Shown in pieces: positions 1-64,000 of a DNA stretch of 64,000 bases. How positions within the stretch are numbered: position 1 is the stretch's first letter; every line of letters begins with the position of its first letter. The position numbers and the translations under genes were made by a program. Origin of the DNA: Candidatus Electrothrix rattekaaiensis (GTDB taxonomy: Bacteria; Desulfobacterota; Desulfobulbia; Desulfobulbales; Desulfobulbaceae); the NCBI GenBank assembly GCA_032595675.1, contig JAVQMD010000001.1, positions 2,016,640 through 2,080,639 of the forward strand. The letters are read 5' to 3'. The notes beneath the pieces are model-generated. The model made no database searches and was not told where the DNA came from. It worked only from the letters and a program-made list of their open reading frames with translations.

Positions 1-417
1 GGAGCGGTCAAGCTGGCCCGTGAAACCGTACAGGGTAATTACGGCCTGATCACCACAGCGGAACTGAAAAAACTCATCGACTCAAACAAAGACATGCTGA
101 TCATCGACACCATGCCTTATGAGGACAGCTATAAAAAAAACCACATTCCCGGTGCCAAACAATTCCTCTTTCCTATCCCAATAATGGAAACCTGGGACAC
201 CAAGGAAACAGGTGGCAAAACCCAGGATGATTATACGGCCCTGTTGGGATCGGATAAGAACAAAACCATAGTGATCTACTGCGGTTTTGTCAAATGCACC
301 CGCAGCCATAACGGGGCCATGTGGGCAAGAAAGCTGGGCTACACCAAAGTGTTGCGCCATCCCGGCGGCATCTTCGCCTGGAAAGGGGCAGAGTATCCGG
401 TTGAAAGCGCAAAATAA
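1..417 (+). CDS. Rhodanese-like domain protein, C-terminal part (5-prime end outside window)
   Basis: The frame is open from base 1, so the start lies to the left of the window. The last 107 residues form a rhodanese-like fold: a strand with Asp (LIIDTMP), the segment HIPGAKQF that commonly follows in rhodaneses, and a loop IYCGFVKCTRSHNGA before a helix. Rhodaneses carry sulfur on a loop cysteine; the usual C-x-x-G-x-R loop is lengthened here (six residues between the first Cys and the Arg) and contains a second Cys, so sulfur transfer or a redox role cannot be assigned. The 30 residues before the domain suggest a linker or a preceding domain. It ends in TAA and is followed by a palindromic repeat. 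The fold call is fairly safe, the activity is not. Confidence 0.75.
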   Translation, partial: GAVKLARETVQGNYGLITTAELKKLIDSNKDMLIIDTMPYEDSYKKNHIPGAKQFLFPIPIMETWDTKETGGKTQDDYTALLGSDKNKTIVIYCGFVKCTRSHNGAMWARKLGYTKVLRHPGGIFAWKGAEYPVESAK

Positions 418-455
418 CAACCAAAAAAAATCAACGGATTAAGATATACCGGGTG

Positions 456-487
456 CTGTAGAGGCACGGCGTGCCGTGCTCCTACAG
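456..487. repeat. Palindromic repeat, CTGTAG arms around a GCACGGC/GCCGTGC stem
   Basis: An imperfect palindrome with outer arms CTGTAG and CTACAG and an inner stem GCACGGC-GT-GCCGTGC. Related elements with GTAGGGGC-like arms occur at 11277-11304 and 41026-41056. It lies between the rhodanese gene (+) and the DUF3012 gene (-), just beyond both stop codons, so it may also act as a bidirectional transcript end. Confidence 0.6.
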
Positions 488-508
488 CCCTGCACCTGAA
501 AAGGTACC

Positions 509-688
509 TTATTTTATGATGCAATGCTTAGCAAAATCAACAGCCTCACTGGCAGACCAATCCGCCTTGGGTTTATCCCGCATGTTCTGGCACCATCGCT
601 CACTACCCACCTGCGCAAGACAACCTGACATCATAACTGCTACTCCAGTTAGGACAACACCGCATACAATCTTTTTCATCAACTTCAT
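509..688 (-). CDS. DUF3012-type small lipoprotein (59 aa)
   Basis: A 59-residue frame that is easily missed because of its length. The ATG at 688 follows a good ribosome site (AGGAG, 7 bases upstream). Residues 1-22 are a lipoprotein signal (MKLMKKIVCG start, hydrophobic core, lipobox MSGC). The mature part contains VGSERWCQNMRDKPKADWSA followed by SEAVDFAKHCIIK, which matches the DUF3012 pattern (GSxxWC, KPKxDW, AKxC) as I remember it. Two cysteines in the mature part probably form a disulfide. The function of DUF3012 is not known. An inner Met (ATG at 679) is a second possible start. Confidence 0.8.
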   Translation of the reverse strand: MKLMKKIVCGVVLTGVAVMMSGCLAQVGSERWCQNMRDKPKADWSASEAVDFAKHCIIK

Positions 689-721
689 TTTTTTCTCCTG
701 TTTTTGTTCCGAGTAAATATA

Positions 722-2296
722 TTACCGCTTTCTTGCCTGATGCCTTCTTCCGCTATTCTTGCGGGGGCTTCGGGGGCTTTTCTCGCTCCCTTTATTTCTT
801 CCTTTATGTTCCCCTTTAGGCGGCTTAACCAGCAGCTCTTCCTCCGGCAAAGTACAGGTCAGCGACCTCCCGATGTACTCTTCAATATCAGGAAGCTGAA
901 ACGCTCCTTCTTCACAGGCAAAGCTGATAGCAATACCGCTCTCCCCTGCCCTGCCTGTCCTGCCGATCCGATGCACATAATCTTCCGGCTCATAGGGCAA
1001 GGTGTAATTCACCACATGACTGATGCCGTCAATATGAATTCCACGCCCAGCCACGTCTGTCGCAATCATCACGGCAGTATCGCCACCTCGAAAACTTTCC
1101 AGCCTGGTCTGGCGTTTTTTCTGGGGTACATCGCCAGTTAATAAAATAGCATTGATCCCGTTACGCTGCAACCGATCATTCAGGCGGGCAGCCTCGGTTT
1201 TCATATTAGTAAAAACCATGATCCGCTCGTGCTCCTGTTTTTTAATCAGGTTATAGAGCACATGGTATTTTTCATCACTGGTCACGGTATAGACCACCTG
1301 ACACACCGTATCAATAGCCACCTGCTCTGGATCGCTCTCAATGGAGATCGGCTTGACACACCATTGCGAGGCAAGATGTTTGACATCCTCAGTGAGCGTT
1401 GCCGAAAAGAGCATGGTCTGGCGTTTTTCCTTGGGCGGGGTCTTGTAAATAATCCGCCGGACATCAGGAATAAAACCCATGTCCAGCATCCGATCTGCCT
1501 CATCAATAACCATGATTCCGGCCTGCTGAAGATTGAGCACCCTCTTGGAAACGTAATCCAGCAGACGGCCCGGTGTCGCGACTAGAACATCAACAGGACG
1601 TTCTGCTAGGGCCCGCTCCTGTTTCTGGTAATCGGTGCCGCCGTAGACAGCAACAATGCGCAGCGGAGAATATTTGGCCAAGGCCTGGCCGTCTTTGGCA
1701 ATCTGCATGACCAGTTCTCTGGTCGGGGCAATAATCAAGGCACGGGGAAATCCGGGCTTACGCAAAGGTGATTTTTCTTCGGCCTGCCAGTGCCGTTTAT
1801 TCTCGTTGATCAGACGAGCAAAGACCGCAACCAGAAAGACCGCGCTCTTGCCGGTCCCGGTCCCTGCTCTGGCGATAATATCTTTTCCGGCCATTGCATC
1901 GGGCAAGGCCTTTTCCTGAATCGGCGTGCAGTATTTAAAACCAAGATCGGCAATGGCATGCATCAGGCCCAGCGACAGAGAAAAATCATGAAAACGGCTC
2001 TTGCCTTCCACCGGATCCACCGGAAACTGCTCTAGGGTCCAGCGCGGTTTTTTCTTTCTCGGCTTCTTGGGCGGTCGGTTCTGCTCTGCTCCCTTTGCAC
2101 TTCCCCTTGCACCTCTCTGCTGTTCCGCTACTGCGGAGTCAACATTTTCAACAGTTTTACCGGAAGATGTATGCTGCGGCTCTGTCGAGTGCAACACCTT
2201 CTGGTCGGGAAGTTCGGTCGTTTTTTTCTTTTTCTCACCCGATCCGGCCAGCCGTTTCAATTTTCGTCCGGCCTTAATAAGGAATCGTTTTATCAT
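722..2296 (-). CDS. rhlB: DEAD-box ATP-dependent RNA helicase, RhlB-like
   Basis: Unwinds RNA using ATP; RhlB in enterobacteria works in the RNA degradosome. The 524-residue protein has a basic, low-complexity N-terminal ~95 residues, then Q-motif context (FHDFSLSLGLMHAIADLGF, CTPIQ), Walker A ARAGTGTGKS, PTRELVMQ, TPGRLLDY, the DEAD-box IDEADRMLDMGF, SATL, the second RecA domain with ATDVAGRGIHID and HRIGRTGRAGESG, and a basic tail. The segment ACEEGAFQLPDIEEYIGRSL is very like E. coli RhlB. The tail after residue ~490 is Lys/Arg-rich and probably binds RNA. The start has only a weak ribosome site, and the long basic N-terminus could begin later. It could also be named RhlE-like, but the CEE...YIG segment favours RhlB. 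Confidence 0.88.
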   Translation of the reverse strand: MIKRFLIKAGRKLKRLAGSGEKKKKTTELPDQKVLHSTEPQHTSSGKTVENVDSAVAEQQRGARGSAKGAEQNRPPKKPRKKKPRWTLEQFPVDPVEGKSRFHDFSLSLGLMHAIADLGFKYCTPIQEKALPDAMAGKDIIARAGTGTGKSAVFLVAVFARLINENKRHWQAEEKSPLRKPGFPRALIIAPTRELVMQIAKDGQALAKYSPLRIVAVYGGTDYQKQERALAERPVDVLVATPGRLLDYVSKRVLNLQQAGIMVIDEADRMLDMGFIPDVRRIIYKTPPKEKRQTMLFSATLTEDVKHLASQWCVKPISIESDPEQVAIDTVCQVVYTVTSDEKYHVLYNLIKKQEHERIMVFTNMKTEAARLNDRLQRNGINAILLTGDVPQKKRQTRLESFRGGDTAVMIATDVAGRGIHIDGISHVVNYTLPYEPEDYVHRIGRTGRAGESGIAISFACEEGAFQLPDIEEYIGRSLTCTLPEEELLVKPPKGEHKGRNKGSEKSPRSPRKNSGRRHQARKR

Positions 2297-2334
2297 ATTT
2301 TTTATCGAAACAGAGTCTTGGCTTTTCCTGGAAT

Positions 2335-3969
2335 TCAGGCTGCCTTTTGATCGGAATAATCGTCGTTTGCGGAAAGATTTCCATCCCGCATAATCAGGTA
2401 ATCATCAAAGTCCATCATCACGTCAACAATATGATCCGGGAAAAACTCAATGATTCTGTTCGCCACTGTGGACACGAACTGATGATCATGGGAGGCAAAG
2501 AGTGCCACCTCGGAATAGGTGGTCAAAGCATTATTCAGAGAGGTGATGGACTCCAGGTCCAGATGGTTGGTAGGTTCATCCAGCATCAACACATTAGCCC
2601 CGGCAAGCATCATACGGGAGAGCATACAACGCACCCGCTCACCACCGGAAAGGACAGAGGTCTTTTTCATGGCCTCCTCACCGGAAAACAGCATTCTCCC
2701 GAGAAATCCTCGGACAAAGCTCTCGTCTTCTTTAGGCGAAGCAAACTGGCGCAACCAACCCACTAGATCAAGCCCTTCATCGGCAAAATAGCCTGTATTT
2801 TCCTGAGGGAAATAGGCGTGAGTAATAGTCACGCCCCAGCGGAAAGAGCCGCTATCCGGTTCCAGTTCACCAGCCAGAATCTGGAACAGGGTGGTTTTGG
2901 CTAAACTGTTCGGACCGGCAAAAACGATTTTGTCGCCTTTATTGACGATCAAATTGAAATCTTTAAACATGGAAACGCCGTCCACCTCCTTACTCAACCC
3001 TTCAATCTCCAAAATCACATCACCGCAGGGACGTTCCGGTTTAAACTCGACATAGGGATATTTTCGAGAAGAGACCGGCATATCCTCAATGGTGAGCTTT
3101 TCCAAGAGCTTCTTCCGAGAAGTTGCCTGCTTGGCTTTGGAAGCATTGGAGCTAAAGCGCTGGATAAAGGACTTGAGTTCCTGTTCCTTGGCCTTGTTTT
3201 TTTTGCTCTCAGTCTCTTTCTGGCGAAAATGCAGCTCACTGGCCTGCTGCCAAAAATCATAATTGCCCACATAGACCCTGATCTTGCCGTAATCAATATC
3301 TGCCATATGGGTGCAGACCTGATTGAGAAAATGGCGATCATGGGAAACAATGATGACAGTATTTTGAAAACGAGAAAGGAAATTCTCCAGCCAGCTAATG
3401 GTTGCAATATCAAGATGGTTGGTCGGCTCATCCAAGAGAAGAATGTCCGGGGTACCGAACAGGGCCTGGGCCAACAAAACCCGAACCTTCTCCGTCCCTT
3501 CCAGCTCCTTCATTTTTTTCTGGAGCAGGTCTTCACCGACCCCGAGTCCTTTGAGGAGAACAGCTGCTTCGGATTCCGCCTCGTAGCCGTTCATCTCTCC
3601 GAACAGCAGCTCCAGTTCACCGGAGCGAATACCGTCTTCTTCGCTGAAATCCGATTTGGCATAGATAGCATCCCGTTCGGCCATGATCCTGTAGAGTTCT
3701 TTATGGCCCATGATCACGGTATTAATGACTGTATGTTCATCAAAGGCAAACTGATCTTGGCTCAACACAGCAATTCGCTGCCCCGGTGTTATGAAAACCT
3801 CTCCATGATCCGGGTCAATCTCACCGGACAGGATCTTGAGAAAAGTCGATTTTCCGGCACCGTTGGCACCGATCAGTCCGTAGCAGTTGCCCGGTGTGAA
3901 CTTAATATTTACTTCTTTGAAAATAACCCTCTTGCCATAAGAGAGTCCTATATTATTTGTTGTTATCAT
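2335..3969 (-). CDS. ABC-F family ATPase, YbiT-like
   Basis: Soluble protein with two ABC ATPase domains and no membrane segments, 544 residues. ABC-F proteins act on the ribosome. The first domain has Walker A GANGAGKST and Walker B LLLDEPTNHLD; the linker around residues 235-310 is Lys/Glu-rich with SNASKAKQATSRKKLLEKL, typical of YbiT. The second domain has signature LSGGERVRC and MLDEPTNHLDLES. In the second domain Walker A reads GPNSLAKTT, with the last Gly replaced by Ala, and the first-domain signature is also degenerate (LEGTEKVRV). I recall similar substitutions in other YbiT-type proteins of anaerobes, so this is probably a feature of the subgroup. It lies 38 bases upstream of rhlB on the same strand and they may be co-transcribed. 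Confidence 0.88.
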   Translation of the reverse strand: MITTNNIGLSYGKRVIFKEVNIKFTPGNCYGLIGANGAGKSTFLKILSGEIDPDHGEVFITPGQRIAVLSQDQFAFDEHTVINTVIMGHKELYRIMAERDAIYAKSDFSEEDGIRSGELELLFGEMNGYEAESEAAVLLKGLGVGEDLLQKKMKELEGTEKVRVLLAQALFGTPDILLLDEPTNHLDIATISWLENFLSRFQNTVIIVSHDRHFLNQVCTHMADIDYGKIRVYVGNYDFWQQASELHFRQKETESKKNKAKEQELKSFIQRFSSNASKAKQATSRKKLLEKLTIEDMPVSSRKYPYVEFKPERPCGDVILEIEGLSKEVDGVSMFKDFNLIVNKGDKIVFAGPNSLAKTTLFQILAGELEPDSGSFRWGVTITHAYFPQENTGYFADEGLDLVGWLRQFASPKEDESFVRGFLGRMLFSGEEAMKKTSVLSGGERVRCMLSRMMLAGANVLMLDEPTNHLDLESITSLNNALTTYSEVALFASHDHQFVSTVANRIIEFFPDHIVDVMMDFDDYLIMRDGNLSANDDYSDQKAA

Positions 3970-4262
3970 AGCTTACTCGCTAAAAGTTATGCAGGTGAAT
4001 TCTGCAAAGATTAGTCTGATTAGTCTGAAATGAAAGGATGAGTAAGGACAGAAAAGAGGTGGGAAAAACTGCATTAACCGTCCCTGTTCAAGGCAACGGG
4101 CGCGACTCACAAGGAGCTGGGGCGTTTTTTATCCTTTTGACGTACTCCTGCAGAACAGCTTCCTGTCCCGGTGCTTCTTTCTTCTCGTGATTCGTCCACT
4201 ATAACAGGAACAGCGTGCTTGCGTAAATGTTTTTCCTGTGACGGCCTCATCACTTTGGGCAT
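3970..4262. other. Intergenic stretch, no gene supported
   Basis: Nothing convincing is seen on either strand. A 51-codon frame on the minus strand (4107-4262) starts inside the T-run of the csp terminator with no ribosome site and was not accepted. The part next to 3969 should hold the promoter for the ABC-F gene, but no clear boxes stand out. Confidence 0.4.
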
Positions 4263-4297
4263 AAAAAAACCCCGTAATAAATATTACGGGGTTTTTA
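4263..4297 (-). terminator. Rho-independent terminator of the cold-shock gene
   Basis: A perfect 9-bp stem CCCCGTAAT / ATTACGGGG with a four-base loop lies 20-50 bases after the stop of the cold-shock gene. Read on the minus strand it is followed by seven T. On the plus strand it is also followed by T5, so it can work both ways. Confidence 0.88.
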
Positions 4298-4316
4298 CAA
4301 CTGATTGAATCAACCC

Positions 4317-4517
4317 TTACAGCTGTACAACATTCTCAGCAGCCAGTCCTTTTTGTCCGTCAACGACATCAAAGCTTACTCGTGCTCCTTCTGTCAAAGA
4401 CTTGAAACCGTCAGCCTGAATTGCAGAATGATGTACAAAAACATCAGCTCCGCCGTCCTGCTCAATAAACCCAAATCCTTTGGCATCGTTAAACCATTTC
4501 ACTGTGCCTTCTGCCAT
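4317..4517 (-). CDS. cspA: Cold-shock domain protein, CspA family
   Basis: A 66-residue single OB-fold protein that binds single-stranded RNA and DNA and melts secondary structure. It contains the N-terminal [15 protein letters not shown] (RNP1 KGFGFI) and VFVHHSAI (RNP2) and ends at VVQL, the full normal length. The start is fixed by AAGGAG about 9 bases upstream of ATG. The leader from ~4518 to 4650 is long, as in other csp genes, and a hairpin with a T-run lies further upstream (4654-4688). Which Csp paralogue it is cannot be told. Confidence 0.93.
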
Positions 4518-4653
4518 TTTCTACTACTCCTTACTGTTCGCGATTCAACCCTTATGAGTATGCAGAACCGCTTAAATCATTCAAACATCAAGAGGCTGTC
4601 TTTCGCGTGAACACGAAAAATTCTTCTTGATCGCAGCCACCGTATTCAAACGG

Positions 4654-4688
4654 AAAAACCGCACGCCTCTCCGGGAGAGATTGTGCGG
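4654..4688 (-). terminator. Terminator-like hairpin upstream of the csp leader
   Basis: On the minus strand CCGCAC ... GTGCGG encloses an inner stem TCTCC-C-GGAGA and is followed by T5. It sits between the PepSY-TM gene (stop at 4890) and the cold-shock gene. The simplest reading is the transcript end of the PepSY-TM/two-component group; an attenuator in a long csp leader is the alternative. Confidence 0.6.
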
Positions 4689-4889
4689 TATTCTTTTCGT
4701 AATTCATGAACTACAAACAGTGACTACACAAACATTACATATACAATAAAACCCGATTCCCAAGGATAAGCAAGTTTTTTTTATCATCTCCCTAAAAAAT
4801 ATCGTGTTAATACAAGAAGACCTCTCCCTTGCCTTTGCTGGCTACCCATTGAAGACGGGGACACCACGTGCCCTTTCCCCCTGAGCCGC

Positions 4890-5135
4890 TTACGCGTTTT
4901 TCTTAAAGAAAAGAATAATACCGGTTACAGCCACAGCGAGCAGGCCCAGCCCTGCAATACAACCGACATAGGGAGCGATAATCTCCCAGGTATGGATAGA
5001 GACGAGAAATTCCTTTATATCCTTGCTATAGACCCCTGCTTTTCTGAACAGTAAGGCACAGCCGGAAACTCCGAGAAGAATAAATAACGGAGCAAAGGTG
5101 ATTGCTGTTATGCGGTGCAATTTCCTGATTTTCAT
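4890..5135 (-). CDS. PepSY-associated TM-type small membrane protein
   Basis: An 81-residue protein with two hydrophobic segments (about residues 10-30 and 55-76) and the start KIRKLHRITAITFAPLFILL, a pattern typical of PepSY-associated membrane proteins. The short periplasmic stretch has VSIHTWEI. Such proteins are often found beside OmpR-type two-component systems. It lies 98 bases downstream of the histidine kinase on the same strand, so it is probably in the same transcript. The start has GGAG 7 bases upstream. Function not known; a modulating role on the neighbouring kinase is only a guess from position. Confidence 0.75.
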   Translation of the reverse strand: MKIRKLHRITAITFAPLFILLGVSGCALLFRKAGVYSKDIKEFLVSIHTWEIIAPYVGCIAGLGLLAVAVTGIILFFKKNA

Positions 5136-5233
5136 GTGTTCTCCTTTTTTATTTCTTGGTGGAACGCCACCCTCTCCGGGGGCGGTTTATTGGTTGCCAA
5201 CGTTTTTTTTGAAAGCAGTTTGTGTCCTGCTTA

Positions 5234-6655
5234 TCAAATGAGTCGCCCTTCCTGCGTCGTATCATGGAGAGGCAGGGTTATGGTAAAACAGGCTCCGCCG
5301 AATTCCGCATTGCAAACTTCGATCTCCCCGTGATGGCTTGCAACAACGGCCTTGGTTATACTCAGACCGAGGCCGGTTCCCTTAATCGTTTTCACGGCTT
5401 CAGATCGGTAAAACTTATGAAAGACCTGTTCCAGTTCATGTTCCGGGATGCCAATCCCAGTATCCTGGACAGTCAGTACCACCTTGTTATCACGGCATTG
5501 CAGAGACACGGACACCGATCCTTTCGGATGATTATAATAGACCGCATTCTCCAAAAGATTGGACACACCCTCTGTCAAGGCATCCTTATCTCCTAGGACG
5601 ATCATCTCATCATCTTCCTTCCGACGAATTTTAATATGATGTTCCTTGGCCAGAGGGCGAATAAGCGCTATTGCATTGTCAAGACAGCTATTTAAAGAGA
5701 TCAAATGAAAGGAGGTGGACAGGATACCCGAATCAATCCGGGCCAGAGTCAGCATACCGTTGACCTGCCTCAGCATGGTATCGGAAACCGTTCTGACTTC
5801 CCGCAGACTCTCGGCATATTCCTCCCCTGAACGTTCCTTCATCAGGGCGATATCGCATTCGGCCCGGATAACGGCCAAAGGTGTTTTCAGCTCATGAGCC
5901 GCATTGGCGATCAGTTCTTTTTCCGCATCAAAGGCTGTTTGCAGGCGTTCCAGCAGAGAGTTAAAGCGTTCCGCAAAAACATGCAGTTCACGGGCAAACC
6001 CGTTGGGGCCTATTCTTTTTCCCAGATTCTTATGGGTGATTCGTTCCAAGGCATCGGCAAAAATCGTTAACGGGCGCAAAGCATGTGATGATATAAGGTA
6101 CCCAACGATCCCGATCAGGAGAATAAAAAACGGGGTGAGCAGATAAAAAAAACGCTCCAGCTTGGAAAGTATTGTAACGGTTTCCGCCAAGGTCTCGGCT
6201 ACCCGTATGGAAACCTCTTTATCCTGTATTGCAAAGTCGTTCCTAAGCACAAGCAACGGCTCCCCGGCAGGGCCTGTTGTTCGATAGAGCCACTCCCGCG
6301 CTTCCGCATCATAGGATTCCGGCGTGTCGGAGATCAAATTAAAGAGGGAAGGCTGCATGGACGGGGAAGTCAAATACAAATTTTCATCTATAAACACCTG
6401 ATAATAATGTCCTGAACTCGGGATGGAGTATTCACCCCGGGCAACTTCGGCAAGCTCGACCTCAATATAGTTTGCATGTGCATGGATGAGCCCTTTCATA
6501 ATCTGCAATTTGGAGTGCAGTACATTAGTAACCGAATGAAAAGCAACCTTTTCGAACTGATGCAGCAGAACAAAATCAAGCAGAATGACCAGCACTGCAC
6601 CTGCAAGAAGAATCCAGAGCACCAGCCTGCCTTTTATTGAGCCTCCGGCTTTCAT
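5234..6655 (-). CDS. Membrane sensor histidine kinase (OmpR-system type)
   Basis: 473 residues: TM1 about 10-32, a periplasmic sensor region 33-165 with no family I recognise, TM2 about 169-190, a HAMP-like linker, the phospho-accepting box ANAAHELKTP (His254), and the ATPase domain with N box NLLENAVYYN, DTGIGIPE and GTGLGLS. The kinase phosphorylates the regulator encoded just upstream; its ATG (6653-6655) overlaps the regulator stop (ATGA), so they are translationally coupled. The C-terminal half resembles metal- or envelope-stress sensors (FYRSEAVKTIKGTGLGL), but the signal cannot be read from sequence. The linked regulon candidates (small Met- or Cys-rich secreted proteins) would fit an envelope or metal signal. 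Confidence 0.9.
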   Translation of the reverse strand: MKAGGSIKGRLVLWILLAGAVLVILLDFVLLHQFEKVAFHSVTNVLHSKLQIMKGLIHAHANYIEVELAEVARGEYSIPSSGHYYQVFIDENLYLTSPSMQPSLFNLISDTPESYDAEAREWLYRTTGPAGEPLLVLRNDFAIQDKEVSIRVAETLAETVTILSKLERFFYLLTPFFILLIGIVGYLISSHALRPLTIFADALERITHKNLGKRIGPNGFARELHVFAERFNSLLERLQTAFDAEKELIANAAHELKTPLAVIRAECDIALMKERSGEEYAESLREVRTVSDTMLRQVNGMLTLARIDSGILSTSFHLISLNSCLDNAIALIRPLAKEHHIKIRRKEDDEMIVLGDKDALTEGVSNLLENAVYYNHPKGSVSVSLQCRDNKVVLTVQDTGIGIPEHELEQVFHKFYRSEAVKTIKGTGLGLSITKAVVASHHGEIEVCNAEFGGACFTITLPLHDTTQEGRLI

Positions 6656-7329
6656 TGCTCCTCATGCGGGATATAATACCCCACTCCTCTCTTGGTCTGA
6701 ATCAGCTTGTGCTCGTGCCCCTTATCTATTTTTTTACGGAGCTTATTGATATAAACATCAATAATATTACTGTCCAAATCAAAGTCTCCGTCATAAACAT
6801 GCTCAGAAAATTCGGTCCTACTGACGACTCTGCCCTTATTCAAAATCAGGTATTCCAGAACAGCATACTCCTTGGCGGAAAGCAATATTTCTCTTTCAGC
6901 CCTAAAGGCTGTTTTAGCATTCAGGTCAAGGCGGAGATCCGCGATCTGCACCGCTGAGGCAGGCTGTCCCTTATTTCTTCGAATCACGGCAGTCAAGCGA
7001 GCAAGAAGTTCTGCAAAGTCAAAGGGTTTTGGAATGTAATCATCCGCGCCCCGATTCAAGCCCTTAACCCGACTCTCCACCTCTGCTCGTGCGGTGAGCA
7101 TAAGCACAGGCACCTCAACCCCCTGCTTGCGCAAGTTTTCAAGGACGTCAAAACCGTCCATCTTGGGCAGCATGACATCAAGCAACACTGCATCATAAGG
7201 AAAGGTCTCGGCCATATACAGTCCTTCTTCGCCGTCAAAGCAAAGGTCAACCGCATAGGAATTCTCTTCTAGCCCCTTTTTCAACAGAGCAGCCAGTCGC
7301 TGCTCGTCTTCAACAATAAGAATTTTCAT
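6652..7329 (-). CDS. OmpR/PhoB-family response regulator
   Basis: 225 residues when started at MKILIVEDE (ATG at 7329), the conserved start of this family; a frame extension upstream to 7386 adds 19 residues with no similarity and is not preferred. The receiver has acidic residues ED near the start, the phospho-acceptor Asp51 (LLDVMLPKMDG) and Lys101 (YIPKPFDF). The DNA-binding winged helix follows from about residue 125, with VDVYINKLRKKI and TKRGVGYYI. It overlaps the kinase by 4 bases. Regulators of this class bind direct repeats with 11-bp spacing; such repeats occur in front of the small secreted gene at 7579 and again at 42638 and 43232, which makes it the local candidate binder (inference). 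Confidence 0.93.
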   Translation of the reverse strand: MKILIVEDEQRLAALLKKGLEENSYAVDLCFDGEEGLYMAETFPYDAVLLDVMLPKMDGFDVLENLRKQGVEVPVLMLTARAEVESRVKGLNRGADDYIPKPFDFAELLARLTAVIRRNKGQPASAVQIADLRLDLNAKTAFRAEREILLSAKEYAVLEYLILNKGRVVSRTEFSEHVYDGDFDLDSNIIDVYINKLRKKIDKGHEHKLIQTKRGVGYYIPHEEQ

Positions 7330-7417
7330 CCCTGTCCTGTTTCGACATTCCGCCTCACCTGCCTGACGGGATATCGGTTGTCTCATCGTTTATGCCGAAT
7401 ACGCTTTCATTTCGTTT

Positions 7418-7579
7418 TCAGTCCCGATCACCGGACCGCCCCCGATACTCACGCCCCTCGTTCTCATACCGTTCCCCACGTTCATAGCGTTCGTCATCTC
7501 CATCCCCGCTCGCCATGCCTGCGCCTGTAAATGTTGCGACGAAAAACAAAGCACCGAATATAACCATACCTTTTTTCAT
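7418..7579 (-). CDS. Small secreted charged peptide, unknown
   Basis: 53 residues from ATG 7579, chosen because AAGGAG lies 8 bases upstream; a longer frame to 7642 adds 21 basic residues without a ribosome site. Residues 1-24 are a signal peptide (MKKGMVIFGALFFVATFTGA). The mature part, about 28 residues, is almost all charged or Gly (repeats of ERYERGERYENEGREYRG). It lies 89 bases upstream of the response regulator in the same direction and has the 11-bp direct repeats at 7649-7677 in front. It may be a shortened form of a longer secreted protein; I do not recognise the family. Confidence 0.65.
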   Translation of the reverse strand: MKKGMVIFGALFFVATFTGAGMASGDGDDERYERGERYENEGREYRGRSGDRD

Positions 7580-7648
7580 GTTTTTTCTCCTTTCCTTTCT
7601 GCGTCTTTTCAGCGGAATCGCTGCCTGATTCCGTCCTTCCACTACAGT

Positions 7649-7677
7649 ACCGGAACAAAGATGAACACAAGATGAAG
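7649..7677 (-). promoter_or_regulatory. Direct repeats with 11-bp period, likely OmpR-family operator
   Basis: Read on the minus strand: TTCATCTTGTG followed directly by TTCATCTTTGT and then TCCGG. The repeat starts are 11 bases apart. The site ends about 70 bases before the ATG at 7579. The same core (TTCATSTT) in the same period is found at 42638-42681 and 43232-43275. Confidence 0.65.
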
Positions 7678-7854
7678 AAAAATATTTTTATTGAATCGTA
7701 GGTATAATTCTTCTCCGGTTAAATTTAACTGTTTAATACTAACCAACAAACCCACTAAAAAAACACCCTACGAGGGGCAATTGAGTTTGTCAAGGAAAAC
7801 TTCTAAGCAACATGGACGTTTTTTTCTCTGAAGAAATTCGACTGGGAGGAAAAA

Positions 7855-9633
7855 TTATTTCTTTTCAACACTGACCAGCATTTCCTCGATAACTGCTAAA
7901 CCACCCTGCCAGAATTCAGGATCATTAAGATCGATATCAAAAGGTTTGAGCAGCTCATAGGGTGACTGATTGCCTCCCTGACTCAGGAGGTGAATATACT
8001 TGGGCACAAAGGAAGCTGCACCTTCTTGCTGGTAGATGCGGTAGAGGGCAAGGACCAGCAGCTCGCCAAAGGCATAGGAGTAGACATAGCCGGGCGTGTG
8101 CAGAAAATGGGGGATATAGGTCCACCAGATCCGGTATTGCTCGCTCAGGTTAACGGAATCACCGAACATGGCAACTTGGCTCTCCATCCACAGATCAGAC
8201 AGCACCTCAGCAGACAGCTCACCTTGTTCTCGACGGGCGTTGTGGATCAAATTTTCAAACCGGTTCATAGAGATCTGGCGGAACACCGTGGCAAAGATGG
8301 ATTCCAGCTTTTGGCAGATAAAGGCGCGACGTTGGGCCGGGTTCTCCAGGATTTCCAGCTGACGGTGGAAGATGAGCAGCTCAGCAAAGACCGAGGCGGT
8401 CTCGGCCAGGACTAAGGTGGTATTGCTGTTAAAATAGCCTTGTTCTTTGGCAAGGTACTGATGCACCCCATGTCCCAGTTCATGAGCCACGGTGGAGACA
8501 TCGCGCAAATTGCCAGTATAGTTGACCAGCACATAGGGATGAGCGTCCGGCACCGCAGGGTGGGCAAAGGCTCCGCCGCGCTTGCCATTGAGCAGGGGGG
8601 CGTGTATCCAGTTTTTTGCAAAAAAGAGCTCGGCAATATCAGCCATATCTGGAGAGAAGCCACGAAAGCCCTCCAGAACCATTTCCCGGCATTCTTGCCA
8701 GGAGATTTGCTGGTCCGGCAAAGAGGGCAAAGGCACGTAGCGGTCATAATCCTGTAACTCGTCTAAACCAAGAAGATCCTTTTTCAGACGATAGTAACGC
8801 TGCACCAGATCATAGCGGCCCACCGAGGCCGTGACCAGGGCATCAACGGTTACATCTTCCAGCTCGTTGGACAGATTTCTTGTCCTGATCCAGGAGGAAT
8901 AGTTACGCAACCGGTCGCTGATCATCTTTTCCGCCAGAATGGTGTTAAAGATATGGGTAAGGATATGGAGTTGGCTTTGCAGGCCATCAGTCAGCTCCTG
9001 GGCCGCCTTACGCCGTACTTCCCGGTCGCTGTCATAGAGATCAGACAGCACCTCTTCCTCACCCCGTTTGTCTTCACCAAATTCCAAATGACCCAGTACC
9101 TTTTCAAAGAGGTTGAGCCAGCTTTCCGTGCCCACCGGCTCAAATTCCACCAGTAATTCTTCTTCTGCTTCAGAAAGAAGATGATCGGCATAGCGGCGGA
9201 GACTCGTCAGGAAATGGTCATAGACCGCGACCTCCTCATGGGCCAGCAGGCGATCCGCAAGAGGCTGGTCCATCTTGGCCCATTCCAAATTAAAAAAGAC
9301 CAACTTGCGCCCGAGCTTGCTGCTTTCTTCTTTGATCTTTTGGAGAAAGGCACCTGCCTTGGCGTTTTTCACCTGGGTGGAGAAATTGAGAAAGGCATAG
9401 GTCTCAATTCGGCCCATATTGGTCTGGATGCGCTCCAGCCGCCGGACCGTGCGGGCGAAAGTCGCCGGTTCCAGCTCAGCCAGTTTGCCCTGATTTTCTT
9501 GGAGGAGGTCTGCTTCCTGGTGGCAAAAGTCCAGATCATCCTGGATCTGTTGGTCGTCCAGGGATTCATAGAGATCTTTGAGATTCCACAGCACCTCGGT
9601 GGTGTTGAGTTCGGTATTGCGTTGTGTTGACAT
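7855..9633 (-). CDS. pepF: Oligoendopeptidase F, M3 metallopeptidase
   Basis: Cytoplasmic zinc peptidase that cuts short peptides. The 592-residue protein has an alpha-helical N-terminal lobe, GGAFAHPAVPDAHPYVLVNY before the active site, and the zinc motif VAHELGHGVHQYLA (HExGH) with the third ligand in LAETASVFAELL. Length is normal for the family. AGGA lies about 6 bases upstream of the ATG. It is a single gene, with about 210 bases of AT-rich spacer to its left and an accessory zone to its right. Confidence 0.93.
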   Translation of the reverse strand: MSTQRNTELNTTEVLWNLKDLYESLDDQQIQDDLDFCHQEADLLQENQGKLAELEPATFARTVRRLERIQTNMGRIETYAFLNFSTQVKNAKAGAFLQKIKEESSKLGRKLVFFNLEWAKMDQPLADRLLAHEEVAVYDHFLTSLRRYADHLLSEAEEELLVEFEPVGTESWLNLFEKVLGHLEFGEDKRGEEEVLSDLYDSDREVRRKAAQELTDGLQSQLHILTHIFNTILAEKMISDRLRNYSSWIRTRNLSNELEDVTVDALVTASVGRYDLVQRYYRLKKDLLGLDELQDYDRYVPLPSLPDQQISWQECREMVLEGFRGFSPDMADIAELFFAKNWIHAPLLNGKRGGAFAHPAVPDAHPYVLVNYTGNLRDVSTVAHELGHGVHQYLAKEQGYFNSNTTLVLAETASVFAELLIFHRQLEILENPAQRRAFICQKLESIFATVFRQISMNRFENLIHNARREQGELSAEVLSDLWMESQVAMFGDSVNLSEQYRIWWTYIPHFLHTPGYVYSYAFGELLVLALYRIYQQEGAASFVPKYIHLLSQGGNQSPYELLKPFDIDLNDPEFWQGGLAVIEEMLVSVEKK

Positions 9634-9702
9634 GGTTTTCCTATAGTTGAAGATTGGGGCGACAAAAATTAATGTGGATCGCTGAGCTGTGTAGGGCTGA
9701 AG

Positions 9703-10854
9703 TTAAAGAACTTGCCAGTACCCCCCTTTGGCTGGGCCGATCCTTTTTAGCTTTTCCGTCTGACGGAGTTTACGGATGGCCCGTTCAACAGCACTTTCTG
9801 ATCGGTTGAGAAGGTCTGCAAGTTCTGGAATCGTCATGGTCGGTGTTGCTGTCAGGAATTGGAGAATTTGTTCCGTTGTTTTCCCCAGCGTTTTCCCGGC
9901 GTTTTCCCAGCGTTTCCCCGGCGTTTTGCTTTGTTCCCCTTCACTCTCTTTCCAGAACATTTCCAATCTGGTTTGGTCATAGGGCGTAAAGGTATCAAAA
10001 AGACAAAGGGTTCCGCCGTTGCTTTCCCATCCCTGACGAATTTTCGGCAGACCAGAACCGGCCCGTTCTCCGAGATTGATCATCAGAAAAAGCTGGTGCA
10101 GGGTTTGGTTGCGGCAATCGCTTTATCCGCCTTGCAGGGCCTGCTCTGTCGGCACCCGCATCAAGCCGGGATTGCGAAAGAGAAAGCCTTCAGGGTCTTT
10201 TTTGATAAGAATAGATGCCCGGTCGCTGTAATCAGCATGGACAAGGGTGTTGACCAAGGCCTCCCGTAAGGCACGATGGAGCAGGGTGTCGTCTTGACGA
10301 ACATGGCCCTTGAGCAGAAAGGGTACTTTAAGGTCCGCTGTCAGCTTGCGGGATATCCTCAGGAAAAAATCAAAAATGTTACCGGACCAAGTGCCGTCTG
10401 GGATGACTCTGTCGAGCCAACGGGTATGCGAGCCTTTGTCCTCCCCCTGTTCCTGATAATCGACAAAATAATCAGGAACAGCCTCCTGGATGGAGGGCCA
10501 TTGACCGAACATGAGTAGGCCCGCCAAGGTCAGCCCTTTTTCTCCTGATTGCCGGTCCTGACGAAACCCACCTTGGACGCAGAGAAATTCCTGGTCAGGC
10601 AGGGCATTCCAGGGATGATCTGGGCGCAGAGAGGAAAGCATTTGGCGATATCTGTGCAGGCTTTCAATATCTATGTCATGCAGGTCAAAGCCGGACAGTA
10701 TTTTTTGATCTTGATTGTTGGTAGAATTGCTGTAGGTAGGCCAGAAATCTTTGGGCAGCTGCCCTTTGCCGTCGCGGCCAGCAGCCAGTTTGCATTCAAG
10801 CTCAACGCTTTCCGAGAGGTTGCAGATATCCTGTAATGTCTCGATGTTGACCAT
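9703..10854 (-). pseudogene. Broken ATP-binding / AlbA_2 (Schlafen-like) transcriptional regulator gene
   Basis: Two pieces in one frame are separated by a single TAA at 10123-10125. Before it the protein ends FRNPGLMRVPTEQALQGG; after the stop the same frame reads SDCRNQTLHQLFLMINLGER, the expected continuation of the ATPase-like C-terminal domain in this family. A second lesion is seen near the N-terminus: the AlbA_2 start (ESVELECKLAAGRDGKGQLP then KDFWPTYS) runs straight into the part that normally follows the AlbA domain (QDQKILSGFDLHDIDIESLH), so roughly 120-130 residues are missing. The C-terminal end holds a winged-helix (PELADLLNRSESAVERAIRK). The 5-prime limit is uncertain: the frame is open to 11085, and Met at 10854 is close to the family start. 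The codon lost to TAA was probably GAA. Confidence 0.8.
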
Positions 10855-11110
10855 TCCGGTGTGTTGTCTCGTGTTGCGCAGGGCAATAATGCCGGTTTGC
10901 TGTTCTGGGGTGATGGTTTTCCAGGGGGAAATAATTGCTCCTTGAACGTAAATTATTAGAGCACTTATCAGGAAATTGCAAGCATGGAAGGGGGAATTGT
11001 GGTTGAGTGAGGGGAGGTTTTGCGATAGCCTGTTTCCACTGAAGAAGTGGGGTGTATTAGCTCGGTCTGGTATGGAGTGGGGCATTCGTTCTATCTTTTC
11101 GCAGAAAAAA

Positions 11111-11189
11111 TATACAAAAAGGTATAATCAAAGTATTTCCAGGTGTATTATTTAGATGAGAAGATAGAAGAAATATACTTGGAGGTATA
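11111..11189. promoter_or_regulatory. AT-rich region with two TATAC-N6-GTATA inverted repeats
   Basis: Two copies of the inverted repeat TATAC-N6-GTATA are seen at 11111-11126 and 11174-11189 between the broken AlbA gene (-) and the Roc gene (+). The interval is very rich in A+T. The spacing suggests an operator for a dimeric repressor, but no binder can be named. Confidence 0.35.
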
Positions 11190-11276
11190 AAAAATATATC
11201 TTTTTATATAAAAAATATACTTATCGGAAGCAGGCAAATGCTTGCGCAAGGTTGCAATGGATGAGCCGATGCCGTC

Positions 11277-11304
11277 GTAAGGGCGTTTCGCGAAACGCCC
11301 CTAC
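11277..11304. repeat. Palindromic repeat with GTAAGGGC/GCCCCTAC arms
   Basis: Contains a perfect 20-base palindrome (GGGCGTTTCGCGAAACGCCC) inside GTAA and CTAC arms, 22 bases before the Roc gene. It belongs with the elements at 456 and 41026: arms alike, inner stem different. Confidence 0.6.
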
Positions 11305-11325
11305 AGCCCGGCCTGAAGGACGCGT

Positions 11326-13902
11326 ATGAACAGGGAAGAAATTAAAAAAGAGCTGAAGCAGCTGCCTAAGGGATGGTTATATGCCTATGCAACTCGTGTT
11401 GCTGCGCATTCATTAGCAAACATACAGCAGCTAACAAACCAAGAGTATTTATTTGATAAACTCAAAGTTGCTATATATTTTGAACCCAGCTGCATTGGAA
11501 TTGTTAAACCATACGCGAAAAATCTATCTTCTTCTGAAGTGATTATATCGTTAAATAAAAGTGATGGTGCGTTCGCAAAACTTTTAATTGATTCATTTTC
11601 GATTCTTTTACCATCTACCGATGACACACACCCATTCTGCAACCTAAGAGAATTAACCTTTCTTAAAACATATCTTAACACTGGTAAGACTGTCTTCGAC
11701 TATTTCTATCAACCACTCTACGCCTCTCAATCACAAGAATGGCTTCAGGGTGGGCAAGAATTTGTTAAAGTTCTCCGAGAATACGGCCACGGGTTTGATC
11801 TCTGGGCCGACTGGTTCCAAGGGCGCATTGACGGAAAACCTACCGATAAAAAATTTCTTGAAGCAGTCGCTTATCTCCCAGAAGAAATCTTTGCCCAGGA
11901 ACCCAAATACATCAACGCCTATCTAAAAAGCCTTGGCAATGCCGCCGGTGCCCTCAACCGCGTCCGCGTCATCTTTCTCGGCTATGGCGAGGCAGGCAAG
12001 ACTTCCCTTATCCGCGCCCTGAACGGCCTGGAAGTAGATGAGGGCAAAGAAAAAATGACTCCGGGCATAGATATCTCCACCTGGGAGGTACCGAACACAG
12101 AAATCACGGCCCATTTCTGGGACTTCGGCGGCCAAGTCGTGGCCCATGCCACCCACCAATTCTTTCTCCGCTCCCGCTGCCTCTATGTCCTCCTCCTAGA
12201 CGGCAGAACTGAGATCAACGCCAATGAGCAGGCCGAATACTGGCTGGAGCATGTGCGGGCTTTCGGAAATAAGGCCCCGGTTATGCTGGTCGGTAATAAA
12301 GCCGATCTCTGCGCGGTCAACCTGGACATGGCCCGGCTCAAGGAAAAGCATAAGAACGTGCTCGATTTTTACCCGCTCTCCTGTACCCAATACCAAAACA
12401 ACTATGCCCTGGAGTTTCAGCGTTTCCAAAAAGACCTGAGCAAAGAGGTTGCTGAACTGGGCGTGCATACCGTCCGCTTTGGCAAGGCCCATCTGGCCGT
12501 CCTGGACGAGCTGACCGACCGCTCCGGCACGGAATCCTTTCTCCCCAAAACAGACTGGCTTGATCTCTGCGCAGGCAAAGGGCTTGCCGAGCAGGGCGAC
12601 CTGAATCAGGCATGGCTCCTGGACCTCTTTGACAAACTCGGCGTGATTGTCCATTTCCCCAAACTGGCTGCTCTGGACAGCTACATCCTCAACCCGCGCT
12701 GGCTGACCTATGGCGTTTATACCCTGCTCTATTCCAAAGAGGCCAAGGAAAAGCAGGGCAGGGTGGACAGGGACGAGATTGTCCGCATCCTCAGTGCCGC
12801 CAAGGTGGAGGACAACCTGGGCAATGTACTCAGCTATCCCGCAGAAAAGGCAGCCATCATCATTCAGGCGATGGAGCAATTCAAGCTCTGCTTCCCCTGC
12901 CGCCATGAATCGGACATGATCATCATCCCGGCTCTGCTGGATTCCGACCAACCCAAGCACGGTTTCGACAAGCAGGACAGCCTTGCCTTTGAGTTCGACT
13001 TTACCGGCTTTCTGCCCCGCCACATCATGCCCAACTTCATCGTGGGTCGCCATGATGAGATCAAGGGGGAGCTGGTCTGGCAGAACGGGGTTGTCCTCCA
13101 GCGCAAGGATGAAAGCGCAGAGGCCCTGGTTCAGGTGGATTACCACGACCGCAAGCTGGCCCTCTGGCTACGCGGCCCCAAGGCCAACGATTATTTCAAG
13201 ATCCTTTATGATGATCTCGGCAGAATCCTGGAACGGATGCCGGAACTCCGCTTTAAGGAATTTGTGATTGTGCCGGAATCCAGCAGAATCGGCGATCCGC
13301 CTTTGAATTTCCGTCGCTCTGATCAACCAATCCAAGCAAATTTTCGCCAACTGCTGGCAATGGAGGAAAAGGGCCGAACGGAATATGATCATGAAAACGG
13401 CACCTTTGATTTGTATAAAATACTCCAGATCATGCCCAGAGAAGCGAGACCAGCGTATCAGCAGGGAAATGATGGAAAAATAATATACAATATTGATAAG
13501 ATGGATGGTGATATTATGTCTGGTGAAACGAGTAAAAATGACAACAGCATTTCGATTGGTGACGGAGCAAATGTTCAGGGAAATACCATTGCAGGCTCGA
13601 CGATCCAGAACAGTTTCAATACGATCGCCGAATCTGCTGCTGAACCTGCCTTGAAAGCTGAACTGGAACGCCTTTGTCAGCAGGTTGAGCAGATGCTCCC
13701 CCAATTACCGGAAGAGAAGAGAGAAGAGGCTGCTCAAGACCTGGATAGTTTAGTGAAAGAGGCGACAAAAGAAACACCGCGAAGAAAATGGTACGAATTG
13801 AGTGCGGAAGGATTAATCGAAGCGGCAAAAGCTTGCGCAGGAATGGCTGCTCCTGTAACAGCTACCATCAAGGGCATTCTTGCCTTGCTGAAATCCACCT
13901 GA
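11326..13902 (+). CDS. Roc-COR GTPase protein without LRRs, likely conflict/signalling protein
   Basis: 858 residues. About 1-210 is a helical region of no named family, ending in a WADWFQGRIDGKPTDKKFLE segment of a kind I recall in front of bacterial NTPases. The Roc GTPase follows: P-loop GYGEAGKTS (about 219), Thr region TPGIDIS, DFGGQVVAHATHQFF, and NKAD; then a COR-like region to about 690. The tail has a Ser/Asn/Gly-rich stretch (ISIGDGANVQGNTIAGSTIQ) and a helical end (ELERLCQQVEQMLPQLPEEK). ROCO proteins use GTP to switch dimer state; bacterial ones are often thought to act in defence or cell signalling. Base composition changes along the gene: first ~430 bases and the tail are AT-rich, the Roc-COR core is GC-rich, as if assembled by recombination. 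Confidence 0.85.
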   Translation: MNREEIKKELKQLPKGWLYAYATRVAAHSLANIQQLTNQEYLFDKLKVAIYFEPSCIGIVKPYAKNLSSSEVIISLNKSDGAFAKLLIDSFSILLPSTDDTHPFCNLRELTFLKTYLNTGKTVFDYFYQPLYASQSQEWLQGGQEFVKVLREYGHGFDLWADWFQGRIDGKPTDKKFLEAVAYLPEEIFAQEPKYINAYLKSLGNAAGALNRVRVIFLGYGEAGKTSLIRALNGLEVDEGKEKMTPGIDISTWEVPNTEITAHFWDFGGQVVAHATHQFFLRSRCLYVLLLDGRTEINANEQAEYWLEHVRAFGNKAPVMLVGNKADLCAVNLDMARLKEKHKNVLDFYPLSCTQYQNNYALEFQRFQKDLSKEVAELGVHTVRFGKAHLAVLDELTDRSGTESFLPKTDWLDLCAGKGLAEQGDLNQAWLLDLFDKLGVIVHFPKLAALDSYILNPRWLTYGVYTLLYSKEAKEKQGRVDRDEIVRILSAAKVEDNLGNVLSYPAEKAAIIIQAMEQFKLCFPCRHESDMIIIPALLDSDQPKHGFDKQDSLAFEFDFTGFLPRHIMPNFIVGRHDEIKGELVWQNGVVLQRKDESAEALVQVDYHDRKLALWLRGPKANDYFKILYDDLGRILERMPELRFKEFVIVPESSRIGDPPLNFRRSDQPIQANFRQLLAMEEKGRTEYDHENGTFDLYKILQIMPREARPAYQQGNDGKIIYNIDKMDGDIMSGETSKNDNSISIGDGANVQGNTIAGSTIQNSFNTIAESAAEPALKAELERLCQQVEQMLPQLPEEKREEAAQDLDSLVKEATKETPRRKWYELSAEGLIEAAKACAGMAAPVTATIKGILALLKST

Positions 13903-13966
13903 TCATGTCAGAAAGCAGACCCTTGATTATCTGAAAAATAAAGATTGATACAAAGAGAGTCAAAAA

Positions 13967-14767
13967 ATGATCCCGAATATGCCAGCATTTGAACGGATAA
14001 TGCGCATCTCTACGCAGTATCTCCTTAGTTGCCTTTGCCTCCTCATCACCTTCACCGCAATGCCTGTTTCCGCGCAGACAAGCGAGCTTCATATGAAACA
14101 AGGTGATATTTTTTATCGGCAATTCAATAACCGCAACGCCTTGGCCTCCTATAAAAAAGCGTTGGAGACACAACCGAAGAACTTTGACTGTCTGAGCAAG
14201 ATCGTCAGGGCCTACAACGATATCGGTGAAGACCTATCTTCAGAGGAATCAGAACAGTATTATGAGCAGGCTGTTCAGTACGCTGAAAAATTACAACAGA
14301 TGTTCCCGGATAGGGCGAAAAGTTATTACCAGTTGGCTGTCAGCTATGGCAATCTTGCTCTCTTGCGGGGAAGCAAGGAAAAGGTTAAACTCTCCGGCTC
14401 AGTGGAAAAGAATATCCGCAAGGCCTTGGCAATGAACCCTGACTATGCAGACGCCTATGCGGTTTTAGGTATTTATTATAAAGAAGTAGCCAGCCTGAAC
14501 AGCTTTTTAAAGGCCTTTGCCCGCCTCTTTTTCGGCGACCTGCCAGAGGGAACCTATGATGATGCGCTCAAGGCTTTTCAAAGGGCAATCGCGCTGAAAA
14601 CAACAAGACCGGTCTATACCTATTTTCTTATTGGGCGTACTTATGAGGAAATGGACGAGCCGGAAAAGGCAAAACAGGCCTACCTGAAGGCAGTCGGTTT
14701 CCCTAACACTGATCATCGGGATCATGCTGTAAAGGAGCGTGCAAGAAAGAGATTGCAGTCATTATAA
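13967..14767 (+). CDS. Exported TPR-repeat protein
   Basis: 266 residues with an N-terminal signal (hydrophobic LLSCLCLLITFTAMPVSAQ) and at least four tetratricopeptide-type helix pairs: residues about 45-80 (NRNALASYKKALETQPKNFD), 90-130, 140-175 (IRKALAMNPDYADAYAVLGI) and 200-255 (ALKAFQRAIALKTTRPVYTY). TPRs bind other proteins; the protein is likely periplasmic. It resembles the arrangement of small TPR proteins with a long gap between repeats. It is 64 bases downstream of the Roc gene in the same direction; whether they function together is unknown. Confidence 0.75.
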   Translation: MIPNMPAFERIMRISTQYLLSCLCLLITFTAMPVSAQTSELHMKQGDIFYRQFNNRNALASYKKALETQPKNFDCLSKIVRAYNDIGEDLSSEESEQYYEQAVQYAEKLQQMFPDRAKSYYQLAVSYGNLALLRGSKEKVKLSGSVEKNIRKALAMNPDYADAYAVLGIYYKEVASLNSFLKAFARLFFGDLPEGTYDDALKAFQRAIALKTTRPVYTYFLIGRTYEEMDEPEKAKQAYLKAVGFPNTDHRDHAVKERARKRLQSL

Positions 14768-14788
14768 ATTTAAAAGCATTGCGTTTGC

Positions 14789-15610
14789 ATGGTCACACAA
14801 CAAAAAACAGACTGGCACAGACTGCTGGGGTTGATCTTCACCGACTTTTTCACGGGTTCGGCTTGGAACGTGGAGCTGGAAAAAGACCTTTCCATGAAAA
14901 AGCAGCTGCTGGATATCATCATTCTGCGTCAGGATGGTGGCAGATTCATTGCCCCCCTGCCGGATGGACTGGAGGGGATGAAAAAACACAACCTGCTGAC
15001 CTTCAAGTCAATCAGGGAGCCTCTCGACGACTGGACACTGAAAGAGCTGACAGGTCATTATGTGAATTATCGCAAGCAGATCAGCCCTTCCTTCAATGAT
15101 CTTTACCCGGAAGATCAGTTTCAGCTCTACGGCATCAGTGCCAGATACCCGAAAAAACTCTTTTCGCAGCAGCTGGAGTTGACAAAGGTTCAGGACGGTG
15201 TTTACGATATACACAGAGGCAGCGACAATATTCGGCTGATTGTTCTGAACGAAATTCCGCACGCAAAACATAACGCAATCTGGCATCTGTTCAGCGGCAT
15301 CCCCGGAGAGGTTGAGTTCGCAGCCCGTCAGTATAGAGGCAAAACACAGGAAATCAGCACCGTGCTGAACAGCCTGTTTGATAATTACAATCTGGAGGGA
15401 TTCCCCGTGTCCTACACAATGAAAGATTTTCAAAAAGATTATATCAAAAACCATCTGGGACTGCTTTCGCCGGACGAGGTGCTGGACAGGTTTTCCCCGG
15501 ATGATCGTCTCAAGGGACTTTCCCCTGATGATCGCCTGAAAGGAATTTCACAGGAAGAAATTCAGCTGTATCTGAAAAAACACGCTAAAAAACAAGAGAA
15601 TAACGAATGA
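14789..15610 (+). CDS. Rpn/PD-(D/E)XK-type putative nuclease with SPDDRLKG repeats
   Basis: 273 residues. The N-terminal part has the sequence of a degenerate PD-(D/E)XK nuclease: WNVELEKDLSMKKQLLDIII supplies the Glu and Asp, and the later LLTFKSIREPLDDW holds Lys/Glu. The C-terminal part has short repeats (LSPDEVLDRF, SPDDRLKGL, SPDDRLKGI), a hallmark of many proteins labelled transposase-like Rpn nucleases. Rpn proteins promote DNA breaks and RecA-independent recombination. It starts 22 bases after the TPR gene stop. It is not close in sequence to the two other Rpn genes here (17524, 28051). No transposon ends are seen. Confidence 0.65.
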   Translation: MVTQQKTDWHRLLGLIFTDFFTGSAWNVELEKDLSMKKQLLDIIILRQDGGRFIAPLPDGLEGMKKHNLLTFKSIREPLDDWTLKELTGHYVNYRKQISPSFNDLYPEDQFQLYGISARYPKKLFSQQLELTKVQDGVYDIHRGSDNIRLIVLNEIPHAKHNAIWHLFSGIPGEVEFAARQYRGKTQEISTVLNSLFDNYNLEGFPVSYTMKDFQKDYIKNHLGLLSPDEVLDRFSPDDRLKGLSPDDRLKGISQEEIQLYLKKHAKKQENNE

Positions 15611-15652
15611 GCATGTTGCTCCATATTAACAACATTGAAAAAATAATTTTCT

Positions 15653-16834
15653 ATGCAAAATTTTGTTTTTCACAACCCGACTAAGATTATCTTTGGTCGT
15701 AAAACCGTCCCCTCTGTCGGTGCAGAGACCGCCTATTTCGGACAAAAGGCCCTGCTGGTCTACGGGCAGAGCAGTATAAAGAAAACCGGGATCTATGACC
15801 AGGTACACAGCTCCCTTACCGAGGCCGGTGTCACGGTGGTTGAGCATGGCGGCACCCGCTCAAACCCGCTGCTGGATCATGTCCGAGCAGGTATTGCCAA
15901 GGCCAAGCAGGAAAAGGTGGATGTTATTATCGCTGTGGGTGGAGGCTCTGTGATCGATACAGCCAAGGCTATTGCCGCAGGTGTTATGGTGGAGCATGAT
16001 GTCTGGAAGTTCTTTATCGGCAAAAAGTCGATTAAAGCGGCTTTGCCCATAGTCACGGTGCTGACCCTGGCCGCAGCCGGGTCCGAGATGAACTCGGGAA
16101 TGGTGATCACCAATCAAGACACCCAGGAGAAGTTCGGCTTTGGCCATCGCTTGCTCTATCCCAAGGTGTCTATCCTGGACCCAGAAGTTACCTTTACCGT
16201 ACCGCCAGATTACACCGCCTACGGTGCAGTGGATGCCATTGCCCATGTTCTGGAATTTTACATGACCACCCAGGATACTGACACCCCGGTGCAGGCCCGT
16301 TTTATCGAAGGGTTGATCCTGAACGCAATGGAGTCCTGTGAACGCTGCCTAGAAGATCCCTGTGATTATGGCGGACGAGCCAACCTGATGTGGACCGCCA
16401 CCTTGGCCCTGAACGGCCTGACAGCGGCGGGGCTGGGTCGGGTGGGATTTCCCATGCACATGATTGAGCATTCCCTCAGTGCGCTCTATGATGTGCCGCA
16501 CGGGGCTGGCTTGTCCGTGGTCATGCCCGGCTGGCTGCAATGGTACAAGGAACAGGATGCCGCTCGTATTGCCCGGCTGGGGCGGGGCATCCTCCCTTCT
16601 GCTGAGCAGCAAGAGCTTGTAGGGGAGAGCGATACCGTTATCGCAGAACGAACTGTCGCTTTTCTCCGTACTTGGTTCAGCAAGGTCAACAGCCCTGTAA
16701 CACTGGCAGAACTGGATATACCGGCAGAGGATATTCCCCGTATTGCTGAGAACGCCTTAGGTTTGGCTAAGGTCTGGCGGTTGAATCAGTACAGCCACGA
16801 GGTTATTGAAGAGATTTTGCAGCGTTGTGCGTAA
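15653..16834 (+). CDS. Iron-containing alcohol dehydrogenase (butanol-dehydrogenase type)
   Basis: 393 residues, full length. Begins NFVFHNPTKIIFGRKTV, typical of the BDH/YqhD branch; the nucleotide loop is VGGGSVIDTAKAIAAG. The metal site is formed by Asp and His residues in DAIAHVLEFY, HMIEHSLSAL and DVPHGAGLSV. It reduces aldehydes with NAD(P)H, or oxidises alcohols; the true substrate is not shown. Monocistronic by spacing, with only a weak ribosome site before the ATG at 15653. YqhD-like (NADPH) is more likely than the NADH-type because of the GGGS signature, but this is not firm. Confidence 0.88.
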   Translation: MQNFVFHNPTKIIFGRKTVPSVGAETAYFGQKALLVYGQSSIKKTGIYDQVHSSLTEAGVTVVEHGGTRSNPLLDHVRAGIAKAKQEKVDVIIAVGGGSVIDTAKAIAAGVMVEHDVWKFFIGKKSIKAALPIVTVLTLAAAGSEMNSGMVITNQDTQEKFGFGHRLLYPKVSILDPEVTFTVPPDYTAYGAVDAIAHVLEFYMTTQDTDTPVQARFIEGLILNAMESCERCLEDPCDYGGRANLMWTATLALNGLTAAGLGRVGFPMHMIEHSLSALYDVPHGAGLSVVMPGWLQWYKEQDAARIARLGRGILPSAEQQELVGESDTVIAERTVAFLRTWFSKVNSPVTLAELDIPAEDIPRIAENALGLAKVWRLNQYSHEVIEEILQRCA

Positions 16835-16871
16835 TCGTGGAGTACGGCCTTGATCGTCCAGCCTGATCTGG

Positions 16872-16991
16872 TTACTGTCGGACAAAGATAACTGCCGTGC
16901 CGTTGTCAGCAGCTTTCAACATCAAGGTATTCCCGTTGATATGATAGCTGCTCACTGTCTGCAATGCAGTCATGAAGTCGTTTTCCTGCGT
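16872..16991 (-). pseudogene. Remnant of a second META domain, cut off by an in-frame stop
   Basis: Directly after the stop of the META lipoprotein gene (TAA at 16992) the same frame continues TQENDFMTALQTVSSYHING and ends at TAA 16872. This is the last third of a META domain. Paired META domains are common, so the gene once ran to 16872 and has lost the middle of the second domain plus gained a stop. Confidence 0.7.
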
Positions 16992-17498
16992 TTATTTCAT
17001 GATTGTGCTCTGACCGTTGTCGTAGGCACTCCCCGCCTCCCAGGATGTTCTGCGCGGTTCCTCATCCTGACTCTTCGGCAGAAAAACTGCCAAAGCTGTG
17101 CCGTCAGCGGCCAGCAGAGTGAGCTGTCCGTTTGCTGTGCGGTAGGCGACTGCCTGCATCAGGGCGTCGTCGAATCTCCCGGCCTGCTGCTTAATCGACG
17201 AGTCTGGACATGCCTTTATCGTTTGCTTTATCTTCTTGCCGATATTGATTGTGCCGTTTCCGGCGGTATAGGTTCTCGACGAGTTATTACAACCATCGCT
17301 GCTGCCAGCACTACCGTTATCGCCAAAAGTCAGGGTTATTGCCGGGGATGATGCGACCGGGCTGCCGCCCAGCTCTGTCAGCAGCCAGCCGGTGTTGCTC
17401 AACAGGGCAGCCTCCTTGTCCGGCTGATTAAAGGCACATCCTGCCAGCATCAGTCCGGCAAAGATTGTCAGAATTGCCACAAAGTCTTTTGGTGTCAT
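16992..17498 (-). CDS. META-domain lipoprotein (HslJ-like), C-terminally truncated
   Basis: 168 residues: signal and lipobox LMLAGC (Cys21), then one META domain at about 35-140 (TGWLLTELGGSPVA, DGCNNSSRTY, LTLLAADGTALAVFLP). HslJ-type proteins are outer-membrane or secreted and linked to novobiocin and heat response in E. coli; here the role is unknown. The tail starts a second META domain (TSWEAGSAYDNGQ) but stops after STIMK; the matching C-terminal piece lies in frame downstream (16872-16991). The first domain looks intact and could still fold. Confidence 0.8.
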   Translation of the reverse strand: MTPKDFVAILTIFAGLMLAGCAFNQPDKEAALLSNTGWLLTELGGSPVASSPAITLTFGDNGSAGSSDGCNNSSRTYTAGNGTINIGKKIKQTIKACPDSSIKQQAGRFDDALMQAVAYRTANGQLTLLAADGTALAVFLPKSQDEEPRRTSWEAGSAYDNGQSTIMK

Positions 17499-17523
17499 GT
17501 TGAATCTCCTCTGGGTTTTCTGT

Positions 17524-18540
17524 TCATTGGGCTTGATTGCCCTGCTCGGTCAAATCAGATGCGATTTTTCCCTCCAATATCTCAATAATAACCTCAACAG
17601 GCCGTTGCAGCTTCCGGGCGATCTGATCTGCATCCATTCCGCTCTCATGTAAAACCTGCACAGTTACTGCAAGCATTTTCATTTCTTCAGCCTGCGCCTT
17701 TTCTTTCTGTCTGCGTTCTTCTTCCTTCTGCTGACGCTCTTCTTCCGCTTTTGCTTTCGCTGCTTCAGTTCTCGCTTCAGCTTCTTTCAGTTCCTGTTCA
17801 GCAAAACTTCTCCCTTCCGCAAGGGCTGTCTTGTAGACATTCTGTTCAATTCGCTTGGAATCAAGATATTTCTCGTAGCTCTTCTTTTCAGGCTCCGGCA
17901 GATTGTCCACCCGCAGTTTTTCTTTGGCTTCCCGGAGGCCCTTGGCCTGGAACTCTTCTTTAATTTCGTTGTTTTTCAGAAAGTAAATCCACTCATCAAG
18001 GCTGTCTTTGGCAAAATCATCAAACTTATTGACCTTGAGCAGATAATAGGTTGTGAAAATATCGGAAACTTTGGTGATAGGATAGGCTTTTTTCTGCGAT
18101 GCGTTCAGCTCCAAAACGTCGTGGGTGTGCATCCCGACAAAATTGGTTGAACCGACATAGACGTAATCTTTGCCCAGTCCCAAATCGAAGTAAACGATAT
18201 TGATGGAGAAAATCTTTTTGATATTTTCATAATCCTCGCCTTCAGCGATATGCTCGGTCAACAGCTTGGCCTGCCCGAAGTTCATGCGGTGGAAAAAATC
18301 TCGTTCCCGCTCGTTCTGCACCTCAATCAGCATTAGATCGTCCGCAGTGTTTTTAACGAGGATATCGATCTTGTTAAACTTGCTATCTTCCCGTTCTTTA
18401 TTGCTTTCGCTTTCCAGGATTTCGCTAATTTTTACATCTTCTTTCAGCAGCTCGGAAAGAAAGCCCTCAAGAATGCCGAAGTTGGCTTTCTGGCGCAGGA
18501 GCCGCTTGATGGCCCAGTCGAATCGGATATGTTTTTTCAT
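17524..18540 (-). CDS. Rpn family PD-(D/E)XK nuclease (YhgA-like), copy 1
   Basis: 338 residues. N-terminus FDWAIKRLLRQKANFGILEG, then the nuclease motifs: Asp in NKIDILVKN and E-x-Q in LMLIEVQNE. The family helps recombination by cutting DNA. Residues about 245-300 are a long coiled coil of Ala/Glu/Lys/Gln (AEEERQQKEEERRQKE), followed by MDADQIARKLQRPVEVIIEI, an HTH-like end also seen in the second copy. The paralogue at 28051 shares the same layout and about half of the residues by eye. It is 20 bases downstream of the 18561 gene, likely one transcript. Confidence 0.85.
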   Translation of the reverse strand: MKKHIRFDWAIKRLLRQKANFGILEGFLSELLKEDVKISEILESESNKEREDSKFNKIDILVKNTADDLMLIEVQNERERDFFHRMNFGQAKLLTEHIAEGEDYENIKKIFSINIVYFDLGLGKDYVYVGSTNFVGMHTHDVLELNASQKKAYPITKVSDIFTTYYLLKVNKFDDFAKDSLDEWIYFLKNNEIKEEFQAKGLREAKEKLRVDNLPEPEKKSYEKYLDSKRIEQNVYKTALAEGRSFAEQELKEAEARTEAAKAKAEEERQQKEEERRQKEKAQAEEMKMLAVTVQVLHESGMDADQIARKLQRPVEVIIEILEGKIASDLTEQGNQAQ

Positions 18541-18560
18541 GGTGTTTTGTCAGTTCTTGC

Positions 18561-18767
18561 TCAGATCTCTTTTTTCTCTTCGTAGCTTTCTATCGCGATA
18601 TCCAGTGTGTCGTTATTGAAATCCTTTATGCCGGAAATTGCTATACCGTCATGTGACAGCGTATCAATTATACTGTCTTCCAATCCGCCATCAACGGCCC
18701 AAGTATAAAAGCGTTGTGCCGCTTCATCGGAATTGAATCCTACAAATGTAAGGGTTACTTTTTTCAC
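18561..18767 (-). CDS. Small conserved-looking hypothetical protein
   Basis: 68 residues from a GTG start at 18767, chosen because AAGGAG lies 7 bases upstream. Sequence VTLTFVGFNSDEAAQRFYTW suggests an alpha-beta fold; no Cys, no membrane segment. Acidic C-terminus (ESYEEKKEI). It precedes the Rpn nuclease by 20 bases. I do not recognise it; an immunity-like or accessory protein for the nuclease is possible only by position. Confidence 0.6.
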   Translation of the reverse strand: MKKVTLTFVGFNSDEAAQRFYTWAVDGGLEDSIIDTLSHDGIAISGIKDFNNDTLDIAIESYEEKKEI

Positions 18768-19055
18768 AGCCTTCTCCTTAATTGAATTTGAGGGATGCAG
18801 GTGAACAGCTACGCGTCAGTGGCTGATACCTTGGAGTTTTATAAACTCCCGAATAACTGCAACATACTTGTATTCGTCAATTCTGTAAAATATATTATTT
18901 CATGGCTACATGAAGAGGTGAACTTGGTCAGGATGAACAGGATTCGAATCCGCAGTCCCTCTCTGTAACTCCTGTCACTGCGCGGTCTGATTTGGGGCTG
19001 TGATACTATCATCAATACTCTAGGTATAATATTTTGCACTTGGAGTATAATAAAC
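18768..19055. other. Intergenic region with a tRNA-like fragment and AT-rich end
   Basis: No gene is supported. Around 18923-18960 the plus strand carries CAGGATTCGAATCCGC, resembling the T-arm of a tRNA on the minus strand but without other arms. The right part is AT-rich and leads into the promoter at 19056. Confidence 0.35.
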
Positions 19056-19102
19056 TTGACTTTTTATCTTTCTCGTGTTATAATAGCACGATCAATGATC
19101 GT
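19056..19102 (+). promoter_or_regulatory. Sigma-70 promoter with a palindromic operator at the start site
   Basis: TTGACT (19056-19061), a 17-base spacer and TATAAT (19079-19084) form a near-consensus promoter. Four bases later lies the palindrome ACGATCA-A-TGATCGT (19088-19102), which would cover the transcription start, the classical place for a repressor. It points to the nuclease gene at 19207. Confidence 0.8.
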
Positions 19103-19120
19103 AATTAAAAAGTGTTAATA

Positions 19121-19138
19121 GGAGGGAATATTATGTGA
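19121..19138 (+). other. Strong ribosome site followed by a start-stop (ATG TGA)
   Basis: AGGAGG is followed 7 bases later by ATG and at once by TGA (19133-19138). No longer frame follows. It sits in the leader of the nuclease gene, about 70 bases before its ATG, and might either be a minimal frame that holds ribosomes or the ruins of a small gene. Confidence 0.5.
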
Positions 19139-19206
19139 TACAGTAAATAGAAAAATATAATGAATAAAACAGATAATTTAAAAAAATTAAGAAATAGGAA
19201 AATAAA

Positions 19207-19920
19207 ATGGAATTTAATAGATTATATGAATTAAAAAATATTTGCAAAGAAAACAAAGAACAACGTGATTGCTACTTTGCAAGTTTAGACCAAATGCTTA
19301 CAGAACAAAACTCTAGCTATTCTTTATTGGAAGATGATCTCGGAAGATTGGATGATAGCGCATGGTCTTTTTTTAGAGATGAATTAAAGCCTTATCTTTT
19401 CAAGAAGGATAAAAAACGAGGGTGGACTCAACTTTTTGATAAGTTTAATGAAGCTAAGGGCTACGGTTATTTACTAGACAAGGGGTGCAGTTCTGTTGAA
19501 TTCATTCCTCCGTCTAGGGTAAAGGGCGTAGAAACTCCTGATTTATTAGGAAGGAAAGGCGAAGAAGTATATCTATGTGAAGTGAAGACAATAAACCAGT
19601 CTGATATTCATAGAAAGCGAGTAATAGAAAGAAAAGCCGGAAGCGTTGGCGACCAATTGAATGAAGGATTAAGGGAGCAATTAAAGGCTGTCGCAGGTAA
19701 GGCAAGAACGCAGTTAGAATCTTATAAATGCAAAAATGTTTTAAGTATGATTGCTTACATCCTTATTGAAAATGATAATTGGCAGCCGGAAGCTAAGAAA
19801 AAACTTTATCCGCAAATTAAATCATATGTAACATCTTTATCTGAAGAGAGATTTGAAGTACATTTTTTTTTCTTAGGCTCTAACAATTGTATTGAAGATT
19901 ACACCTGTTCTTCTTTTTAA
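19207..19920 (+). CDS. PD-(D/E)XK nuclease-like protein, AT-rich, probably acquired
   Basis: 237 residues. The centre carries a nuclease-like core: VETPDLLGRKGEEVYLCEVK, that is, Asp, then E-x-K after about ten residues, as in restriction endonucleases. The N-terminal 90 residues are helical and acidic; there is no membrane segment. The gene is far richer in A+T than the neighbouring housekeeping genes. A consensus promoter with an operator lies upstream and a strong terminator downstream, so it is an independent unit. No methyltransferase gene is near, so a solitary restriction-like or damage-response nuclease is more likely than a normal R-M enzyme. Confidence 0.65.
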   Translation: MEFNRLYELKNICKENKEQRDCYFASLDQMLTEQNSSYSLLEDDLGRLDDSAWSFFRDELKPYLFKKDKKRGWTQLFDKFNEAKGYGYLLDKGCSSVEFIPPSRVKGVETPDLLGRKGEEVYLCEVKTINQSDIHRKRVIERKAGSVGDQLNEGLREQLKAVAGKARTQLESYKCKNVLSMIAYILIENDNWQPEAKKKLYPQIKSYVTSLSEERFEVHFFFLGSNNCIEDYTCSSF

Positions 19921-19971
19921 GGATGAAAGGAGGGTGTGTTGTAAAATGCTGAATAATTGAATGACTAATTT

Positions 19972-20007
19972 ACCGGGTGCGTGCGTAGCACGTAACCCGG
20001 TTTTTTT
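19972..20007 (+). terminator. Terminator hairpin, also member of the ACCCGG repeat family
   Basis: ACCGGGT ... ACCCGGT stem with a longer inner loop, followed by T7, 52 bases after the nuclease stop. The inner part (GTGCGTAGCACGTAACCCGG) recurs in altered form at 44642-44685, 31841 and 32307. Confidence 0.8.
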
Positions 20008-20060
20008 GTACTGAATCTGGGATTCGAACCCGAGACCTCGACCTGCCCCCCTCATCACGC
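20008..20060 (-). other. tRNA 3-prime-end-like fragment
   Basis: On the minus strand GGTCTCGGGTTCGAATCCCA resembles a variable loop plus T-arm, followed by a seven-base stretch like an acceptor arm. No matching 5-prime half, D-arm or anticodon arm can be built, and the T-stem has one mismatch. It may be the scar of an attachment site. Confidence 0.35.
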
Positions 20061-20212
20061 TGTTTGATTTTGCCCTGTGACACCGGAAAGAGTACTTTTT
20101 TTATATCAACCAGCTGGTTTCTATTGATTTGGGGGTAGTTCAGTGTTTAGTTGTTTGAATATTATTAATGAAACTAAATGCAGGACAATCGTTATATTAA
20201 AAAGGAAAAGTT

Positions 20213-20575
20213 ATGAATCAATCTGATGAATTCGAATTGAAACTTTTGAAAATGTCTGGAGAATTGGCTAGTGCTTTTGTAGAAGCGCACGGGGGTAACT
20301 CGATAGAATTATTACCAGAAAAAACCAGCTCTATCTATTATAGATTACGAGAAATTATCTTGAATGGCAATAACCTTGCGAAGAGCAAGGATTTAATTAC
20401 ATTAGAACTTTATTGTATTTCTTCGAAAAATGTAATTAATTGCTACAAACAAGAAAACGTGATGCCTGATAGCGAACTAAGCTTGATAGATAAAATAACT
20501 CCTTTGTATGAAAAGTTGAGAGGGCTATTTGATAACAAGCCAAAAGGCTCTGTAGAATTCAAGCAAGTCCAATAG
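20213..20575 (+). CDS. Hypothetical cytoplasmic protein, AT-rich
   Basis: 120 residues with ribosome site AAGGAAAAG before the ATG. Mostly helical, no membrane segment or signal (MNQSDEFELKLLKMSGELAS ... KITPLYEKLRGLFDNKPKGS). No family recognised. Low GC like its neighbours at 19207 and 20696, so it is part of the same acquired stretch. Function unknown. Confidence 0.55.
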   Translation: MNQSDEFELKLLKMSGELASAFVEAHGGNSIELLPEKTSSIYYRLREIILNGNNLAKSKDLITLELYCISSKNVINCYKQENVMPDSELSLIDKITPLYEKLRGLFDNKPKGSVEFKQVQ

Positions 20576-20623
20576 ATTATTAAATTGAAATAGTTCAGAC
20601 TCGATTTGACAGTTTTTGAAAAA

Positions 20624-20653
20624 AGGGGTCAGAGTAAAATCACTCTAACCCTC
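20624..20653. repeat. REP-like palindrome GGGTCAGAGT / ACTCTAACCC
   Basis: Stem of ten bases with one mismatch around a six-base loop, preceded by A-rich and followed by T-rich sequence. The motif GGGGTCAGAGT is one that I know from REP hairpins mobilised by RAYT (TnpA-REP) enzymes; no such enzyme is in the window. It may also end transcripts of the 20213 gene. Confidence 0.6.
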
Positions 20654-20695
20654 TTTATTCTCTAACTTAGCAATAATTTATCAAAAAGGAAGAAA

Positions 20696-21286
20696 ATGAC
20701 AGAAGCAGCGGATTGGTTTTGTTTAGATTTGTCATTTTGGACAATATATGTTTATTTTGTTACTTTAGTGGTTGCTTATGAAGGTTGGAAGACAAGTCAA
20801 AAGACCCTGAAACTTGGAATTGAAAGTCATGAGTTTCAAAGTAGACCTTGGTTAATTCTAAATATAAAAAAATACCAAGAGACTGACAAGTTTTACGAAA
20901 TTACTAAGGAAGGTGATTCTATATTGTTTAATTTTCAATTACGAATAGAGAATAAAGGATTATCTCCAGCAAAAAACATTAAATTTTCATACTCAAGCAT
21001 CGTTAATGACAATCACAGAACAAACAAGAAAGTACTAAGCGATTTAGATAGAATTGTATTAGGGAAAGGTGAAAAATTTATTTATAATATTTCGGTTGGT
21101 GGAAGTTTTGGAGGTGATTCTGATCGATTATATAAAAAATATAGAGAAAATGACGAAGGAATACGGTTTGATTGTCCTTTGAGTTATGAGGGGATGATAC
21201 ATCCAGGAAAAGAATATAAAACGACTATAAATTTCTTGATTAAAAGGGATACTTTTTCCGTCTTAGGTGGATCAGACTTTAAATAA
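20696..21286 (+). CDS. Hypothetical membrane-anchored protein
   Basis: 196 residues, start after AGGAAG. One hydrophobic segment near residues 11-30 (LSFWTIYVYFVTLVVAYEGW), then a beta-rich domain (LFNFQLRIENKGLSPAKNIK and FSYSSIV), which has the look of an immunoglobulin-type fold placed after a membrane anchor. AT-rich. No family name can be given; such one-TM proteins occur often in mobile regions. Confidence 0.55.
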   Translation: MTEAADWFCLDLSFWTIYVYFVTLVVAYEGWKTSQKTLKLGIESHEFQSRPWLILNIKKYQETDKFYEITKEGDSILFNFQLRIENKGLSPAKNIKFSYSSIVNDNHRTNKKVLSDLDRIVLGKGEKFIYNISVGGSFGGDSDRLYKKYRENDEGIRFDCPLSYEGMIHPGKEYKTTINFLIKRDTFSVLGGSDFK

Positions 21287-21380
21287 AAAAATTAAGACCA
21301 GAAGTCGCATAAGAGATCTTAAGTAAAATCCCCCTGAACAGAAAGCACACCCCCTCTTCCTGTTCAGGATTAAACCTCTC

Positions 21381-22562
21381 TCACCCCTCCCAAAAAGGCG
21401 ACATAGCCCGAAGATCAGCAATAATCTTGGGCATCTTCTCCAACACAAAATCCACTTCTTCTTCTGTATTATATATAGACAGACTGAAACGGATCGATCC
21501 GTGCGCCGCAGTAAAGGGCACCCCCATCGCCCGAAGCACATGGGACGGCTCCAGTGAACCCGAGGTACAAGCAGACCCAGAGGAAGCGCAAATACCGTGC
21601 TGGTTCATATGCAACAGAATAGCCTCGCCTTCCACATACTCAAAGCTGATATTACTGGTATTAGGCAGGCGGTCTTCGGCATGACCGTTGAGCAGAGACT
21701 TAGGGATGGAACTCATCAACCCCTGTTCCAGCTTATCACGCAAAACCCGAACGCGGGTGTTCTCCTCTTCCAGCATCTCCCCGGCCAGCTGACAGGCCCG
21801 GCCCAGGCCGACAATGGAGGGCACATTTTCTGTGCCGCCGCGCCGCCCGTGCTCTTGGTGTCCACCGTGGAGAAAAGGTACATAGGGCGTTCCCTTACGC
21901 ACATAAAGCACTCCGACCCCCTTGGGCGCATGGAGCTTATGCCCGGATAGGGACAGGAAATCAATCTGGCTTTCCCGAAGATTGATGGGGATTTTACCCA
22001 CAGCCTGGACCGCATCAGTGTGGAACAGGATGCCCCGCTCCTTGGCCATGGCTGCCATTTCTTCTACAGGAAACAATACCCCGGTCTCATTATTGGCCCA
22101 CATAACCGAAACAATGGCCGTGTCCTCTGTCAACGCTTCCTGATAGGCATCCATATCCAGAGTACCGTCCGCATCCACCATGAGTCGAGTCACCCGATGT
22201 TTATGGCCGGTCAACATATCCAGGGTTTCACAAAGATTCTTGACCGCCGGATGCTCCACTCTGGTGGTAACAATATGCCGATGTTCCGGCTGGCTCTGCA
22301 AAGCGGATAGGATCGCTGTGGAATCACTTTCTGTGCCGCAACTGGTGAACACGATTTCTTCCGAGTCTGCTCCCAGCAGCTCAGCAATCTGGGCGCGGGC
22401 CTGCTCAACCACCTGCCCGACCTGACCGCCAAAGGTATGCATGGAAGAGGGATTGCCGTAGCAATCCTGAAGAAAGGGCATCATTACCTCCAACACCTCA
22501 GGAGCAATCCGGGTGGTGGCGTTGTTGTCCATATAAATGACCTTGTCGCTGCCGCAGTTCAT
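21381..22562 (-). CDS. nifS: Cysteine desulfurase
   Basis: PLP enzyme that takes sulfur from cysteine for iron-sulfur cluster assembly on NifU. 393 residues with the start YMDNNATTRIAPEVLEVMMP, substrate loop NPSSMHTFG, NNETGVLFPV, the PLP-binding Lys in SGHKLHAPKGVG and the catalytic Cys in ASSGSACTSG. All key residues are present. The ATG overlaps the nifU stop (TAATG), so they form one translationally coupled unit. NifS rather than IscS is chosen because of the adjoining NifU with its central ferredoxin-like domain; in many anaerobes this pair is the general Fe-S system and not only for nitrogenase. Confidence 0.95.
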   Translation of the reverse strand: MNCGSDKVIYMDNNATTRIAPEVLEVMMPFLQDCYGNPSSMHTFGGQVGQVVEQARAQIAELLGADSEEIVFTSCGTESDSTAILSALQSQPEHRHIVTTRVEHPAVKNLCETLDMLTGHKHRVTRLMVDADGTLDMDAYQEALTEDTAIVSVMWANNETGVLFPVEEMAAMAKERGILFHTDAVQAVGKIPINLRESQIDFLSLSGHKLHAPKGVGVLYVRKGTPYVPFLHGGHQEHGRRGGTENVPSIVGLGRACQLAGEMLEEENTRVRVLRDKLEQGLMSSIPKSLLNGHAEDRLPNTSNISFEYVEGEAILLHMNQHGICASSGSACTSGSLEPSHVLRAMGVPFTAAHGSIRFSLSIYNTEEEVDFVLEKMPKIIADLRAMSPFWEG

Positions 22563-23395
22563 TATTTCTCCTCCTCAACAATCAGGCTGTCCACCACCTG
22601 TTCACGCAGTTTCTTTTCCACATACTCTTTCAGAGTTGTCCGGGAGGAATGGCAACCAGCACAAGCCCCTCGCAGAGAAACCGTGACAAAATCGCCGTCC
22701 ACATCCACTAGCTCAATATCACCGCCGTCCTTTTTCAAGGTAGGTCGAATTTCTCGTTCCAGGACTTGCTCAATCTTTTTGATCTTCTGCAGGGTGGTCA
22801 TTCGCTGTTCTTTGACAGGCGTGCTCTTTTTCGACAGGCCTTCCACGGTCTGCTGAAGAATATCCCGCAAACGGTCCTCACACTTGCCGCAACCTCCTCC
22901 AGCCTTGGTGAAATTGGTGATTTCCTCAACCGAGCGAAGCCCGGATTCCTTGATTGCCCGGATGACCTCAAGATCGGTCACGCCGAAGCATTCGCAGACC
23001 ACCTCGCCCTGTGCCATAGGCAGGATCACGCCCCGGTAATCGGCAATGGCCGCTTCCAGAGCCTCGCGCCCCATGACCGAGCAGTGCATCTTTTCCTTAG
23101 GCAGGCCGCCCAAGGCCTCGGCAATATCCTCATTGGTAATCTTGGCGGCCTCATCTACAGACATTCCTTTGATCAACTCAGTCAGTACGGAAGAGGAGGC
23201 AATGGCGGAGGCGCAACCAAAGGTCTTGAATTTGGCATCGACAATAATGTTGTTTTCGTCTACCTTGATGGTCAACTTTAATGCGTCGCCGCAGGCTAAA
23301 GAACCCACATCGCCGGTGCCGCTGGGGGTATCCACCTCTCCCACATTCTGCGGCTGCATGAAGTGCTGCTGCACTTTATCTGTATATTCCCACAT
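22562..23395 (-). CDS. nifU: NifU Fe-S scaffold protein
   Basis: 277 residues with three parts: IscU-like domain (Cys in SLACGDALKL, KTFGCASAIA and MHCSVMGREA), a central [2Fe-2S] domain (CECFGVTD ... GGGCGKCEDR), and a C-terminal Nfu domain (LRGACAGCHSSRTTLKEYVE, with C-x-x-C). It builds clusters from sulfur delivered by NifS. An inverted repeat lies about 95-115 bases upstream of the start (23489-23511). No sigma-54 motif is seen, so it does not look like part of a NifA regulon, in contrast to nifN at 37708. Confidence 0.95.
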   Translation of the reverse strand: MWEYTDKVQQHFMQPQNVGEVDTPSGTGDVGSLACGDALKLTIKVDENNIIVDAKFKTFGCASAIASSSVLTELIKGMSVDEAAKITNEDIAEALGGLPKEKMHCSVMGREALEAAIADYRGVILPMAQGEVVCECFGVTDLEVIRAIKESGLRSVEEITNFTKAGGGCGKCEDRLRDILQQTVEGLSKKSTPVKEQRMTTLQKIKKIEQVLEREIRPTLKKDGGDIELVDVDGDFVTVSLRGACAGCHSSRTTLKEYVEKKLREQVVDSLIVEEEK

Positions 23396-23488
23396 AATAA
23401 CCTATCTATGAACGAAGATTTATGGTATTCAGGTTCACCTGACCGTTCCCGCTGCCAGGGGCCCGTAGTTGTTCCGCAAGGAAGAAAT

Positions 23489-23511
23489 CCTTGACGAATA
23501 TCTGGTCAAGG
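23489..23511 (-). promoter_or_regulatory. Inverted repeat CCTTGAC-N9-GTCAAGG upstream of nifUS
   Basis: A perfect 7-9-7 inverted repeat, about 95-115 bases before the nifU ATG. The size is right for a dimeric repressor, for example an IscR/Rrf2-type sensor of cluster supply; the binder is inferred only from the genes it precedes. Confidence 0.5.
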
Positions 23512-23687
23512 TTACCTCAAAATGACAGGGCCTGCACGGGTTAAGGTTGACAACAGGAAAAATTTTTATAATAGTTTTTCCTTTACACTACGGTTGAGAA
23601 TCCTGTACCGTAGGATACATTGCTTATACACAGTTGAGTTGATCAGTTATTTTATAAAAAGACATGTGGTCTGGGAGACGAAAAAAC

Positions 23688-26132
23688 ATGGGACAAGCAC
23701 ACGATGAAAAGCTGATTCTTTGGTTTGACGAAATCGGTATAGAGGATGTACCGCTGGTAGGAGGTAAAAATGCCTCACTCGGTGAGATGTATCAGCATCT
23801 GACCAGTAAAGGCGTTGCCGTACCGCATGGATTCGCCATCACAGCCTATGCCTACCGCTATCTGCTCAAAGAAGCTGGTATTGAAGCAGAGATCCGGCAG
23901 GTGTTGTCTGATCTGGACACCGAGGACATGGCCAACCTGTCGGAACGCGGTGAAAAATGTCGGGACATTATCCGCAACGCGCCTTTCCCTGACACCCTGC
24001 GGGATGCCATCATTGATGCGTACAAAAAAATGGAGGCCGAGTACGGCGAGCATTGCGCTGTGGCTGTGCGTTCTTCCGCCACTGCCGAGGACCTGCCCGA
24101 TGCCTCTTTTGCCGGCCAGCAGGAAACCTACCTGAACATTCACGGCTACGAGAATATTATCCAAAATTGCCGGAAATGTTTTGCCTCCCTGTTCACCAAC
24201 CGGGCCATTTCCTACCGTCAGCATCAGGGCTTTGGTCAGTTTGACGTGTATCTATCCATCACTGTCCAGAAAATGGTGCGCTCCGATTCCGCTTCTTCCG
24301 GTGTTCTGTTCTCCATTGACACAGAGTCTGGTTTTGAAGATGCCTGTTTCATCACCGGTGCTTGGGGTCTGGGTGAAAACGTGGTTCAGGGTGCAGTCAA
24401 CCCAGATGAATACTACGTGTACAAGCCGAAACTCAAGGAAGGCAAACGCCCCATTGTCGGGAAAAAGATCGGGTCCAAGGCCATTAAAATGATCTACGAC
24501 AATGACCCTTCCACCGAAGAGCCGGTCAAAAATATCGATACCACTGAAGCGGAACGCAACGCCTACGTGATCAATGATGACGAGATCCTTCAGCTCGCCA
24601 AATGGGCCTGTATTATTGAGGACCATTACGGCAAGGGCATGGATATCGAGTGGGCCAAGGATGGCGACGGCAAGGAAGTGGGTACCGGTGACCTGTTCAT
24701 CGTCCAGGCCCGTCCTGAAACCGTGCATTCTCAGGCCAACAAAAGCGTCATGGAGACCTATAAGCTGCTGGAGAAAGGAACTGTCCTGTCTGAAGGACTG
24801 GCTGTGGGCACCAAGATCGGCCAAGGTGTGGCCCATTGTATTGAGAATGTAAAAGACATCGGCACCTTTAAGAAAGGCGAAGTGCTGGTTACGGACATGA
24901 CCGACCCGGACTGGGAACCGATCATGAAGATTGCCGGAGCCATTGTCACCAACCGAGGCGGTCGAACCTGCCATGCCGCGATTATTTCTCGCGAGCTGGG
25001 TATCCCCTGCGTTATCGGCACAGGCGATGCGACCGACAATATCAGCACCGGCCAGGAGATCACAGCTTCTTCCGCTGAAGGCGAGACCGGCTATGTCTAC
25101 GAAGGTTTGCTCAAGTACGAGATTGAGACCACTGATCTGGCCAATATGCCTGCCACCAAGACCAAGATCATGATGAATCTGGCCATTCCAGAAAAGGCCT
25201 TCTCAGAATGCCAGATCCCCAATGACGGTGTGGGCTTGGCCCGTGAGGAGTTTATTATCAACTCCCATATCGGTCTCCATCCGCTGGCTCTGTACAACTA
25301 CGAAGAGCTTAAGGCCTCCGACGATCCAGAAAAACAGGAAATCGTCAAGCGCATTGACGAAAAAACTGCTGCCTATTCTGATAAAAGACAGTTCTTTATC
25401 GATAAAGTTGCTGAGGGCGTGGGCCGCATTGCTGCTGGTTTCTACCCCAAGGATGTTATTGTTCGTCTGTCCGACTTCAAATCCAACGAGTACGCCAACT
25501 TGGTCGGCGGTACGCTCTATGAGCCGGAAGAAGAAAACCCGATGATCGGCTGGCGTGGTGCTTCCCGTTACTACGATCCCAAATATCGTCCGGCTTTTGA
25601 GCTGGAGTGTCAAGGTCTGCTCAAGGCGCGGAATGATATGGGCCTGGATAACATCAAGCTGATGGTGCCCTTCTGCCGTACCCCGGAAGAGGGCAAGAAG
25701 GTTATTGAGGTTATGCGGGACTGCGGCTTGGTTCAGGGTGAAAACGGTCTGGAGCTGTACGTTATGTGCGAGATTCCCAGCAACGTAATCTGCGCTGATG
25801 CATTTGCCGACATCTTTGACGGCTTCTCCATTGGGTCTAACGACCTGACCCAGCTCACCTACGGCCTTGACCGTGACTCCGGTATTGTCACCGGCATCGC
25901 TGATGAGCGCCACGATGCGGTCAAGGAGATGATCAGAATGGTGATCAAGACCGCCAAACGTCGTGGCCGCAAGATCGGCATCTGTGGTCAGGGGCCCTCT
26001 GACTTTCCTGACTTTGCCACCTTCTTGGTTGAAGAGGGTATCGACTCCATGTCGTTGATCCCGGATACAGCCGTCAAAACACGACTGGCTGTTCATGAGA
26101 AAGAGAAGGAGATGGGGATTGCTCCTGAGTAA
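23688..26132 (+). CDS. ppsA: Phosphoenolpyruvate synthase
   Basis: Converts pyruvate and ATP to PEP, AMP and phosphate, the entry to gluconeogenesis. 814 residues from ATG 23688 (GGGAGA about 9 bases upstream; an upstream Met at 23664 adds 8 residues). Parts in order: ATP-grasp domain (LVGGKNASLGEMY, VRSSATAEDLPDASFAGQQE), phosphohistidine swivel domain GGRTCHAAIISRELGIPCVI, and the PEP-binding TIM barrel (MVPFCRT, CEIPSNV, GSNDLTQLTYGLDRD) with Cys in GICGQ. The family length and TIM barrel order fit PpsA and not pyruvate phosphate dikinase. A strong terminator follows. Confidence 0.93.
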   Translation: MGQAHDEKLILWFDEIGIEDVPLVGGKNASLGEMYQHLTSKGVAVPHGFAITAYAYRYLLKEAGIEAEIRQVLSDLDTEDMANLSERGEKCRDIIRNAPFPDTLRDAIIDAYKKMEAEYGEHCAVAVRSSATAEDLPDASFAGQQETYLNIHGYENIIQNCRKCFASLFTNRAISYRQHQGFGQFDVYLSITVQKMVRSDSASSGVLFSIDTESGFEDACFITGAWGLGENVVQGAVNPDEYYVYKPKLKEGKRPIVGKKIGSKAIKMIYDNDPSTEEPVKNIDTTEAERNAYVINDDEILQLAKWACIIEDHYGKGMDIEWAKDGDGKEVGTGDLFIVQARPETVHSQANKSVMETYKLLEKGTVLSEGLAVGTKIGQGVAHCIENVKDIGTFKKGEVLVTDMTDPDWEPIMKIAGAIVTNRGGRTCHAAIISRELGIPCVIGTGDATDNISTGQEITASSAEGETGYVYEGLLKYEIETTDLANMPATKTKIMMNLAIPEKAFSECQIPNDGVGLAREEFIINSHIGLHPLALYNYEELKASDDPEKQEIVKRIDEKTAAYSDKRQFFIDKVAEGVGRIAAGFYPKDVIVRLSDFKSNEYANLVGGTLYEPEEENPMIGWRGASRYYDPKYRPAFELECQGLLKARNDMGLDNIKLMVPFCRTPEEGKKVIEVMRDCGLVQGENGLELYVMCEIPSNVICADAFADIFDGFSIGSNDLTQLTYGLDRDSGIVTGIADERHDAVKEMIRMVIKTAKRRGRKIGICGQGPSDFPDFATFLVEEGIDSMSLIPDTAVKTRLAVHEKEKEMGIAPE

Positions 26133-26157
26133 GCTGCGGAGTTACAGCTGAGTATTT

Positions 26158-26198
26158 AAAAAAGGGCGGATCGCTATTTAGTGGTTCGCCCTTTTTTT
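26158..26198 (+). terminator. Terminator after ppsA
   Basis: A6 GGGCG ... CGCCC T7 with a mostly paired stem of about 9-10 base pairs, 26 bases after the ppsA stop. Confidence 0.85.
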
Positions 26199-26334
26199 AT
26201 GTTCCTGGATTCTTCAACTGACAAGCGTGAAAAAACAATTTGAGATTATCCCCCCTAGACAGTTCCGCGAGATTTCGCAAACAGCGCGTAACCAGTGAAT
26301 TCAACGTTAACGTAAAAATATTTAGAGGTTAATA

Positions 26335-27168
26335 ATGAAGAAAGCAGCAATGGGTTTTTCCCTACTCATCGTCATATTATGTTCAGCCGCCTTTGCTTAT
26401 TCAGGAGAGATTGGTTCACACTCTCTGGATAAATTGATGGAATTATCCGGTCTCAACAAGCAGGTTGCAGAGTTTCCCGGAATGGTTCGGGCAGGAGTAG
26501 AGCATACACGACAACAAGGTTCAACAATACCTGATGCCGAATTCGATGCTGTGGTGAACTCAATAGGAGATGCTTTTCAGCCTTCAGACATTCTCAGGGC
26601 TATACGCGCGGAGGTAAAGAAGAGTCTTTCAGAAGCAGAAGCAGAAACTCTTATGTCGTGGTACGAATCTGCTTTGGGAAAAAAGATAACAAAAGCCGAA
26701 GAAGAGGCATCAACTCCTGCGGCATTTAAAGAAATGATGTCAGATGCTGAATCTTTGTTAGCTGATCAAGAACGAGTGGGTATTGCAAATACATTAGATG
26801 AATTGACACATTCTACCGACAGGGCTATACAAATCGGGGAGAATGCCGAAATGGCCGTATTCACAGCCCTTTCAAAGGCCATAAATCCAGAGAAACCAGT
26901 GCCTGTTGAAGCGTTTAAGTCTCAGATGTCTGCACAAAAACAGCAGATAAGAACAGAGACAAAACAGATGGTTACTATCTCCTCTGTGTATACCTATAAA
27001 GACATAGATATTTCTTCCTTGAAGAAATACATAGAATTCAATGAACGTCCGAATACACAAAAATTTAATAACAGCGTAATGAAAGGAATGGATGCGGCAT
27101 TCAATCAGGCCATTGATAACCTGGCAGCGTCAATGGCAACGGCGTTCAAGGAAAAGCATAAACGTTAA
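26335..27168 (+). CDS. Exported DUF2059-like protein
   Basis: 277 residues with a clear signal peptide (MKKAAMGFSLLIVILCSAAF then AYS). The mature part is helical; residues 35-130 hold LSGLNKQVAEFPGMVRAGVE and IRAEVKKSLSEAEAETLMSW with features of the DUF2059 family, whose last part is repeated toward the C-terminus (SVYTYKDIDISSLKKYIEFN). GAGG lies 7 bases before the ATG. Periplasmic; no activity known. Single gene. Confidence 0.65.
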   Translation: MKKAAMGFSLLIVILCSAAFAYSGEIGSHSLDKLMELSGLNKQVAEFPGMVRAGVEHTRQQGSTIPDAEFDAVVNSIGDAFQPSDILRAIRAEVKKSLSEAEAETLMSWYESALGKKITKAEEEASTPAAFKEMMSDAESLLADQERVGIANTLDELTHSTDRAIQIGENAEMAVFTALSKAINPEKPVPVEAFKSQMSAQKQQIRTETKQMVTISSVYTYKDIDISSLKKYIEFNERPNTQKFNNSVMKGMDAAFNQAIDNLAASMATAFKEKHKR

Positions 27169-27267
27169 ACAGGACACTCCGGTCAAGCAGGGTGCGTTTA
27201 CACACCTTTTTCGTCTCGTTCCAGGAGCGACGACCAGTGCCGCCCCTGCTTTTTCTGAAAACTATGC

Positions 27268-27999
27268 TTACTGAGCGGCTTTTTCCCCAAGCCCCTCTGC
27301 AATCTCCTTTTGCAGCCCCCGAATCAAAGCAAGAGGATCCTTGCTGTCACGAATCGGCCTGCCAATGACCACATGATCGGCTCCGTTGAGAATAGCCTGC
27401 TTTGCCGTAGCAATCCGCCTCTGATCATCTGAGCCGTCATCCACATTGGCTCCTGGCCTGATCCCTGGGGTGACAACCAGAAAATTCGGTCCCAGATCAT
27501 TGCGGAGCGGTTCCGCTTCCAGAGCAGAAGAAACCACCCCGTCACAGCCGATCTCCAGGGCCTTACGCGCCCGATGCAGGACCAAATCCCCTACCGAGCC
27601 GGTCATCCCCATAGCCCGCATATCCTCTTCACCAAAGCTGGTCAGCACCGTAACAGCAAGGATCTTCATCTCGCTATCCTTATCCTGGACAGCTGCCCGT
27701 AAGATAGGATCATTGCCATGCACAGTGGCAAAACTGACACCCCGGTTTTTTAGCTGATCCACAGCCAGCTTCACCGTCTCCGGGATATCAAAAAATTTGA
27801 GATCCACCATCACCTTATTGCCGCGTGCAATAATAGCATCAATGGTGTGAAACCAGCCCGCTAAGAAGAGCTGAAGCCCTACCTTGAAAAATTTGATTTC
27901 ACTGTCCAGCTTTTCCACCAAGGCCATAGCCTCCTCGTGCGAGGTGACATCCAGGGCAAAGATAATTCGTTCGTTCAGGGGGATATTTTTTTCTGTCAT
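27268..27999 (-). CDS. pyrF: Orotidine 5-phosphate decarboxylase
   Basis: Last step of UMP synthesis. 243 residues; active-site array DLKFFDIPETVK (D-x-K-x-x-D), N-terminal FALDVTSHEEAM, phosphate loop TPGIRPGAN and VIGRPIRDS. Ribosome site AAGG 5 bases from the ATG. Normal length, TIM-barrel. Next genes on either side are unrelated. Confidence 0.93.
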   Translation of the reverse strand: MTEKNIPLNERIIFALDVTSHEEAMALVEKLDSEIKFFKVGLQLFLAGWFHTIDAIIARGNKVMVDLKFFDIPETVKLAVDQLKNRGVSFATVHGNDPILRAAVQDKDSEMKILAVTVLTSFGEEDMRAMGMTGSVGDLVLHRARKALEIGCDGVVSSALEAEPLRNDLGPNFLVVTPGIRPGANVDDGSDDQRRIATAKQAILNGADHVVIGRPIRDSKDPLALIRGLQKEIAEGLGEKAAQ

Positions 28000-28050
28000 G
28001 AATCCTTATACGTTATAGAATAAAATTCAGGCTGTTCAGCCTGTTGCAGC

Positions 28051-28956
28051 CTATCTATTTTTCAAGCTTTTGACTTCTTCAACAGATAAATCGGTCAGGT
28101 CCGCTATTTCCTGCGCATCAAGCACACCTTTTTTTATCAAATTCATCGCAATCTGAAGAGCCTTCTGTTTTTCACCTTGTATCACTCCTTGTTCAGTTCC
28201 TTTCTCAATACCTTTCATAACGCCGACAGTATACGAGGACTCCACCATACTCGCCTGATAATGCAGGTCGTCCTGATACCGCTCATAAGCCCGGCGTTCT
28301 TCGTCGGACAGCTTGAGGATATCCAGTTCCTGCTTGGCCTTCTCGATTCCCTTGGCCTTGAAGTCGTTCTTGATCTCCTCATTCTTGAGAAAGTAGATCC
28401 ACTCGTCCAGGGTGTCTTTGGCAATATCGTCGAAGTTGTTGACCTTGATTAGATAATATTCTGGAAAAATTTCATGGAGCTTATCCCGTCCGTACAGCTT
28501 TCGCTGTTCATCGGAGAGTTGAAGGAGATCCTGCCCGTGCAGCCCTCGAAACGAAGTGGTGCCGTGATACACGTAGTCAGCCCCATGCCCCAGGTCAAAA
28601 TAGAGAATATTTATGGAAATAACCTTGGCGACCTTTGAGTACGGATCTTTTTTCTGAAGATGCTCGGTAATTACCTTGGAGGTGCCGAATAAAATTCGCT
28701 GGAGATAATCGAACTCCCGCTCATACTGCACCTCAATGATGAGTATTTCCTTCTTCTCATTTAATACCTTGAGGTCAACCCGGTTGAATCTATCGTGCGC
28801 ATCCTCTTTATTGCTCTCGCTTTCGAGCAGTTCCAGAATCGTGACATCCTCCATCAGGAGTTCGCTGAGAAAACCTTCCAGAATCTCAAAGTTGGCCTTG
28901 CTCCGCAGGAGCTTTTTCATGGCCCAGTCAAAGCTGATCAGTCTTCTTTGCGGCAT
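28051..28956 (-). CDS. Rpn family PD-(D/E)XK nuclease (YhgA-like), copy 2
   Basis: 301 residues, same design as the 17524 gene: FDWAMKKLLRSKANFEILEG, Asp in NRVDLKVLNE, E-x-Q in ILIIEVQYE, DTLDEWIYFLKNEEI, and a C-terminal helical end (KKGVLDAQEIADLTDLSVEE). It lacks the long Glu/Ala/Lys coiled coil of copy 1; instead it has short GIEKGTEQGVIQGEKQ repeats. Intact. It lies 24 bases after uvrB's stop on the same strand, so read-through is possible. Confidence 0.85.
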   Translation of the reverse strand: MPQRRLISFDWAMKKLLRSKANFEILEGFLSELLMEDVTILELLESESNKEDAHDRFNRVDLKVLNEKKEILIIEVQYEREFDYLQRILFGTSKVITEHLQKKDPYSKVAKVISINILYFDLGHGADYVYHGTTSFRGLHGQDLLQLSDEQRKLYGRDKLHEIFPEYYLIKVNNFDDIAKDTLDEWIYFLKNEEIKNDFKAKGIEKAKQELDILKLSDEERRAYERYQDDLHYQASMVESSYTVGVMKGIEKGTEQGVIQGEKQKALQIAMNLIKKGVLDAQEIADLTDLSVEEVKSLKNR

Positions 28957-28980
28957 TTCTTCACCCTTTGTTGATCTTTT

Positions 28981-31011
<2,031 letters not shown>

Positions 31012-31049
31012 ACAATAATTAAAAGAAAGGCAATCTGTCCAATGCGCTT

Positions 31050-31265
31050 TTACGCAAAGGCCAAGCGACGCCCTTTCGGGGCCGGGATCAGATCACCGAA
31101 TTCTTCAGCGGTCTTTATCCATAAATTCATGGCATCCTGAATGTTCGCCAAGGCGGAATCATACGTGTCTCCGTGTGCTGAACAGCCGGGGAGTTCAGGG
31201 ACTTCAGCAATAAAAGCACAGTCCTCCTCGTTCCAATAGATAATAATCTCATATTTATTTGTCAT
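31050..31265 (-). CDS. HicB-like antitoxin, without HicA
   Basis: 71 residues of the HicB-like fold ([40 protein letters not shown]) that in hicAB pairs blocks the toxin HicA. GGGAGA lies 9 bases before ATG. No HicA-like dsRBD gene exists next to it on either side, so it is an orphan; the C-terminal DNA-binding part is also lacking (ends [11 protein letters not shown]). Confidence 0.8.
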
Positions 31266-31578
31266 ATGTCATCTCCCAATCTGTATTTCAGAGTAAATCT
31301 TCCGAACAGATACCGCAACAGATAAAATCGAAATATCCAGGCCAATATGTCCGGCTGATCAAATGCATGAGTTCATGGGAAGGGGAAGTGGTGGAATGGG
31401 GGAGGAGCTTCGCTCGTCCTTGCTTGCGTGGCTTGAAAATCGGGTGTGATACTTGTACATTACTTTTTTCCTTGGTGACGGTAAATTCTTGTTTACTTAT
31501 GCTGACCTGCATGTATCATATACATGTGTTGTGTAACGATCTTTGTTGCCTTATTAAAAATAAAAAAGGATATACCTT
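31266..31578. other. Intergenic stretch, no gene supported
   Basis: No frame with a ribosome site or coding signature; the right end is AT-rich and carries AAGGA before the next gene. A HicA gene was looked for and not found. Confidence 0.4.
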
Positions 31579-31821
31579 ATGGAACCGCATGCTTTTGACA
31601 CTATACCTTCTAAACCTCTCGAATATACTGAAATAATAAATAAGCTTTATCAAGCTAAACGAGCTTCTTGCGATACTCCTAAACAGCTTGATAAAAAAAT
31701 TAATTACATTATAGATCGGTTGATGGAATTAATCTCCAAAGAGTCCAACATAGACGTTAAACAATGTTACAAAGATGCCGAACGTCAATATAACGTCAGT
31801 TCAAGACCCCTTTCTTTTTAA
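31579..31821 (+). CDS. Small hypothetical protein
   Basis: 80 residues, start after AAGGATATACCTT; mostly helical and charged (LYQAKRASCDTPKQLDKKIN, YIIDRLMELISKESNI). AT-rich, soluble. No family recognised. A repeat of the ACCCGG family lies 20 bases after the stop. Confidence 0.5.
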   Translation: MEPHAFDTIPSKPLEYTEIINKLYQAKRASCDTPKQLDKKINYIIDRLMELISKESNIDVKQCYKDAERQYNVSSRPLSF

Positions 31822-31840
31822 CTGTCATTCATAGCCTATA

Positions 31841-31866
31841 GGGTGCAGAGCATGCATTCTACCCGG
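31841..31866. repeat. Short palindromic repeat, ACCCGG family
   Basis: GGGTGCAGAGCATGCATTCT followed by ACCCGG. Similar to the hairpin at 19972, with a degenerate left arm. Confidence 0.4.
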
Positions 31867-31896
31867 CTTAATTTGAGATCAATTTAATCAAAGCTA

Positions 31897-32304
31897 ATGA
31901 ATATATATACAATTCTTATCGCGTTAGTAGGTTGGTTTATAGTTCATTATCTAACGTCTCAAAGGGATTTAAAGAACAAACGTAGAAAATTACACACCCA
32001 ATACTTGATAGAGGCATACCGAAGGCTTGTGAGTTCAGTAATGCTAGTAAATTCATCGGAAGAACATAAGCAGAATGTCGAATCATCTATTGCAGACGTT
32101 CAGCTTCTCGGTACACGGTCACAGATAAACTTAGTAAATAAAATCTTAGAAGAAATTGAAAATACCAATGTGGGGGATTACACTGAGTTGATTCGTGATT
32201 TGCGAAACTCTCTCAGAGATGAATTAAAATTAGATCCTATATCTTCTGAGGTTCAAGTAATTATGTTCAACACTCCTAACACGCCAGAAGAAAGAGGAAA
32301 CTAG
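31897..32304 (+). CDS. Hypothetical membrane-anchored protein
   Basis: 135 residues. The N-terminal 20 residues are a hydrophobic anchor (MNIYTILIALVGWFIVHYLT), followed at once by a basic segment (SQRDLKNKRRKLHTQYLIEA) and a helical cytoplasmic part (VEEIENT region, ENVQ-like repeats). The pattern anchor + QRDLxNKRR + YLIEAYR is one that I have seen in many short proteins of unknown role in mobile regions. AT-rich. Weak ribosome site. Confidence 0.55.
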   Translation: MNIYTILIALVGWFIVHYLTSQRDLKNKRRKLHTQYLIEAYRRLVSSVMLVNSSEEHKQNVESSIADVQLLGTRSQINLVNKILEEIENTNVGDYTELIRDLRNSLRDELKLDPISSEVQVIMFNTPNTPEERGN

Positions 32305-32306
32305 CC

Positions 32307-32360
32307 ATGCAGGGTACATAGCATGCATCATTTTCGGTATGAGTCCGCACCCTGCCCGGC
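32307..32360. repeat. Palindromic repeat, ACCCGG/GCATGC family, expanded copy
   Basis: AGGGTACATAGCATGCATCA ... GCACCCTGCCCGG. The core GCATGCA with flanking ACCC-like arms relates it to the copies at 31841 and 19972. Confidence 0.4.
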
Positions 32361-32473
32361 TTCCGCATTCACCTTGTCCCACTTCCCCGCATCAGGTAAT
32401 ATCCTATTAAGCCGTTTCAGAAACGCTCCATCAATCTGTTCAGCAACCAGAAAGTTATCAAGGAGAGCACATA

Positions 32474-32701
32474 ATGCCGCAATGCACAATAACCATACCG
32501 GAGCGTCTACAGCTCAATGTACGAGAGACTAGAAGGTTTCTGGCTGCAAAGATGTATGAGGCCGGAAAACTGTCTCTGGGCCAGGCTGCTGAACTTGCCG
32601 GGCTTTCCAAAAGAGCCTTTTCAGAGATTCTCGCGGATTATAATGTCTCGCTGATCAATTACCCTCCAGCGGATATCCTGCGCGATGCAGCACAGTTCTG
32701 A
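32474..32701 (+). CDS. UPF0175 family antitoxin
   Basis: 75 residues; CTITIPERLQLNVRETRRFL and LSLGQAAELAGLSKRAFSEI are typical of UPF0175, which carries a small helix-turn-helix. AGGAG lies 9 bases before ATG. Its end overlaps the DUF3368 gene by 17 bases, the normal arrangement of this toxin-antitoxin type. It binds and represses its own promoter in the usual model. Confidence 0.85.
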   Translation: MPQCTITIPERLQLNVRETRRFLAAKMYEAGKLSLGQAAELAGLSKRAFSEILADYNVSLINYPPADILRDAAQF

Positions 32702-33149
32702 AATTATCATTTCCGACACCAGCTGTCTGATTCTTCTTGGCAAGATTGATGAAATTGACGTACTGCACCGTCTTTGCGAAAAAGTTTATATCACTCCGAC
32801 CATAAAAGAGGAATACGGTGAAGACCTGCCGGACTGGATAGAGATCAAAGCACCTGAGAACACACAGTACCAGAATTTACTGGAAATGGACCTTGATGCC
32901 GGTGAAGCAAGTGCCATCGCCTTATCTCTGGAAACTGATCGGTCCATCTTGATCATTGACGATCTCAAGGGCAGAAAAATTGCGGAACGACTTCATCTAA
33001 CATATTCTGGAACCATCGGCCTCCTCCTGCAGGCGAAACAGGCCGGGATATTACCAGCACTTCGTCCTGTTGTCCTCAAAATCAGAGAGACAAACTTCAG
33101 ATTCAGCGAGAGGCTTCTGGACTATCTTCTCGAACAGGCAGGAGAATGA
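32685..33149 (+). CDS. DUF3368 PIN-like toxin
   Basis: 154 residues of the PIN-like fold, a putative RNase toxin: first Asp in ISDTSCLILLGKI, Glu in DLDAGEASAIALS, and Asp-Asp in LIIDDLKGRKIAE, with GTIGLLLQAKQAG. All four acidic residues expected for metal binding are present. It overlaps the UPF0175 gene; together they form a complete type II pair that appears intact. Confidence 0.85.
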   Translation: MQHSSEIIISDTSCLILLGKIDEIDVLHRLCEKVYITPTIKEEYGEDLPDWIEIKAPENTQYQNLLEMDLDAGEASAIALSLETDRSILIIDDLKGRKIAERLHLTYSGTIGLLLQAKQAGILPALRPVVLKIRETNFRFSERLLDYLLEQAGE

Positions 33150-33173
33150 CGTTTTCAAAAAGGGAACATTATA

Positions 33174-33242
33174 TCAAAATCTCTCCCTCAACTCCTCCAA
33201 CTTTCTTCCCTATTCCTTGGCTCGCTTACAGAACTCCTACAA
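33174..33242 (-). pseudogene. 3-prime fragment of a paralogue of the 34343 membrane protein gene
   Basis: Minus-strand translation reads L-stop-EFCKRAKE-stop-GRKLEELRERF-stop. The intact gene at 34343 ends TLQEICKRAKE, a ten-residue spacer, RKLEELKKKFKMKY. The match with a missing spacer and two stops shows a decayed duplicate of the last 30 codons. Confidence 0.6.
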
Positions 33243-33249
33243 CGTTAAA

Positions 33250-33640
33250 CAGGGTGATTGATACTAAACAAATATCCGCTCAATTCTTTCTTTGTGCTCT
33301 TCCATTTAAAAAAACAAAAGACACAAAAAAAAAGAGGACGACTCCTTTTAAAGAAAGGAAAGCTGCGAGATAAAAAAGGACAGCTACTTTCTTAAACAGG
33401 AGAAGCCAGAGTTTAAAAAGAAATGCTCCATTTTTTAAAACGAGCGTTCCTGTCTTACCTCGCACTTGTCCAGCTTAAAGATGAAGAGCTGCTAGGGAAA
33501 AAAGGACTGCTCCTTTCTTTACCCACACCACGTAATTCTTTGCTCGCACGTCTTGTTATTTACAATGGACGGCTCAATACTAAGAAGCGACAGCCCGCTA
33601 CTTTGTTTGGCCCCTTCGGTTCTTTAAAAGCAGGACGCAC
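33250..33640. repeat. Degenerate tandem repeat, 42-bp period
   Basis: A motif like AAAAAGGACNGCTCCTTTCTT recurs with its GGAC-like core at 33336, 33378, 33420, 33462 and 33504, exactly 42 bases apart, with weaker matches at 33294, 33546 and 33588. On the minus strand it encodes 14-residue hydrophobic units such as VLKNGAFLFKLWLL and LFKKVAVLFYLAAF, but stops are present. Confidence 0.7.
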
Positions 33641-33684
33641 GAGAAAGAACACAGCAGCCCTCTCCATGACAGGGGTAGGTGCAA

Positions 33685-34266
33685 TTACAGTTCAATCTTT
33701 GTTCCCAATACTTGCAGGAACAGAGAAAGCCAAGCAGGATGCGCGGGCCAAGCAGGAGCGGTGACCAGATTACCGTCTCTGTGCGCTTTATCCACAGGAA
33801 TCTCCACATACTCACCGCCTGCACAGGTGACATCCGGTCCTACAGCCGGATACGCGGAACATGCCCTGCCTTTCAGGATCCCGGCAGCGGCCAGTACCTG
33901 CGCACCATGACAGATAGCGGCAATCGGCTTATCCGCCTGCGCGAAATGCCGCACAATGTCGAGGACAGTCTCGTTCAGGCGGATGTATTCCGGTGCGCGT
34001 CCGCCGGGGATAAGCAACGCATCGTACTCTTCAGCCTTGATCTCCGCAAAATCGGCATTCAAAGTGAAATTATGCCCCGGTTTTTCGCTGTAGGTCTGAT
34101 CTCCTTCAAAATCATGCACCGAAGTACGGATCTTCTCGCCCGCCTGTTTGTCCGGACAAACCGCATGAACCGTATGTCCTACGGTCAGAAGCGCCTGAAA
34201 CGGCACCATGACCTCATAGTCTTCCACATAATCGCCGACCAGCATTAAGATTTTTTTCGCACTCAC
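33685..34266 (-). CDS. DJ-1/PfpI family protein
   Basis: 193 residues from a GTG start; GGAGG lies 8 bases upstream, which fixes the start. Flavodoxin-like fold with [29 protein letters not shown] and the nucleophile elbow [13 protein letters not shown] (Cys about 118), and an A-P-A-W-P-A-H segment. Members act as glyoxalases, deglycases or proteases, or sense oxidation; the exact role is not shown. Single gene. Confidence 0.88.
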
Positions 34267-34342
34267 AGTACGTTCCTCCTTTGGTTGAAATCTTTAATCA
34301 TTGCAAAAAACGTTGAGTTGATAAAGAGTGGCGGACAACCCT

Positions 34343-35119
34343 TTAGTATTTCATCTTAAACTTTTTCTTCAATTCCTCCAGCTTTCTTTTTGTTTGCTCA
34401 TCCAGCAACTCAGGATGCTCCTTGGCCCGCTTACAGATCTCCTGCAATGTCTTCTTATCAATAATCTTCATCTCTGAGGCATCCCAAAGCGGCTTGCCGA
34501 GGAATTCAGCCAAGGCCTTCGCGTCTTCCTGAATCTTACTTTTTTTGCCATGATCCACCACATTGATACGGGAGCCGTCTTTCAGGACAAGATTGATTTC
34601 ATAAGTATAGTAATTCTGCTTATCCCCGCTAACCAACTCGGCAATCAACTGAAGGGCATAAACCTCTCCCAATCGAGCGCAATCTTCGCGTTCCCTCCAA
34701 TTACCGCTCTCATAAGGTACCTTCCTCCCCTTCCAGAAAAAACCTTTCCGTTTATCAAGGACCACCGGCGAGGTACTGAAATAGAACATAACGCCACCTG
34801 CTCCCATAAACACAAGTCCGAGCAGGATCAAGGGGAAAGCTTGCTCTTGAGAAAGAAAAATACCGATACTCACGCCGACCCCGACCAGAACAAAAAGAAT
34901 CGAAAAAAGAATCATTCCTGACGAAGCACGGAACTCCATCCTGTCCCGCTGCACCGTAACCAGTTTATGAGTCTGGAAATTGGCTCCGCCTCTTTGCAGG
35001 GGCATCCACTCTGTCTTCTCAGCCAGGGGATCGTTAAAAACAGACGGGTGCGTACACTCAGCCATCTGACCAAACATGAGATCAAGAACCTTCCCTTCAA
35101 TGTATTTTTTTATACCCAT
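34343..35119 (-). CDS. Membrane protein with two TM segments, unknown
   Basis: About 258 residues when started at MGIKKYIEG (ATG 35119, GGGAGA 7 bases upstream); the longer frame to 35176 is not preferred. Two adjacent TM helices at about 70-110 (LFSILFVLVGVGVSIGIFLS and LLGLVFMGAGGVMFYFS) separate an N-terminal cytoplasmic stretch from a C-terminal domain (about 115-258) that ends in charged helices. No family recognised; it could be a two-TM PH-like or DUF3592-like protein. Its 3-prime end is repeated as a decayed copy at 33174. Confidence 0.65.
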   Translation of the reverse strand: MGIKKYIEGKVLDLMFGQMAECTHPSVFNDPLAEKTEWMPLQRGGANFQTHKLVTVQRDRMEFRASSGMILFSILFVLVGVGVSIGIFLSQEQAFPLILLGLVFMGAGGVMFYFSTSPVVLDKRKGFFWKGRKVPYESGNWREREDCARLGEVYALQLIAELVSGDKQNYYTYEINLVLKDGSRINVVDHGKKSKIQEDAKALAEFLGKPLWDASEMKIIDKKTLQEICKRAKEHPELLDEQTKRKLEELKKKFKMKY

Positions 35120-35221
35120 AACTCTCTCCCGCAAACCTCGTAAAATGAACGTAACGCTGCTGCCACCTGACTCCACGACATATACAGAATACGGACAGCA
35201 ACCACCTTTCTTTTTTTGTTT

Positions 35222-37246
35222 TTATGGAGCAACAGAGATTCTCTTTGAATGGAGCACCTGATTATCCGCTGTATATACTTTGGCAAAAAACATCCAATTT
35301 TCTTCTGCTGTTTCAGGAGGAAGGGTAAACGTATAGGGCGACGATTTTTTTGTTGCTAGCTCCTGTACTGTATTCCACTCAACAAAATAAGGGTCTTTCC
35401 TGCCTGAATTTTTCATCTTTGCCCCGTAAAGCTCTACCGTTGTCACCGCTGATTTCGAATTGTGAATACCAACAACGATATCATTCCCTTTATGTTGAAT
35501 CGTTACGTAGTATATTCCCGGATCTCTCCATTGAGACTGTTTATCCTGCCCTGTTTTTTTCTGCCATTGTTTCAAGGTTAAATCAGGATATACAGGATCA
35601 GGAAGGAAAGCGTTTTCTTTCTTCGTGTGATACAGGATATTGCTGTTTCCTCTGTATGTCTTGATATGTTCGCCAAAATCTGTTCCCATATCTGCATCAT
35701 GCCGGTACAGATCATCCTCTTTACTATCTGAAAAAAGGATATTGTTGTTCATAGTCAGCTTCATCGGCAGATATCTGAATCTCAGATGTTCTCCCCGTGT
35801 CTCCTGGGCATAGAAGAACTCCCTCTTTTTAATATCCTGCTGCGTACGATTATCCATCGCCCTGACACCTATCTGGCCCATACGGTTCTGAAATATGGTA
35901 TTCCCGATCAGTTCTGTTAGCCAGCTTTCCGCAATCATAATGCCGTACCTGTTGCCAGTTATCCGATTATTTTCTATACGTGTCGGCCCGTGACTGGTTT
36001 CTATAAAAACACCGAAATCTGTATTATCCATCACCAGATTTTCTTTAAATGTATTAAATTCTCCGTTTATATCAATCCAGAATCCTCTGGCCAGATTACC
36101 GACAAACGTATTTCTGCGGAATTCGACATTTCTGGCGTAGCATAACTTTGTACCTGCCGGAAAATAATGCCATACCTGCGCCTGATGCGAACGCCAGCAA
36201 TTAGAGGAGAACTCACTCTCCTCTACAAGAATCGACTGCGCAATATACATATCCATGCCATTGCCGCCGTTCTGTATACTGGATACTCGGCGCAGAGTTC
36301 CATTTACCGCGAGGACCAGAAGAATACCTATTGTTGCATTTTGGGAGACCGTGCAATCTTCAATCAAAAAGTTAGATACCTTGGCCAACCTGAGGGCAAC
36401 CTCATGCATGCTGCCCATAGTATGCTGTATATTGATGCCGCGAAGAATAAAATTAGCTCGTTGTTTAATTTCAAATAATTTTGCCGTGACGCCTACTTCA
36501 ACATCAGCATTGTTTAGATCAATCTTCTCCGGCGGGTTGAGATAAATTTTCCCAAGCTGTTCATCGATAAAAAAAGATCCAGCATCAAGTTCACTGAGAG
36601 ACAGCTTTTGGGTTAACAGGGTATCATTGAGAGTCACAATCTCTTTTCTTCGTCCAAGCTGAGTATATTTCAGTTTATATTCATACTCTAACCTACTGAA
36701 ACCCCACCTGTACGGCCATTCTGCACTGTAATATTTTTCTTTATTTTCTTTTTTCCACCCCTTCTGCGCCACGGAACCTGAGATGAAGACCGTTCCTTTT
36801 TTTTCAGCTTCAATAATCAAAACAGGATCCTTTCCGCTTGCAGAATCACCGGCCAGCACGATGTTCTCCCGATACGTTCCAGGCCGGATGATAATTCTGG
36901 CTGGTATTCTTTGTTCATTCACAAAATGAACAGCATAAGCAATGGAACGGAAGGGCCTGTCAGCAGTTCCGGCATTTTGATTACTTGCAACCGGATCATT
37001 GCAATCAACATAAAAAATATTTACTGCTTTTGATTCATCAATCCTATGCCCATATTTTTTCGGCCTCTGCGCCGACCGTTGGGGCAACAATTCCTTTTCA
37101 TAGTAAGCGAGAGAGACCTCTACAGCATCTTTTTCATGTGCGGATGAACAACCAAGAGTTATGGATAGAAATATTAAACAGATATAAAGAATACTCGGTG
37201 TCGGAGTTAAAGACCCCTTACTTTCCTTTATAACATTCTTCTGCAT
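35222..37246 (-). CDS. Right-handed parallel beta-helix lipoprotein
   Basis: About 674 residues from ATG 37246 (GGAG 11 bases upstream; the frame is open to 37285). Lipobox LSITLGCSS gives Cys about 33. Residues 60-170 hold a DUF1565-like start (GTADRPFRSIAYAVHFVNEQ), and residues about 290-470 repeated coils of the NIDINGEFNTFKENLVMDNT and GPTRIENNRITGNRYGIMIA type, the signature of a parallel beta-helix. C-terminus is a beta domain. Such proteins bind or cut polysaccharides; no catalytic set could be identified. Probably surface-exposed or periplasmic. Confidence 0.82.
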   Translation of the reverse strand: MQKNVIKESKGSLTPTPSILYICLIFLSITLGCSSAHEKDAVEVSLAYYEKELLPQRSAQRPKKYGHRIDESKAVNIFYVDCNDPVASNQNAGTADRPFRSIAYAVHFVNEQRIPARIIIRPGTYRENIVLAGDSASGKDPVLIIEAEKKGTVFISGSVAQKGWKKENKEKYYSAEWPYRWGFSRLEYEYKLKYTQLGRRKEIVTLNDTLLTQKLSLSELDAGSFFIDEQLGKIYLNPPEKIDLNNADVEVGVTAKLFEIKQRANFILRGINIQHTMGSMHEVALRLAKVSNFLIEDCTVSQNATIGILLVLAVNGTLRRVSSIQNGGNGMDMYIAQSILVEESEFSSNCWRSHQAQVWHYFPAGTKLCYARNVEFRRNTFVGNLARGFWIDINGEFNTFKENLVMDNTDFGVFIETSHGPTRIENNRITGNRYGIMIAESWLTELIGNTIFQNRMGQIGVRAMDNRTQQDIKKREFFYAQETRGEHLRFRYLPMKLTMNNNILFSDSKEDDLYRHDADMGTDFGEHIKTYRGNSNILYHTKKENAFLPDPVYPDLTLKQWQKKTGQDKQSQWRDPGIYYVTIQHKGNDIVVGIHNSKSAVTTVELYGAKMKNSGRKDPYFVEWNTVQELATKKSSPYTFTLPPETAEENWMFFAKVYTADNQVLHSKRISVAP

Positions 37247-37550
37247 AAGCCGTACTCCTCCAAGGAGTTCTTCCAAGTATCCCATATTCTACATCTACTC
37301 ATCCGCCTTCAAGGCAACAGGTCAACCCACGAAATAGCAAGAAAATACTAGGAGATAAATCTCATTAACTGGCTATCTTAAACATCCACCACCCCATTTG
37401 CAATTTAAAAGAGACTGAACAATGCATCGCTGGTGGATCAACACAACTGGCCGACAGCTCAGCACAAACCTTTTCACTGTTACAAAATTGCCAGCTCCGT
37501 ATCTTCCCTACGTCACCATATCTTCCTTTATGTACATAAAGTTATTTTTA

Positions 37551-37566
37551 TGTAAATAGAACTACA
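37551..37566 (+). promoter_or_regulatory. NifA-type upstream activator element TGT-N10-ACA
   Basis: TGTAAATAGAACTACA: exact TGT-N10-ACA. It is about 100 bases upstream of the GG box of the sigma-54 promoter, within the distance usual for NifA. Such a short pattern can also occur by chance, but its place before nifN supports it. Confidence 0.7.
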
Positions 37567-37649
37567 AAAACGTTACATCGCTTTAAACAACGGGGATCCC
37601 ATAACACAGACAACATATCGTATCGTAAAGAAAAACTTAATTAACAAAC

Positions 37650-37666
37650 TTGGCACAGCTATTGCA
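37650..37666 (+). promoter_or_regulatory. Sigma-54 (RpoN) promoter of nifN
   Basis: TTGGCACAGCTATTGCA: GG at 37652-37653 and GC at 37664-37665, ten bases between, matching TGGCAC-N5-TTGC. It lies about 42 bases before the nifN ATG. Confidence 0.88.
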
Positions 37667-37707
37667 TTTATGCAAACAGACAAATCATTCACAAGGAGCA
37701 GTAAACC

Positions 37708-39069
37708 ATGACCAAAAATCATCCTGACTATATTTCCACCACCAACGCCTGTAAGCTATGCAAACCACTGGGTGCCTGTCTGGCGTTTAAGGGCATTGAG
37801 GGTACTGTCCCCTATCTGCATGGTTCTCAGGGCTGCGCCACCTATATGCGCCGCTATATTATCAGTCATTATAATGAACCCATTGATATCGCCTCTTCCT
37901 CGTTATCAGAGAAAAACGCCATTTACGGAGGCGGCCCCAATCTCAAAATGGGACTGACCAATGTGGCGGAAAAATACCGGCCCGCCATGATCGGCATTGC
38001 CACCACCTGCCTGACCGAAACCATTGGCGACGATGTTCCGATGTATCTTAAAGAATACAAAAGAGATACTGAGGGATCAGAAGGGCTGCCTGAATTCGTT
38101 GATGTCTCAACGCCCAGCTATTCCGGCACCCATATGGAGGGATTTCACGGGGCTATCCACGAGGTCATCCGACAGCGGGCCAAAGGCGGGCCAAAGACCG
38201 AGACCGTAAACCTGCTGCCCGGCTTTGTTTCCTCTGCGGATTACCGGCTTCTCAGGCAAATCATGGCGGATTTCGACTTAGACTGCACCATGCTGCCGGA
38301 TCTGTCCGAAACTATGGATCGCCCTGCCCTGCTGGAATATGAAAAGGTGGCCAAAGGGGGAACGCCGCTGGCGGCAATTGAACGAATGGGGTGTAGCCGA
38401 GCCACCATTGAGTTTGGTCGTACCCTGAGTGATGAAAAAAGCGGTAGCCTGACCCTCAAAGAGAAATTTAACACCGCGCACCACCGTTTGGGAATGCCTG
38501 TCGGTATTGAAGAAACCGACCGATTCTTTGCCCTGCTTTCTTCTCTCAGCGGTCGGCCTGTTCCGGAGAAATATACCAAGGAGCGGGGGCGACTGGTGGA
38601 TGCCTATGTGGACGGGCATAAGTATGTGTTCGGCAAAAAAGCGATTGTCTACGGCGAGGAAGACTTGGTGGTCGGTCTGACCGCCTTTCTGGCGGAAATC
38701 GGCATATTCCCTGTGCTCTGCGCTACCGGAGGCACTTCCGGTAAGCTCGCCAAGACCATTTCCGAACTCACCGGGGATATTCTGTCGGAACAGCCGGAAA
38801 TCCACGAAGGCATGGATTTCTTCGACATCGCGGAGATGGCGGAAAGTTTGGGACCGGATCTGCTGGTCGGCCATTCCAAGGGCTATCCCCTTGCCCGTAA
38901 ACTAAATATTCCGCTGATCCGGGTGGGTTTCCCTGTCCATGATCGGGTGGGAGGACAGCGCATCCTGCATCTTGGCTACAGCGGTGCGCAGCAGCTTTTT
39001 GATCAGGTGGCTAATGCGCTGATCGCTAAAAAACAGGCTGATTCCGATGTGGGGTATTCGTATATGTAA
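37708..39069 (+). CDS. nifN: Nitrogenase FeMo-cofactor scaffold protein NifN
   Basis: 453 residues of the nitrogenase component-1 family. N-terminal NACKLCKPLGACLAFKGIEG, HGSQGCATYMRRYIISHYNE, and GIATTCLTETIGDD fit NifN, on which the FeMo cofactor precursor is completed together with NifE. Cysteines of the N-terminal segment and SQGC are retained. GG at ribosome site (AAGGAG, 10 bases) fixes the start. NifA and sigma-54 elements lie upstream. It stands alone: no nifE, nifB or nifHDK within the window, so either the cluster is split in this genome or this is a second copy. NifK-like or AnfK-like proteins are less likely by the N-terminus. Confidence 0.85.
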   Translation: MTKNHPDYISTTNACKLCKPLGACLAFKGIEGTVPYLHGSQGCATYMRRYIISHYNEPIDIASSSLSEKNAIYGGGPNLKMGLTNVAEKYRPAMIGIATTCLTETIGDDVPMYLKEYKRDTEGSEGLPEFVDVSTPSYSGTHMEGFHGAIHEVIRQRAKGGPKTETVNLLPGFVSSADYRLLRQIMADFDLDCTMLPDLSETMDRPALLEYEKVAKGGTPLAAIERMGCSRATIEFGRTLSDEKSGSLTLKEKFNTAHHRLGMPVGIEETDRFFALLSSLSGRPVPEKYTKERGRLVDAYVDGHKYVFGKKAIVYGEEDLVVGLTAFLAEIGIFPVLCATGGTSGKLAKTISELTGDILSEQPEIHEGMDFFDIAEMAESLGPDLLVGHSKGYPLARKLNIPLIRVGFPVHDRVGGQRILHLGYSGAQQLFDQVANALIAKKQADSDVGYSYM

Positions 39070-39240
39070 GTGGAGTTAAAAGCCAATCTAGGGGAGTAGG
39101 CTTGTTGCATCCTGGAGGAAGGGTAAGAAAGAAAAGGGTTGCTGGCAATTAAGCTGGCGGCCCTGTTTTGTTTCACATAAGATCTGTTATGCGACTTTCG
39201 ACCTTTCGACCCAGCATGGTAACTCTTTCAGGCAAAGCTG

Positions 39241-39531
39241 TTATTCCTTGAATTTGGCCGAAACATCCTTGACAGCATGCTTCAATGCCTCCCAGGAAGA
39301 ATCGACTCGTTCCTTGACCGACTCCCATCGCTCCTCGTTGGTATTCCCGAGTTCAGCCAGCTTCGCCTTGCCCTCACTGGCTTTACCTTCTATTTCTTTG
39401 ATATGCTGATTCAATTTCAGCTTCACATCTGCTGATGCCCCGGATGCCTTGGCTTTGAGTTTGTCGATATCCGCCATTAATTCATCCAATCGGGCCTTCA
39501 TTTTCTGCCGATACAGCTCCTTCTCACTCAT
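39241..39531 (-). CDS. Small coiled-coil protein
   Basis: 96 residues from ATG 39531 (AGGAGA 6-8 bases upstream); the frame continues upstream to 39684 without similarity. Sequence MSEKELYRQKMKARLDELMA then DIDKLKAKA, and VKERVDSSWEALKHAVKDVS: heptads of Ala, Leu, Lys and Glu throughout, so a soluble coiled coil, often seen with a name like DUF, ApoLp-like. No known function. Upstream of it lies a spacer of 500 bases. Confidence 0.65.
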   Translation of the reverse strand: MSEKELYRQKMKARLDELMADIDKLKAKASGASADVKLKLNQHIKEIEGKASEGKAKLAELGNTNEERWESVKERVDSSWEALKHAVKDVSAKFKE

Positions 39532-40034
39532 TGCATCTTCTCCTGCGGTTAAGATTTGGCACCGGATTCGGCACCGCCCTTCATGAGTAATGCGACAAGC
39601 AGTCCCAAGAGGAATCCACCCCTTCCCTGCCTGCACAAGGAGCACCTTATCACCTTGCCCACACATAAGCAACTGAAAAAACAAAATTTATCCTTACACA
39701 GCGGAATATACAGATCCTGGTGACCTATGCTTCTATCCTGATATATTTCAAATCATACAAAATAGTTAGCTTCAACAGGAGGAACAGCTTCGACATCGGT
39801 TAAAGTGAGATACGTCTCTGCTGAATACACGGGATGGACAGTTTACTGTTTATTCTGATGGATAGAAAAAGAAAAAAGGGAGTCAGAGAGGATGAGGTAA
39901 GGACAGTCTATGCAGGAATTGATGATGGGAAGTTAAGAAGCCTTGGCAGACTCAAGGGCAGGCGAATGCCTGCCCTCACACTGTCATGTACTTGATTTGT
40001 TTCCTTCAATCAAGCACACATCAAACAAGTATCA
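39532..40034. other. Intergenic region with one strong hairpin
   Basis: Apart from the palindrome at 39955-39976 no gene or regulatory element was found. Confidence 0.4.
39955..39976. repeat. Hairpin AGGGCAGGC-GAAT-GCCTGCCCT
   Basis: Perfect nine-base stem with a GAAT loop, 58 bases after the cytochrome stop. No T-run follows on the minus strand, so it is a REP-like palindrome or transcript-protecting hairpin more than a rho-independent terminator. Confidence 0.6.
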
Positions 40035-40418
40035 TCACTCTGCAGGAGCTGCATCGGCTGCTGGAGCTGCATCAGCTGCATCGGCTGCATCAGCCGCAGG
40101 AGCTGCCAGAGTCATGATCCATTCGGCCAATGCTTTCGCATCATCATCGCTAACAGCTGCCTGCGGCGGCATAGGCATAGCGACCTTATATGCTTCTGCG
40201 TTTGCGCTTTTGCCACCAGCTTTGATGAAAGCTGCAAGGGCTTCAACATCACCACCTGCATTTGTCTCTGCAATCAGTTTCATGCTGGGGCCCATAGCCG
40301 GGGCGTCCATTTTATGACAGACCGTACAGTTATTCTTTGTTGCCAATTCCTCACTTGCAAAAGCAGATCCGGCAAGCAACAGACACGCGGCAACAAGGCC
40401 AATTACAGATAACTTCAT
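40035..40418 (-). CDS. Small periplasmic c-type cytochrome (class I-like)
   Basis: 127 residues: signal peptide 1-21 (MKLSVIGLVAACLLLAGSAF then AS), haem-binding CTVCH near residue 31 (NNCTVCHKMDAPAMGPSMKL), and a Met ligand candidate in AMPMPPQAAV near 82, so a His/Met single-haem carrier. The last ~22 residues are an Ala/Asp/Pro-rich repeat (APAADAADAADAAPAADAAP) coded by GCx/GAx tandem triplets. It carries electrons in the periplasm; the partner is not known. AAGGAG lies 6 bases before the ATG. Confidence 0.9.
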   Translation of the reverse strand: MKLSVIGLVAACLLLAGSAFASEELATKNNCTVCHKMDAPAMGPSMKLIAETNAGGDVEALAAFIKAGGKSANAEAYKVAMPMPPQAAVSDDDAKALAEWIMTLAAPAADAADAADAAPAADAAPAE

Positions 40419-40805
40419 GAATTTTCTCCTTAATGAAATAAGTTAAAACAGCCTGTGAAATACGTTAATACAGACTGCGATTAAGACCAAGCCTACCACA
40501 ACAGCACGCCTTGTTCAGAGGACTGATTCCAAGCTCAACGTTCGGCTGCAGGGGCATATAGAATTACAAGCAACACTTTAAATTATCTTCTAAGAGATTA
40601 GAATACATGCATAGCATATCGTCAAGAAAAAAACAGCGCATTCGCATGAGTCAGACGGTTATTATAGCGGCTCCACGTTAAACGAACCGGAGTCAACCAA
40701 CAAATCAACCGTACAAACCTCAAAAAACAAATACGTTCAACGATGCGATAATTGCCAGAGAAAAATTAAACCGTCAAAATATCAACATTCTCCGACAAAA
40801 GCACC
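40419..40805. other. Intergenic stretch, no gene supported
   Basis: Nothing coding is seen. The left part should carry the cytochrome promoter; no boxes are clear enough to name. Confidence 0.4.
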
Positions 40806-41069
40806 TTATGCCACCGGACACAGGTCTTCACAAATGGCAAACAGCAACCGCCAAAGTTCCGCATACCTAGACTTGGGAACAATCAGCCTGACCAACCCCT
40901 GTTTGGCATCCATTGTGGAGAGGACGGCCAAGCCATCGTAGCCCTCTAGTAGGAAGCGAAACAAAGCAATCCGATCAGGCCGTACTCTGAGATAAAAGGT
41001 CTGCATACTATCATTCAGCAACCCCGTAGGGGCAACGGCACGCCGTGCCCCCTCACCTGTCTCCATCAC
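40806..41069 (-). CDS. DUF4911 family protein, N-terminus altered by a repeat
   Basis: 66 residues of the DUF4911 type begin at MQTFYLRVRPDRIALFRFLL (inner Met at 41006) with LEGYDGLAVLSTMDAKQGLV. The frame runs back to an ATG at 41069 that overlaps the purB stop (ATGA), giving 87 residues; its first 21 codons are formed by the palindromic repeat at 41026-41056 (GEGARRAVAPTGL). Which start is used is open; the coupling to purB favours the long form. Function of DUF4911 unknown. Confidence 0.65.
   Translation of the reverse strand: MMETGEGARRAVAPTGLLNDSMQTFYLRVRPDRIALFRFLLEGYDGLAVLSTMDAKQGLVRLIVPKSRYAELWRLLFAICEDLCPVA
41026..41056. repeat. Palindromic repeat with GTAGGGGC arm
   Basis: GTAGGGGCAACGGCACGCCG followed by TGCCCCCTCAC. 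It matches the element at 456-487 in its inner part (GGCACG / CGTGCC) and that at 11277 in its arms, and lies inside the start of a coding frame. Confidence 0.6.
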
Positions 41070-42514
41070 ACCTTGAGCGAAGAATCAATTCCGCCGATCT
41101 GATCCTGATATTTTTCCAGCACCGGCCCCGCAACCTCGTCCAGAAACTCATCGGTCTGCTCAGCAGCCCTGCCCGTGAATTCTTGATAATTACCGATCAT
41201 CTCTTCTAGCTCATTCAGAGTAAAGGGAACCCGTTCATCATCAGCCAAACGAACCAGGAGATCGTTCTCCAGCCCCTGCTCTTTCACAGCCAAACCAGCC
41301 GCGACAGAATGCTCCCGAATGACCTCATGCATGTCTTGGCGGCTCTTGCCCTGCTCAACGCAGGCCATGAGAATCTTTTCTGTGGACATAAAAGGTAATT
41401 CCGCCCGCAGATAGCGTTCCACCTGCTTGGGATAGACCACCATATCGCTGGTGATATTCACGTACAGTTTGAGGATGGCATCGGTAAGGAGAAAGGTCTG
41501 GGCCATATCCATCCGGCGGATAGCCGAGTCGTCCAGGGTGCGCTCAAACCATTGATTTGCTGCGGTGGCGGCAAAATTGGCTGGCAGCCCCATGAGTTTG
41601 CGGGCCAGACCGGTCATCCGTTCGGAACGCATGGGGTTGCGCTTATAGGCCATTGCCGAACTGCCCACCTGCTTCTTGGCAAAAGGCTCTTCCTGCACCT
41701 TGAGGTTGGAGAGCAGGCGGAGATCAACCGCGAATTTATGGGCCGAGGCCCCGATACCAGCCAAGGTCTCTGCGGTCTTCATATCCAGTTTGCGGGGATA
41801 AGTCTGGCCGGTGACCGGGAACACGGTCGCAAAGTCGAGCTTTTGCGCAACGAGCCGGTCCAGCTCGCGTACCTTGGCATGATCCCCCTGAAACAGCTCC
41901 AAAAAGGTAGCTTGGGTTCCTACAGTCCCCTTGGCCCCTCTGGCCTTGACCTGCTGCTCCAAGGCCTCAATATATTCCAGATCCATAAGCAGATCCTGAA
42001 TATAAAGGGTGTTCCGCTTGCCCACCGTGGTGGGCTGGGCAGGCTGGTAATGGGTAAAGCCCAGAGTCGCCAGATCCTTATAGCTGCGACAGAAGGAGGA
42101 GAGATTATCAATGGTGTTGATCAAAGCCTTCTTGATCAGTTGCAGGGCCTTTTTCTGGATAATCAGATCAGTATTGCAGACCACAAACTGGGAGGTGGCC
42201 CCCAGATGGATAACAGCCTCGGCCTTGGGACATTGCAGACCATAGGCATAAACATGGGCCATCACATCATGGCGGATCTCTTTTTCCTTGGCTGCTGCAA
42301 TCTCAAAGTGAATATCATTGGCATGGGCCTTGAGCTCGTCGATCATCTCCTGAGTAACCACTTCCAGTCCCAGTTCATGCTGCGCTTCGGCCAAGGCGAT
42401 CCAGCAACGACGCCAAGTGGTGAATTTAAAACGCTCGGAAAAGAGTTCCTGCATTTCCGGGCTGGTATATCGGCTGACTAAGGGTTCCTGATAGATATCT
42501 CTGTTCATCGTCAT
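41066..42514 (-). CDS. purB: Adenylosuccinate lyase
   Basis: Splits SAICAR and adenylosuccinate in purine synthesis. 482 residues; signature loop GSSAMAYKRNPMRSE, catalytic His region in TSQFVVCNTDLIIQKKA and GFTHYQPAQPTT, and NQWFERTLDDSAIRR. It is the longer, eukaryote-like or Bacteroides-like form of the enzyme (about 480 residues). The DUF4911 frame overlaps its stop. Confidence 0.95.
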   Translation of the reverse strand: MTMNRDIYQEPLVSRYTSPEMQELFSERFKFTTWRRCWIALAEAQHELGLEVVTQEMIDELKAHANDIHFEIAAAKEKEIRHDVMAHVYAYGLQCPKAEAVIHLGATSQFVVCNTDLIIQKKALQLIKKALINTIDNLSSFCRSYKDLATLGFTHYQPAQPTTVGKRNTLYIQDLLMDLEYIEALEQQVKARGAKGTVGTQATFLELFQGDHAKVRELDRLVAQKLDFATVFPVTGQTYPRKLDMKTAETLAGIGASAHKFAVDLRLLSNLKVQEEPFAKKQVGSSAMAYKRNPMRSERMTGLARKLMGLPANFAATAANQWFERTLDDSAIRRMDMAQTFLLTDAILKLYVNITSDMVVYPKQVERYLRAELPFMSTEKILMACVEQGKSRQDMHEVIREHSVAAGLAVKEQGLENDLLVRLADDERVPFTLNELEEMIGNYQEFTGRAAEQTDEFLDEVAGPVLEKYQDQIGGIDSSLKV

Positions 42515-42637
42515 TCCCTGCTACGTTATTTATCGGTTAGGCAACATACAACGGGGGCCATTTAAGCCCAAGATGCAAGAAAAGTCCACAGGAGAAAGCG
42601 AAAATCTTCTCCGGCATTTTATCAGAAAAAGCCTCAT

Positions 42638-42681
42638 TTAATGTTTTGGTAATGTTCTGTTCATCCTCTGTTCACCTTTTG
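42638..42681 (+). promoter_or_regulatory. Four 11-bp direct repeats, likely OmpR-family operator
   Basis: TTAATGTTTTG, GTAATGTTCTG, TTCATCCTCTG and TTCACCTTTTG stand end to end, each 11 bases. The last ends 57 bases before the ATG at 42738. The same arrangement is seen at 43232-43275. Confidence 0.75.
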
Positions 42682-42737
42682 TCAGTTACAGTACAACATG
42701 ATCGTTAATTTGTAACACAACAAAAGGAGTCGGCAAA

Positions 42738-42995
42738 ATGAACAGAAAACAACAACAGCAGCCACGGCCTGTAAGCAGCAAAGAGTATGACTGCCCTCTG
42801 ACCAGGAAGCACGTATTTGTTCAACTTAAAGGGAACAGGAACACTGTTCCCGGAGAGCCTGCGGTCTGCTCCAGTATTGGTGAATGCGGATGCAATGTTG
42901 TCCAAATTATCTACGGTATGAGCTACACTGTGGACTGGCATAAATGCTGTCTCTATAGCCTGTTTAAAGGACAGGACAGCAACCTGGACCATTAA
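42738..42995 (+). CDS. Small Cys-rich hypothetical protein
   Basis: 85 residues, AGGAG 9 bases before ATG. No signal peptide is obvious: the start is polar (MNRKQQQQPRPVSSKEYDCP). Six cysteines in YDC, AVC, GECGC and KCC, which suggests metal binding or disulfides. Unknown family. The frame on the opposite strand (42705-43217) is not preferred because this one has a ribosome site and a clear operator upstream. Confidence 0.6.
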   Translation: MNRKQQQQPRPVSSKEYDCPLTRKHVFVQLKGNRNTVPGEPAVCSSIGECGCNVVQIIYGMSYTVDWHKCCLYSLFKGQDSNLDH

Positions 42996-43029
42996 GCAGA
43001 CACGCCCCGCGTTCTGCCTATATATAGCT

Positions 43030-43061
43030 GATGGAACGGAACAGGAAACATCCGTTTCATC
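43030..43061 (+). terminator. Hairpin after the Cys-rich gene
   Basis: GATGGAACGG and CCGTTTCATC pair over ten positions (one G-T) across a 12-base loop, 35 bases after the stop. No T-run follows, so termination is uncertain. Confidence 0.4.
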
Positions 43062-43231
43062 TTCAGAGTTTCCTCTGCGGCGGCTGTGTCTCCTTGTCTT
43101 CACAGTCGCTGCTCTTTTTTCCGCCTTCTGTAGCTTCCTTCCCTTCCCCCCGTGGTTACGTATTCTTTTCTCTGTTCCGCTCCTCAAGTGAGTATTTTTT
43201 GCCCTGCATTTGAGCAAAAAAAAAGCCTGAT

Positions 43232-43275
43232 TTCATGTTCCGGTCATGTTCCGTTCATCTTCCATTAACCCTGCA
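43232..43275 (+). promoter_or_regulatory. Four 11-bp direct repeats, likely OmpR-family operator
   Basis: TTCATGTTCCG, GTCATGTTCCG, TTCATCTTCCA and TTAACCCTGCA follow one another with period 11. Distance to the next ATG (43345) is about 70 bases. Compared with 42638 the core is TNATGTTYYG. Confidence 0.75.
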
Positions 43276-43344
43276 TGGATTATTGTTCGGCGCAAATAAG
43301 AACAAAAAAGAGGATTAACCTTTTCAACATAAGGAGTAAGCAAG

Positions 43345-43977
43345 ATGAAGAACATGAAGAACAAAAAAAGTCTTTTGGTAACAGCAGTATTAACCGTTAT
43401 CTTTTTTACCGGTTCTGCAAGGGCTGCGGATTTTGCGACAGAAACACAAGACCTGATTACGCAGACCATTACCCGGGTAGTTGAAGCCAACATCAACAAT
43501 GCAGCTGCCGAGAATGTGTCCGGTCAAACGGTGGTCAAGGACATACAGAACAGCATGATGACAAAAATAAGTGATGCTGTGAAACAAAACACCGCTGCGA
43601 GAAAACGTGCGAATGTTGTCCAAACCTGCATGGAATGCCGGGTGATGCAGCCCATAGAGGTTGTTGTGGCCGGGAAGAGCACGCTTCTTAGTGCGGATGT
43701 CCAAGAGCGTATCAATCAGGCAATGGCGAAGAAGATCAAGGAGACCATTCGCGTGATCTCATCCGATCCTGCGGTAGCACGTATGGTGCAGGATCGAATG
43801 ATGGTGCCGCGCATGGCCGCCAGCCCACTTCGGCAGGATATGCAGCCCTTTATGATGAGCAAATTACTGACTGATCCGAATGCAATGAATATGATCGGCA
43901 GTCAGGCCGACAATACTAACAGGCAAGCGGATAAGTTAACCTGCACCGCCGGTGATGCCGGGTTCCCGAACTGCTGA
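43345..43977 (+). CDS. Secreted Met-rich protein, unknown
   Basis: 210 residues from ATG 43345 (AAGGAG 12 bases and AGTAAGCAAG closer). Signal peptide 1-27 (KKSLLVTAVLTVIFFTGSAR then AADF). Helical mature part with about 17 Met residues, several paired (NSMMTK, RMMVPRM, FMMSKL, NAMNMIG), a C-x-x-C (TCMECRVM) and two further Cys near the end. Met pairs and C-x-x-C suggest binding of soft metals such as copper(I), which is inference. It is the first of three close genes. Confidence 0.6.
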   Translation: MKNMKNKKSLLVTAVLTVIFFTGSARAADFATETQDLITQTITRVVEANINNAAAENVSGQTVVKDIQNSMMTKISDAVKQNTAARKRANVVQTCMECRVMQPIEVVVAGKSTLLSADVQERINQAMAKKIKETIRVISSDPAVARMVQDRMMVPRMAASPLRQDMQPFMMSKLLTDPNAMNMIGSQADNTNRQADKLTCTAGDAGFPNC

Positions 43978-43984
43978 TGAGACG

Positions 43985-44095
43985 ATGGAGCTCTTCATCA
44001 TCCTTGTCAACATCATCGTCATTCTATCAGTTGCAGTATACATCTGCCTGCTTTGCCTGAAAGATGATAACCGGGATGACAACCAAGACGAGTGA
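43985..44095 (+). CDS. Single-pass membrane microprotein (36 aa)
   Basis: A 36-residue frame: MELFIILVNIIVILSVAVYI then CLLCLKDDNRDDNQDE. One strongly hydrophobic helix and an acidic tail of six Asp and one Glu. It starts 8 bases after the stop of the Met-rich gene and ends 64 bases before the next. There is no strong ribosome site (GATGAG near 43978), so coupling to the gene before is likely. Confidence 0.5.
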   Translation: MELFIILVNIIVILSVAVYICLLCLKDDNRDDNQDE

Positions 44096-44159
44096 ACAGG
44101 CCTGCAACAAGATGAATACAGCTGCTCATAGCAGTTAACCCTTCAACAGAGAAAAGAAC

Positions 44160-44483
44160 ATGAAAAAGATAATAATACGATTGGTCTTAGGACTCTTTGC
44201 CGGTTTAATACTGTCCGGCTCCGCTTCCGCTGCGGTACAGATAGACACTACGAGCATTCAGACAACGGTTGATAAGTTAATCACCAAGATGCAGCAGGAA
44301 ACGATCAAACAAAATTTTGCGGCCCTGCTGCTGCAAAACGAAATGCGGGCCAAGATGACGACCGAGCGTGTGCCGCAAAGATTTATGCAGAGCAGCATTC
44401 AGCCTATTGTCCAGCCAGCTATGTTAGAGAGGATTCGTGCGCAGATGCAGGCGCAGCAGATGGAGAGCATGGCAACACGTTAA
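44160..44483 (+). CDS. Secreted Met-rich protein, second copy type
   Basis: 107 residues with signal peptide (IIIRLVLGLFAGLILSGSAS then AAVQ). Helical, about nine Met (NEMRAKMTTERV, RFMQSS, QAQQMESMATR) and no Cys in the mature part. Its design resembles the 43345 protein: signal, TTVDKLITKM-like helix, Met clusters. The ATG follows AGAGAAAAGAAC, a weak ribosome site. A good terminator closes the group at 44557. Confidence 0.55.
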   Translation: MKKIIIRLVLGLFAGLILSGSASAAVQIDTTSIQTTVDKLITKMQQETIKQNFAALLLQNEMRAKMTTERVPQRFMQSSIQPIVQPAMLERIRAQMQAQQMESMATR

Positions 44484-44556
44484 CTCATCGCCCAGACAAG
44501 AACCTTATCCGATAGTCGCATTGCGGCAATTATTGCGGCAATATGTCGGATCCATA

Positions 44557-44616
44557 CAAAAAGCCCCCTTGAAGTCAGTTCTGATTGTATACAGAAAACT
44601 TCAGAGGGCTTTTTTC
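44557..44616 (+). terminator. Terminator of the Met-rich gene group
   Basis: AAAAAGCCCCCTTGAAGT pairs with ACTTCAGAGGGCTTTTTT (one or two mismatches) around a 23-base loop, followed by T6. Read on the minus strand it also has a T-run, so it can also end the S4-gene transcript. Confidence 0.85.
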
Positions 44617-44641
44617 GTTGTGGTGTTAAATCCCGTTCCAA

Positions 44642-44685
44642 AACCGGTCAATGTCGCGTTTATGTGCATAGCGTGTAACCCGGTT
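44642..44685. repeat. Repeat of the ACCCGG family
   Basis: AACCGG ... TGCATAGCGTGTAACCCGGT, in which the second part matches about 18 of 23 positions with that of the hairpin at 19972-20007. Confidence 0.5.
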
Positions 44686-44717
44686 GTTCTTATCCCGCCT
44701 CCGGTATTCCTCTCTGT

Positions 44718-44984
44718 CTATTCTCTTCCGCTTGCAGAGACTACCGTAATCCGCCCGCCGTCATACTCAACCGTATCACCTACTCTGGTTTTTCTCCGCT
44801 TTCTTGTGTCCACTTCTCCGTTCACCTGCACCACCCCCTGACTGATCATATACTTGGCTTCTCCGCCGCTGGCGACCAAGTTTGCCAGTTTAAGCAGCTT
44901 GTACAGCTCTATATATTCATCCCTGATGGAGATGGTTACACTTTGCTCACTTATATTTTGCTCACTTATGCTTTGGTCAATCAT
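44718..44984 (-). CDS. S4-domain RNA-binding protein
   Basis: 88 residues: a short N-terminal repeat (SISEQNISEQSVTISI) and an S4 fold (LYKLLKLANLVASGGEAKYM, ISQGVVQVNGEVDTRKRRKT) like YaaA/RlbA-type proteins that act on ribosomal RNA or RNA regulation. It overlaps the hybrid kinase end by ATGA-type coupling (44981-44984). The odd position as last gene of a signalling operon is noted. The N-terminal repeat comes from the DNA repeat TTTTGCTCACTTAT. Confidence 0.8.
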   Translation of the reverse strand: MIDQSISEQNISEQSVTISIRDEYIELYKLLKLANLVASGGEAKYMISQGVVQVNGEVDTRKRRKTRVGDTVEYDGGRITVVSASGRE

Positions 44985-47110
44985 ACTCTCGTTTTTAACT
45001 CGTTACGGACCGCAAGGCCCAATTGTTTTAGCGTGTACGGCTTCTTGATAAAATTACCAGCACCCAGTTCCAGAGCTTTCTGTACCTCCTTATCCACTGC
45101 AAAGCCGCTGGAGATGATCGCCTTCAGTACCGGATAAAACTTTTTTGCCTCTTCATAGGTACGCCGACCATTCATGCCCGGCATAAGCATATCCAGGACC
45201 AACAAGTCAACCGATTGATCAACCGGCTGCTCAGCCAAGAGCTGCAAGGCCTCTTCGCCGCTGGACGCCTTTATGACTTCGTAGCCAAGAACCTTCAGCA
45301 TGCCACAAGCAAGATCAAGCTGCCGACCATCATCATCCACCACCATGACAGTTCCGGTGCCAACCAACTCTTCAAGACCGGGCTCTACTTCCTGAGTCTG
45401 GGGGACTTCTTCGTTGGCCAGAGGAAAAAGGAGAGTAAAGCTCGTTCCCTGCCCCTGTGTACTGTTTACCGTCACTGAGCCGTTGTGATCCAGAGCAGTA
45501 TTCCAGACCACAGCCAGCCCCAATCCGGTACCGCTGCGCCCCATAGTCTTTTTGGTATAAAAAGGCTCAAAAACTCGTTCCTGATCTTCTTCGGAAATCC
45601 CAGGGCCATTATCACGTACACGCAGGACAGCATATTGACCCGGCTGTATCTTATAGGCAGAGTTATTCGAATCCTCAGCAACTTCCTGCCTGCTCGTCGC
45701 AATAACAACTTCTCCTTTTCCGTCAATGGCCTCTGCCGCGTTATTTACCAAATTCATAAGACATTTCGCGATATGAATCGGTGAACAGTTGGTGTACAAA
45801 GGTTGCGGGTTCAGATCAGCGGACAACATGACCTCGGGATGTAGCTTATGCACTTCCTTTCCTTCTGTCGAAGCAAGATAGTTTTCAACCAGCGTGTTCA
45901 GGTCAGCGACCTGCTTAACCACAGCAACCCCTCGTGCCACCGTTAAAAGATCATCAACCACCGCAGCAGCCCGGCCACCGGCTTCTTCAACAGCTTGGGC
46001 AAGCTCCTGTAGTTGTTTGTTATCAGGAAGCTGAAATCGTATGAGCTGGGGATAACCGACAATGGATGCCAGGATATTATTCAGATCATGGGCCACGCCT
46101 CCTGCCATGAGGCCGATAGCCTCCATCTTTTGGGCCTGATGGAGTTCCTGTTGCAGACGCAGGCTTTCCGTCTGCAGCTGTTCATTGGTGGCGATCTTTT
46201 CCTTTAACTGTTGATTGCTGTCAGCAAGGGCTTGTTCTCCAGCCTTCAGAGCCGTAATATCCCAAAAGCTACAGATTGTCATCTCCCCTTTTTCCTTCTC
46301 CAGAGAAACCTGAGCAACATAAAGAGAGATAATTTTCGAGGCACCGTCCTTTGCGGTGATCTTCAACTCACGATCCGGTCCCCGGCTCTGAGGATTGGTT
46401 CGCGCCTCACAGGTATGACAAAAGGAATCGTCAGCGATCTCCCGAAAAATACATGCCTTCCCCTTAACCTCCTTAGCTGAAAAACCGGTAATTTTTTCAG
46501 CTGCCGGATTCCAGGCCATAACCCGATCTTCCTGATCAACGCTAAAAATAGCTGCCGGACTGGTATCAAGAATAGTTTGCAACTCCCTCCGCTGCTCGTC
46601 TTCTCTTTTTCCTGTATTCCATTTATCACAAAGAGAAACAGCCACCTGCACAAGCTCCTCTGGATCAAAAGGTTTACGAAAAAAAAGTAGCTTATGAAGC
46701 GTTCCGACTGCCCTAGCTATCTCCTCCCGCGAACGATCAGAATAGGCAGTTACAATAACAAGCTCAATATTTGGATCAAATTTTCGAATGCGGGTCGCTG
46801 TTTCCATACCATCCCAACCAGGCGGCATACGGATGTCAACAAAAGCGATGGCAAATGGCTGTTTATCATGGATAGCCTGCTTGACCATTTCATAGCCATC
46901 CCGACCTTGAGAGGCGTAGGAAAGCTCAAAATCAGGGGTTTCTTCAGGAGAAATCGGGTTTTCCAGAGAGTGCTCTGCCAAGAGCAGCGCATTAAGCTGA
47001 CTAAGACTGGATCTCTCATCTCGTTTGTTCGGTTGTAAAACGAGCTGATACGACTTCCATATATCTTGATCATCATCAATGATCAATATTCGGTTATTGC
47101 CGTTTATCAT
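44981..47110 (-). CDS. Hybrid histidine kinase (REC-PAS-HisKA-HATPase-REC)
   Basis: 709 residues: receiver 1-145 (LIIDDDQDIWKSY, Asp in FVDIRMPPGWDGME, Lys in FFRKPFDPEE) with a longer insert after the first strand; PAS about 195-300 with a CHTCEAR motif in a loop; coiled coil; HisKA with GVAHDLNNILASIVGYPQ (His about 345); ATPase with NLVNNAAEAIDGKG, DNGPGISEE, GTGLGLA; second receiver about 580-705 (VDDDGRQLDLA, LLVLDMLMPGMNG, FIKKPYTLKQ). The C-H-x-x-C in PAS may hold metal or haem (inference). It shares an operon with the kinase at 47135, 24 bases upstream. Confidence 0.9.
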   Translation of the reverse strand: MINGNNRILIIDDDQDIWKSYQLVLQPNKRDERSSLSQLNALLLAEHSLENPISPEETPDFELSYASQGRDGYEMVKQAIHDKQPFAIAFVDIRMPPGWDGMETATRIRKFDPNIELVIVTAYSDRSREEIARAVGTLHKLLFFRKPFDPEELVQVAVSLCDKWNTGKREDEQRRELQTILDTSPAAIFSVDQEDRVMAWNPAAEKITGFSAKEVKGKACIFREIADDSFCHTCEARTNPQSRGPDRELKITAKDGASKIISLYVAQVSLEKEKGEMTICSFWDITALKAGEQALADSNQQLKEKIATNEQLQTESLRLQQELHQAQKMEAIGLMAGGVAHDLNNILASIVGYPQLIRFQLPDNKQLQELAQAVEEAGGRAAAVVDDLLTVARGVAVVKQVADLNTLVENYLASTEGKEVHKLHPEVMLSADLNPQPLYTNCSPIHIAKCLMNLVNNAAEAIDGKGEVVIATSRQEVAEDSNNSAYKIQPGQYAVLRVRDNGPGISEEDQERVFEPFYTKKTMGRSGTGLGLAVVWNTALDHNGSVTVNSTQGQGTSFTLLFPLANEEVPQTQEVEPGLEELVGTGTVMVVDDDGRQLDLACGMLKVLGYEVIKASSGEEALQLLAEQPVDQSVDLLVLDMLMPGMNGRRTYEEAKKFYPVLKAIISSGFAVDKEVQKALELGAGNFIKKPYTLKQLGLAVRNELKTRV

Positions 47111-47134
47111 TTTGAGATATCTCCGTACATTTTT

Positions 47135-48904
47135 TCATTCCGGGGAGGTGTCAGTCGGTAAGCGTAAGATAAATTCGGAGCCCATACCGGGACCGGCACT
47201 GAAGGCATCAATGGAACCGTTGTTGGCAATGAGATAGTTGGCACAGGAATGGAGTCCGAATCCTGAGCCTCTAGCCTTGGTGCTGTAGCCGAAACGAAAA
47301 AAGTTTTCCTTTTCTTTCTCCGTAAAGCCGCAGCCATTATCTTTAATCGAGAATACAACATTATACGATTCGTTACTCTCTAAAAAGGTAGACAATATTA
47401 TTTTTTTATTTTTTGTGTCACTACCGTCAAAGGACTCATAACTGTTTTTAATCAAATTGACGAGGATCTGTAAAAAATGCACCTCTTCAAGTCGCACCGG
47501 AAGAACATCCTGAAACGCCAACTCTACGTTTATGTCCCGTTGTTGCAACGACTCCTGAAACATATTCAAAGCATCCTGAGTTACCCGGTTGATATCAAGA
47601 TGCTGCTGCGCCCCCATAGGAACGCGGGCATACTGCCTTTGCAGACGGATAATATCCTCAATATGGTTATGCTTATCACAGATTCTTTTCAACGCGGTTT
47701 CTACTTGTCCGTATTCTTCAGCAATGGATTCTGGAATGAGTTGAATGATCTTTTGCATCCGCTTGCTCCGATCATCGCCAACACAGCCACTGGACGACTC
47801 CAGTATATCCCGCAACGAGTGCAGAACCTGCGCCAAGTTATTTCGCAACGGACTGTTTTTCAGGCGGTTAATCAGCATGGCAGCACTGATTTTCGCCGGG
47901 GTAATGGCATTGCCGATATTATGGAGCACCCCGACAGCCATTTCAGCCATTCCCGCTTCATGGGCCTGCTGAATCATAATATCTTGAGCTTCCTTGAGCT
48001 CTTGGGTTCGCTCATCCACCTTCTTCTCAAGGGATTTATTATAGTCTGCCAAATCTTTTCGGCTGATTCTGAGACTATTTGTCATACTGTTAAATGCGTC
48101 TGCTAGGTCGGCAAATTCATTACAAACCAAATCTTTCCTGATCTCATGCTCAAGATCGCCATCATGAACCTGATGCACGCCTCGTCTCAGGACATCAAGG
48201 GCACGCAGCAAAGGCCGGGTGAAGAGCACAGTAATGAAAACAGATATTGAGAAAAAAACACCCATCGTGGTGATAAAATATAATTTCATGGCATATATCT
48301 GTTTATCCCAGCGGAGATATTCCTCAATCATTTTACTGTTCAAAAAATGCATCGTATAACCGCAACGCAAGACGCCCCAGAGCTTGTCTCCGTTATAAAC
48401 AGGAAAGACCGCCTCCAAAAGCGATGTTTTTCCAAGAATATCCTTTTCTTCCAAAAAAAATACCTCCAAGACCTGTCCGTCAGAGTATGTCTTCGGAAAA
48501 TTCGGCCACAGCTGTTCGATATTTCTCCGGGCCATCGCATCCTTCAAGCGTGTACCCAGCTTATTTTTATCAGGATGAGCTAAGACTTTCCGCTCATTAT
48601 CCATAATCAGGCAATAAACCATTTCCTGGTCATTTTTCTCCACCTCAGCCATCAGATCGGAGAGAAAAGTAAAATCATAACCAGCAGCTGCCTGCCCCAC
48701 ACTTAAACCAATGCTTCGCGCCAACGCAGCACTGCGATTTTTCATACCCTTGCGCATTGCTCCAATATTTTCCTGCAAATGCTCATCACGGAATCCTGCT
48801 GTTTTTTCAATAAAAACGACGGTAAGCAAAGGGAAAAGCAGACAGAGCAGTACTGAATTCATAAGAACCAGATACGCACGAAGAGAAATTCTGGGCAACT
48901 TCAT
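47135..48904 (-). CDS. Membrane histidine kinase with dCache-like sensor and HNIGN box
   Basis: 589 residues: TM1 about 10-32, periplasmic sensor about 35-205 with MVYCLIMDNERKVLAHPDKN typical of a single or double Cache-type domain, TM2 about 208-230, HAMP (RPLLRALDVLRRG...LEHEIRK), coiled coil, H box VGVLHNIGNAITPAK (His about 328), and an ATPase with NLIKNSYESF, DNGCGFTEKE, GSGFGLHSC. The HNIGN variant is common in deltaproteobacterial kinases. The partner is likely the hybrid kinase next door, whose N-terminal receiver lacks its own obvious donor. Confidence 0.9.
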   Translation of the reverse strand: MKLPRISLRAYLVLMNSVLLCLLFPLLTVVFIEKTAGFRDEHLQENIGAMRKGMKNRSAALARSIGLSVGQAAAGYDFTFLSDLMAEVEKNDQEMVYCLIMDNERKVLAHPDKNKLGTRLKDAMARRNIEQLWPNFPKTYSDGQVLEVFFLEEKDILGKTSLLEAVFPVYNGDKLWGVLRCGYTMHFLNSKMIEEYLRWDKQIYAMKLYFITTMGVFFSISVFITVLFTRPLLRALDVLRRGVHQVHDGDLEHEIRKDLVCNEFADLADAFNSMTNSLRISRKDLADYNKSLEKKVDERTQELKEAQDIMIQQAHEAGMAEMAVGVLHNIGNAITPAKISAAMLINRLKNSPLRNNLAQVLHSLRDILESSSGCVGDDRSKRMQKIIQLIPESIAEEYGQVETALKRICDKHNHIEDIIRLQRQYARVPMGAQQHLDINRVTQDALNMFQESLQQRDINVELAFQDVLPVRLEEVHFLQILVNLIKNSYESFDGSDTKNKKIILSTFLESNESYNVVFSIKDNGCGFTEKEKENFFRFGYSTKARGSGFGLHSCANYLIANNGSIDAFSAGPGMGSEFILRLPTDTSPE

Positions 48905-48979
48905 ACCAAATATCTTGGGTTGATGAGGATATTGATGATGCCCGTCGGGACAAACTGAACCCCTTCAGGGATAGAAACG

Positions 48980-49420
48980 TCAAAAATCCGTTGTCTTATT
49001 CTTAGAAACAAAAAATGCCCCGAGAGCCGCTGTGACCAAGCCTTGAAAGGGTGCCAGCCAGAGATTAGATAATTTTATCAGTTCCGGCTGGGAAAACTTT
49101 GAAAAGGGACTAAAAAGAATGATAAGAATAACTGTTGCCAAATATGCAATGGAGAGAAATTCAGAAAGACGGAAGAAAAAGCGATCAACAGTGACTGTTT
49201 CATCAGAATCTGCCGAGCCGGTTGCGTCGGCAATTAGGGTGCCGATAATCAAAAACAGCGTCGGCACAAAGGTCGGCAGCATCAGACCCCAGGCCTCTTT
49301 TACTTCACTGCCGTATTGTCCGTAAATCGTTTGCAGCAGGAGCAGGGCAAAGAGAAAACCTGCACCGGCGAACCAAATGAACACCAGCCTTTTTTGGCTA
49401 TCAGCAACAAGGATACGCAT
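48980..49420 (-). CDS. Integral membrane protein, four TM helices, unknown
   Basis: 146 residues with four hydrophobic segments at about 11-31, 45-65, 88-108 and 122-140 (FVPTLFLIIGTLIAD, IAYLATVILIILFS). Ribosome site GGAG lies 8 bases before the ATG. Between the haem sensor gene (103 bases upstream) and the Cache kinase; probably same transcript. No family name. Confidence 0.65.
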   Translation of the reverse strand: MRILVADSQKRLVFIWFAGAGFLFALLLLQTIYGQYGSEVKEAWGLMLPTFVPTLFLIIGTLIADATGSADSDETVTVDRFFFRLSEFLSIAYLATVILIILFSPFSKFSQPELIKLSNLWLAPFQGLVTAALGAFFVSKNKTTDF

Positions 49421-49523
49421 AACTCTCTCCTCAAAAATCTCTTACAAGACGTACAAGAGTTTTTTCTGTCAGTTATCATTCCTCACCCATCTCTCTCCAC
49501 CCTTGTTCCTTGTCTTTTCTTCT

Positions 49524-50429
49524 TTAGCGTTTCCCCTGCTGATCAAGCCTCTTGAACAAAATAATCAGACTCCGTTTCAACAGATTCGTTGCATGGTAGA
49601 GATGATCCAGCTCATCATTGGACTCGGAAGGATTGGTATAGAACAATTCGGTTTCAAGTTTGCCAGCAGCTATCGCTTCCGCGCTTCTGGTCAATCGAAC
49701 CAAACGAATCACCACCGAATGAATAAAAAGAAGATTAACAGCAAAAATAACCAGGACAAAAAACACGGTCCACGGGTTAATCAGGGACCGGATAACCTCT
49801 CGGAATCCGACAGCGGGCAGACTAACACTGACAACACCACGTACTTGACCGACCTTATAACCAAAGGCCTTTTTTGAGCCGTATTTGGCAATAACAGTTG
49901 GCGGTGCATCCGCAGGATCACCATGGCATTTCAGGCATTCTTGCTGCACCAGAATGGGGCGGGCATAGCGGTATGTTCCGTCCTCATACTGCTCAACAAA
50001 TTCAAGCAACTTATCAGCTTTAAAGGCCTTGATAGCCGAAGTCTCGAACTTGTCAGGAATATTATCCTCATGCCGGTAGTCGTCACTGGTTACCCGAAAA
50101 AGTGCGCGAGTTGAGTCCTTATTGGCAATCATTGACAGCTCCCTTGTGGCCAAGGCAGGATTTTTTCCGTAAAACGCCCCCCCATCAGCAGCATTTTCTC
50201 GGGCAAGAAAATCGTGATAACCGGGGACCAGTTTTTGCACCCACACCATACCGGTTTGGGCGACCCAAGTTCGGAAGGCAATAACCTGATCCGCCACAGC
50301 ACCGGCCTCATGGCGGGCTGTGTAGGTCCTCAAGGAGGACAGAGCGGTCATAAAAGCTCCGGCGGTCAGCAGCATCGTCAAAATAAAAACAGCAAGAAAC
50401 TTCAGCGGAATGCTTATTTTTCTTCCCAT
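49524..50429 (-). CDS. Tll0287-like (DUF3365) haem sensor with HAMP
   Basis: 301 residues. TM1 about 11-31, periplasmic domain about 35-215 with the c-type haem motif ECLKCHGDPADAP (Cys-x-x-Cys-His) and a FRVTSDDYRHEDNIPDKFE segment, TM2 about 218-240, then a HAMP-like linker with no kinase domain. Tll0287 type domains bind haem covalently and are thought to sense redox state or gases. With no output domain here, the signal would pass to the kinases encoded downstream. GAGG lies 8 bases before the ATG. Confidence 0.87.
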   Translation of the reverse strand: MGRKISIPLKFLAVFILTMLLTAGAFMTALSSLRTYTARHEAGAVADQVIAFRTWVAQTGMVWVQKLVPGYHDFLARENAADGGAFYGKNPALATRELSMIANKDSTRALFRVTSDDYRHEDNIPDKFETSAIKAFKADKLLEFVEQYEDGTYRYARPILVQQECLKCHGDPADAPPTVIAKYGSKKAFGYKVGQVRGVVSVSLPAVGFREVIRSLINPWTVFFVLVIFAVNLLFIHSVVIRLVRLTRSAEAIAAGKLETELFYTNPSESNDELDHLYHATNLLKRSLIILFKRLDQQGKR

Positions 50430-50598
50430 GTATCACCTCGTTGTTTTTCCGTTCATCCTCCTTTCGCTATTTTTATATACAGGTATTCTCAACCGGATGT
50501 CTACAAGAACCTTGATAAAAAAAAGAAGTGCAACAGATCTATCCGGCTACCTGACTGAAAAGGGGGAAAATATTATTTTTTCCGGCGCAGATCATGCC

Positions 50599-50850
50599 GG
50601 AATCAGTCTGATGCACACAGGAATTGCCGTAATTCCAATTGGAATTGCTCTGATTCAAATTGACTTTGATCCAATTCCAATTAACTTTGCCTTGATTCAC
50701 ATTGGAATCGGGTCAATGTCAACAGGAATTGCCCTGATTCCAATTGACATCAGGCCGTTTTCGATTGGAATCGCCTTGATTCCGGTTTGAAATGGAGTGA
50801 TTCAAATTGACATCGTGTCAATTCCAGTTGACTTTGGGGTGATGCAGACG
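50599..50850. repeat. Tandem repeat, 21-bp period, 12 units
   Basis: Units of 21 bases such as GGAATTGCCCTGATTCCAAT-T follow end to end from 50599; twelve are counted with substitutions but no length change. On the plus strand it codes for heptads like GIALIPI and DFDPIPI up to a stop at 50788-50790; the repeat goes on beyond the stop. It lies between the haem sensor gene and the FlgO-like gene. Confidence 0.85.
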
Positions 50851-50877
50851 GCTATAATACGCCAGCCCTGTCCTCCT

Positions 50878-51909
50878 TTATTCTTCAATCTTTATGTCTA
50901 TAAAATCAATAGTTGCTTCAATATTATTCCACTCATCCTTCGTTTCTCTATAATCTCTTGTATACATATACAAAACCAGAGATGATGCAAAGTCCCATTT
51001 CTTTTTCGATTTAAAGAAAAAATTTGAGCGGAGGCGTGATTTTGGTGCAATTCTGTACATTTCATTTTGATCTTCAACGCAATATTGAATGTTACCTTCT
51101 TTACACACTTTCATCCCTTTTAAGTCATCAAGAAGAATCTTTTCGCCTTTTTCTCCTGCTATGTAGCCTAGTTTTTCGTTCAGGGATACAAAGAGATTCG
51201 TATCCAGCTTATTATAAAAATCAACAACTGCTTCAATGACTTTCTTAGTTTTACTATATTTTATGCTCTTTATAACAGCTTTCATCTCATAGGTTTCTGA
51301 AACGGGCCGTGTTTCCAGATCATTTGCAAGAGGATCGGTGTTGGCCATGCCCGTAGACCTGTTGTAGTCAGGGCATATAGATTGAGATTTATTTTTTAAT
51401 TGTGAATTGACTTCAGGAGTATTGGGAAAACTGGAACTGGCAGTAATAATGATTCTGCTTGTTTCTGTATCAACTAACTTGACCATAACACGGACATTAT
51501 TATCATCTGCTGTTAATGTTCCAAGCATCAATGCTCCGGCCCCATATTTTTTCCCAAATTCTCTCGCTGTATCTATGTCTACATCTGGAGAACGGTTAAA
51601 CTCCAGCTCTCTTTGTAAACGGTCTAAAGTAATACGATCAATAAATTCAGCATTTAATTCACTATTCATCAGTGATTCCGTCAACAGCTCCGAATAAGAG
51701 TTACCGAGCCCGCTACAACTATTGTCACTATGCCTGAATGATGTAACCCCGATAACAAAACTTCCTTGAGAAACTCTATCTTTATTCTTCAGTATCTTAT
51801 CAGAAATTTCAGCAATACTGGATTCTATGCCATCAGCAGCAAATGTTGAGTTGAGACATAAAAAGATACTTAAAAAAACCCAACAAGCATTTTTACACAT
51901 TGTATTCAT
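50878..51909 (-). CDS. FlgO/CsgG-like exported protein
   Basis: 343 residues; signal peptide 1-25 (CWVFLSIFLCLNSTFA), then a FlgO-type domain about 40-160: SFVIGVTSFRHSDNSCSGLG, LLTESLMNSELNAEFIDRIT, FGKKYGAGALMLGTLTADDN, RVMVKLVDTETSRI. Domains of this kind are found in outer-membrane-linked proteins such as FlgO and in CsgG-like secretion pores. The C-terminal 180 residues are beta-rich and unassigned. AAGGAG lies 8 bases before the ATG. Before an insertion sequence came in, this gene overlapped the gene upstream by ATGA. Confidence 0.8.
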   Translation of the reverse strand: MNTMCKNACWVFLSIFLCLNSTFAADGIESSIAEISDKILKNKDRVSQGSFVIGVTSFRHSDNSCSGLGNSYSELLTESLMNSELNAEFIDRITLDRLQRELEFNRSPDVDIDTAREFGKKYGAGALMLGTLTADDNNVRVMVKLVDTETSRIIITASSSFPNTPEVNSQLKNKSQSICPDYNRSTGMANTDPLANDLETRPVSETYEMKAVIKSIKYSKTKKVIEAVVDFYNKLDTNLFVSLNEKLGYIAGEKGEKILLDDLKGMKVCKEGNIQYCVEDQNEMYRIAPKSRLRSNFFFKSKKKWDFASSLVLYMYTRDYRETKDEWNNIEATIDFIDIKIEE

Positions 51910-51984
51910 TTACGTTTCTCCTTATTGCATATATTTAAAGAATCCAGCCAGACATGCACCTTTTCGTCTAATTTGAACGCACTT
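51906..51984 (-). pseudogene. Lost 3-prime end of the IS-split gene
   Basis: Rejoined to the 53678-54114 part after removing the insertion sequence, this stretch reads in frame SAFKLDEKVHVWLDSLNICN and ends KEKRK-stop, with the stop overlapping the FlgO-like ATG. It has no start of its own and is cut off from its gene. Confidence 0.8.
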
Positions 51985-53686
51985 GGGTGCGGCTCTTTTG
52001 AAATAAAAGCAACATATTGATAAATTTTTCATTCTTATGGGTTGACTGTCGATAATTTGCTTGAATTGTGCATGCTGATGCGGTAAAAGAATTACAGTAT
52101 TTTTTACTCAGCACCTTGGAGAGTCCATATGTACAGCCCCTGTCACCTCGCAGAAAGCAATAAAGAGCATTATCTTCGATCTTTTGAAGCACTTGATAAA
52201 CTGGCATCCCACATATCCGGCATGGAATTCTCCTCATCCTCCTTCGGAGATGTGGAAGCAGTTATTCAAGAAAAAGGGCAGGAAATTTTACGACTGCTGG
52301 CACAGGGGTATCTGTCTCAGCGTTCTGCGGAAGAAGAAAAAAAAGAATTTGTTCTCGGAGAAGACGGCATTCGTCGCAATCATCGCAGAACAGGTTGTAC
52401 TCGAAAAATTGAATCACGTTTTGGAGAGGTTAAGCTCTCACGAATTGGTTATTGCGGACCGTTTGTCGGCAGCGTTTTTCCTCTGGATGCCGAGTTGAAT
52501 TTGCCGCCCAACAAGTATTCACACGGTCTGCGGAGTGAAATAGCACATCTGACAGCAGTCGCTTCTTTTGACGAAACATTGGAGCTGCTGGAACGGCAGG
52601 GAGGTGGAATACTGCCTAAACGTCAACTTCAGGAAGTATCCGCAGATATCGTTCGTGATTTCAAGGAATTTTACGAACAACCCCTTAACTTATCGTCCGA
52701 AAAGGGTAGTATTTTAGTCATCACGGCGGACGGTAAGGGCGTATCAATGCATAATCAGGATCTGCGGCCTGCTGCCAAAAAACAAGCGGAAAAGGAGCAG
52801 GATAAGAAAAAAGCCCGACTTCAGCCCGGAGAGAAAAAGGGGCGTAAACGGATGGCGACCGTTGTCTCAGTGTATGAAACATCCCCTTATCAGCGCACTC
52901 CTGAACAACTTCTCAATATTGATGGAGAAACCGCACCACCACGTCCCGAGGTTAAAAACAAGCGGGTCTGGGCGGAGATTACTGAAGATATGGGAAACGC
53001 CCTTGACCAAGGATTCCAGGAGGCACTTCGACGAGATCCTGAACAAAAAATGGAATGGGTTGTTCTTATCGATGGGCAGACCGATCTGATCAGGCAAGTT
53101 GAGGCGCAGGCGGAGAAGCATAATGTGGAGGTAACCGTTATTCAGGATTTTATTCATGTTATCGAATACCTATGGAAATCTGCTCATGCGCTTTACCCCG
53201 GCAAAGAGGAAGCTGAAAGGCGAGAAGAGTGGGTTGGGGGACGTACGCTTGAGATCCTGAAAGGAAACGGGCAAAGCGTGGCCAGCGGTTTACGACGTGC
53301 CGCTACACGCAGAGGTTTGGATAAAAAAGAACGTATTCCTTCGGATACCGCTGCGAATTATATTGAGAAAAATCAAAAACGACTGAGATATGAAGAAGCC
53401 TTGTCAAAGGGATTGCCCATCGCTACCGGTGTGATAGAGGGAGCTTGTCGGCATCTGGTTAAAGATCGCATGGATCTCACTGGTGCCCGTTGGCGGCTCA
53501 AATCAGCAGATGCAGTGCTGAAGTTAAGAGCACTGAAAGCCAGCGGAGACATGAAACAATACCTAAGCTTTCATTTTTGGAAGGAGAGGTGCAGAAATTA
53601 CATCTGGATGCCAAACGATAATGCAGTTCCGGCAACGATATGACCGTTGAGCGAATCGTAGGAAAAGAGCCGCACCCAACGCACTT
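51976..53686. mobile_element. ISKra4-family insertion sequence with 9-bp target duplication
   Basis: The element itself is 51985-53677 (1693 bases), bounded by perfect inverted ends GGGTGCGGCTCTTTT / AAAAGAGCCGCACCC (15 bases). AACGCACTT occurs just outside both ends (51976-51984, 53678-53686), so the insertion made a 9-base duplication and is recent. One complete transposase gene is inside. Confidence 0.92.
52129..53643 (+). CDS. ISKra4-type transposase
   Basis: 504 residues. N-terminal part with a zinc-like/HTH region (RTGCTRKIESRFGEVKLSRI), then the DDE-type core: Asp in VITADGKGVS, Asp in VVLIDGQTDLIR and IQDFIHVIEYLW, and Glu in ATGVIEGACRHLVKDRMD followed by LTGARW. These blocks are typical of ISKra4. 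The frame is complete and appears functional. Start at ATG 52129 lies 144 bases inside the left end. Confidence 0.92.
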   Translation: MYSPCHLAESNKEHYLRSFEALDKLASHISGMEFSSSSFGDVEAVIQEKGQEILRLLAQGYLSQRSAEEEKKEFVLGEDGIRRNHRRTGCTRKIESRFGEVKLSRIGYCGPFVGSVFPLDAELNLPPNKYSHGLRSEIAHLTAVASFDETLELLERQGGGILPKRQLQEVSADIVRDFKEFYEQPLNLSSEKGSILVITADGKGVSMHNQDLRPAAKKQAEKEQDKKKARLQPGEKKGRKRMATVVSVYETSPYQRTPEQLLNIDGETAPPRPEVKNKRVWAEITEDMGNALDQGFQEALRRDPEQKMEWVVLIDGQTDLIRQVEAQAEKHNVEVTVIQDFIHVIEYLWKSAHALYPGKEEAERREEWVGGRTLEILKGNGQSVASGLRRAATRRGLDKKERIPSDTAANYIEKNQKRLRYEEALSKGLPIATGVIEGACRHLVKDRMDLTGARWRLKSADAVLKLRALKASGDMKQYLSFHFWKERCRNYIWMPNDNAVPATI

Positions 53687-54114
53687 TTGCTTCTGATCTC
53701 ATCAATGCTTTTACCATTTGATCGTATTTTGATTACGGTAGAATGAATCACGGCACCCGCTTTACTACCAGATACTGATCCCCCTACATACCAGTCTAAC
53801 CCTTTCAAATATTGATTGGAAATATCGGTTTCAACTAAATCTGTTATTTTTAACTGGTGGGTATAACAACCATCAACATAACAGTCTGAAAGATAGTTTA
53901 ACGATCTTGTGAGGTTGAGCTTTTCGTTTTGAGGTGATACTACCTGTATTGATTTTTCTATACAGCTTGGAGGTTGTGGCTCAGGTTGAGGAGGGGATAT
54001 TGTAGTTCTACAATTATGCTGAGTTAAAAAGCCTATAATTGTCAGAACAGAACCAACACCAGACAACACTGGATGTTTCAAAAACCAAAATACTATATTT
54101 CTAACTTTTCCCAT
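53563..54114 (-). pseudogene. Hypothetical membrane protein gene truncated by the IS
   Basis: Host part 53678-54114: an N-terminal hydrophobic segment (FWFLKHPVLSGVGSVLTIIG), a Pro-rich stretch (SPPQPEPQPPSCIEK), and a domain with SQNEKLNLTRSLNYLSDCYV and LKGLDWYVGGSVSGSKAGAV. From residue about 147 the frame runs into the IS (LGAALFLRFAQRSYRCRNCI ...), giving a foreign tail of about 40 residues. Without the IS the protein would end 24 residues later and overlap the FlgO-like gene. Whether the truncated protein works is open. No family recognised. Confidence 0.8.
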
Positions 54115-54338
54115 AAATTTTAATTATTTTTTTTCATGTCTAACATTCCTCCTTGTCAAGGAGAAACAACAGGTAACATGAACCCCGGAACGAGTAAACA
54201 ACAATTTTGCTCTATCCAGAGGTTGAGCTGGCCCTTACAATCGAAGCAAAAAAAAGTCAGGTTGTTGCAAAACGATATAGATGGTATCATACTATGATGA
54301 CTGAACAGAAACAATTCTGAAAATGTAAGGAGAAAGAT

Positions 54339-54554
54339 ATGATTGCCAAAGCAATACTCAGAAACGGGGGCCTTTTTATCCCCAATGTGCAGGCAACGGC
54401 TCTGCATCCTGATCGGGAAGTACGTGTCAGGTTTGAAATACTTAAACAACAAGGCGAAGAGGATATATTCCTGAAGACCGCAGGGCTGCTGAAACGTAAA
54501 AAAATAGATCCCCTCAAATTTCAGGCTGACCAGAGAGCTGGGTGGGATGAATAA
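54339..54554 (+). CDS. Orphan antitoxin-like protein
   Basis: 71 residues; MIAKAILRNGGLFIPNVQAT, VRVRFEILKQQGEEDIFLKT, GLLKRKKIDPLKFQADQRAG has the outline of small VapB-like antitoxins (AbrB-like first half, toxin-binding second half). AAGGAGAA lies 7 bases before the ATG. No toxin gene follows: the next gene is on the other strand. It may be the remains of a toxin-antitoxin pair. Confidence 0.55.
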   Translation: MIAKAILRNGGLFIPNVQATALHPDREVRVRFEILKQQGEEDIFLKTAGLLKRKKIDPLKFQADQRAGWDE

Positions 54555-54559
54555 TTAAA

Positions 54560-55066
54560 CTACTCCTCTTCAGCCAAAAGTTTCTCCAATATCAGGATAC
54601 CGTCCGGCGTAAAGGATTCGGATGTGCTGAGATCAAGGGCGGCATTGGGCAGCATGAAGCGTCCATACTCCACTTCTTCCGCTTGCAGGGTAAACGGCCC
54701 CTCATGAACACAGGTGAAAATACGGCCCCAGACGCGATTCTCCTGATCCTCATAATACTGATCAAAAAGGAAGTTCAGCTTGACCGCCCCCACCCCCAAC
54801 TCCTCAGCCAGCTCCCGTTCCGCTGATTGTTCGTAGGTTTCTCCGGCCTGGACAACCCCGCCAGCCGCCACATCCCAATAGCCGGGGTAGACATCCTTGC
54901 TCGCAGTGCGTTTCTGGATAAAGAGTTCTCCAGCGGCATTAAAAACCAGAATATAACTGGCGCGATGAATAAGGCGTTGCTCACGCATCAAACGACGGGG
55001 CAGCTCGCCCAGTGCCTTGTTTTGTGCATCAACGATCTGGACGATTTCCTCCCCCGGAATGTACAT
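54560..55066 (-). CDS. NUDIX hydrolase (YfcD-like)
   Basis: 168 residues. The NUDIX box is GGVVQAGETYEQSAERELAE then ELGV, with all Glu residues of the metal site. VDAQNKALGELPRRLMREQR followed by HRASYILVFNAAG resembles the YfcD and IDI-type group, acting on nucleoside diphosphate derivatives. Its ATG overlaps the rlmKL stop (TAATG) after GAGGAGG, so they are co-translated. Confidence 0.9.
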   Translation of the reverse strand: MYIPGEEIVQIVDAQNKALGELPRRLMREQRLIHRASYILVFNAAGELFIQKRTASKDVYPGYWDVAAGGVVQAGETYEQSAERELAEELGVGAVKLNFLFDQYYEDQENRVWGRIFTCVHEGPFTLQAEEVEYGRFMLPNAALDLSTSESFTPDGILILEKLLAEEE

Positions 55067-57333
55067 TATTCCTCCTCGCTATGATGCCGGAATTTCCAGC
55101 AGCGATGAATATTGCCCTTTTCCTGAAAGTCTTCCGGCAGAGTCTGTTCGGTTATCTCCCTGACAACGAATTCCTCCTCCAACTCGGCATCCAGCTGAAA
55201 CTTTCTGAAATTTGTCGAGAAAATCAGCACACCGTCTCGCGTCAAAAGATTCATGGCAAGCCGCAGCAGTTCCGGGTGATCCTGCTGCACATCAAAAACA
55301 ATATTCTTATGTCGGGAATTGGAAAAGGTCGGCGGATCAACAAAAATCAACCCGAATTCATCCCGACAGGATCTGAGCCATTGCAGGCAGTCGGCCTCGC
55401 TGAATTGATGCAAAACCCCGCCGAAGCCGTTGAGTGAAAGATTGGCCTGTGCTCGAACAAGATACTTCTCGGAAAGATCCACAGTCTGCGTGGAAACAGC
55501 ACCGCCCTTGGCCGCGTAGACCGTTGCCGAGCCGGTATAGGCAAAGAGATTAAGAAAGGTCTTCCCGTCGGCAAGCTCGGCCAGCATAGCTCTGGTCTTA
55601 CGATGATCAAGAAATAAACCGGTATCCAGGTAATCGGTAAAGTTCACCAGAAAACGGTTTCCTCCTTCGCGCACCTCATACAGTTTCCCCGTCTTACCGG
55701 TCTTTCCACCTGTTTTACCCGTTGTGTCAGGACGCTTCTGATACTGCTCATTCCCCCGCTGTTTCCGCCTTTTCTTCACAAAGAGTTGGGAATGTGGGAC
55801 ATCAAGCAACTGACGAATCACCTGTAAGGCTTGGTTGAATCGTTCTTCCGCTTTTTCGGAAGCGACCGTTGCTGGCGGCTCATATTCCTGAACATGCACC
55901 CACTGTTCATACACATCAATCGCTATATTATACTCCAGGATATCAGCGTCATAAATACGAAAGCAGGTAATATTATGTTCTTCAGCCCAGGGAAAAAGCC
56001 GTTGGCAATTCTTGCGCAACCGATCAGCAAAGTCTTGCGCAGGCAAGGTCGGATCGCTTTCCTGATGAACTTCCTGAAGAGACAGCCGAATCCCCTCATC
56101 AGGTTCCTCGAAAGAACCTGGGGAAGCTGTTGTCAGTAAACGGCATTTCAGAGGGCCGTTATACAGCCGATGACGTTCCTGCCAGCTGACTCCGAGCATA
56201 TCGGCAAAATCAGGATTAGCCGTAAAAAAGCCCAGCTGCCAACCTGAAAAATACTGACGATAAAGGCGTCCCAAAGCACGGTACAGATATTTTACCGCCT
56301 CTTTTTCGGACAGGCGTTCGCCGTAGGGAGGGTTGGTCAGCAATACACCCTCAGCCGTCGGAGGATGTAAGCGGGCAAGCTGCCGCTGCTTGATCGTAAT
56401 GCGGTCTCCCAGCCCGGCATTGGTGATATTTTTACGGGCAACAGCAACAACGTGCGGATCAGCGTCATAGCCAATAATCATCGGCCAAGGAATATCGGCA
56501 TATTGATCTTCCCGCTGCACCGCCGCTTCAACCAAACCTTCCCACATTTTTTCATTATGGCCCAGCCAGTGCTGAAAACCAAAATGCTCCCGCAACAAGC
56601 CCGGAGCCGAGTCACCGATAATCAAGGCCGCCTCGATAAGCAAGGTGGCAGAACCGCACATGGGGTCCAACAGGCAGGTACCAGAGGACATGCCGACCCG
56701 AACCCCGGAAAGATACGCTATGGCTGCGGCCAGGGTTTCCTTGAGAGGTGCTGCACCGGCTCCGGTCCGATATCCCCTTCGATGGAGACTCTCCCCGGAC
56801 AGGTCCAGAGACAGCGTTGCTGTTGTGCCTTCCACATGCAGATTGAGCCGAATACTAGGTGTACGGACATCCACATCCGGCCGCTCTCCTGTCCGCCTGC
56901 GAAATTGATCCACGATAGCATCTTTGATTCTCAACGAGGCGTAATGACTGTGGTTCAGCTCGGGCGCAGAGTTGACCAAAGTGGTGGTGATAGCAAAACT
57001 GGTATCGCCGTTAAAATGCCTGCTCCAATCAATCTTGCCAGCCTCTTTATAGAGTTCGTCCGGTGTCGGTGCTTCGAACTGGCTCAAGCGCAGCAGAATA
57101 CGCGAACTGAACCTTGACCAGAGGCAGGCAAGGTAGGCGGTTTTCAAGGAACTTGCCTGCCATGTGACCGCACCTGGAACCGTTACCGGTTCAATGCCGC
57201 CCAGCGAAGAGATTTCCTCCTGCACCAAATTTTCAAGCCCTGCGGCGCAGGTGGCAACAAAGCAATACGGCTCTTTTGTGTTTCGTCTTCTTTTTGATCG
57301 AACTGAGCGATCAGAGATTCGATGAGCATGCAT
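55066..57333 (-). CDS. rlmL: 23S rRNA m2G2445/m7G2069 methyltransferase RlmKL
   Basis: Bifunctional enzyme with 755 residues. N-terminal THUMP domain (FVATCAAGLENLVQEEISSL), first methyltransferase (RlmL, LDPMCGSATLLIEAALIIGD, VLLTNPPYGERLSE) and second (RlmK, about 530-755: NRFLVNFTDYLDTGLFLDHR, NLFAYTGSATVYAAKGG, FVDPPTFSNS). Both SAM sites and both NPPY/DPPT motifs are present. No strong ribosome site before the ATG; the first 15 residues are basic and may be outside the true protein. Followed by NUDIX. Confidence 0.93.
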   Translation of the reverse strand: MHAHRISDRSVRSKRRRNTKEPYCFVATCAAGLENLVQEEISSLGGIEPVTVPGAVTWQASSLKTAYLACLWSRFSSRILLRLSQFEAPTPDELYKEAGKIDWSRHFNGDTSFAITTTLVNSAPELNHSHYASLRIKDAIVDQFRRRTGERPDVDVRTPSIRLNLHVEGTTATLSLDLSGESLHRRGYRTGAGAAPLKETLAAAIAYLSGVRVGMSSGTCLLDPMCGSATLLIEAALIIGDSAPGLLREHFGFQHWLGHNEKMWEGLVEAAVQREDQYADIPWPMIIGYDADPHVVAVARKNITNAGLGDRITIKQRQLARLHPPTAEGVLLTNPPYGERLSEKEAVKYLYRALGRLYRQYFSGWQLGFFTANPDFADMLGVSWQERHRLYNGPLKCRLLTTASPGSFEEPDEGIRLSLQEVHQESDPTLPAQDFADRLRKNCQRLFPWAEEHNITCFRIYDADILEYNIAIDVYEQWVHVQEYEPPATVASEKAEERFNQALQVIRQLLDVPHSQLFVKKRRKQRGNEQYQKRPDTTGKTGGKTGKTGKLYEVREGGNRFLVNFTDYLDTGLFLDHRKTRAMLAELADGKTFLNLFAYTGSATVYAAKGGAVSTQTVDLSEKYLVRAQANLSLNGFGGVLHQFSEADCLQWLRSCRDEFGLIFVDPPTFSNSRHKNIVFDVQQDHPELLRLAMNLLTRDGVLIFSTNFRKFQLDAELEEEFVVREITEQTLPEDFQEKGNIHRCWKFRHHSEEE

Positions 57334-57464
57334 AGGATTAGTATAAAAACCTCGTAGAGAATAAACCGACCACCATTAACACAAAGCAGGGCGGCGGATG
57401 TTGTGTAAAAAATGAAATAATTGAAAATAATTTCGGAAAAACAAGGAAAAAGGAAGAAAAAAAA

Positions 57465-58178
57465 TCAGTCTCGAACAAATTCATGGCGCAGTCGTCCCAT
57501 CTCCTGCTGAAGCACCTCCTGCAAGGAAGAAATATTTCCCCGAACCACAGAACTGAATTCTTCAGTTTCCCCCTTTCCGGACTCCTCTGAAATCTCCTCT
57601 GCATCAGCAGGAAGAGAATCTGTCCGCTCTTTCTGTACATGAACAAGCTCCAGCAATGCAGCTGATTCCCGAATAGCCATCATACCGGTTGTTGTAATCT
57701 CCCGCCGCACTGCACCAAGCAGACCTTGCAGGTCTTGCATATCAAAGGCTGGAGATTCTTCTTTTACCGGGGAAACAGCTCCTGTGTTTACAATTGCATT
57801 CGGCACTTTTTTCAGGCTCTCCAAAATACAGCTATGCTGCCAAGCAAGTACCTTATTCAAGACTTCCGATGCGATGGTCCATTTTTTTTGCAGCTCCAGG
57901 TGTTCCACAGTAAGCTTCCGATAAACCTGAACAAGCTCATTAAGAAGGCTGAATGCACGGGCATCAGTGAGTACACGAATCTCGTCAATATGCCTAATTA
58001 CCGTATCAAGCCCCAAGAGGACCGGACCGACGACTGCCATCTGTTCCTTCTGTTCCCGTCGACAGACTTCAACTTCATGACGCAAAGCAGAAAGGATGGA
58101 ATCGGATATTTCCATCCCAAGTGAAATGACAATAGTCTGAAGACGTTCGTAACCGGTTGAGCTGGTTTCAAAAGACAT
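57465..58178 (-). CDS. Hypothetical helical protein
   Basis: 237 residues, almost wholly helical with heptads (HEVEVCRREQKEQMAVVGPV, LLNELVQVYRKLTVEHLELQ) and an acidic region near 200 (SLPADAEEISEESGKGETEE). No membrane segment. It follows the hybrid kinase gene (stop at 58321) by 142 bases on the same strand, so it may belong to that unit as a partner or adaptor. No family recognised. Confidence 0.55.
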   Translation of the reverse strand: MSFETSSTGYERLQTIVISLGMEISDSILSALRHEVEVCRREQKEQMAVVGPVLLGLDTVIRHIDEIRVLTDARAFSLLNELVQVYRKLTVEHLELQKKWTIASEVLNKVLAWQHSCILESLKKVPNAIVNTGAVSPVKEESPAFDMQDLQGLLGAVRREITTTGMMAIRESAALLELVHVQKERTDSLPADAEEISEESGKGETEEFSSVVRGNISSLQEVLQQEMGRLRHEFVRD

Positions 58179-58320
58179 GGCTTACATCACGTTAAATTTT
58201 AATCTCTTCGTATTCGTATTTGTATAATCAACCCTGATAAACCAAAACAGTTTCGCAGTTCATAAAAGCATAAAAGAAACCCTGCCGTTTTCCCAACAAA
58301 AAAACCAATCGAGTTTATTT

Positions 58321-60372
58321 TTATCCTTCCACTTTTTTTGGGGAGCCCTCTTGAGTTGGTAAGGTGATAATGATGCTGGTCCCCTTCCCTGTTTTCCCTT
58401 CAATACTCACGGTACAGTTCATCGAAGTAAGCATTTTCTTTACGATAGTCAGCCCCAAACCTGTTCCTTCAGCCCTAGTGGTAAAAAACGGTTTAAAAAG
58501 CTGTTTTCTGACCTGGTCAGGAACTCCGCAACCGTTATCCTGGAAGATTATCTGTGCAAAATGGCTATCTTTTCGCAAGAGATAGATGGAGATAAGTGGT
58601 GTTACAGTCTGTTGGAGGGCATTCACCGAATTCGTCAGCAGATTCAGAAAGACCTGATGCAAGGCCCGTTCATCAACTAAACTGCTGACAGTCGCCTCTA
58701 TATGCGCCTCTATTTTCACACCATTTCTCAACAGATCCTTCTCATGAACTCTCTTGAAATTCTCTAGGAAAACAGCAAGATCCGTCAAAGCAAGCTCTTG
58801 CTCTTCTAAAACATTAAAATTTTTCAACGAATAGAGCAAATACTCCATCCGTTTAATTTCACCCATAGAACGATCAAGAAATTCCTTGATCTTATCAAGA
58901 GAAAGAGTGTCCAATTGTCTGAGCAGGACACTGATAGCCATCTTTAACGAGTTGAGCGGATTTCCGAGTTCATGCCTGATCCCGGAAAAAACAAATCCGA
59001 CATTATCCATGAGATTCGCGGCTTCACCAATGGATTCAAGCCGTTTTTTCTCCGTCTGATCACGTTTAATAACACAAAAGCTGTTCACCCTGTCAGCCTG
59101 TCCTTTTACCGGAATAATGGCAACGGATTCATCGTAAAATGTTCCGTCCTTATGGCGATTTTTGATTTCCCCGTGCCATTCTGCGCCTTCTGCCGCTGAG
59201 TTCAACACCTCACGACAGGTAAACCGATTCTGTTCATCAAGCTGGACCTGACTCAACTTCAGCCCGACCAGCTCTTCCGGCAGATACCCAGTGACCTGTG
59301 TACTGGCCGGGTTGGCGTAAAATATCGTGCCGACCTTATCCGTCATAAGCACACAGTCAGCAAATTCATTGATTGCCGCTGCCAACCGAGTGCGTTCTTT
59401 GGACTCAAAGGTTCTCTGGATAGCAGTCCCTATTATATCGGAGGAGGTTTTCATCGCCTCAACAAGCGGTTCATCCCAGGATCTCCCGGAAAGACTGCAA
59501 TCAAAACCAATACACCCCCAAAGCTGCTTATAGACATAAATAGGCAGGATAAGATAGGTGCGAATGTTATTATTTTCAAACTCTCCCCAGAGACGAGAGG
59601 GGATATGAGTGTCTGGACCCGTTATCGCATCCTCAGACAATAATTCGATCGGCGGCTTCCATGTTGCCAGTAAATCAATACTGGAGCAGGTAATCGTGTT
59701 CCTCGGTTTATACCAGGTGTAATGGCGGCGCTGAGCGATCTGGGATTCAAAGGTTTTTAAATAAACATGCTCACTGTCGATATTCTCACCCAGATATTTA
59801 AGCACACTCTTTATAATCTCTTCCCAATTGCTTGTTTTAAGGAAAGATTTTGCCACGTAATTCACCGAACTCAAGATGTGGTCCCGCTGCAGCAGGTTGC
59901 GACTCGTTCGTTGTTGGGCAGCAAGGGATTCTTTTAAAAGCCTGTTTGCGTGCTCCAAGTCTAAGGTTTGTTGCTCCATTTTCTGCCGAGCAGCCTGCAT
60001 ATCCAAAGCATTATTGACCCGGGCGCAAAGTTGTATCTTATTCACCGGCTTGCGCAGAAAATCTACAGCACCTTCTTCAAAGCCCCGATACTCGTCTCCT
60101 TCCACCCCTGTTGCGGTAAGGAAAATAACTGGTATCCCTCTAGTTTTCTCATACTTCTTTAAAAATTTACATACACTGAATCCATTAATGTCAGGAAGAT
60201 TAATATCAAGCAAAATAAGATCAGGTTGTGTATCTTCCGCAAGCTGTAATCCGGCTCGACCATTTTGCGCATCCACAACCTTATACTGTTCATGTTCTAG
60301 GATATATCGTAAAATAGCAACAATCAGAGAATCATCATCAATCAGGAGAATACAAGCCTTTTCAGTTTTCAT
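58321..60372 (-). CDS. Hybrid sensor kinase (REC-GAF-PAS-HisKA-HATPase)
   Basis: About 683 residues from MKTEKACILLIDDD (ATG 60372); the frame extends to 60474 with no similarity and no clear ribosome site in either case. Receiver 1-120 (Asp in LILLDINLPDINGF, Lys in FLRKPVNKI), coiled coil, GAF about 170-320 (LGENIDSEHVYLKT, LWGCIGFDCSLSG), PAS about 335-445 (ADCVLMTDKVGTIFYANPAS), H box FSGIRHELGNPLNSLK (His about 470), and ATPase with NLLTNSVNAL, DNGCGVPD, GTGLGLT. The receiver-first order suggests it takes phosphate from another kinase. It is divergent to the response-regulator group at 60728. Confidence 0.88.
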   Translation of the reverse strand: MKTEKACILLIDDDSLIVAILRYILEHEQYKVVDAQNGRAGLQLAEDTQPDLILLDINLPDINGFSVCKFLKKYEKTRGIPVIFLTATGVEGDEYRGFEEGAVDFLRKPVNKIQLCARVNNALDMQAARQKMEQQTLDLEHANRLLKESLAAQQRTSRNLLQRDHILSSVNYVAKSFLKTSNWEEIIKSVLKYLGENIDSEHVYLKTFESQIAQRRHYTWYKPRNTITCSSIDLLATWKPPIELLSEDAITGPDTHIPSRLWGEFENNNIRTYLILPIYVYKQLWGCIGFDCSLSGRSWDEPLVEAMKTSSDIIGTAIQRTFESKERTRLAAAINEFADCVLMTDKVGTIFYANPASTQVTGYLPEELVGLKLSQVQLDEQNRFTCREVLNSAAEGAEWHGEIKNRHKDGTFYDESVAIIPVKGQADRVNSFCVIKRDQTEKKRLESIGEAANLMDNVGFVFSGIRHELGNPLNSLKMAISVLLRQLDTLSLDKIKEFLDRSMGEIKRMEYLLYSLKNFNVLEEQELALTDLAVFLENFKRVHEKDLLRNGVKIEAHIEATVSSLVDERALHQVFLNLLTNSVNALQQTVTPLISIYLLRKDSHFAQIIFQDNGCGVPDQVRKQLFKPFFTTRAEGTGLGLTIVKKMLTSMNCTVSIEGKTGKGTSIIITLPTQEGSPKKVEG

Positions 60373-60727
60373 TTCATAAATCATGTAAAAAAAGCAGAGA
60401 AGAAAGGGCGGAGAATAGAAGCTCCCATCAATATTTACTGAGAAAACATTTGGTTGAAATAACACACAAACCACTCACAACGCAACGCCCTGACAGGTGT
60501 TGACGTTCCGAGGCACATCTGACCGTACTAACGGCACATTTTTTTTTGTTTATTTCAGCCCCTGTTATTGCTAACATGGAATGTTTTGAGAAACAAGATT
60601 TATTCGTCTCCCGTCTCAAGACAGGCGGCGTATTATTGGTTGTGTTATAGAAGTATTAAAACCTTTTTGAAAACCTTTTTATAAACTCACAAGTGTCCCT
60701 TTTCGTACACGCAGAAAGGAAAAAATT
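60373..60727. other. Divergent intergenic region, no gene supported
   Basis: The 350 bases between the hybrid kinase and the receiver gene should hold promoters for both. No clear boxes were found, only T- and A-runs near 60540 and 60660-60690. Confidence 0.4.
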
Positions 60728-61465
60728 ATGAAACAAGTAGTTATTGTTGATGACGAACCGGATCTGCTCCTCAGCATCCAAGCCGGATTTAAAGATAATG
60801 ATCGTTTTCAGCTGATAACCGCAGGAAACGGCATGGAAGCCCTTGACATTCTGGATAACAACATTGTTGATCTGGTCGTCACCGACCTCAGAATGCCAAA
60901 AATGGATGGGATAGAACTCCTTGCCGTCATGAGTCAGTCCTTTCCAGAAATCCCCAGTATTGTCATGACAGCCTTTGGGACTTCGGACTTGGAACAACAA
61001 CTCAAAAAGGCTGGAACACTGAATCTCTTGGAAAAGCCTTTAGATATAGACACCCTTGAGCAGGCAATAAATAAGGCCTTAGATTTTTATCAAAATAGGG
61101 TGGGAGGACCGAATCTGGATATTTTCCTCCAGCTTGTTGCTATGGAGAAAAAAACTGTTCACTTAAAAGTTTTTAACGTTGATAATCGACACGGCAGTTT
61201 CTTTTTCCGCAAAGGCTACCTCATTGATGCAGAACAAGGAGACCTGACCAGTGATGAAGCTGTTTTGGAGATGCTGGAGTGGCAAGGGATCAAATTAAGT
61301 ATGAAAGAATTTTACCCCTCAACGGTATCGTCAATTTCATCAAATGAACAATCTCAGCTAATGCCTCTCCTTTTCGGGATACCCTATCACAAAGAACAGG
61401 CCGGTGAGGTGAATCCCTTGGATAAGGTCAGACGTGAATTTACTCGGCTGCAAAAAGAGAAATGA
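60728..61465 (+). CDS. Response regulator with PATAN (DUF4388) domain
   Basis: 245 residues: receiver 1-120 (VIVDDEPDLLLSI, Asp in LVVTDLRMPKMDG, Lys in LLEKPLDIDT) and a DUF4388/PATAN-type domain about 130-200 (FLQLVAMEKKTVHLKVFNVD, GSFFFRKGYLIDAEQGDLTS, DEAVLEMLEW). PATAN domains mediate protein contacts in signalling, as in polar-growth and motility regulators. AAGGA 10 bases before the ATG. Close to the gene at 61520 in sequence. Confidence 0.85.
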   Translation: MKQVVIVDDEPDLLLSIQAGFKDNDRFQLITAGNGMEALDILDNNIVDLVVTDLRMPKMDGIELLAVMSQSFPEIPSIVMTAFGTSDLEQQLKKAGTLNLLEKPLDIDTLEQAINKALDFYQNRVGGPNLDIFLQLVAMEKKTVHLKVFNVDNRHGSFFFRKGYLIDAEQGDLTSDEAVLEMLEWQGIKLSMKEFYPSTVSSISSNEQSQLMPLLFGIPYHKEQAGEVNPLDKVRREFTRLQKEK

Positions 61466-61519
61466 GCAGACTCTGCAGAGCCGGAACAGATACAGCATAA
61501 GGTTGTCTAAGGGTAATCT

Positions 61520-62665
61520 ATGAAACAGCAGGTACTCATTGTTGACGATGAACCGGAATTGCTTCTCAGTATCAGCTCTGGTTTTGAAAAAAATGCCCGT
61601 TTCCAGCTAACCACAGCCCATAATGGTCGGGAAGCCCTTGATATTTTATCAAGAACGCACATAGACCTTGTGGTTACCGACCTGAGAATGCCGATCATGG
61701 ACGGAGTAGAATTATTGGCCGCCATGACAGAGTCTTTCCCCAAGGTTCCTAATATTGTCGTGACGGCCTTTGGAACACCTGTGATGGAGCAGCAGCTGAA
61801 AAAGGCTGGCACTTTGGAGGTGCTTGAAAAGCCTCTTGATATTGATGCGCTCGAACAGGCTATCAACAGGGCCTTAGACCTCCACGAACATCGGGACGAC
61901 GGACTCGCCGGAATCTCGCTTTCCAATTTCCTTCAGATTGTCGCCATGGAACAAAAGACTGCGGCATTAAAGGTTACCCATCCCAACGGAAAAACAGGTC
62001 ATCTTTTTTTTACAGAAGGCAAGCTCATTGATGCAAGGTATGATCATATCGTTGGCAAAGAAGCGGCTCTTGAAATGCTGTCTTGGGAAAATGTCCGGTT
62101 GAGCATGACAAAATTATCACCGCCTCTACCTAAGCCTAAAATTCAGTCCGAACTCATGTCGCTTCTTTTTGAGGCCGCACATCGAAAAGATACGATCATT
62201 GAAGAAAAACCTCTGGATTTGGTCAAACAGGAATTCATTCGTATACAACAACAGCAAAAAAACAGGCTGTCACAACAAAAAACACCACCTACAGGAGAGA
62301 GAAAAATGGCCGGAATCAAAGACCTGCTCAAAGAAATGGCTGGCGAAATGGACGGCGTACTTGCAATTCAGGTAACAGGTATGGACGGTATCACAATCGC
62401 CCTGCATAATCCAACCGGAACAGACGTTGAAGCATTTTCAGCAAAATTTGCTATGGTCATGAAACTTGTGGAAAAATCTATCGACTCCCTCAAGGGAATG
62501 GGAGACTTTGAGGAAAATCTTGTCCAGTCGCAAAATGCCTGGATACTCACAAGATTCATCACACCGCAGTATTATGTCGGGATCGCGGTAAGCAGGGACG
62601 GCACTTTGGGCAACGTTCGTCTGGTCGCCCAGCGTTATATTGACCAGCTCCGCAAGTCATTATAA
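61520..62665 (+). CDS. Response regulator-PATAN-Roadblock fusion
   Basis: 381 residues. Receiver 1-118 and PATAN about 132-205 match the preceding gene along most of their length (MPIMDGVELLAAMTESFPKV), a tandem duplication. A linker follows, then a Roadblock/LC7 domain from Met263 (MAGIKDLLKEMAGEMDGVLA, AIQVTGMDGITIALHNPTG). Roadblock proteins such as MglB act on small GTPases or scaffold signalling. A strong internal ribosome site (AGGAGAGA at 62293, before ATG 62306) could make the Roadblock part alone. Confidence 0.87.
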   Translation: MKQQVLIVDDEPELLLSISSGFEKNARFQLTTAHNGREALDILSRTHIDLVVTDLRMPIMDGVELLAAMTESFPKVPNIVVTAFGTPVMEQQLKKAGTLEVLEKPLDIDALEQAINRALDLHEHRDDGLAGISLSNFLQIVAMEQKTAALKVTHPNGKTGHLFFTEGKLIDARYDHIVGKEAALEMLSWENVRLSMTKLSPPLPKPKIQSELMSLLFEAAHRKDTIIEEKPLDLVKQEFIRIQQQQKNRLSQQKTPPTGERKMAGIKDLLKEMAGEMDGVLAIQVTGMDGITIALHNPTGTDVEAFSAKFAMVMKLVEKSIDSLKGMGDFEENLVQSQNAWILTRFITPQYYVGIAVSRDGTLGNVRLVAQRYIDQLRKSL

Positions 62666-62828
62666 TTTTTCTCTTGTCATCAGTTTTTTTGTCATCGGTT
62701 TTATTCTGCGCAGAGACTGAAGAACGGCAAAATCAACAAATCTCGACAAGACAACGAGATCAAAAACAGCAAGGCCACCGGCCCGAGTCGGCGACCTGTA
62801 CCAGTAATAAAGAAGGGAGGGAACTTAT

Positions 62829-63305
62829 ATGGCTACCGAAGAGCAGAAAAAAAAGAACATGATGCGCCTGATGACCTTAATGATCGCAGGCATGGCCAAG
62901 GCACTCTACGATTTATTCGGCGAAACAGCTTTCGCCACCATGAGCGAGGTCGGAAAATCCACACTGGAAATCATGGAACAAGAAATGGGACTTGAGATTG
63001 AGGGGGAAGATCCCAAGAATGTTATTACTGAAATCGGTCGTATCTTTGCCGACGAAATGGGTTTTATAGAATCCTTCAGTACCGAACAGGAAGGCAATAA
63101 AATCGCCCTGACCGTCAGCCACTGCCAAGGCTGGGATTTGACCCAAGCCATTTTAAAGACAGGGGTAGAAGTCCCCTTCACCTGTCCGATTATGAATGTC
63201 TGCCAAGCCGCACTCATCCGCATGGGAAAACCGGCTCAGAAGGCGATTTCTCCTATTCCAGAAACCCACGGTTCCACCATTACCTTCACTATGATAGAGC
63301 AATAG
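62829..63305 (+). CDS. Cytoplasmic hypothetical protein, V4R-like end
   Basis: 158 residues, GGGAGG 9 bases before ATG. The N-terminal 60 residues are helical with many Met (NMMRLMTLMIAGMAKALYDL); the C-terminal part has VSHCQGWDLTQAILKTGVEV, PFTCPIMNVCQAALIRMG with three Cys that resemble the metal/ligand pocket of V4R-type domains. I would not assign it. It sits between the Roadblock gene and the amidoligase gene in one direction. Confidence 0.55.
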   Translation: MATEEQKKKNMMRLMTLMIAGMAKALYDLFGETAFATMSEVGKSTLEIMEQEMGLEIEGEDPKNVITEIGRIFADEMGFIESFSTEQEGNKIALTVSHCQGWDLTQAILKTGVEVPFTCPIMNVCQAALIRMGKPAQKAISPIPETHGSTITFTMIEQ

Positions 63306-63401
63306 CAGAACCACAAGAACACCGGGGAAGTGACAGCTCGGACCGGAAAAAATCTCTTTCCGGCTCATCTTCTTCGGTATCAACTGCCCTGCGCAGGTCT
63401 T

Positions 63402-64000
63402 ATGCTCAATTTCCGTCCTGATTTTCTCAGTCGCCCGGACAGCCTAACCTTACCGGATGCTCGTTATTTTCAGGATCTCCTCTACAGAGCCGTTAAAATC
63501 GGCACTGAATTGGAATTCGCCCTGCCCAAGGGAGTTCTGCGTCAGGAATTTCAACCGCGTATCGAAGAGGCCCTGCAACCCTCCGGAGATATGAATCAAC
63601 TGGGCGAGTTGGGGGTCTATGATGTCATCAGCGAGCATTGCGGTATTGAGATTCTGGTGATCGGTCGGCATCCCCACTGGGATGCTCTGCTCAATCAGTA
63701 CAACCGGATCATCCTCCCTTTGCTGGCGGAAAAAATCAGAATGCGGCCCACCTGCGGTCTCCATTTCCATATCCTCGGAACAGGTCTGGCCGAAGAGGTT
63801 CCTGAAATCATCCTAGCAAACCTCTGGAATATGGCTCGGCTTTTTGCTCCCGGCCTCAAATTTATCACCTCAGCCGGTAAAAACCGGCAGGCACTTTGTC
63901 GACGGCGGCAGCATAATGCCCATCAGGAGTTTATGGGCCTGTCGCCGGAACAACAATCCATGGCGGAAATTCAGGATGTACTAAAAAAAAGCATGGATGT
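63402..64000 (+). CDS. Amidoligase-like protein, N-terminal part (runs off the window)
   Basis: Open from at least 63402 to the end without a stop. Residues 35-45 contain VKIGTELEFALPKG, the E-x-E motif of glutamine-synthetase-like amidoligases; further on CGLHFHILGTG and a FITSAGKNRQALCRRRQHNA stretch fit the fold. Start uncertain: ATG 63402 has GCAGG 5 bases before it, while an in-frame GTG at 63330 follows GGGGAA too closely. Amidoligases join amino or amine groups to carboxylates or modify peptides; the substrate is not shown. Confidence 0.7.
   Translation, partial: MLNFRPDFLSRPDSLTLPDARYFQDLLYRAVKIGTELEFALPKGVLRQEFQPRIEEALQPSGDMNQLGELGVYDVISEHCGIEILVIGRHPHWDALLNQYNRIILPLLAEKIRMRPTCGLHFHILGTGLAEEVPEIILANLWNMARLFAPGLKFITSAGKNRQALCRRRQHNAHQEFMGLSPEQQSMAEIQDVLKKSMD

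What the first reader, a model, noticed from the sequence alone, without database searches (positions are those of the whole stretch)
7649..7677. The same repeat in front of the local two-component locus
The minus-strand repeats TTCATCTTGTG and TTCATCTTTGT share core and period with the arrays 35 kb away and stand before the gene adjacent to the regulator. I propose that the regulator at 6652-7329 controls itself and the distant secreted genes, a small unreported regulon.
Basis: inference. Interest (0 to 1): 0.6.

Follow-up and report, generated by a model that had tools for sequence, protein, structure and literature searches.

The report
Two-component regulon in cable bacteria

Summary
On the minus strand, 7676-7655 holds two 11-bp direct repeats, followed by 5 nt and a -10-like TACTGT. 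Two arrays 35 kb away (42638-42681 and 43232-43275) have the same period, spacing and -10. A profile built without any window site or promoter ortholog ranks the 7676 site first in the window: 36.3 bits, against 20.3 for the best of 150 shuffles. A site pattern finds 52 places in 12 of 57 related genomes, with 0 control hits. Eleven of those 12 carry the regulator at 73% identity or more, and an array lies 71-3150 nt upstream of it in all 11. In G004 and G007 the distant secreted genes sit divergently beside the two-component operon, so the 35 kb gap is a rearrangement. Other sites stand before DUF5666 genes, Tyr-rich secreted repeat proteins, and putative small RNAs with anti-Shine-Dalgarno loops. 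G007's contig length equals the published Ca. Electrothrix scaldis genome, so the genus is a cable bacterium. Binding, activation and stimulus are inferred. Gene 44160 has no array of its own.

The parts
7655..7676 (-). array C: two 11-bp direct repeats TTCATCTTGTG TTCATCTTTGT (proposed regulator site)
   Evidence: sequence; 36.3 bits with independent profile, top of window; kept in 7 genomes
7644..7649 (-). -10-like hexamer TACTGT, 5 nt after the last repeat
   Evidence: same 5-nt spacing in arrays A and B and in relatives
7418..7579 (-). 53-codon secreted ORF with ERYERG-type repeats; longer (102-106 aa) in G004/G007, broken or absent in G001, G002, G003, G006
   Evidence: no Pfam or NCBIfam match for the 74-aa reading, none in Pfam for the 53-aa reading
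6652..7329 (-). OmpR/PhoB-type response regulator, 225 aa
   Evidence: Response_reg and Trans_reg_C; orthologs start at MKI/MKV
5234..6655 (-). sensor histidine kinase, 473 aa
   Evidence: HisKA and HATPase_c; best NCBIfam cztS_silS_copS below cut-off
4890..5135 (-). 81-aa PepSY_TM-like membrane protein, downstream of the kinase in G006 and G007 too
   Evidence: Pfam score just below its cut-off
42638..42681 (+). array A: four 11-bp repeats before the 85-aa gene
42687..42692 (+). -10-like TACAGT of array A
42738..42995 (+). 85-aa Cys-containing protein, homolog next to the regulator in G004 and G007
43232..43275 (+). array B: four 11-bp repeats (last degenerate) before the 210-aa gene
   Evidence: conserved in G003, G004, G006, G007
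43281..43286 (+). -10-like TATTGT of array B, invariant in five genomes
43345..43977 (+). 210-aa secreted protein (CMECR motif); homologs in 5 of 57 genomes, all same genus
44160..44483 (+). 107-aa secreted protein, no array of its own; probably co-transcribed with 43345
   Evidence: homolog follows the 211-aa gene in G007 with a transposase-like ORF on the other strand between

Best explanation
The two-component system at 7329-5234 is the regulator of these repeats. Its response regulator, once phosphorylated, binds as a head-to-tail dimer (or two dimers at four-repeat arrays) to 11-bp direct repeats TTMATCTTCYG placed where the -35 box would be, 4-5 nt upstream of a -10 hexamer, and recruits RNA polymerase. 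It thereby activates its own operon, the secreted-protein genes at 42738 and 43345 (with 44160 by read-through), DUF5666 genes, Tyr/Arg-rich secreted repeat proteins and a few small RNAs. Shown by sequence: the repeats, their fixed spacing to a -10, their conservation, and the linkage of sites to this regulator. Inferred: binding, activation rather than repression, and an envelope or metal stimulus.
For: (1) Significance and spacing. (2) 52 sites in 12 of 57 genomes, 0 reversed-pattern control hits in 57. (3) 11 of the 12 have the regulator at 73% identity or more; an array lies upstream of it in all 11, at distances computed and 27 of 71 (G001), 78 (G002), 229 (G003), 315 (G000, G006), 458 (G004), 470 (G007), 1526 (G013), 2724 (G026), 2797 (G034) and 3150 nt (G016). 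(4) Homologs of the 43345 gene exist in 5 of 57 genomes; in the four relatives one lies about 1.4-3.8 kb from the regulator, with arrays A and B beside array C in G004/G007. (5) The regulator is the only regulator gene found directly after sites. (6) Receiver active-site residues and recognition helix are conserved. (7) Predicted sites feed envelope genes: 9 of 40 scanned target ORFs are DUF5666; 13 of 21 over-cut-off DUF5666 genes in the 12 genomes have an array directly upstream (hand count).
Against: No binding or expression data. The 12 genomes are nested in one family, so co-occurrence is partly shared descent. G005 has 3 sites but no regulator was found (best match 36%; the assembly is 69% complete). 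G056 has a 63% ortholog and 0 sites at 2 mismatches or fewer; only a 4-mismatch look-alike precedes its DUF5666-regulator operon. The pattern was written after seeing many of the sites. 2 of 52 sites look like chance (before a phosphofructokinase gene, and one with no ORF). Array B scores below the best shuffle.
Confidence: 0.85

Rival explanations
1. The arrays are Pho boxes read by the genome's PhoB, and the local two-component system is only one of its targets.
For: PhoB uses 11-bp direct repeats in place of the -35 box (recalled); the period and -10 geometry are the same.
Against: The pst region (PstB over cut-off at G000:C2:429591, a PhoB-like regulator at 436809) has no array at 3 mismatches or fewer in 18 kb. 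The local regulator scores 188.3 bits against the PhoB cut-off of 296.2. 45 of 57 genomes have no site.
Confidence: 0.04
2. Another OmpR/PhoB-type regulator of the genome binds the arrays, either alone or together with the local one.
For: The genome has many paralogs (51 scored matches, best paralog 46% identity); G005 has sites without the regulator found.
Against: The regulator neighbours arrays in 11 of 11 genomes that carry it at 73% or more; no other regulator gene follows a site; the region of the 46% paralog has no array.
Confidence: 0.08
3. The regulator uses the arrays to repress, not activate.
For: Autorepression is common and the sites touch the core promoter (general knowledge; sequence).
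Against: The repeats take the place of a -35 box with a constant 4-5 nt gap to the -10, the geometry of activators; there is no recognisable -35 instead (sequence).
Confidence: 0.07
4. The resemblance is a chance match of T-rich promoter sequence.
For: TTCAT is a common word, and 60 loose TCATNNNNNNTTCAT matches exist in the genome.
Against: Independent profile and shuffles; 52 sites against 0 controls; conservation.
Confidence: 0.01

Closest known systems
PhoB regulon, Pho box (recalled)
   Same: OmpR/PhoB-type regulator, 11-bp direct repeats replacing the -35 box a few nt before the -10
   Different: different repeat sequence; no array at pst; below the PhoB equivalog cut-off; different targets
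PmrA/BasR box (recalled as TTAA-type 11-bp direct repeats); BasR is among the PDB relatives
   Same: repeat core TTMAT at 11-bp period resembles it; autoregulated envelope two-component system
   Different: 188.8 bits against a PmrA cut-off of 330; no lipid A modification gene among the targets found
ygiW(visP)-QseBC (recalled) and Vibrio cholerae VC1638-39 with VCA0732 (PMC5636140: abstract and section 16 read)
   Same: a two-component system controlling a small conserved periplasmic protein under envelope stress
   Different: the target domain is DUF5666, not shown to be a BOF protein; no significant PDB sequence relative; many more targets here
CzcR/CopR/SilR heavy-metal regulators
   Same: best NCBIfam match of regulator and kinase
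   Different: 250.8 against 279.2 bits (regulator) and 213.3 against 292.55 bits (kinase), both below cut-off
Anti-Shine-Dalgarno sRNAs such as CcsR/alpha-r14 and LhrC (recalled)
   Same: hairpin loops with CCUCC, tandem copies, stress regulators upstream
   Different: no Rfam match at these hairpins; lineage-specific sequence

Membership tests
OmpR/PhoB-type response regulators | receiver domain plus winged-helix Trans_reg_C domain | tested here: met
   PF00072 102.9 bits, PF00486 87.4 bits, both over cut-off
OmpR/PhoB-type response regulators | conserved receiver Asp/Thr/Lys residues | tested here: met
   D8, D51, T79, K101 invariant in 12 sequences
OmpR/PhoB-type response regulators | binds tandem direct repeats about 11 bp apart | tested here: inconclusive
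   repeats present and linked to the regulator; binding not testable here
PhoB | equivalog score over cut-off | tested here: not met
   188.3 against 296.2
PhoB | box in front of pst genes | tested here: not met
   no site in 18 kb around the pst genes
PmrA/BasR | equivalog score over cut-off | tested here: not met
   188.8 against 330
Heavy-metal regulators cztR_silR_copR | subfamily score over cut-off | tested here: not met
   250.8 against 279.2
QseB | equivalog score over cut-off | tested here: not met
   177.8 against 345
Known Rfam sRNA families | match at the array-linked hairpins | tested here: not met
   no match there; only an unrelated Acido-Lenti-1 hit 4 kb away in L067
ygiW/BOF-type two-component operons | target protein has the OB fold | not tested
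   no structure was predicted for DUF5666; sequence search of the PDB found no significant relative

The most novel reading that the evidence does not exclude
This two-component system runs a cable-bacterium-specific envelope programme that couples secreted Tyr/Arg-rich repeat proteins and DUF5666 proteins with small RNAs whose loops copy the 16S rRNA tail (CACCUCCUUU), so that one signal both remodels the envelope and blocks translation of other messages. In G006 one array leads into a DUF5666 gene followed by about 15 tandem copies of the anti-Shine-Dalgarno hairpin.
Probability: 0.35. Interest if true: 0.78.

Novelty: new member of a known kind. Interest (0 to 1): 0.62.

Why it matters
Cable bacteria have not been isolated in pure culture (PMC13064052, abstract as shown in the listing), and none of the cable-bacteria passages seen here mentions a regulator of their envelope genes. 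A defined site, a defined regulator and a target list give a first handle on how they tune secreted envelope proteins. They also make testable predictions in existing transcriptomes: RNA 5' ends just after the predicted -10 hexamers, co-expression of scattered genes, and new small RNAs.

Tried and rejected
PhoB rival: searched the pst region, no array. Chance: rejected. A third distant array before 44160: none. Relatedness of 43345 and 44160: E 0.14, not supported. Named RR relatives (80 loci kept): of the 9 of these loci scanned with the strict pattern (L164-L170, L172, L206) none reached 2 mismatches and one (L206) had 3; a home-made DUF5666 profile found nothing in the six-frame file of the named loci, controls positive, though a DUF5666-like tail (by eye) opens L164. 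A further window hit at 50441 + (20.2 bits) has no convincing gene after it. Papers: searches; finds in the main text of PMC10926707, PMC11976967, PMC11247825, PMC13047784 and PMC10030654 showed no two-component system or response regulator of this kind. Structure prediction was not used.

Full report
Observation. Read on the minus strand, 7676-7655 is TTCATCTTGTG TTCATCTTTGT, followed by TCCGG and TACTGT. The plus-strand arrays before 42738 and 43345 have four 11-bp repeats each and the same 5-nt gap to TACAGT and TATTGT. There is no array before 44160. A profile from 38 unique sites outside the window, leaving out every ortholog of the regulator promoter, scores 36.3 bits at 7676 (first in the window), 32.1 at 42660 and 18.1 at 43254. 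Over 150 dinucleotide shuffles of the window the mean best score is 5.0 and the highest 20.3. So C and A stand on score alone; B does not, but all five genomes with its gene keep the array, including a fourth degenerate repeat, and TATTGT at the same distance.

The local operon. 7579-7418 encodes a 53-residue secreted peptide with ERYERG repeats, 7329-6652 a 225-residue regulator with receiver and winged-helix domains, 6655-5234 a histidine kinase, and 5135-4890 a PepSY_TM-like protein. The best NCBIfam matches are the heavy-metal pair cztR/cztS, but both are below the curated cut-offs. Orthologs at 85-93% (same genus, 6 other genomes), 73-75% (4 genomes of two other genera of the family) and 63% (G056) were found among 57 genomes. 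Receiver residues and most of the recognition helix are conserved down to G056 and a Nitrospirae MAG. In 7 of 7 same-genus genomes with the regulator an array precedes the operon. In G001 and G002 the small ORF is missing and the regulator is the first gene, 103 and 110 nt from the start of the site, which is the most direct sign of autoregulation.

The distant genes. The 43345 protein has homologs in 5 of 57 genomes, all same genus. G006 has a second, partial match elsewhere (1.1e-20, one internal stop). In G003, G004, G006 and G007 the best one lies about 1.4-3.8 kb from the regulator. In G007, arrays homologous to A, B and C sit within about 0.8 kb: C facing the regulator operon, A and B facing the 85-aa-type and 211-aa genes on the other strand; G004 is alike. 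The 35 kb separation in this window is therefore most likely a rearrangement of a formerly contiguous locus, and it independently joins the arrays to this regulator.

Genome-wide. The pattern TTMATNTTNNGTTMATCTTNNNTNNGNTANNNT with up to 2 mismatches gives 52 sites in 12 of 57 genomes and no hit of the reversed control pattern in any of the 57. The 12 are the eight genomes of the genus, G013, G016, G026 and G034. All but G005 (69% complete) have the regulator at 73% or more. From the coordinates the nearest upstream array is 71 to 3150 nt from the regulator in all 11. My sorting of the 52 by what follows (by eye where no family matched): 7 the regulator operon; 17 small secreted repeat proteins, mostly Tyr-rich with RYEYRG-type repeats (one 56-residue Asp/His/Arg-rich case; one partly masked in the data); 5 remnants that keep the leader but not the frame; 9 DUF5666 proteins; 7 RNA-like elements; 1 the 85-aa window gene; 4 other secreted or envelope proteins (outer membrane efflux protein, SH3 domain, weak B_lectin, and one unmatched); 2 probably chance. 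A variant with a 4-nt gap (9 places at 1 mismatch or fewer in 7 of 57 genomes; one control hit, in G010) adds four DUF5666 genes (G000, G001, G002, G006) and small RNAs in G004 and G007; of the other three places one, in G038, is outside the group, one repeats a site (G006:4212744), and one (G001:C204) was not examined. Of 21 over-cut-off DUF5666 genes in the 12 genomes, 13 have an array directly upstream (hand count); the other 8 include later genes of array-led clusters in G016, G026 and G034. Six further genomes have over-cut-off DUF5666 genes but no site (G017, G018, G027, G042, G043, G056).

Small RNAs. At G000:C1:2148203, G003:C51, G005:C226 and G001:C184 (5-nt gap), and at G004:C1:763895 and G007:C1:5045579 (4-nt gap), the promoter leads into about 85 nt with two hairpins; the second is a 14-15-bp terminator-like stem with a 17-18-nt loop holding a CCUCC-type stretch and a following U run. 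Four were folded on their own: z-scores -4.3 to -5.5, no shuffle as good. Over 18 aligned hairpins, 6 of 14 pairs show changes on both sides; several of these copies are tandem duplicates in one genome, so this is not 18 independent sequences. In G006 the hairpin is repeated about 15 times after an array-led DUF5666 gene; in G000 5 copies follow a double array from which a DUF5666 ORF seems to be missing. Rfam has no family at the loci scanned (L066, L067, L078, L093, L097, L100). That these RNAs are made and pair with Shine-Dalgarno sequences is inference.

Organism. The window's genome is of the same genus, so it is very probably a Candidatus Electrothrix. Whether G013, G016, G026 and G034 are Candidatus Electronema or other cable bacteria was not tested.

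Mechanism. Most likely the phosphorylated regulator binds two or four head-to-tail repeats in place of a -35 box and activates. The constant 4-5 nt gap to the -10 argues for activation; no experiment was available. Signal: the kinase is nearest to metal sensors but below cut-off, and targets include one outer membrane efflux protein (G016) and many secreted proteins, so envelope or metal stress is a guess.

Against. Shared descent inflates the co-occurrence; G005 and G056 are imperfect cases; the search pattern was shaped by sites already seen; no function is known to me for DUF5666 or for the Tyr-rich proteins.

Noticed in passing
G000:C1:2148123-2148235 (L067 about 4112-4236, minus strand): Array-led putative ~85-nt small RNA with a terminator-like hairpin whose loop reads CACCUCCUUU (anti-Shine-Dalgarno); the same design in G001, G003, G004, G005, G007; no Rfam family at the loci scanned.
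   Followed up: partly
L245:1417-2760 (G006) and L066:4285-4697 (G000): About 15 (G006) and 5 (G000) tandem copies of the same anti-Shine-Dalgarno hairpin at about 85-nt spacing downstream of an array-led DUF5666 gene or its lost place.
   Followed up: partly
window 50441-50473 +: Third-ranking candidate site by score (20.2 bits) on the plus strand after an oppositely oriented gene; no convincing gene follows, only a GIALIPI-type repeat ORF.
   Followed up: partly
L164:1-92: Nitrospirae MAG with a 61% identical regulator; the contig starts with what looks by eye like the end of a DUF5666 protein upstream of it.
   Followed up: no
G000:C3:111181, G002:C108:8551, G004:C1:476096, G007:C1:4675684: Arrays that keep the leader of the Tyr-rich secreted gene although its frame is broken, upstream of a shared membrane-protein gene: decaying regulon members.
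   Followed up: partly
L067:79-124 minus: Rfam Acido-Lenti-1 RNA (56.6 bits) in the same genome, unrelated to the arrays.
   Followed up: no

Follow-up and report, generated by a model that had tools for sequence, protein, structure and literature searches.

The question raised by this locus is what two closely matching sets of short direct repeats, placed in front of two neighbouring units of small genes in Candidatus Electrothrix rattekaaiensis, are for, and which protein might read them. The window referred to below is the whole stretch of 64,000 nucleotides that was analysed (C1:2016640-2080639), from an assembly of 4.48 Mb in five contigs. Array 1 (42638-42681, forward strand) consists of four 11-bp direct repeats, TTAATGTTTTG GTAATGTTCTG TTCATCCTCTG TTCACCTTTTG, and array 2 (43232-43275, forward strand) of four more, TTCATGTTCCG GTCATGTTCCG TTCATCTTCCA TTAACCCTGCA, with exactly the coordinates given in the original prediction. 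Compared with themselves at a lag of 11 bp, the arrays match at 24/33 (array 1) and 25/33 (array 2) positions. Matches this high occur in 0.05% and 0.03% of 44-bp stretches, respectively, and 30 dinucleotide shuffles of the entire 64-kb window never exceeded 21; lags of 9, 10, 12 and 13 were at background in both arrays. The two arrays are identical at 31 of 44 positions and each is the other's best match in the window, while the sequence 3' of the fourth unit is not alike. A 26-base pattern common to both gave 2 matches versus 0.00 expected, and Rfam gave no matches at the array locus. The core TNATGTTYYG, proposed earlier for all the repeats, fits units 1 and 2 of either array exactly, but the third (TTCATCYTCYR) and the fourth (TTMACCYTKYR) deviate from it; an improved unit for both arrays is TTMATSTTYYG. 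Each array is followed, 5 bp in the 3' direction, by a -10-like hexamer, TACAGT (42687-42692, forward) and TATTGT (43281-43286, forward), both at offset 49 counted from the array start.

Behind array 1 lies a gene for an 85-aa Cys-containing protein (42738-42995, forward; 6 Cys), the family of which occurs in 8/8 genomes of the genus and in 0/49 others searched. Array 2 precedes a gene for a 210-aa secreted Met-rich protein (43345-43977, forward; 16 Met, 4 Cys) of a family seen in this genus only, and the gene downstream of it, which encodes a 107-aa secreted Met-rich protein (44160-44483, forward; 9 Met), is probably part of the same transcription unit. In G007 and G003, too, a small gene resembling the 107-aa one is found near the 210-aa gene. 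Searches of Pfam and NCBIfam gave no usable match for any of the three products. The earlier description of these genes as small, Cys- or Met-rich and secreted is borne out for the 210-aa and 107-aa products, which have a signal-peptide-like N-terminus, but not entirely for the 85-aa product, in which no signal peptide could be recognized by eye.

About 35 kb from the arrays, within the same window, the reverse strand encodes a 225-aa response regulator of the OmpR/PhoB type (6652-7329, with a longer frame to 7386), which is the proposed array binder, and its cognate sensor histidine kinase (5234-6655). The regulator carries PF00072 and PF00486 and the next gene HisKA and HATPase_c, the regulator's domains scoring over the cut-off, as in an operon of the OmpR/PhoB family. 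An 81-aa PepSY_TM-like membrane protein (4890-5135, reverse; below the Pfam cut-off) is encoded 3' of the kinase. The promoter of this operon contains two repeats, TTCATCTTGTG TTCATCTTTGT (7655-7676, reverse), and a -10-like hexamer, TACTGT (7644-7649, reverse); between this operator and the regulator gene lies a 53-aa peptide (7418-7579, reverse) with a signal-peptide-like start, rich in Arg/Glu/Tyr/Gly. The original prediction had proposed a matrix scan, and we scanned both strands of the window using a matrix built from the sites of other genomes alone, with none from the own genome. The two arrays ranked first and second, and the regulator-operon promoter (7644-7676) third, with 24.8 bits on the 33-column core. 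The next match, with 17.1 bits at 28171 inside a coding region, was at the level of 30 shuffles (maximum 17.7 bits). The site at the regulator promoter has only two repeats and a modest genome-wide E-value of 0.16. Of the genome's five Trans_reg_C regulators, the one at 6652-7329 alone is preceded by a strong site in its promoter.

Beyond the window, a repeats-only pattern detected another complete array, the third, on C3: TTAATCTTCGG TTAATCTTTGG TTCATCTTCCG TTAACCTTTTC, followed by TATTGT at the same offset and preceding a gene for a 125-aa secreted Arg/Tyr/Gly-repeat protein. The same pattern detected shorter arrays at C1:2148204 and C2:1022712, with TAnnnT at the same offset; the sites found in this way (L003, L007 and L009) also carry the -10 there. 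A further site lies in front of a DUF4405 membrane protein (C3:111184); the array matches at C1:2148204, C1:2223800 and C2:1022712 have no clear gene behind them. A sequence-only model, R1, built from nine sites, found further sites in 8/8 genomes of the genus. At least two direct repeats with a period near 11 bp are present at the arrays, in a fixed position relative to the -10: TAnnnT stands at one constant offset in 36/36 compiled sites, a figure that is not independent because their selection relied in part on a matrix containing the -10, while the sites from the repeats-only pattern are independent and agree with it. The consensus of the 36 sites is TTCATCTTCCG TTAATCTTTnn TnTGTTATnGT. 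Conservation is strongest in the two units nearest the promoter (15.5 and 12.4 bits), and the outer two repeats occur at a minority of promoters, arrays 1 and 2 among them; the core operator comprises two repeats and the -10.

The window's strongest period-11 repeat is another one, at 9880-9923, an intergenic run of four tandem 11-bp units TTTYCCCRGCG with a sequence unrelated to arrays 1 and 2. Its presence shows that tandem repeats of this period also arise elsewhere in the window, and arrays 1 and 2 might likewise be a product of slippage with no regulatory role. This can practically be dismissed, as the units of the arrays have diverged and yet kept one core, as conservation is highest next to the promoter, and as the arrays recur at unrelated genes and in other genomes with constant spacing to the -10.

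The matches of the model across the genome mostly precede genes for small secreted proteins. The earlier expectation that they would lie before secreted Met/Cys-rich genes was therefore only partly right: most targets are indeed small and secreted, but Cys/Met-rich proteins are only part of a set that includes small secreted Arg/Tyr/Gly-repeat proteins, the DUF4405 membrane protein and the response regulator gene at 6652-7329. A search of the repeat-protein family found that in genes which come first in their cluster a site usually stands 56-60 bp ahead of the ATG, and that later tandem copies often have none. One copy in G001 has the repeats with the -10 displaced by one base, and one copy in the own genome lies so close to the end of its contig that the matrix could not be applied, although the shortened upstream region still reads TTCCGTTAACCTTTTCTTTGTTATTGT. 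The family forms enlarged clusters of secreted proteins of 90-160 aa (L201, L202, L204, L206, L088) in 8/8 genomes of the genus, with repeats such as RYEYRG, RYYDDRYRG and GSRYEYRGG. A separate conserved array, TTCATCTCGCG TTCATGTTCTG TTAATCTTTCT (L119 2226 and L055 1500), recurs in G000, G003 and G005; no clear gene follows, and it perhaps precedes an RNA or an overlooked small gene.

The arrays have been maintained in relatives. In G003, G004, G006 (two) and G007, each ortholog of the 210-aa gene is preceded by an array in the same phase, and so is the ortholog of the 85-aa gene in G004 and in G007. Other 85-aa paralogs in the genus have no array, so that the array belongs to this locus and not to the 85-aa family. 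One of the two 210-aa family members in G006, the second (L024), has an array but also an in-frame TAA in the matching region, and is perhaps decaying. We conclude that the arrays are a real, conserved operator, which the regulator is predicted to bind directly.

The distribution of the regulator follows that of the arrays. An array precedes the regulator operon in G000-G004, G006 and G007. Among 37 related genomes, regulator orthologs of at least 70% identity were found only in 7/8 members of the genus, G013 and G016, and at least two R1 matches at E<=0.1 only in 8/8 members of the genus, G013 and G016, the last two belonging to two further genera; the sole mismatch between ortholog and arrays is G005, a genome that is 69% complete, and G040 and G042 have one weak R1 match each, as expected by chance. 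The uncorrected Fisher p for this co-occurrence is 8e-8, and 0.0025 with the genus left out, where genomes inside one genus are not independent and those outside it are G013 and G016 only. Gene order points the same way: in G004 and G007 the regulator operon is the divergent neighbour of the 85-aa/210-aa genes, each with its own array, and in G003 and G006 the regulator and these genes are at most 5 kb apart. In G013 and G016, arrays are followed by DUF5666 proteins, cytochrome b561, the regulator and the kinase, all in one direction; in two related genera (L109 4471-8854 and L111 307-2419) the regulator stands behind DUF5666 and cytochrome b561 in what is apparently one operon. These neighbourhoods assign the system to the cell envelope, perhaps with a redox or metal theme. 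Remoter regulator relatives, with 61% identity at most, had no array by matrix score in the stretches fetched, so that the pairing of regulator and array is, as far as seen, confined to this lineage. Taken together, conservation, the site at the regulator's own promoter, co-occurrence and adjacency support the predicted assignment to an OmpR/PhoB-type regulator at 6652-7329, and from these sequence comparisons the arrays are very probably the operators of a self-regulated regulon under this protein and its partner kinase (5234-6655).

Other regulators of the same DNA-binding family are encoded in the genome, namely an OmpR/CpxR-like one (C3), a CusR-like one (C1:612800) and one of a sortase system (C2), and any of these could in principle recognize such repeats. 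That one of them is the binder is very unlikely, since the 12-18 kb around each contain no array-like site as strong as that of the window regulator and none has a genome distribution equal to that of the arrays. The OmpR/CpxR-like regulator was not found in G003 and G013 (genomes 84-89% complete); for one other OmpR-type regulator, five genomes that bear arrays lack a close ortholog, and one is present in three genomes without arrays.

The resemblance to the Pho box deserved separate attention. In E. coli, PhoB-bound direct repeats at phoA and pstS replace the -35 at a fixed distance from the -10; these are 11-bp repeats at the -35 which end 5 bp before the phoA -10, the geometry seen here, and in both systems direct repeats would thus take the place of the -35 at a fixed -10 distance. 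The genome also contains phoB, phoR, phoU and pst, PhoB being called from its phoR/phoU/pst neighbours with a PhoB model score below the curated cut-off. It is nevertheless very unlikely that the arrays are Pho boxes of this PhoB, induced by phosphate starvation: the 18-kb pst/phoU/phoB/phoR region (L045) contains no array (best score 8.8 bits, on the wrong strand), the targets are not phosphate genes, no array lies at pst or phoB genes, and the core TTMAT is unlike TGTCA.

The window regulator and its sites were also compared with other known families. The PmrA/BasR box is YTTAAK-N5-YTTAAK, similar to the half-site TTAAT and the 11-bp period seen here, and BasR is among the regulator's solved relatives; the regulator scores 188 bits on the PmrA model, however, where the cut-off is 330, and nothing among the targets seen points to lipid A modification. 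The best family match of the regulator is TIGR01387, of the CusR/CopR/HprR metal and oxidant regulators, but its 250.3 bits fall short of the curated cut-off of 279.2 for the CusR/CopR heavy-metal regulators; the kinase has its best match in TIGR01386, with 213 bits, also below the curated cut-off. CusR and HprR boxes are inverted repeats, whereas the arrays here are direct, and no metal efflux genes were found among the targets seen, matches having been assigned to genes only in part. A close precedent is E. coli ArcA, whose sites have two to five direct repeats with 11 bp from centre to centre; at astC, a site of four repeats, the ArcA-P footprint spans 44 bp (PMC3798270). The sites here are likewise 11-bp direct repeats, mostly two and some four in a row, with the difference that the compiled sites share one common distance to the -10 and that the target genes are others. 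An ArcA regulon was discarded, as NCBIfam called no ArcA (families listed) among the five Trans_reg_C regulators.

For the regulator at 6652-7329, the geometry suggests a mechanism in which the kinase would first bring about its phosphorylation. Phosphorylated regulators of the OmpR/PhoB family bind direct repeats head to tail, and the window regulator may do so as head-to-tail dimers on the 11-bp repeats, one repeat per helical turn. The basic operator of two repeats would accommodate one dimer, and the four repeats at the 85-aa and 210-aa promoters two dimers; through its two-repeat site, the regulator would act on its own promoter. Ending 5 bp before the -10, the repeats could stand in for the -35 box and lead to the recruitment of RNA polymerase. 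No sigma-70 -35/-10 pair was called at either array, as expected if an activator takes over the -35, and together with the fixed distance to the -10 this favours activation rather than repression, which, like binding and dimer count, is inferred. A regulator that binds the arrays and represses, with the occupied array blocking RNA polymerase at the -35, would also fit sites that overlie the -35 region, and the 11-bp repeat arrays of ArcA largely serve repression (PMC3798270). We consider this unlikely, as no -35 is recognizable under or near the arrays, so that an activator seems to be required, and as the -10 distance is constant at the compiled sites.

A self-regulated OmpR/PhoB-type regulon is an ordinary type of control, applied here to an apparently undescribed gene set: the system was not mentioned in the cable-bacteria papers searched (open-access literature only), which yielded no described regulon for this kind of electricity-conducting bacterium. 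Speculatively, marine cable bacteria might possess in it a two-component regulon that is specific to their lineage, controls itself and drives the expanded family of secreted Arg/Tyr/Gly-repeat proteins together with cytochrome b-type and DUF5666 envelope proteins, possibly as part of the peculiar cell-envelope machinery of the filaments. The analysis yields a regulon that can be checked, with its operator, regulator, kinase and list of targets, in a probably uncultured electricity-conducting bacterium and would tie an orphan secreted repeat-protein family to one signalling system, a prediction that can be tested with purified protein and for which the organism need not be grown.

Two smaller observations concern genes near arrays. 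LTXXQ/Spy-like and EF-hand-like proteins (L115 8153-9233) adjoin the array-preceded DUF4405 gene, with a similar order in G004 (L089). About 110 bp behind a weak array, L012 (4257-4592) encodes a small protein that combines a stretch resembling a signal peptide with a tail of VRVPVPA repeats.
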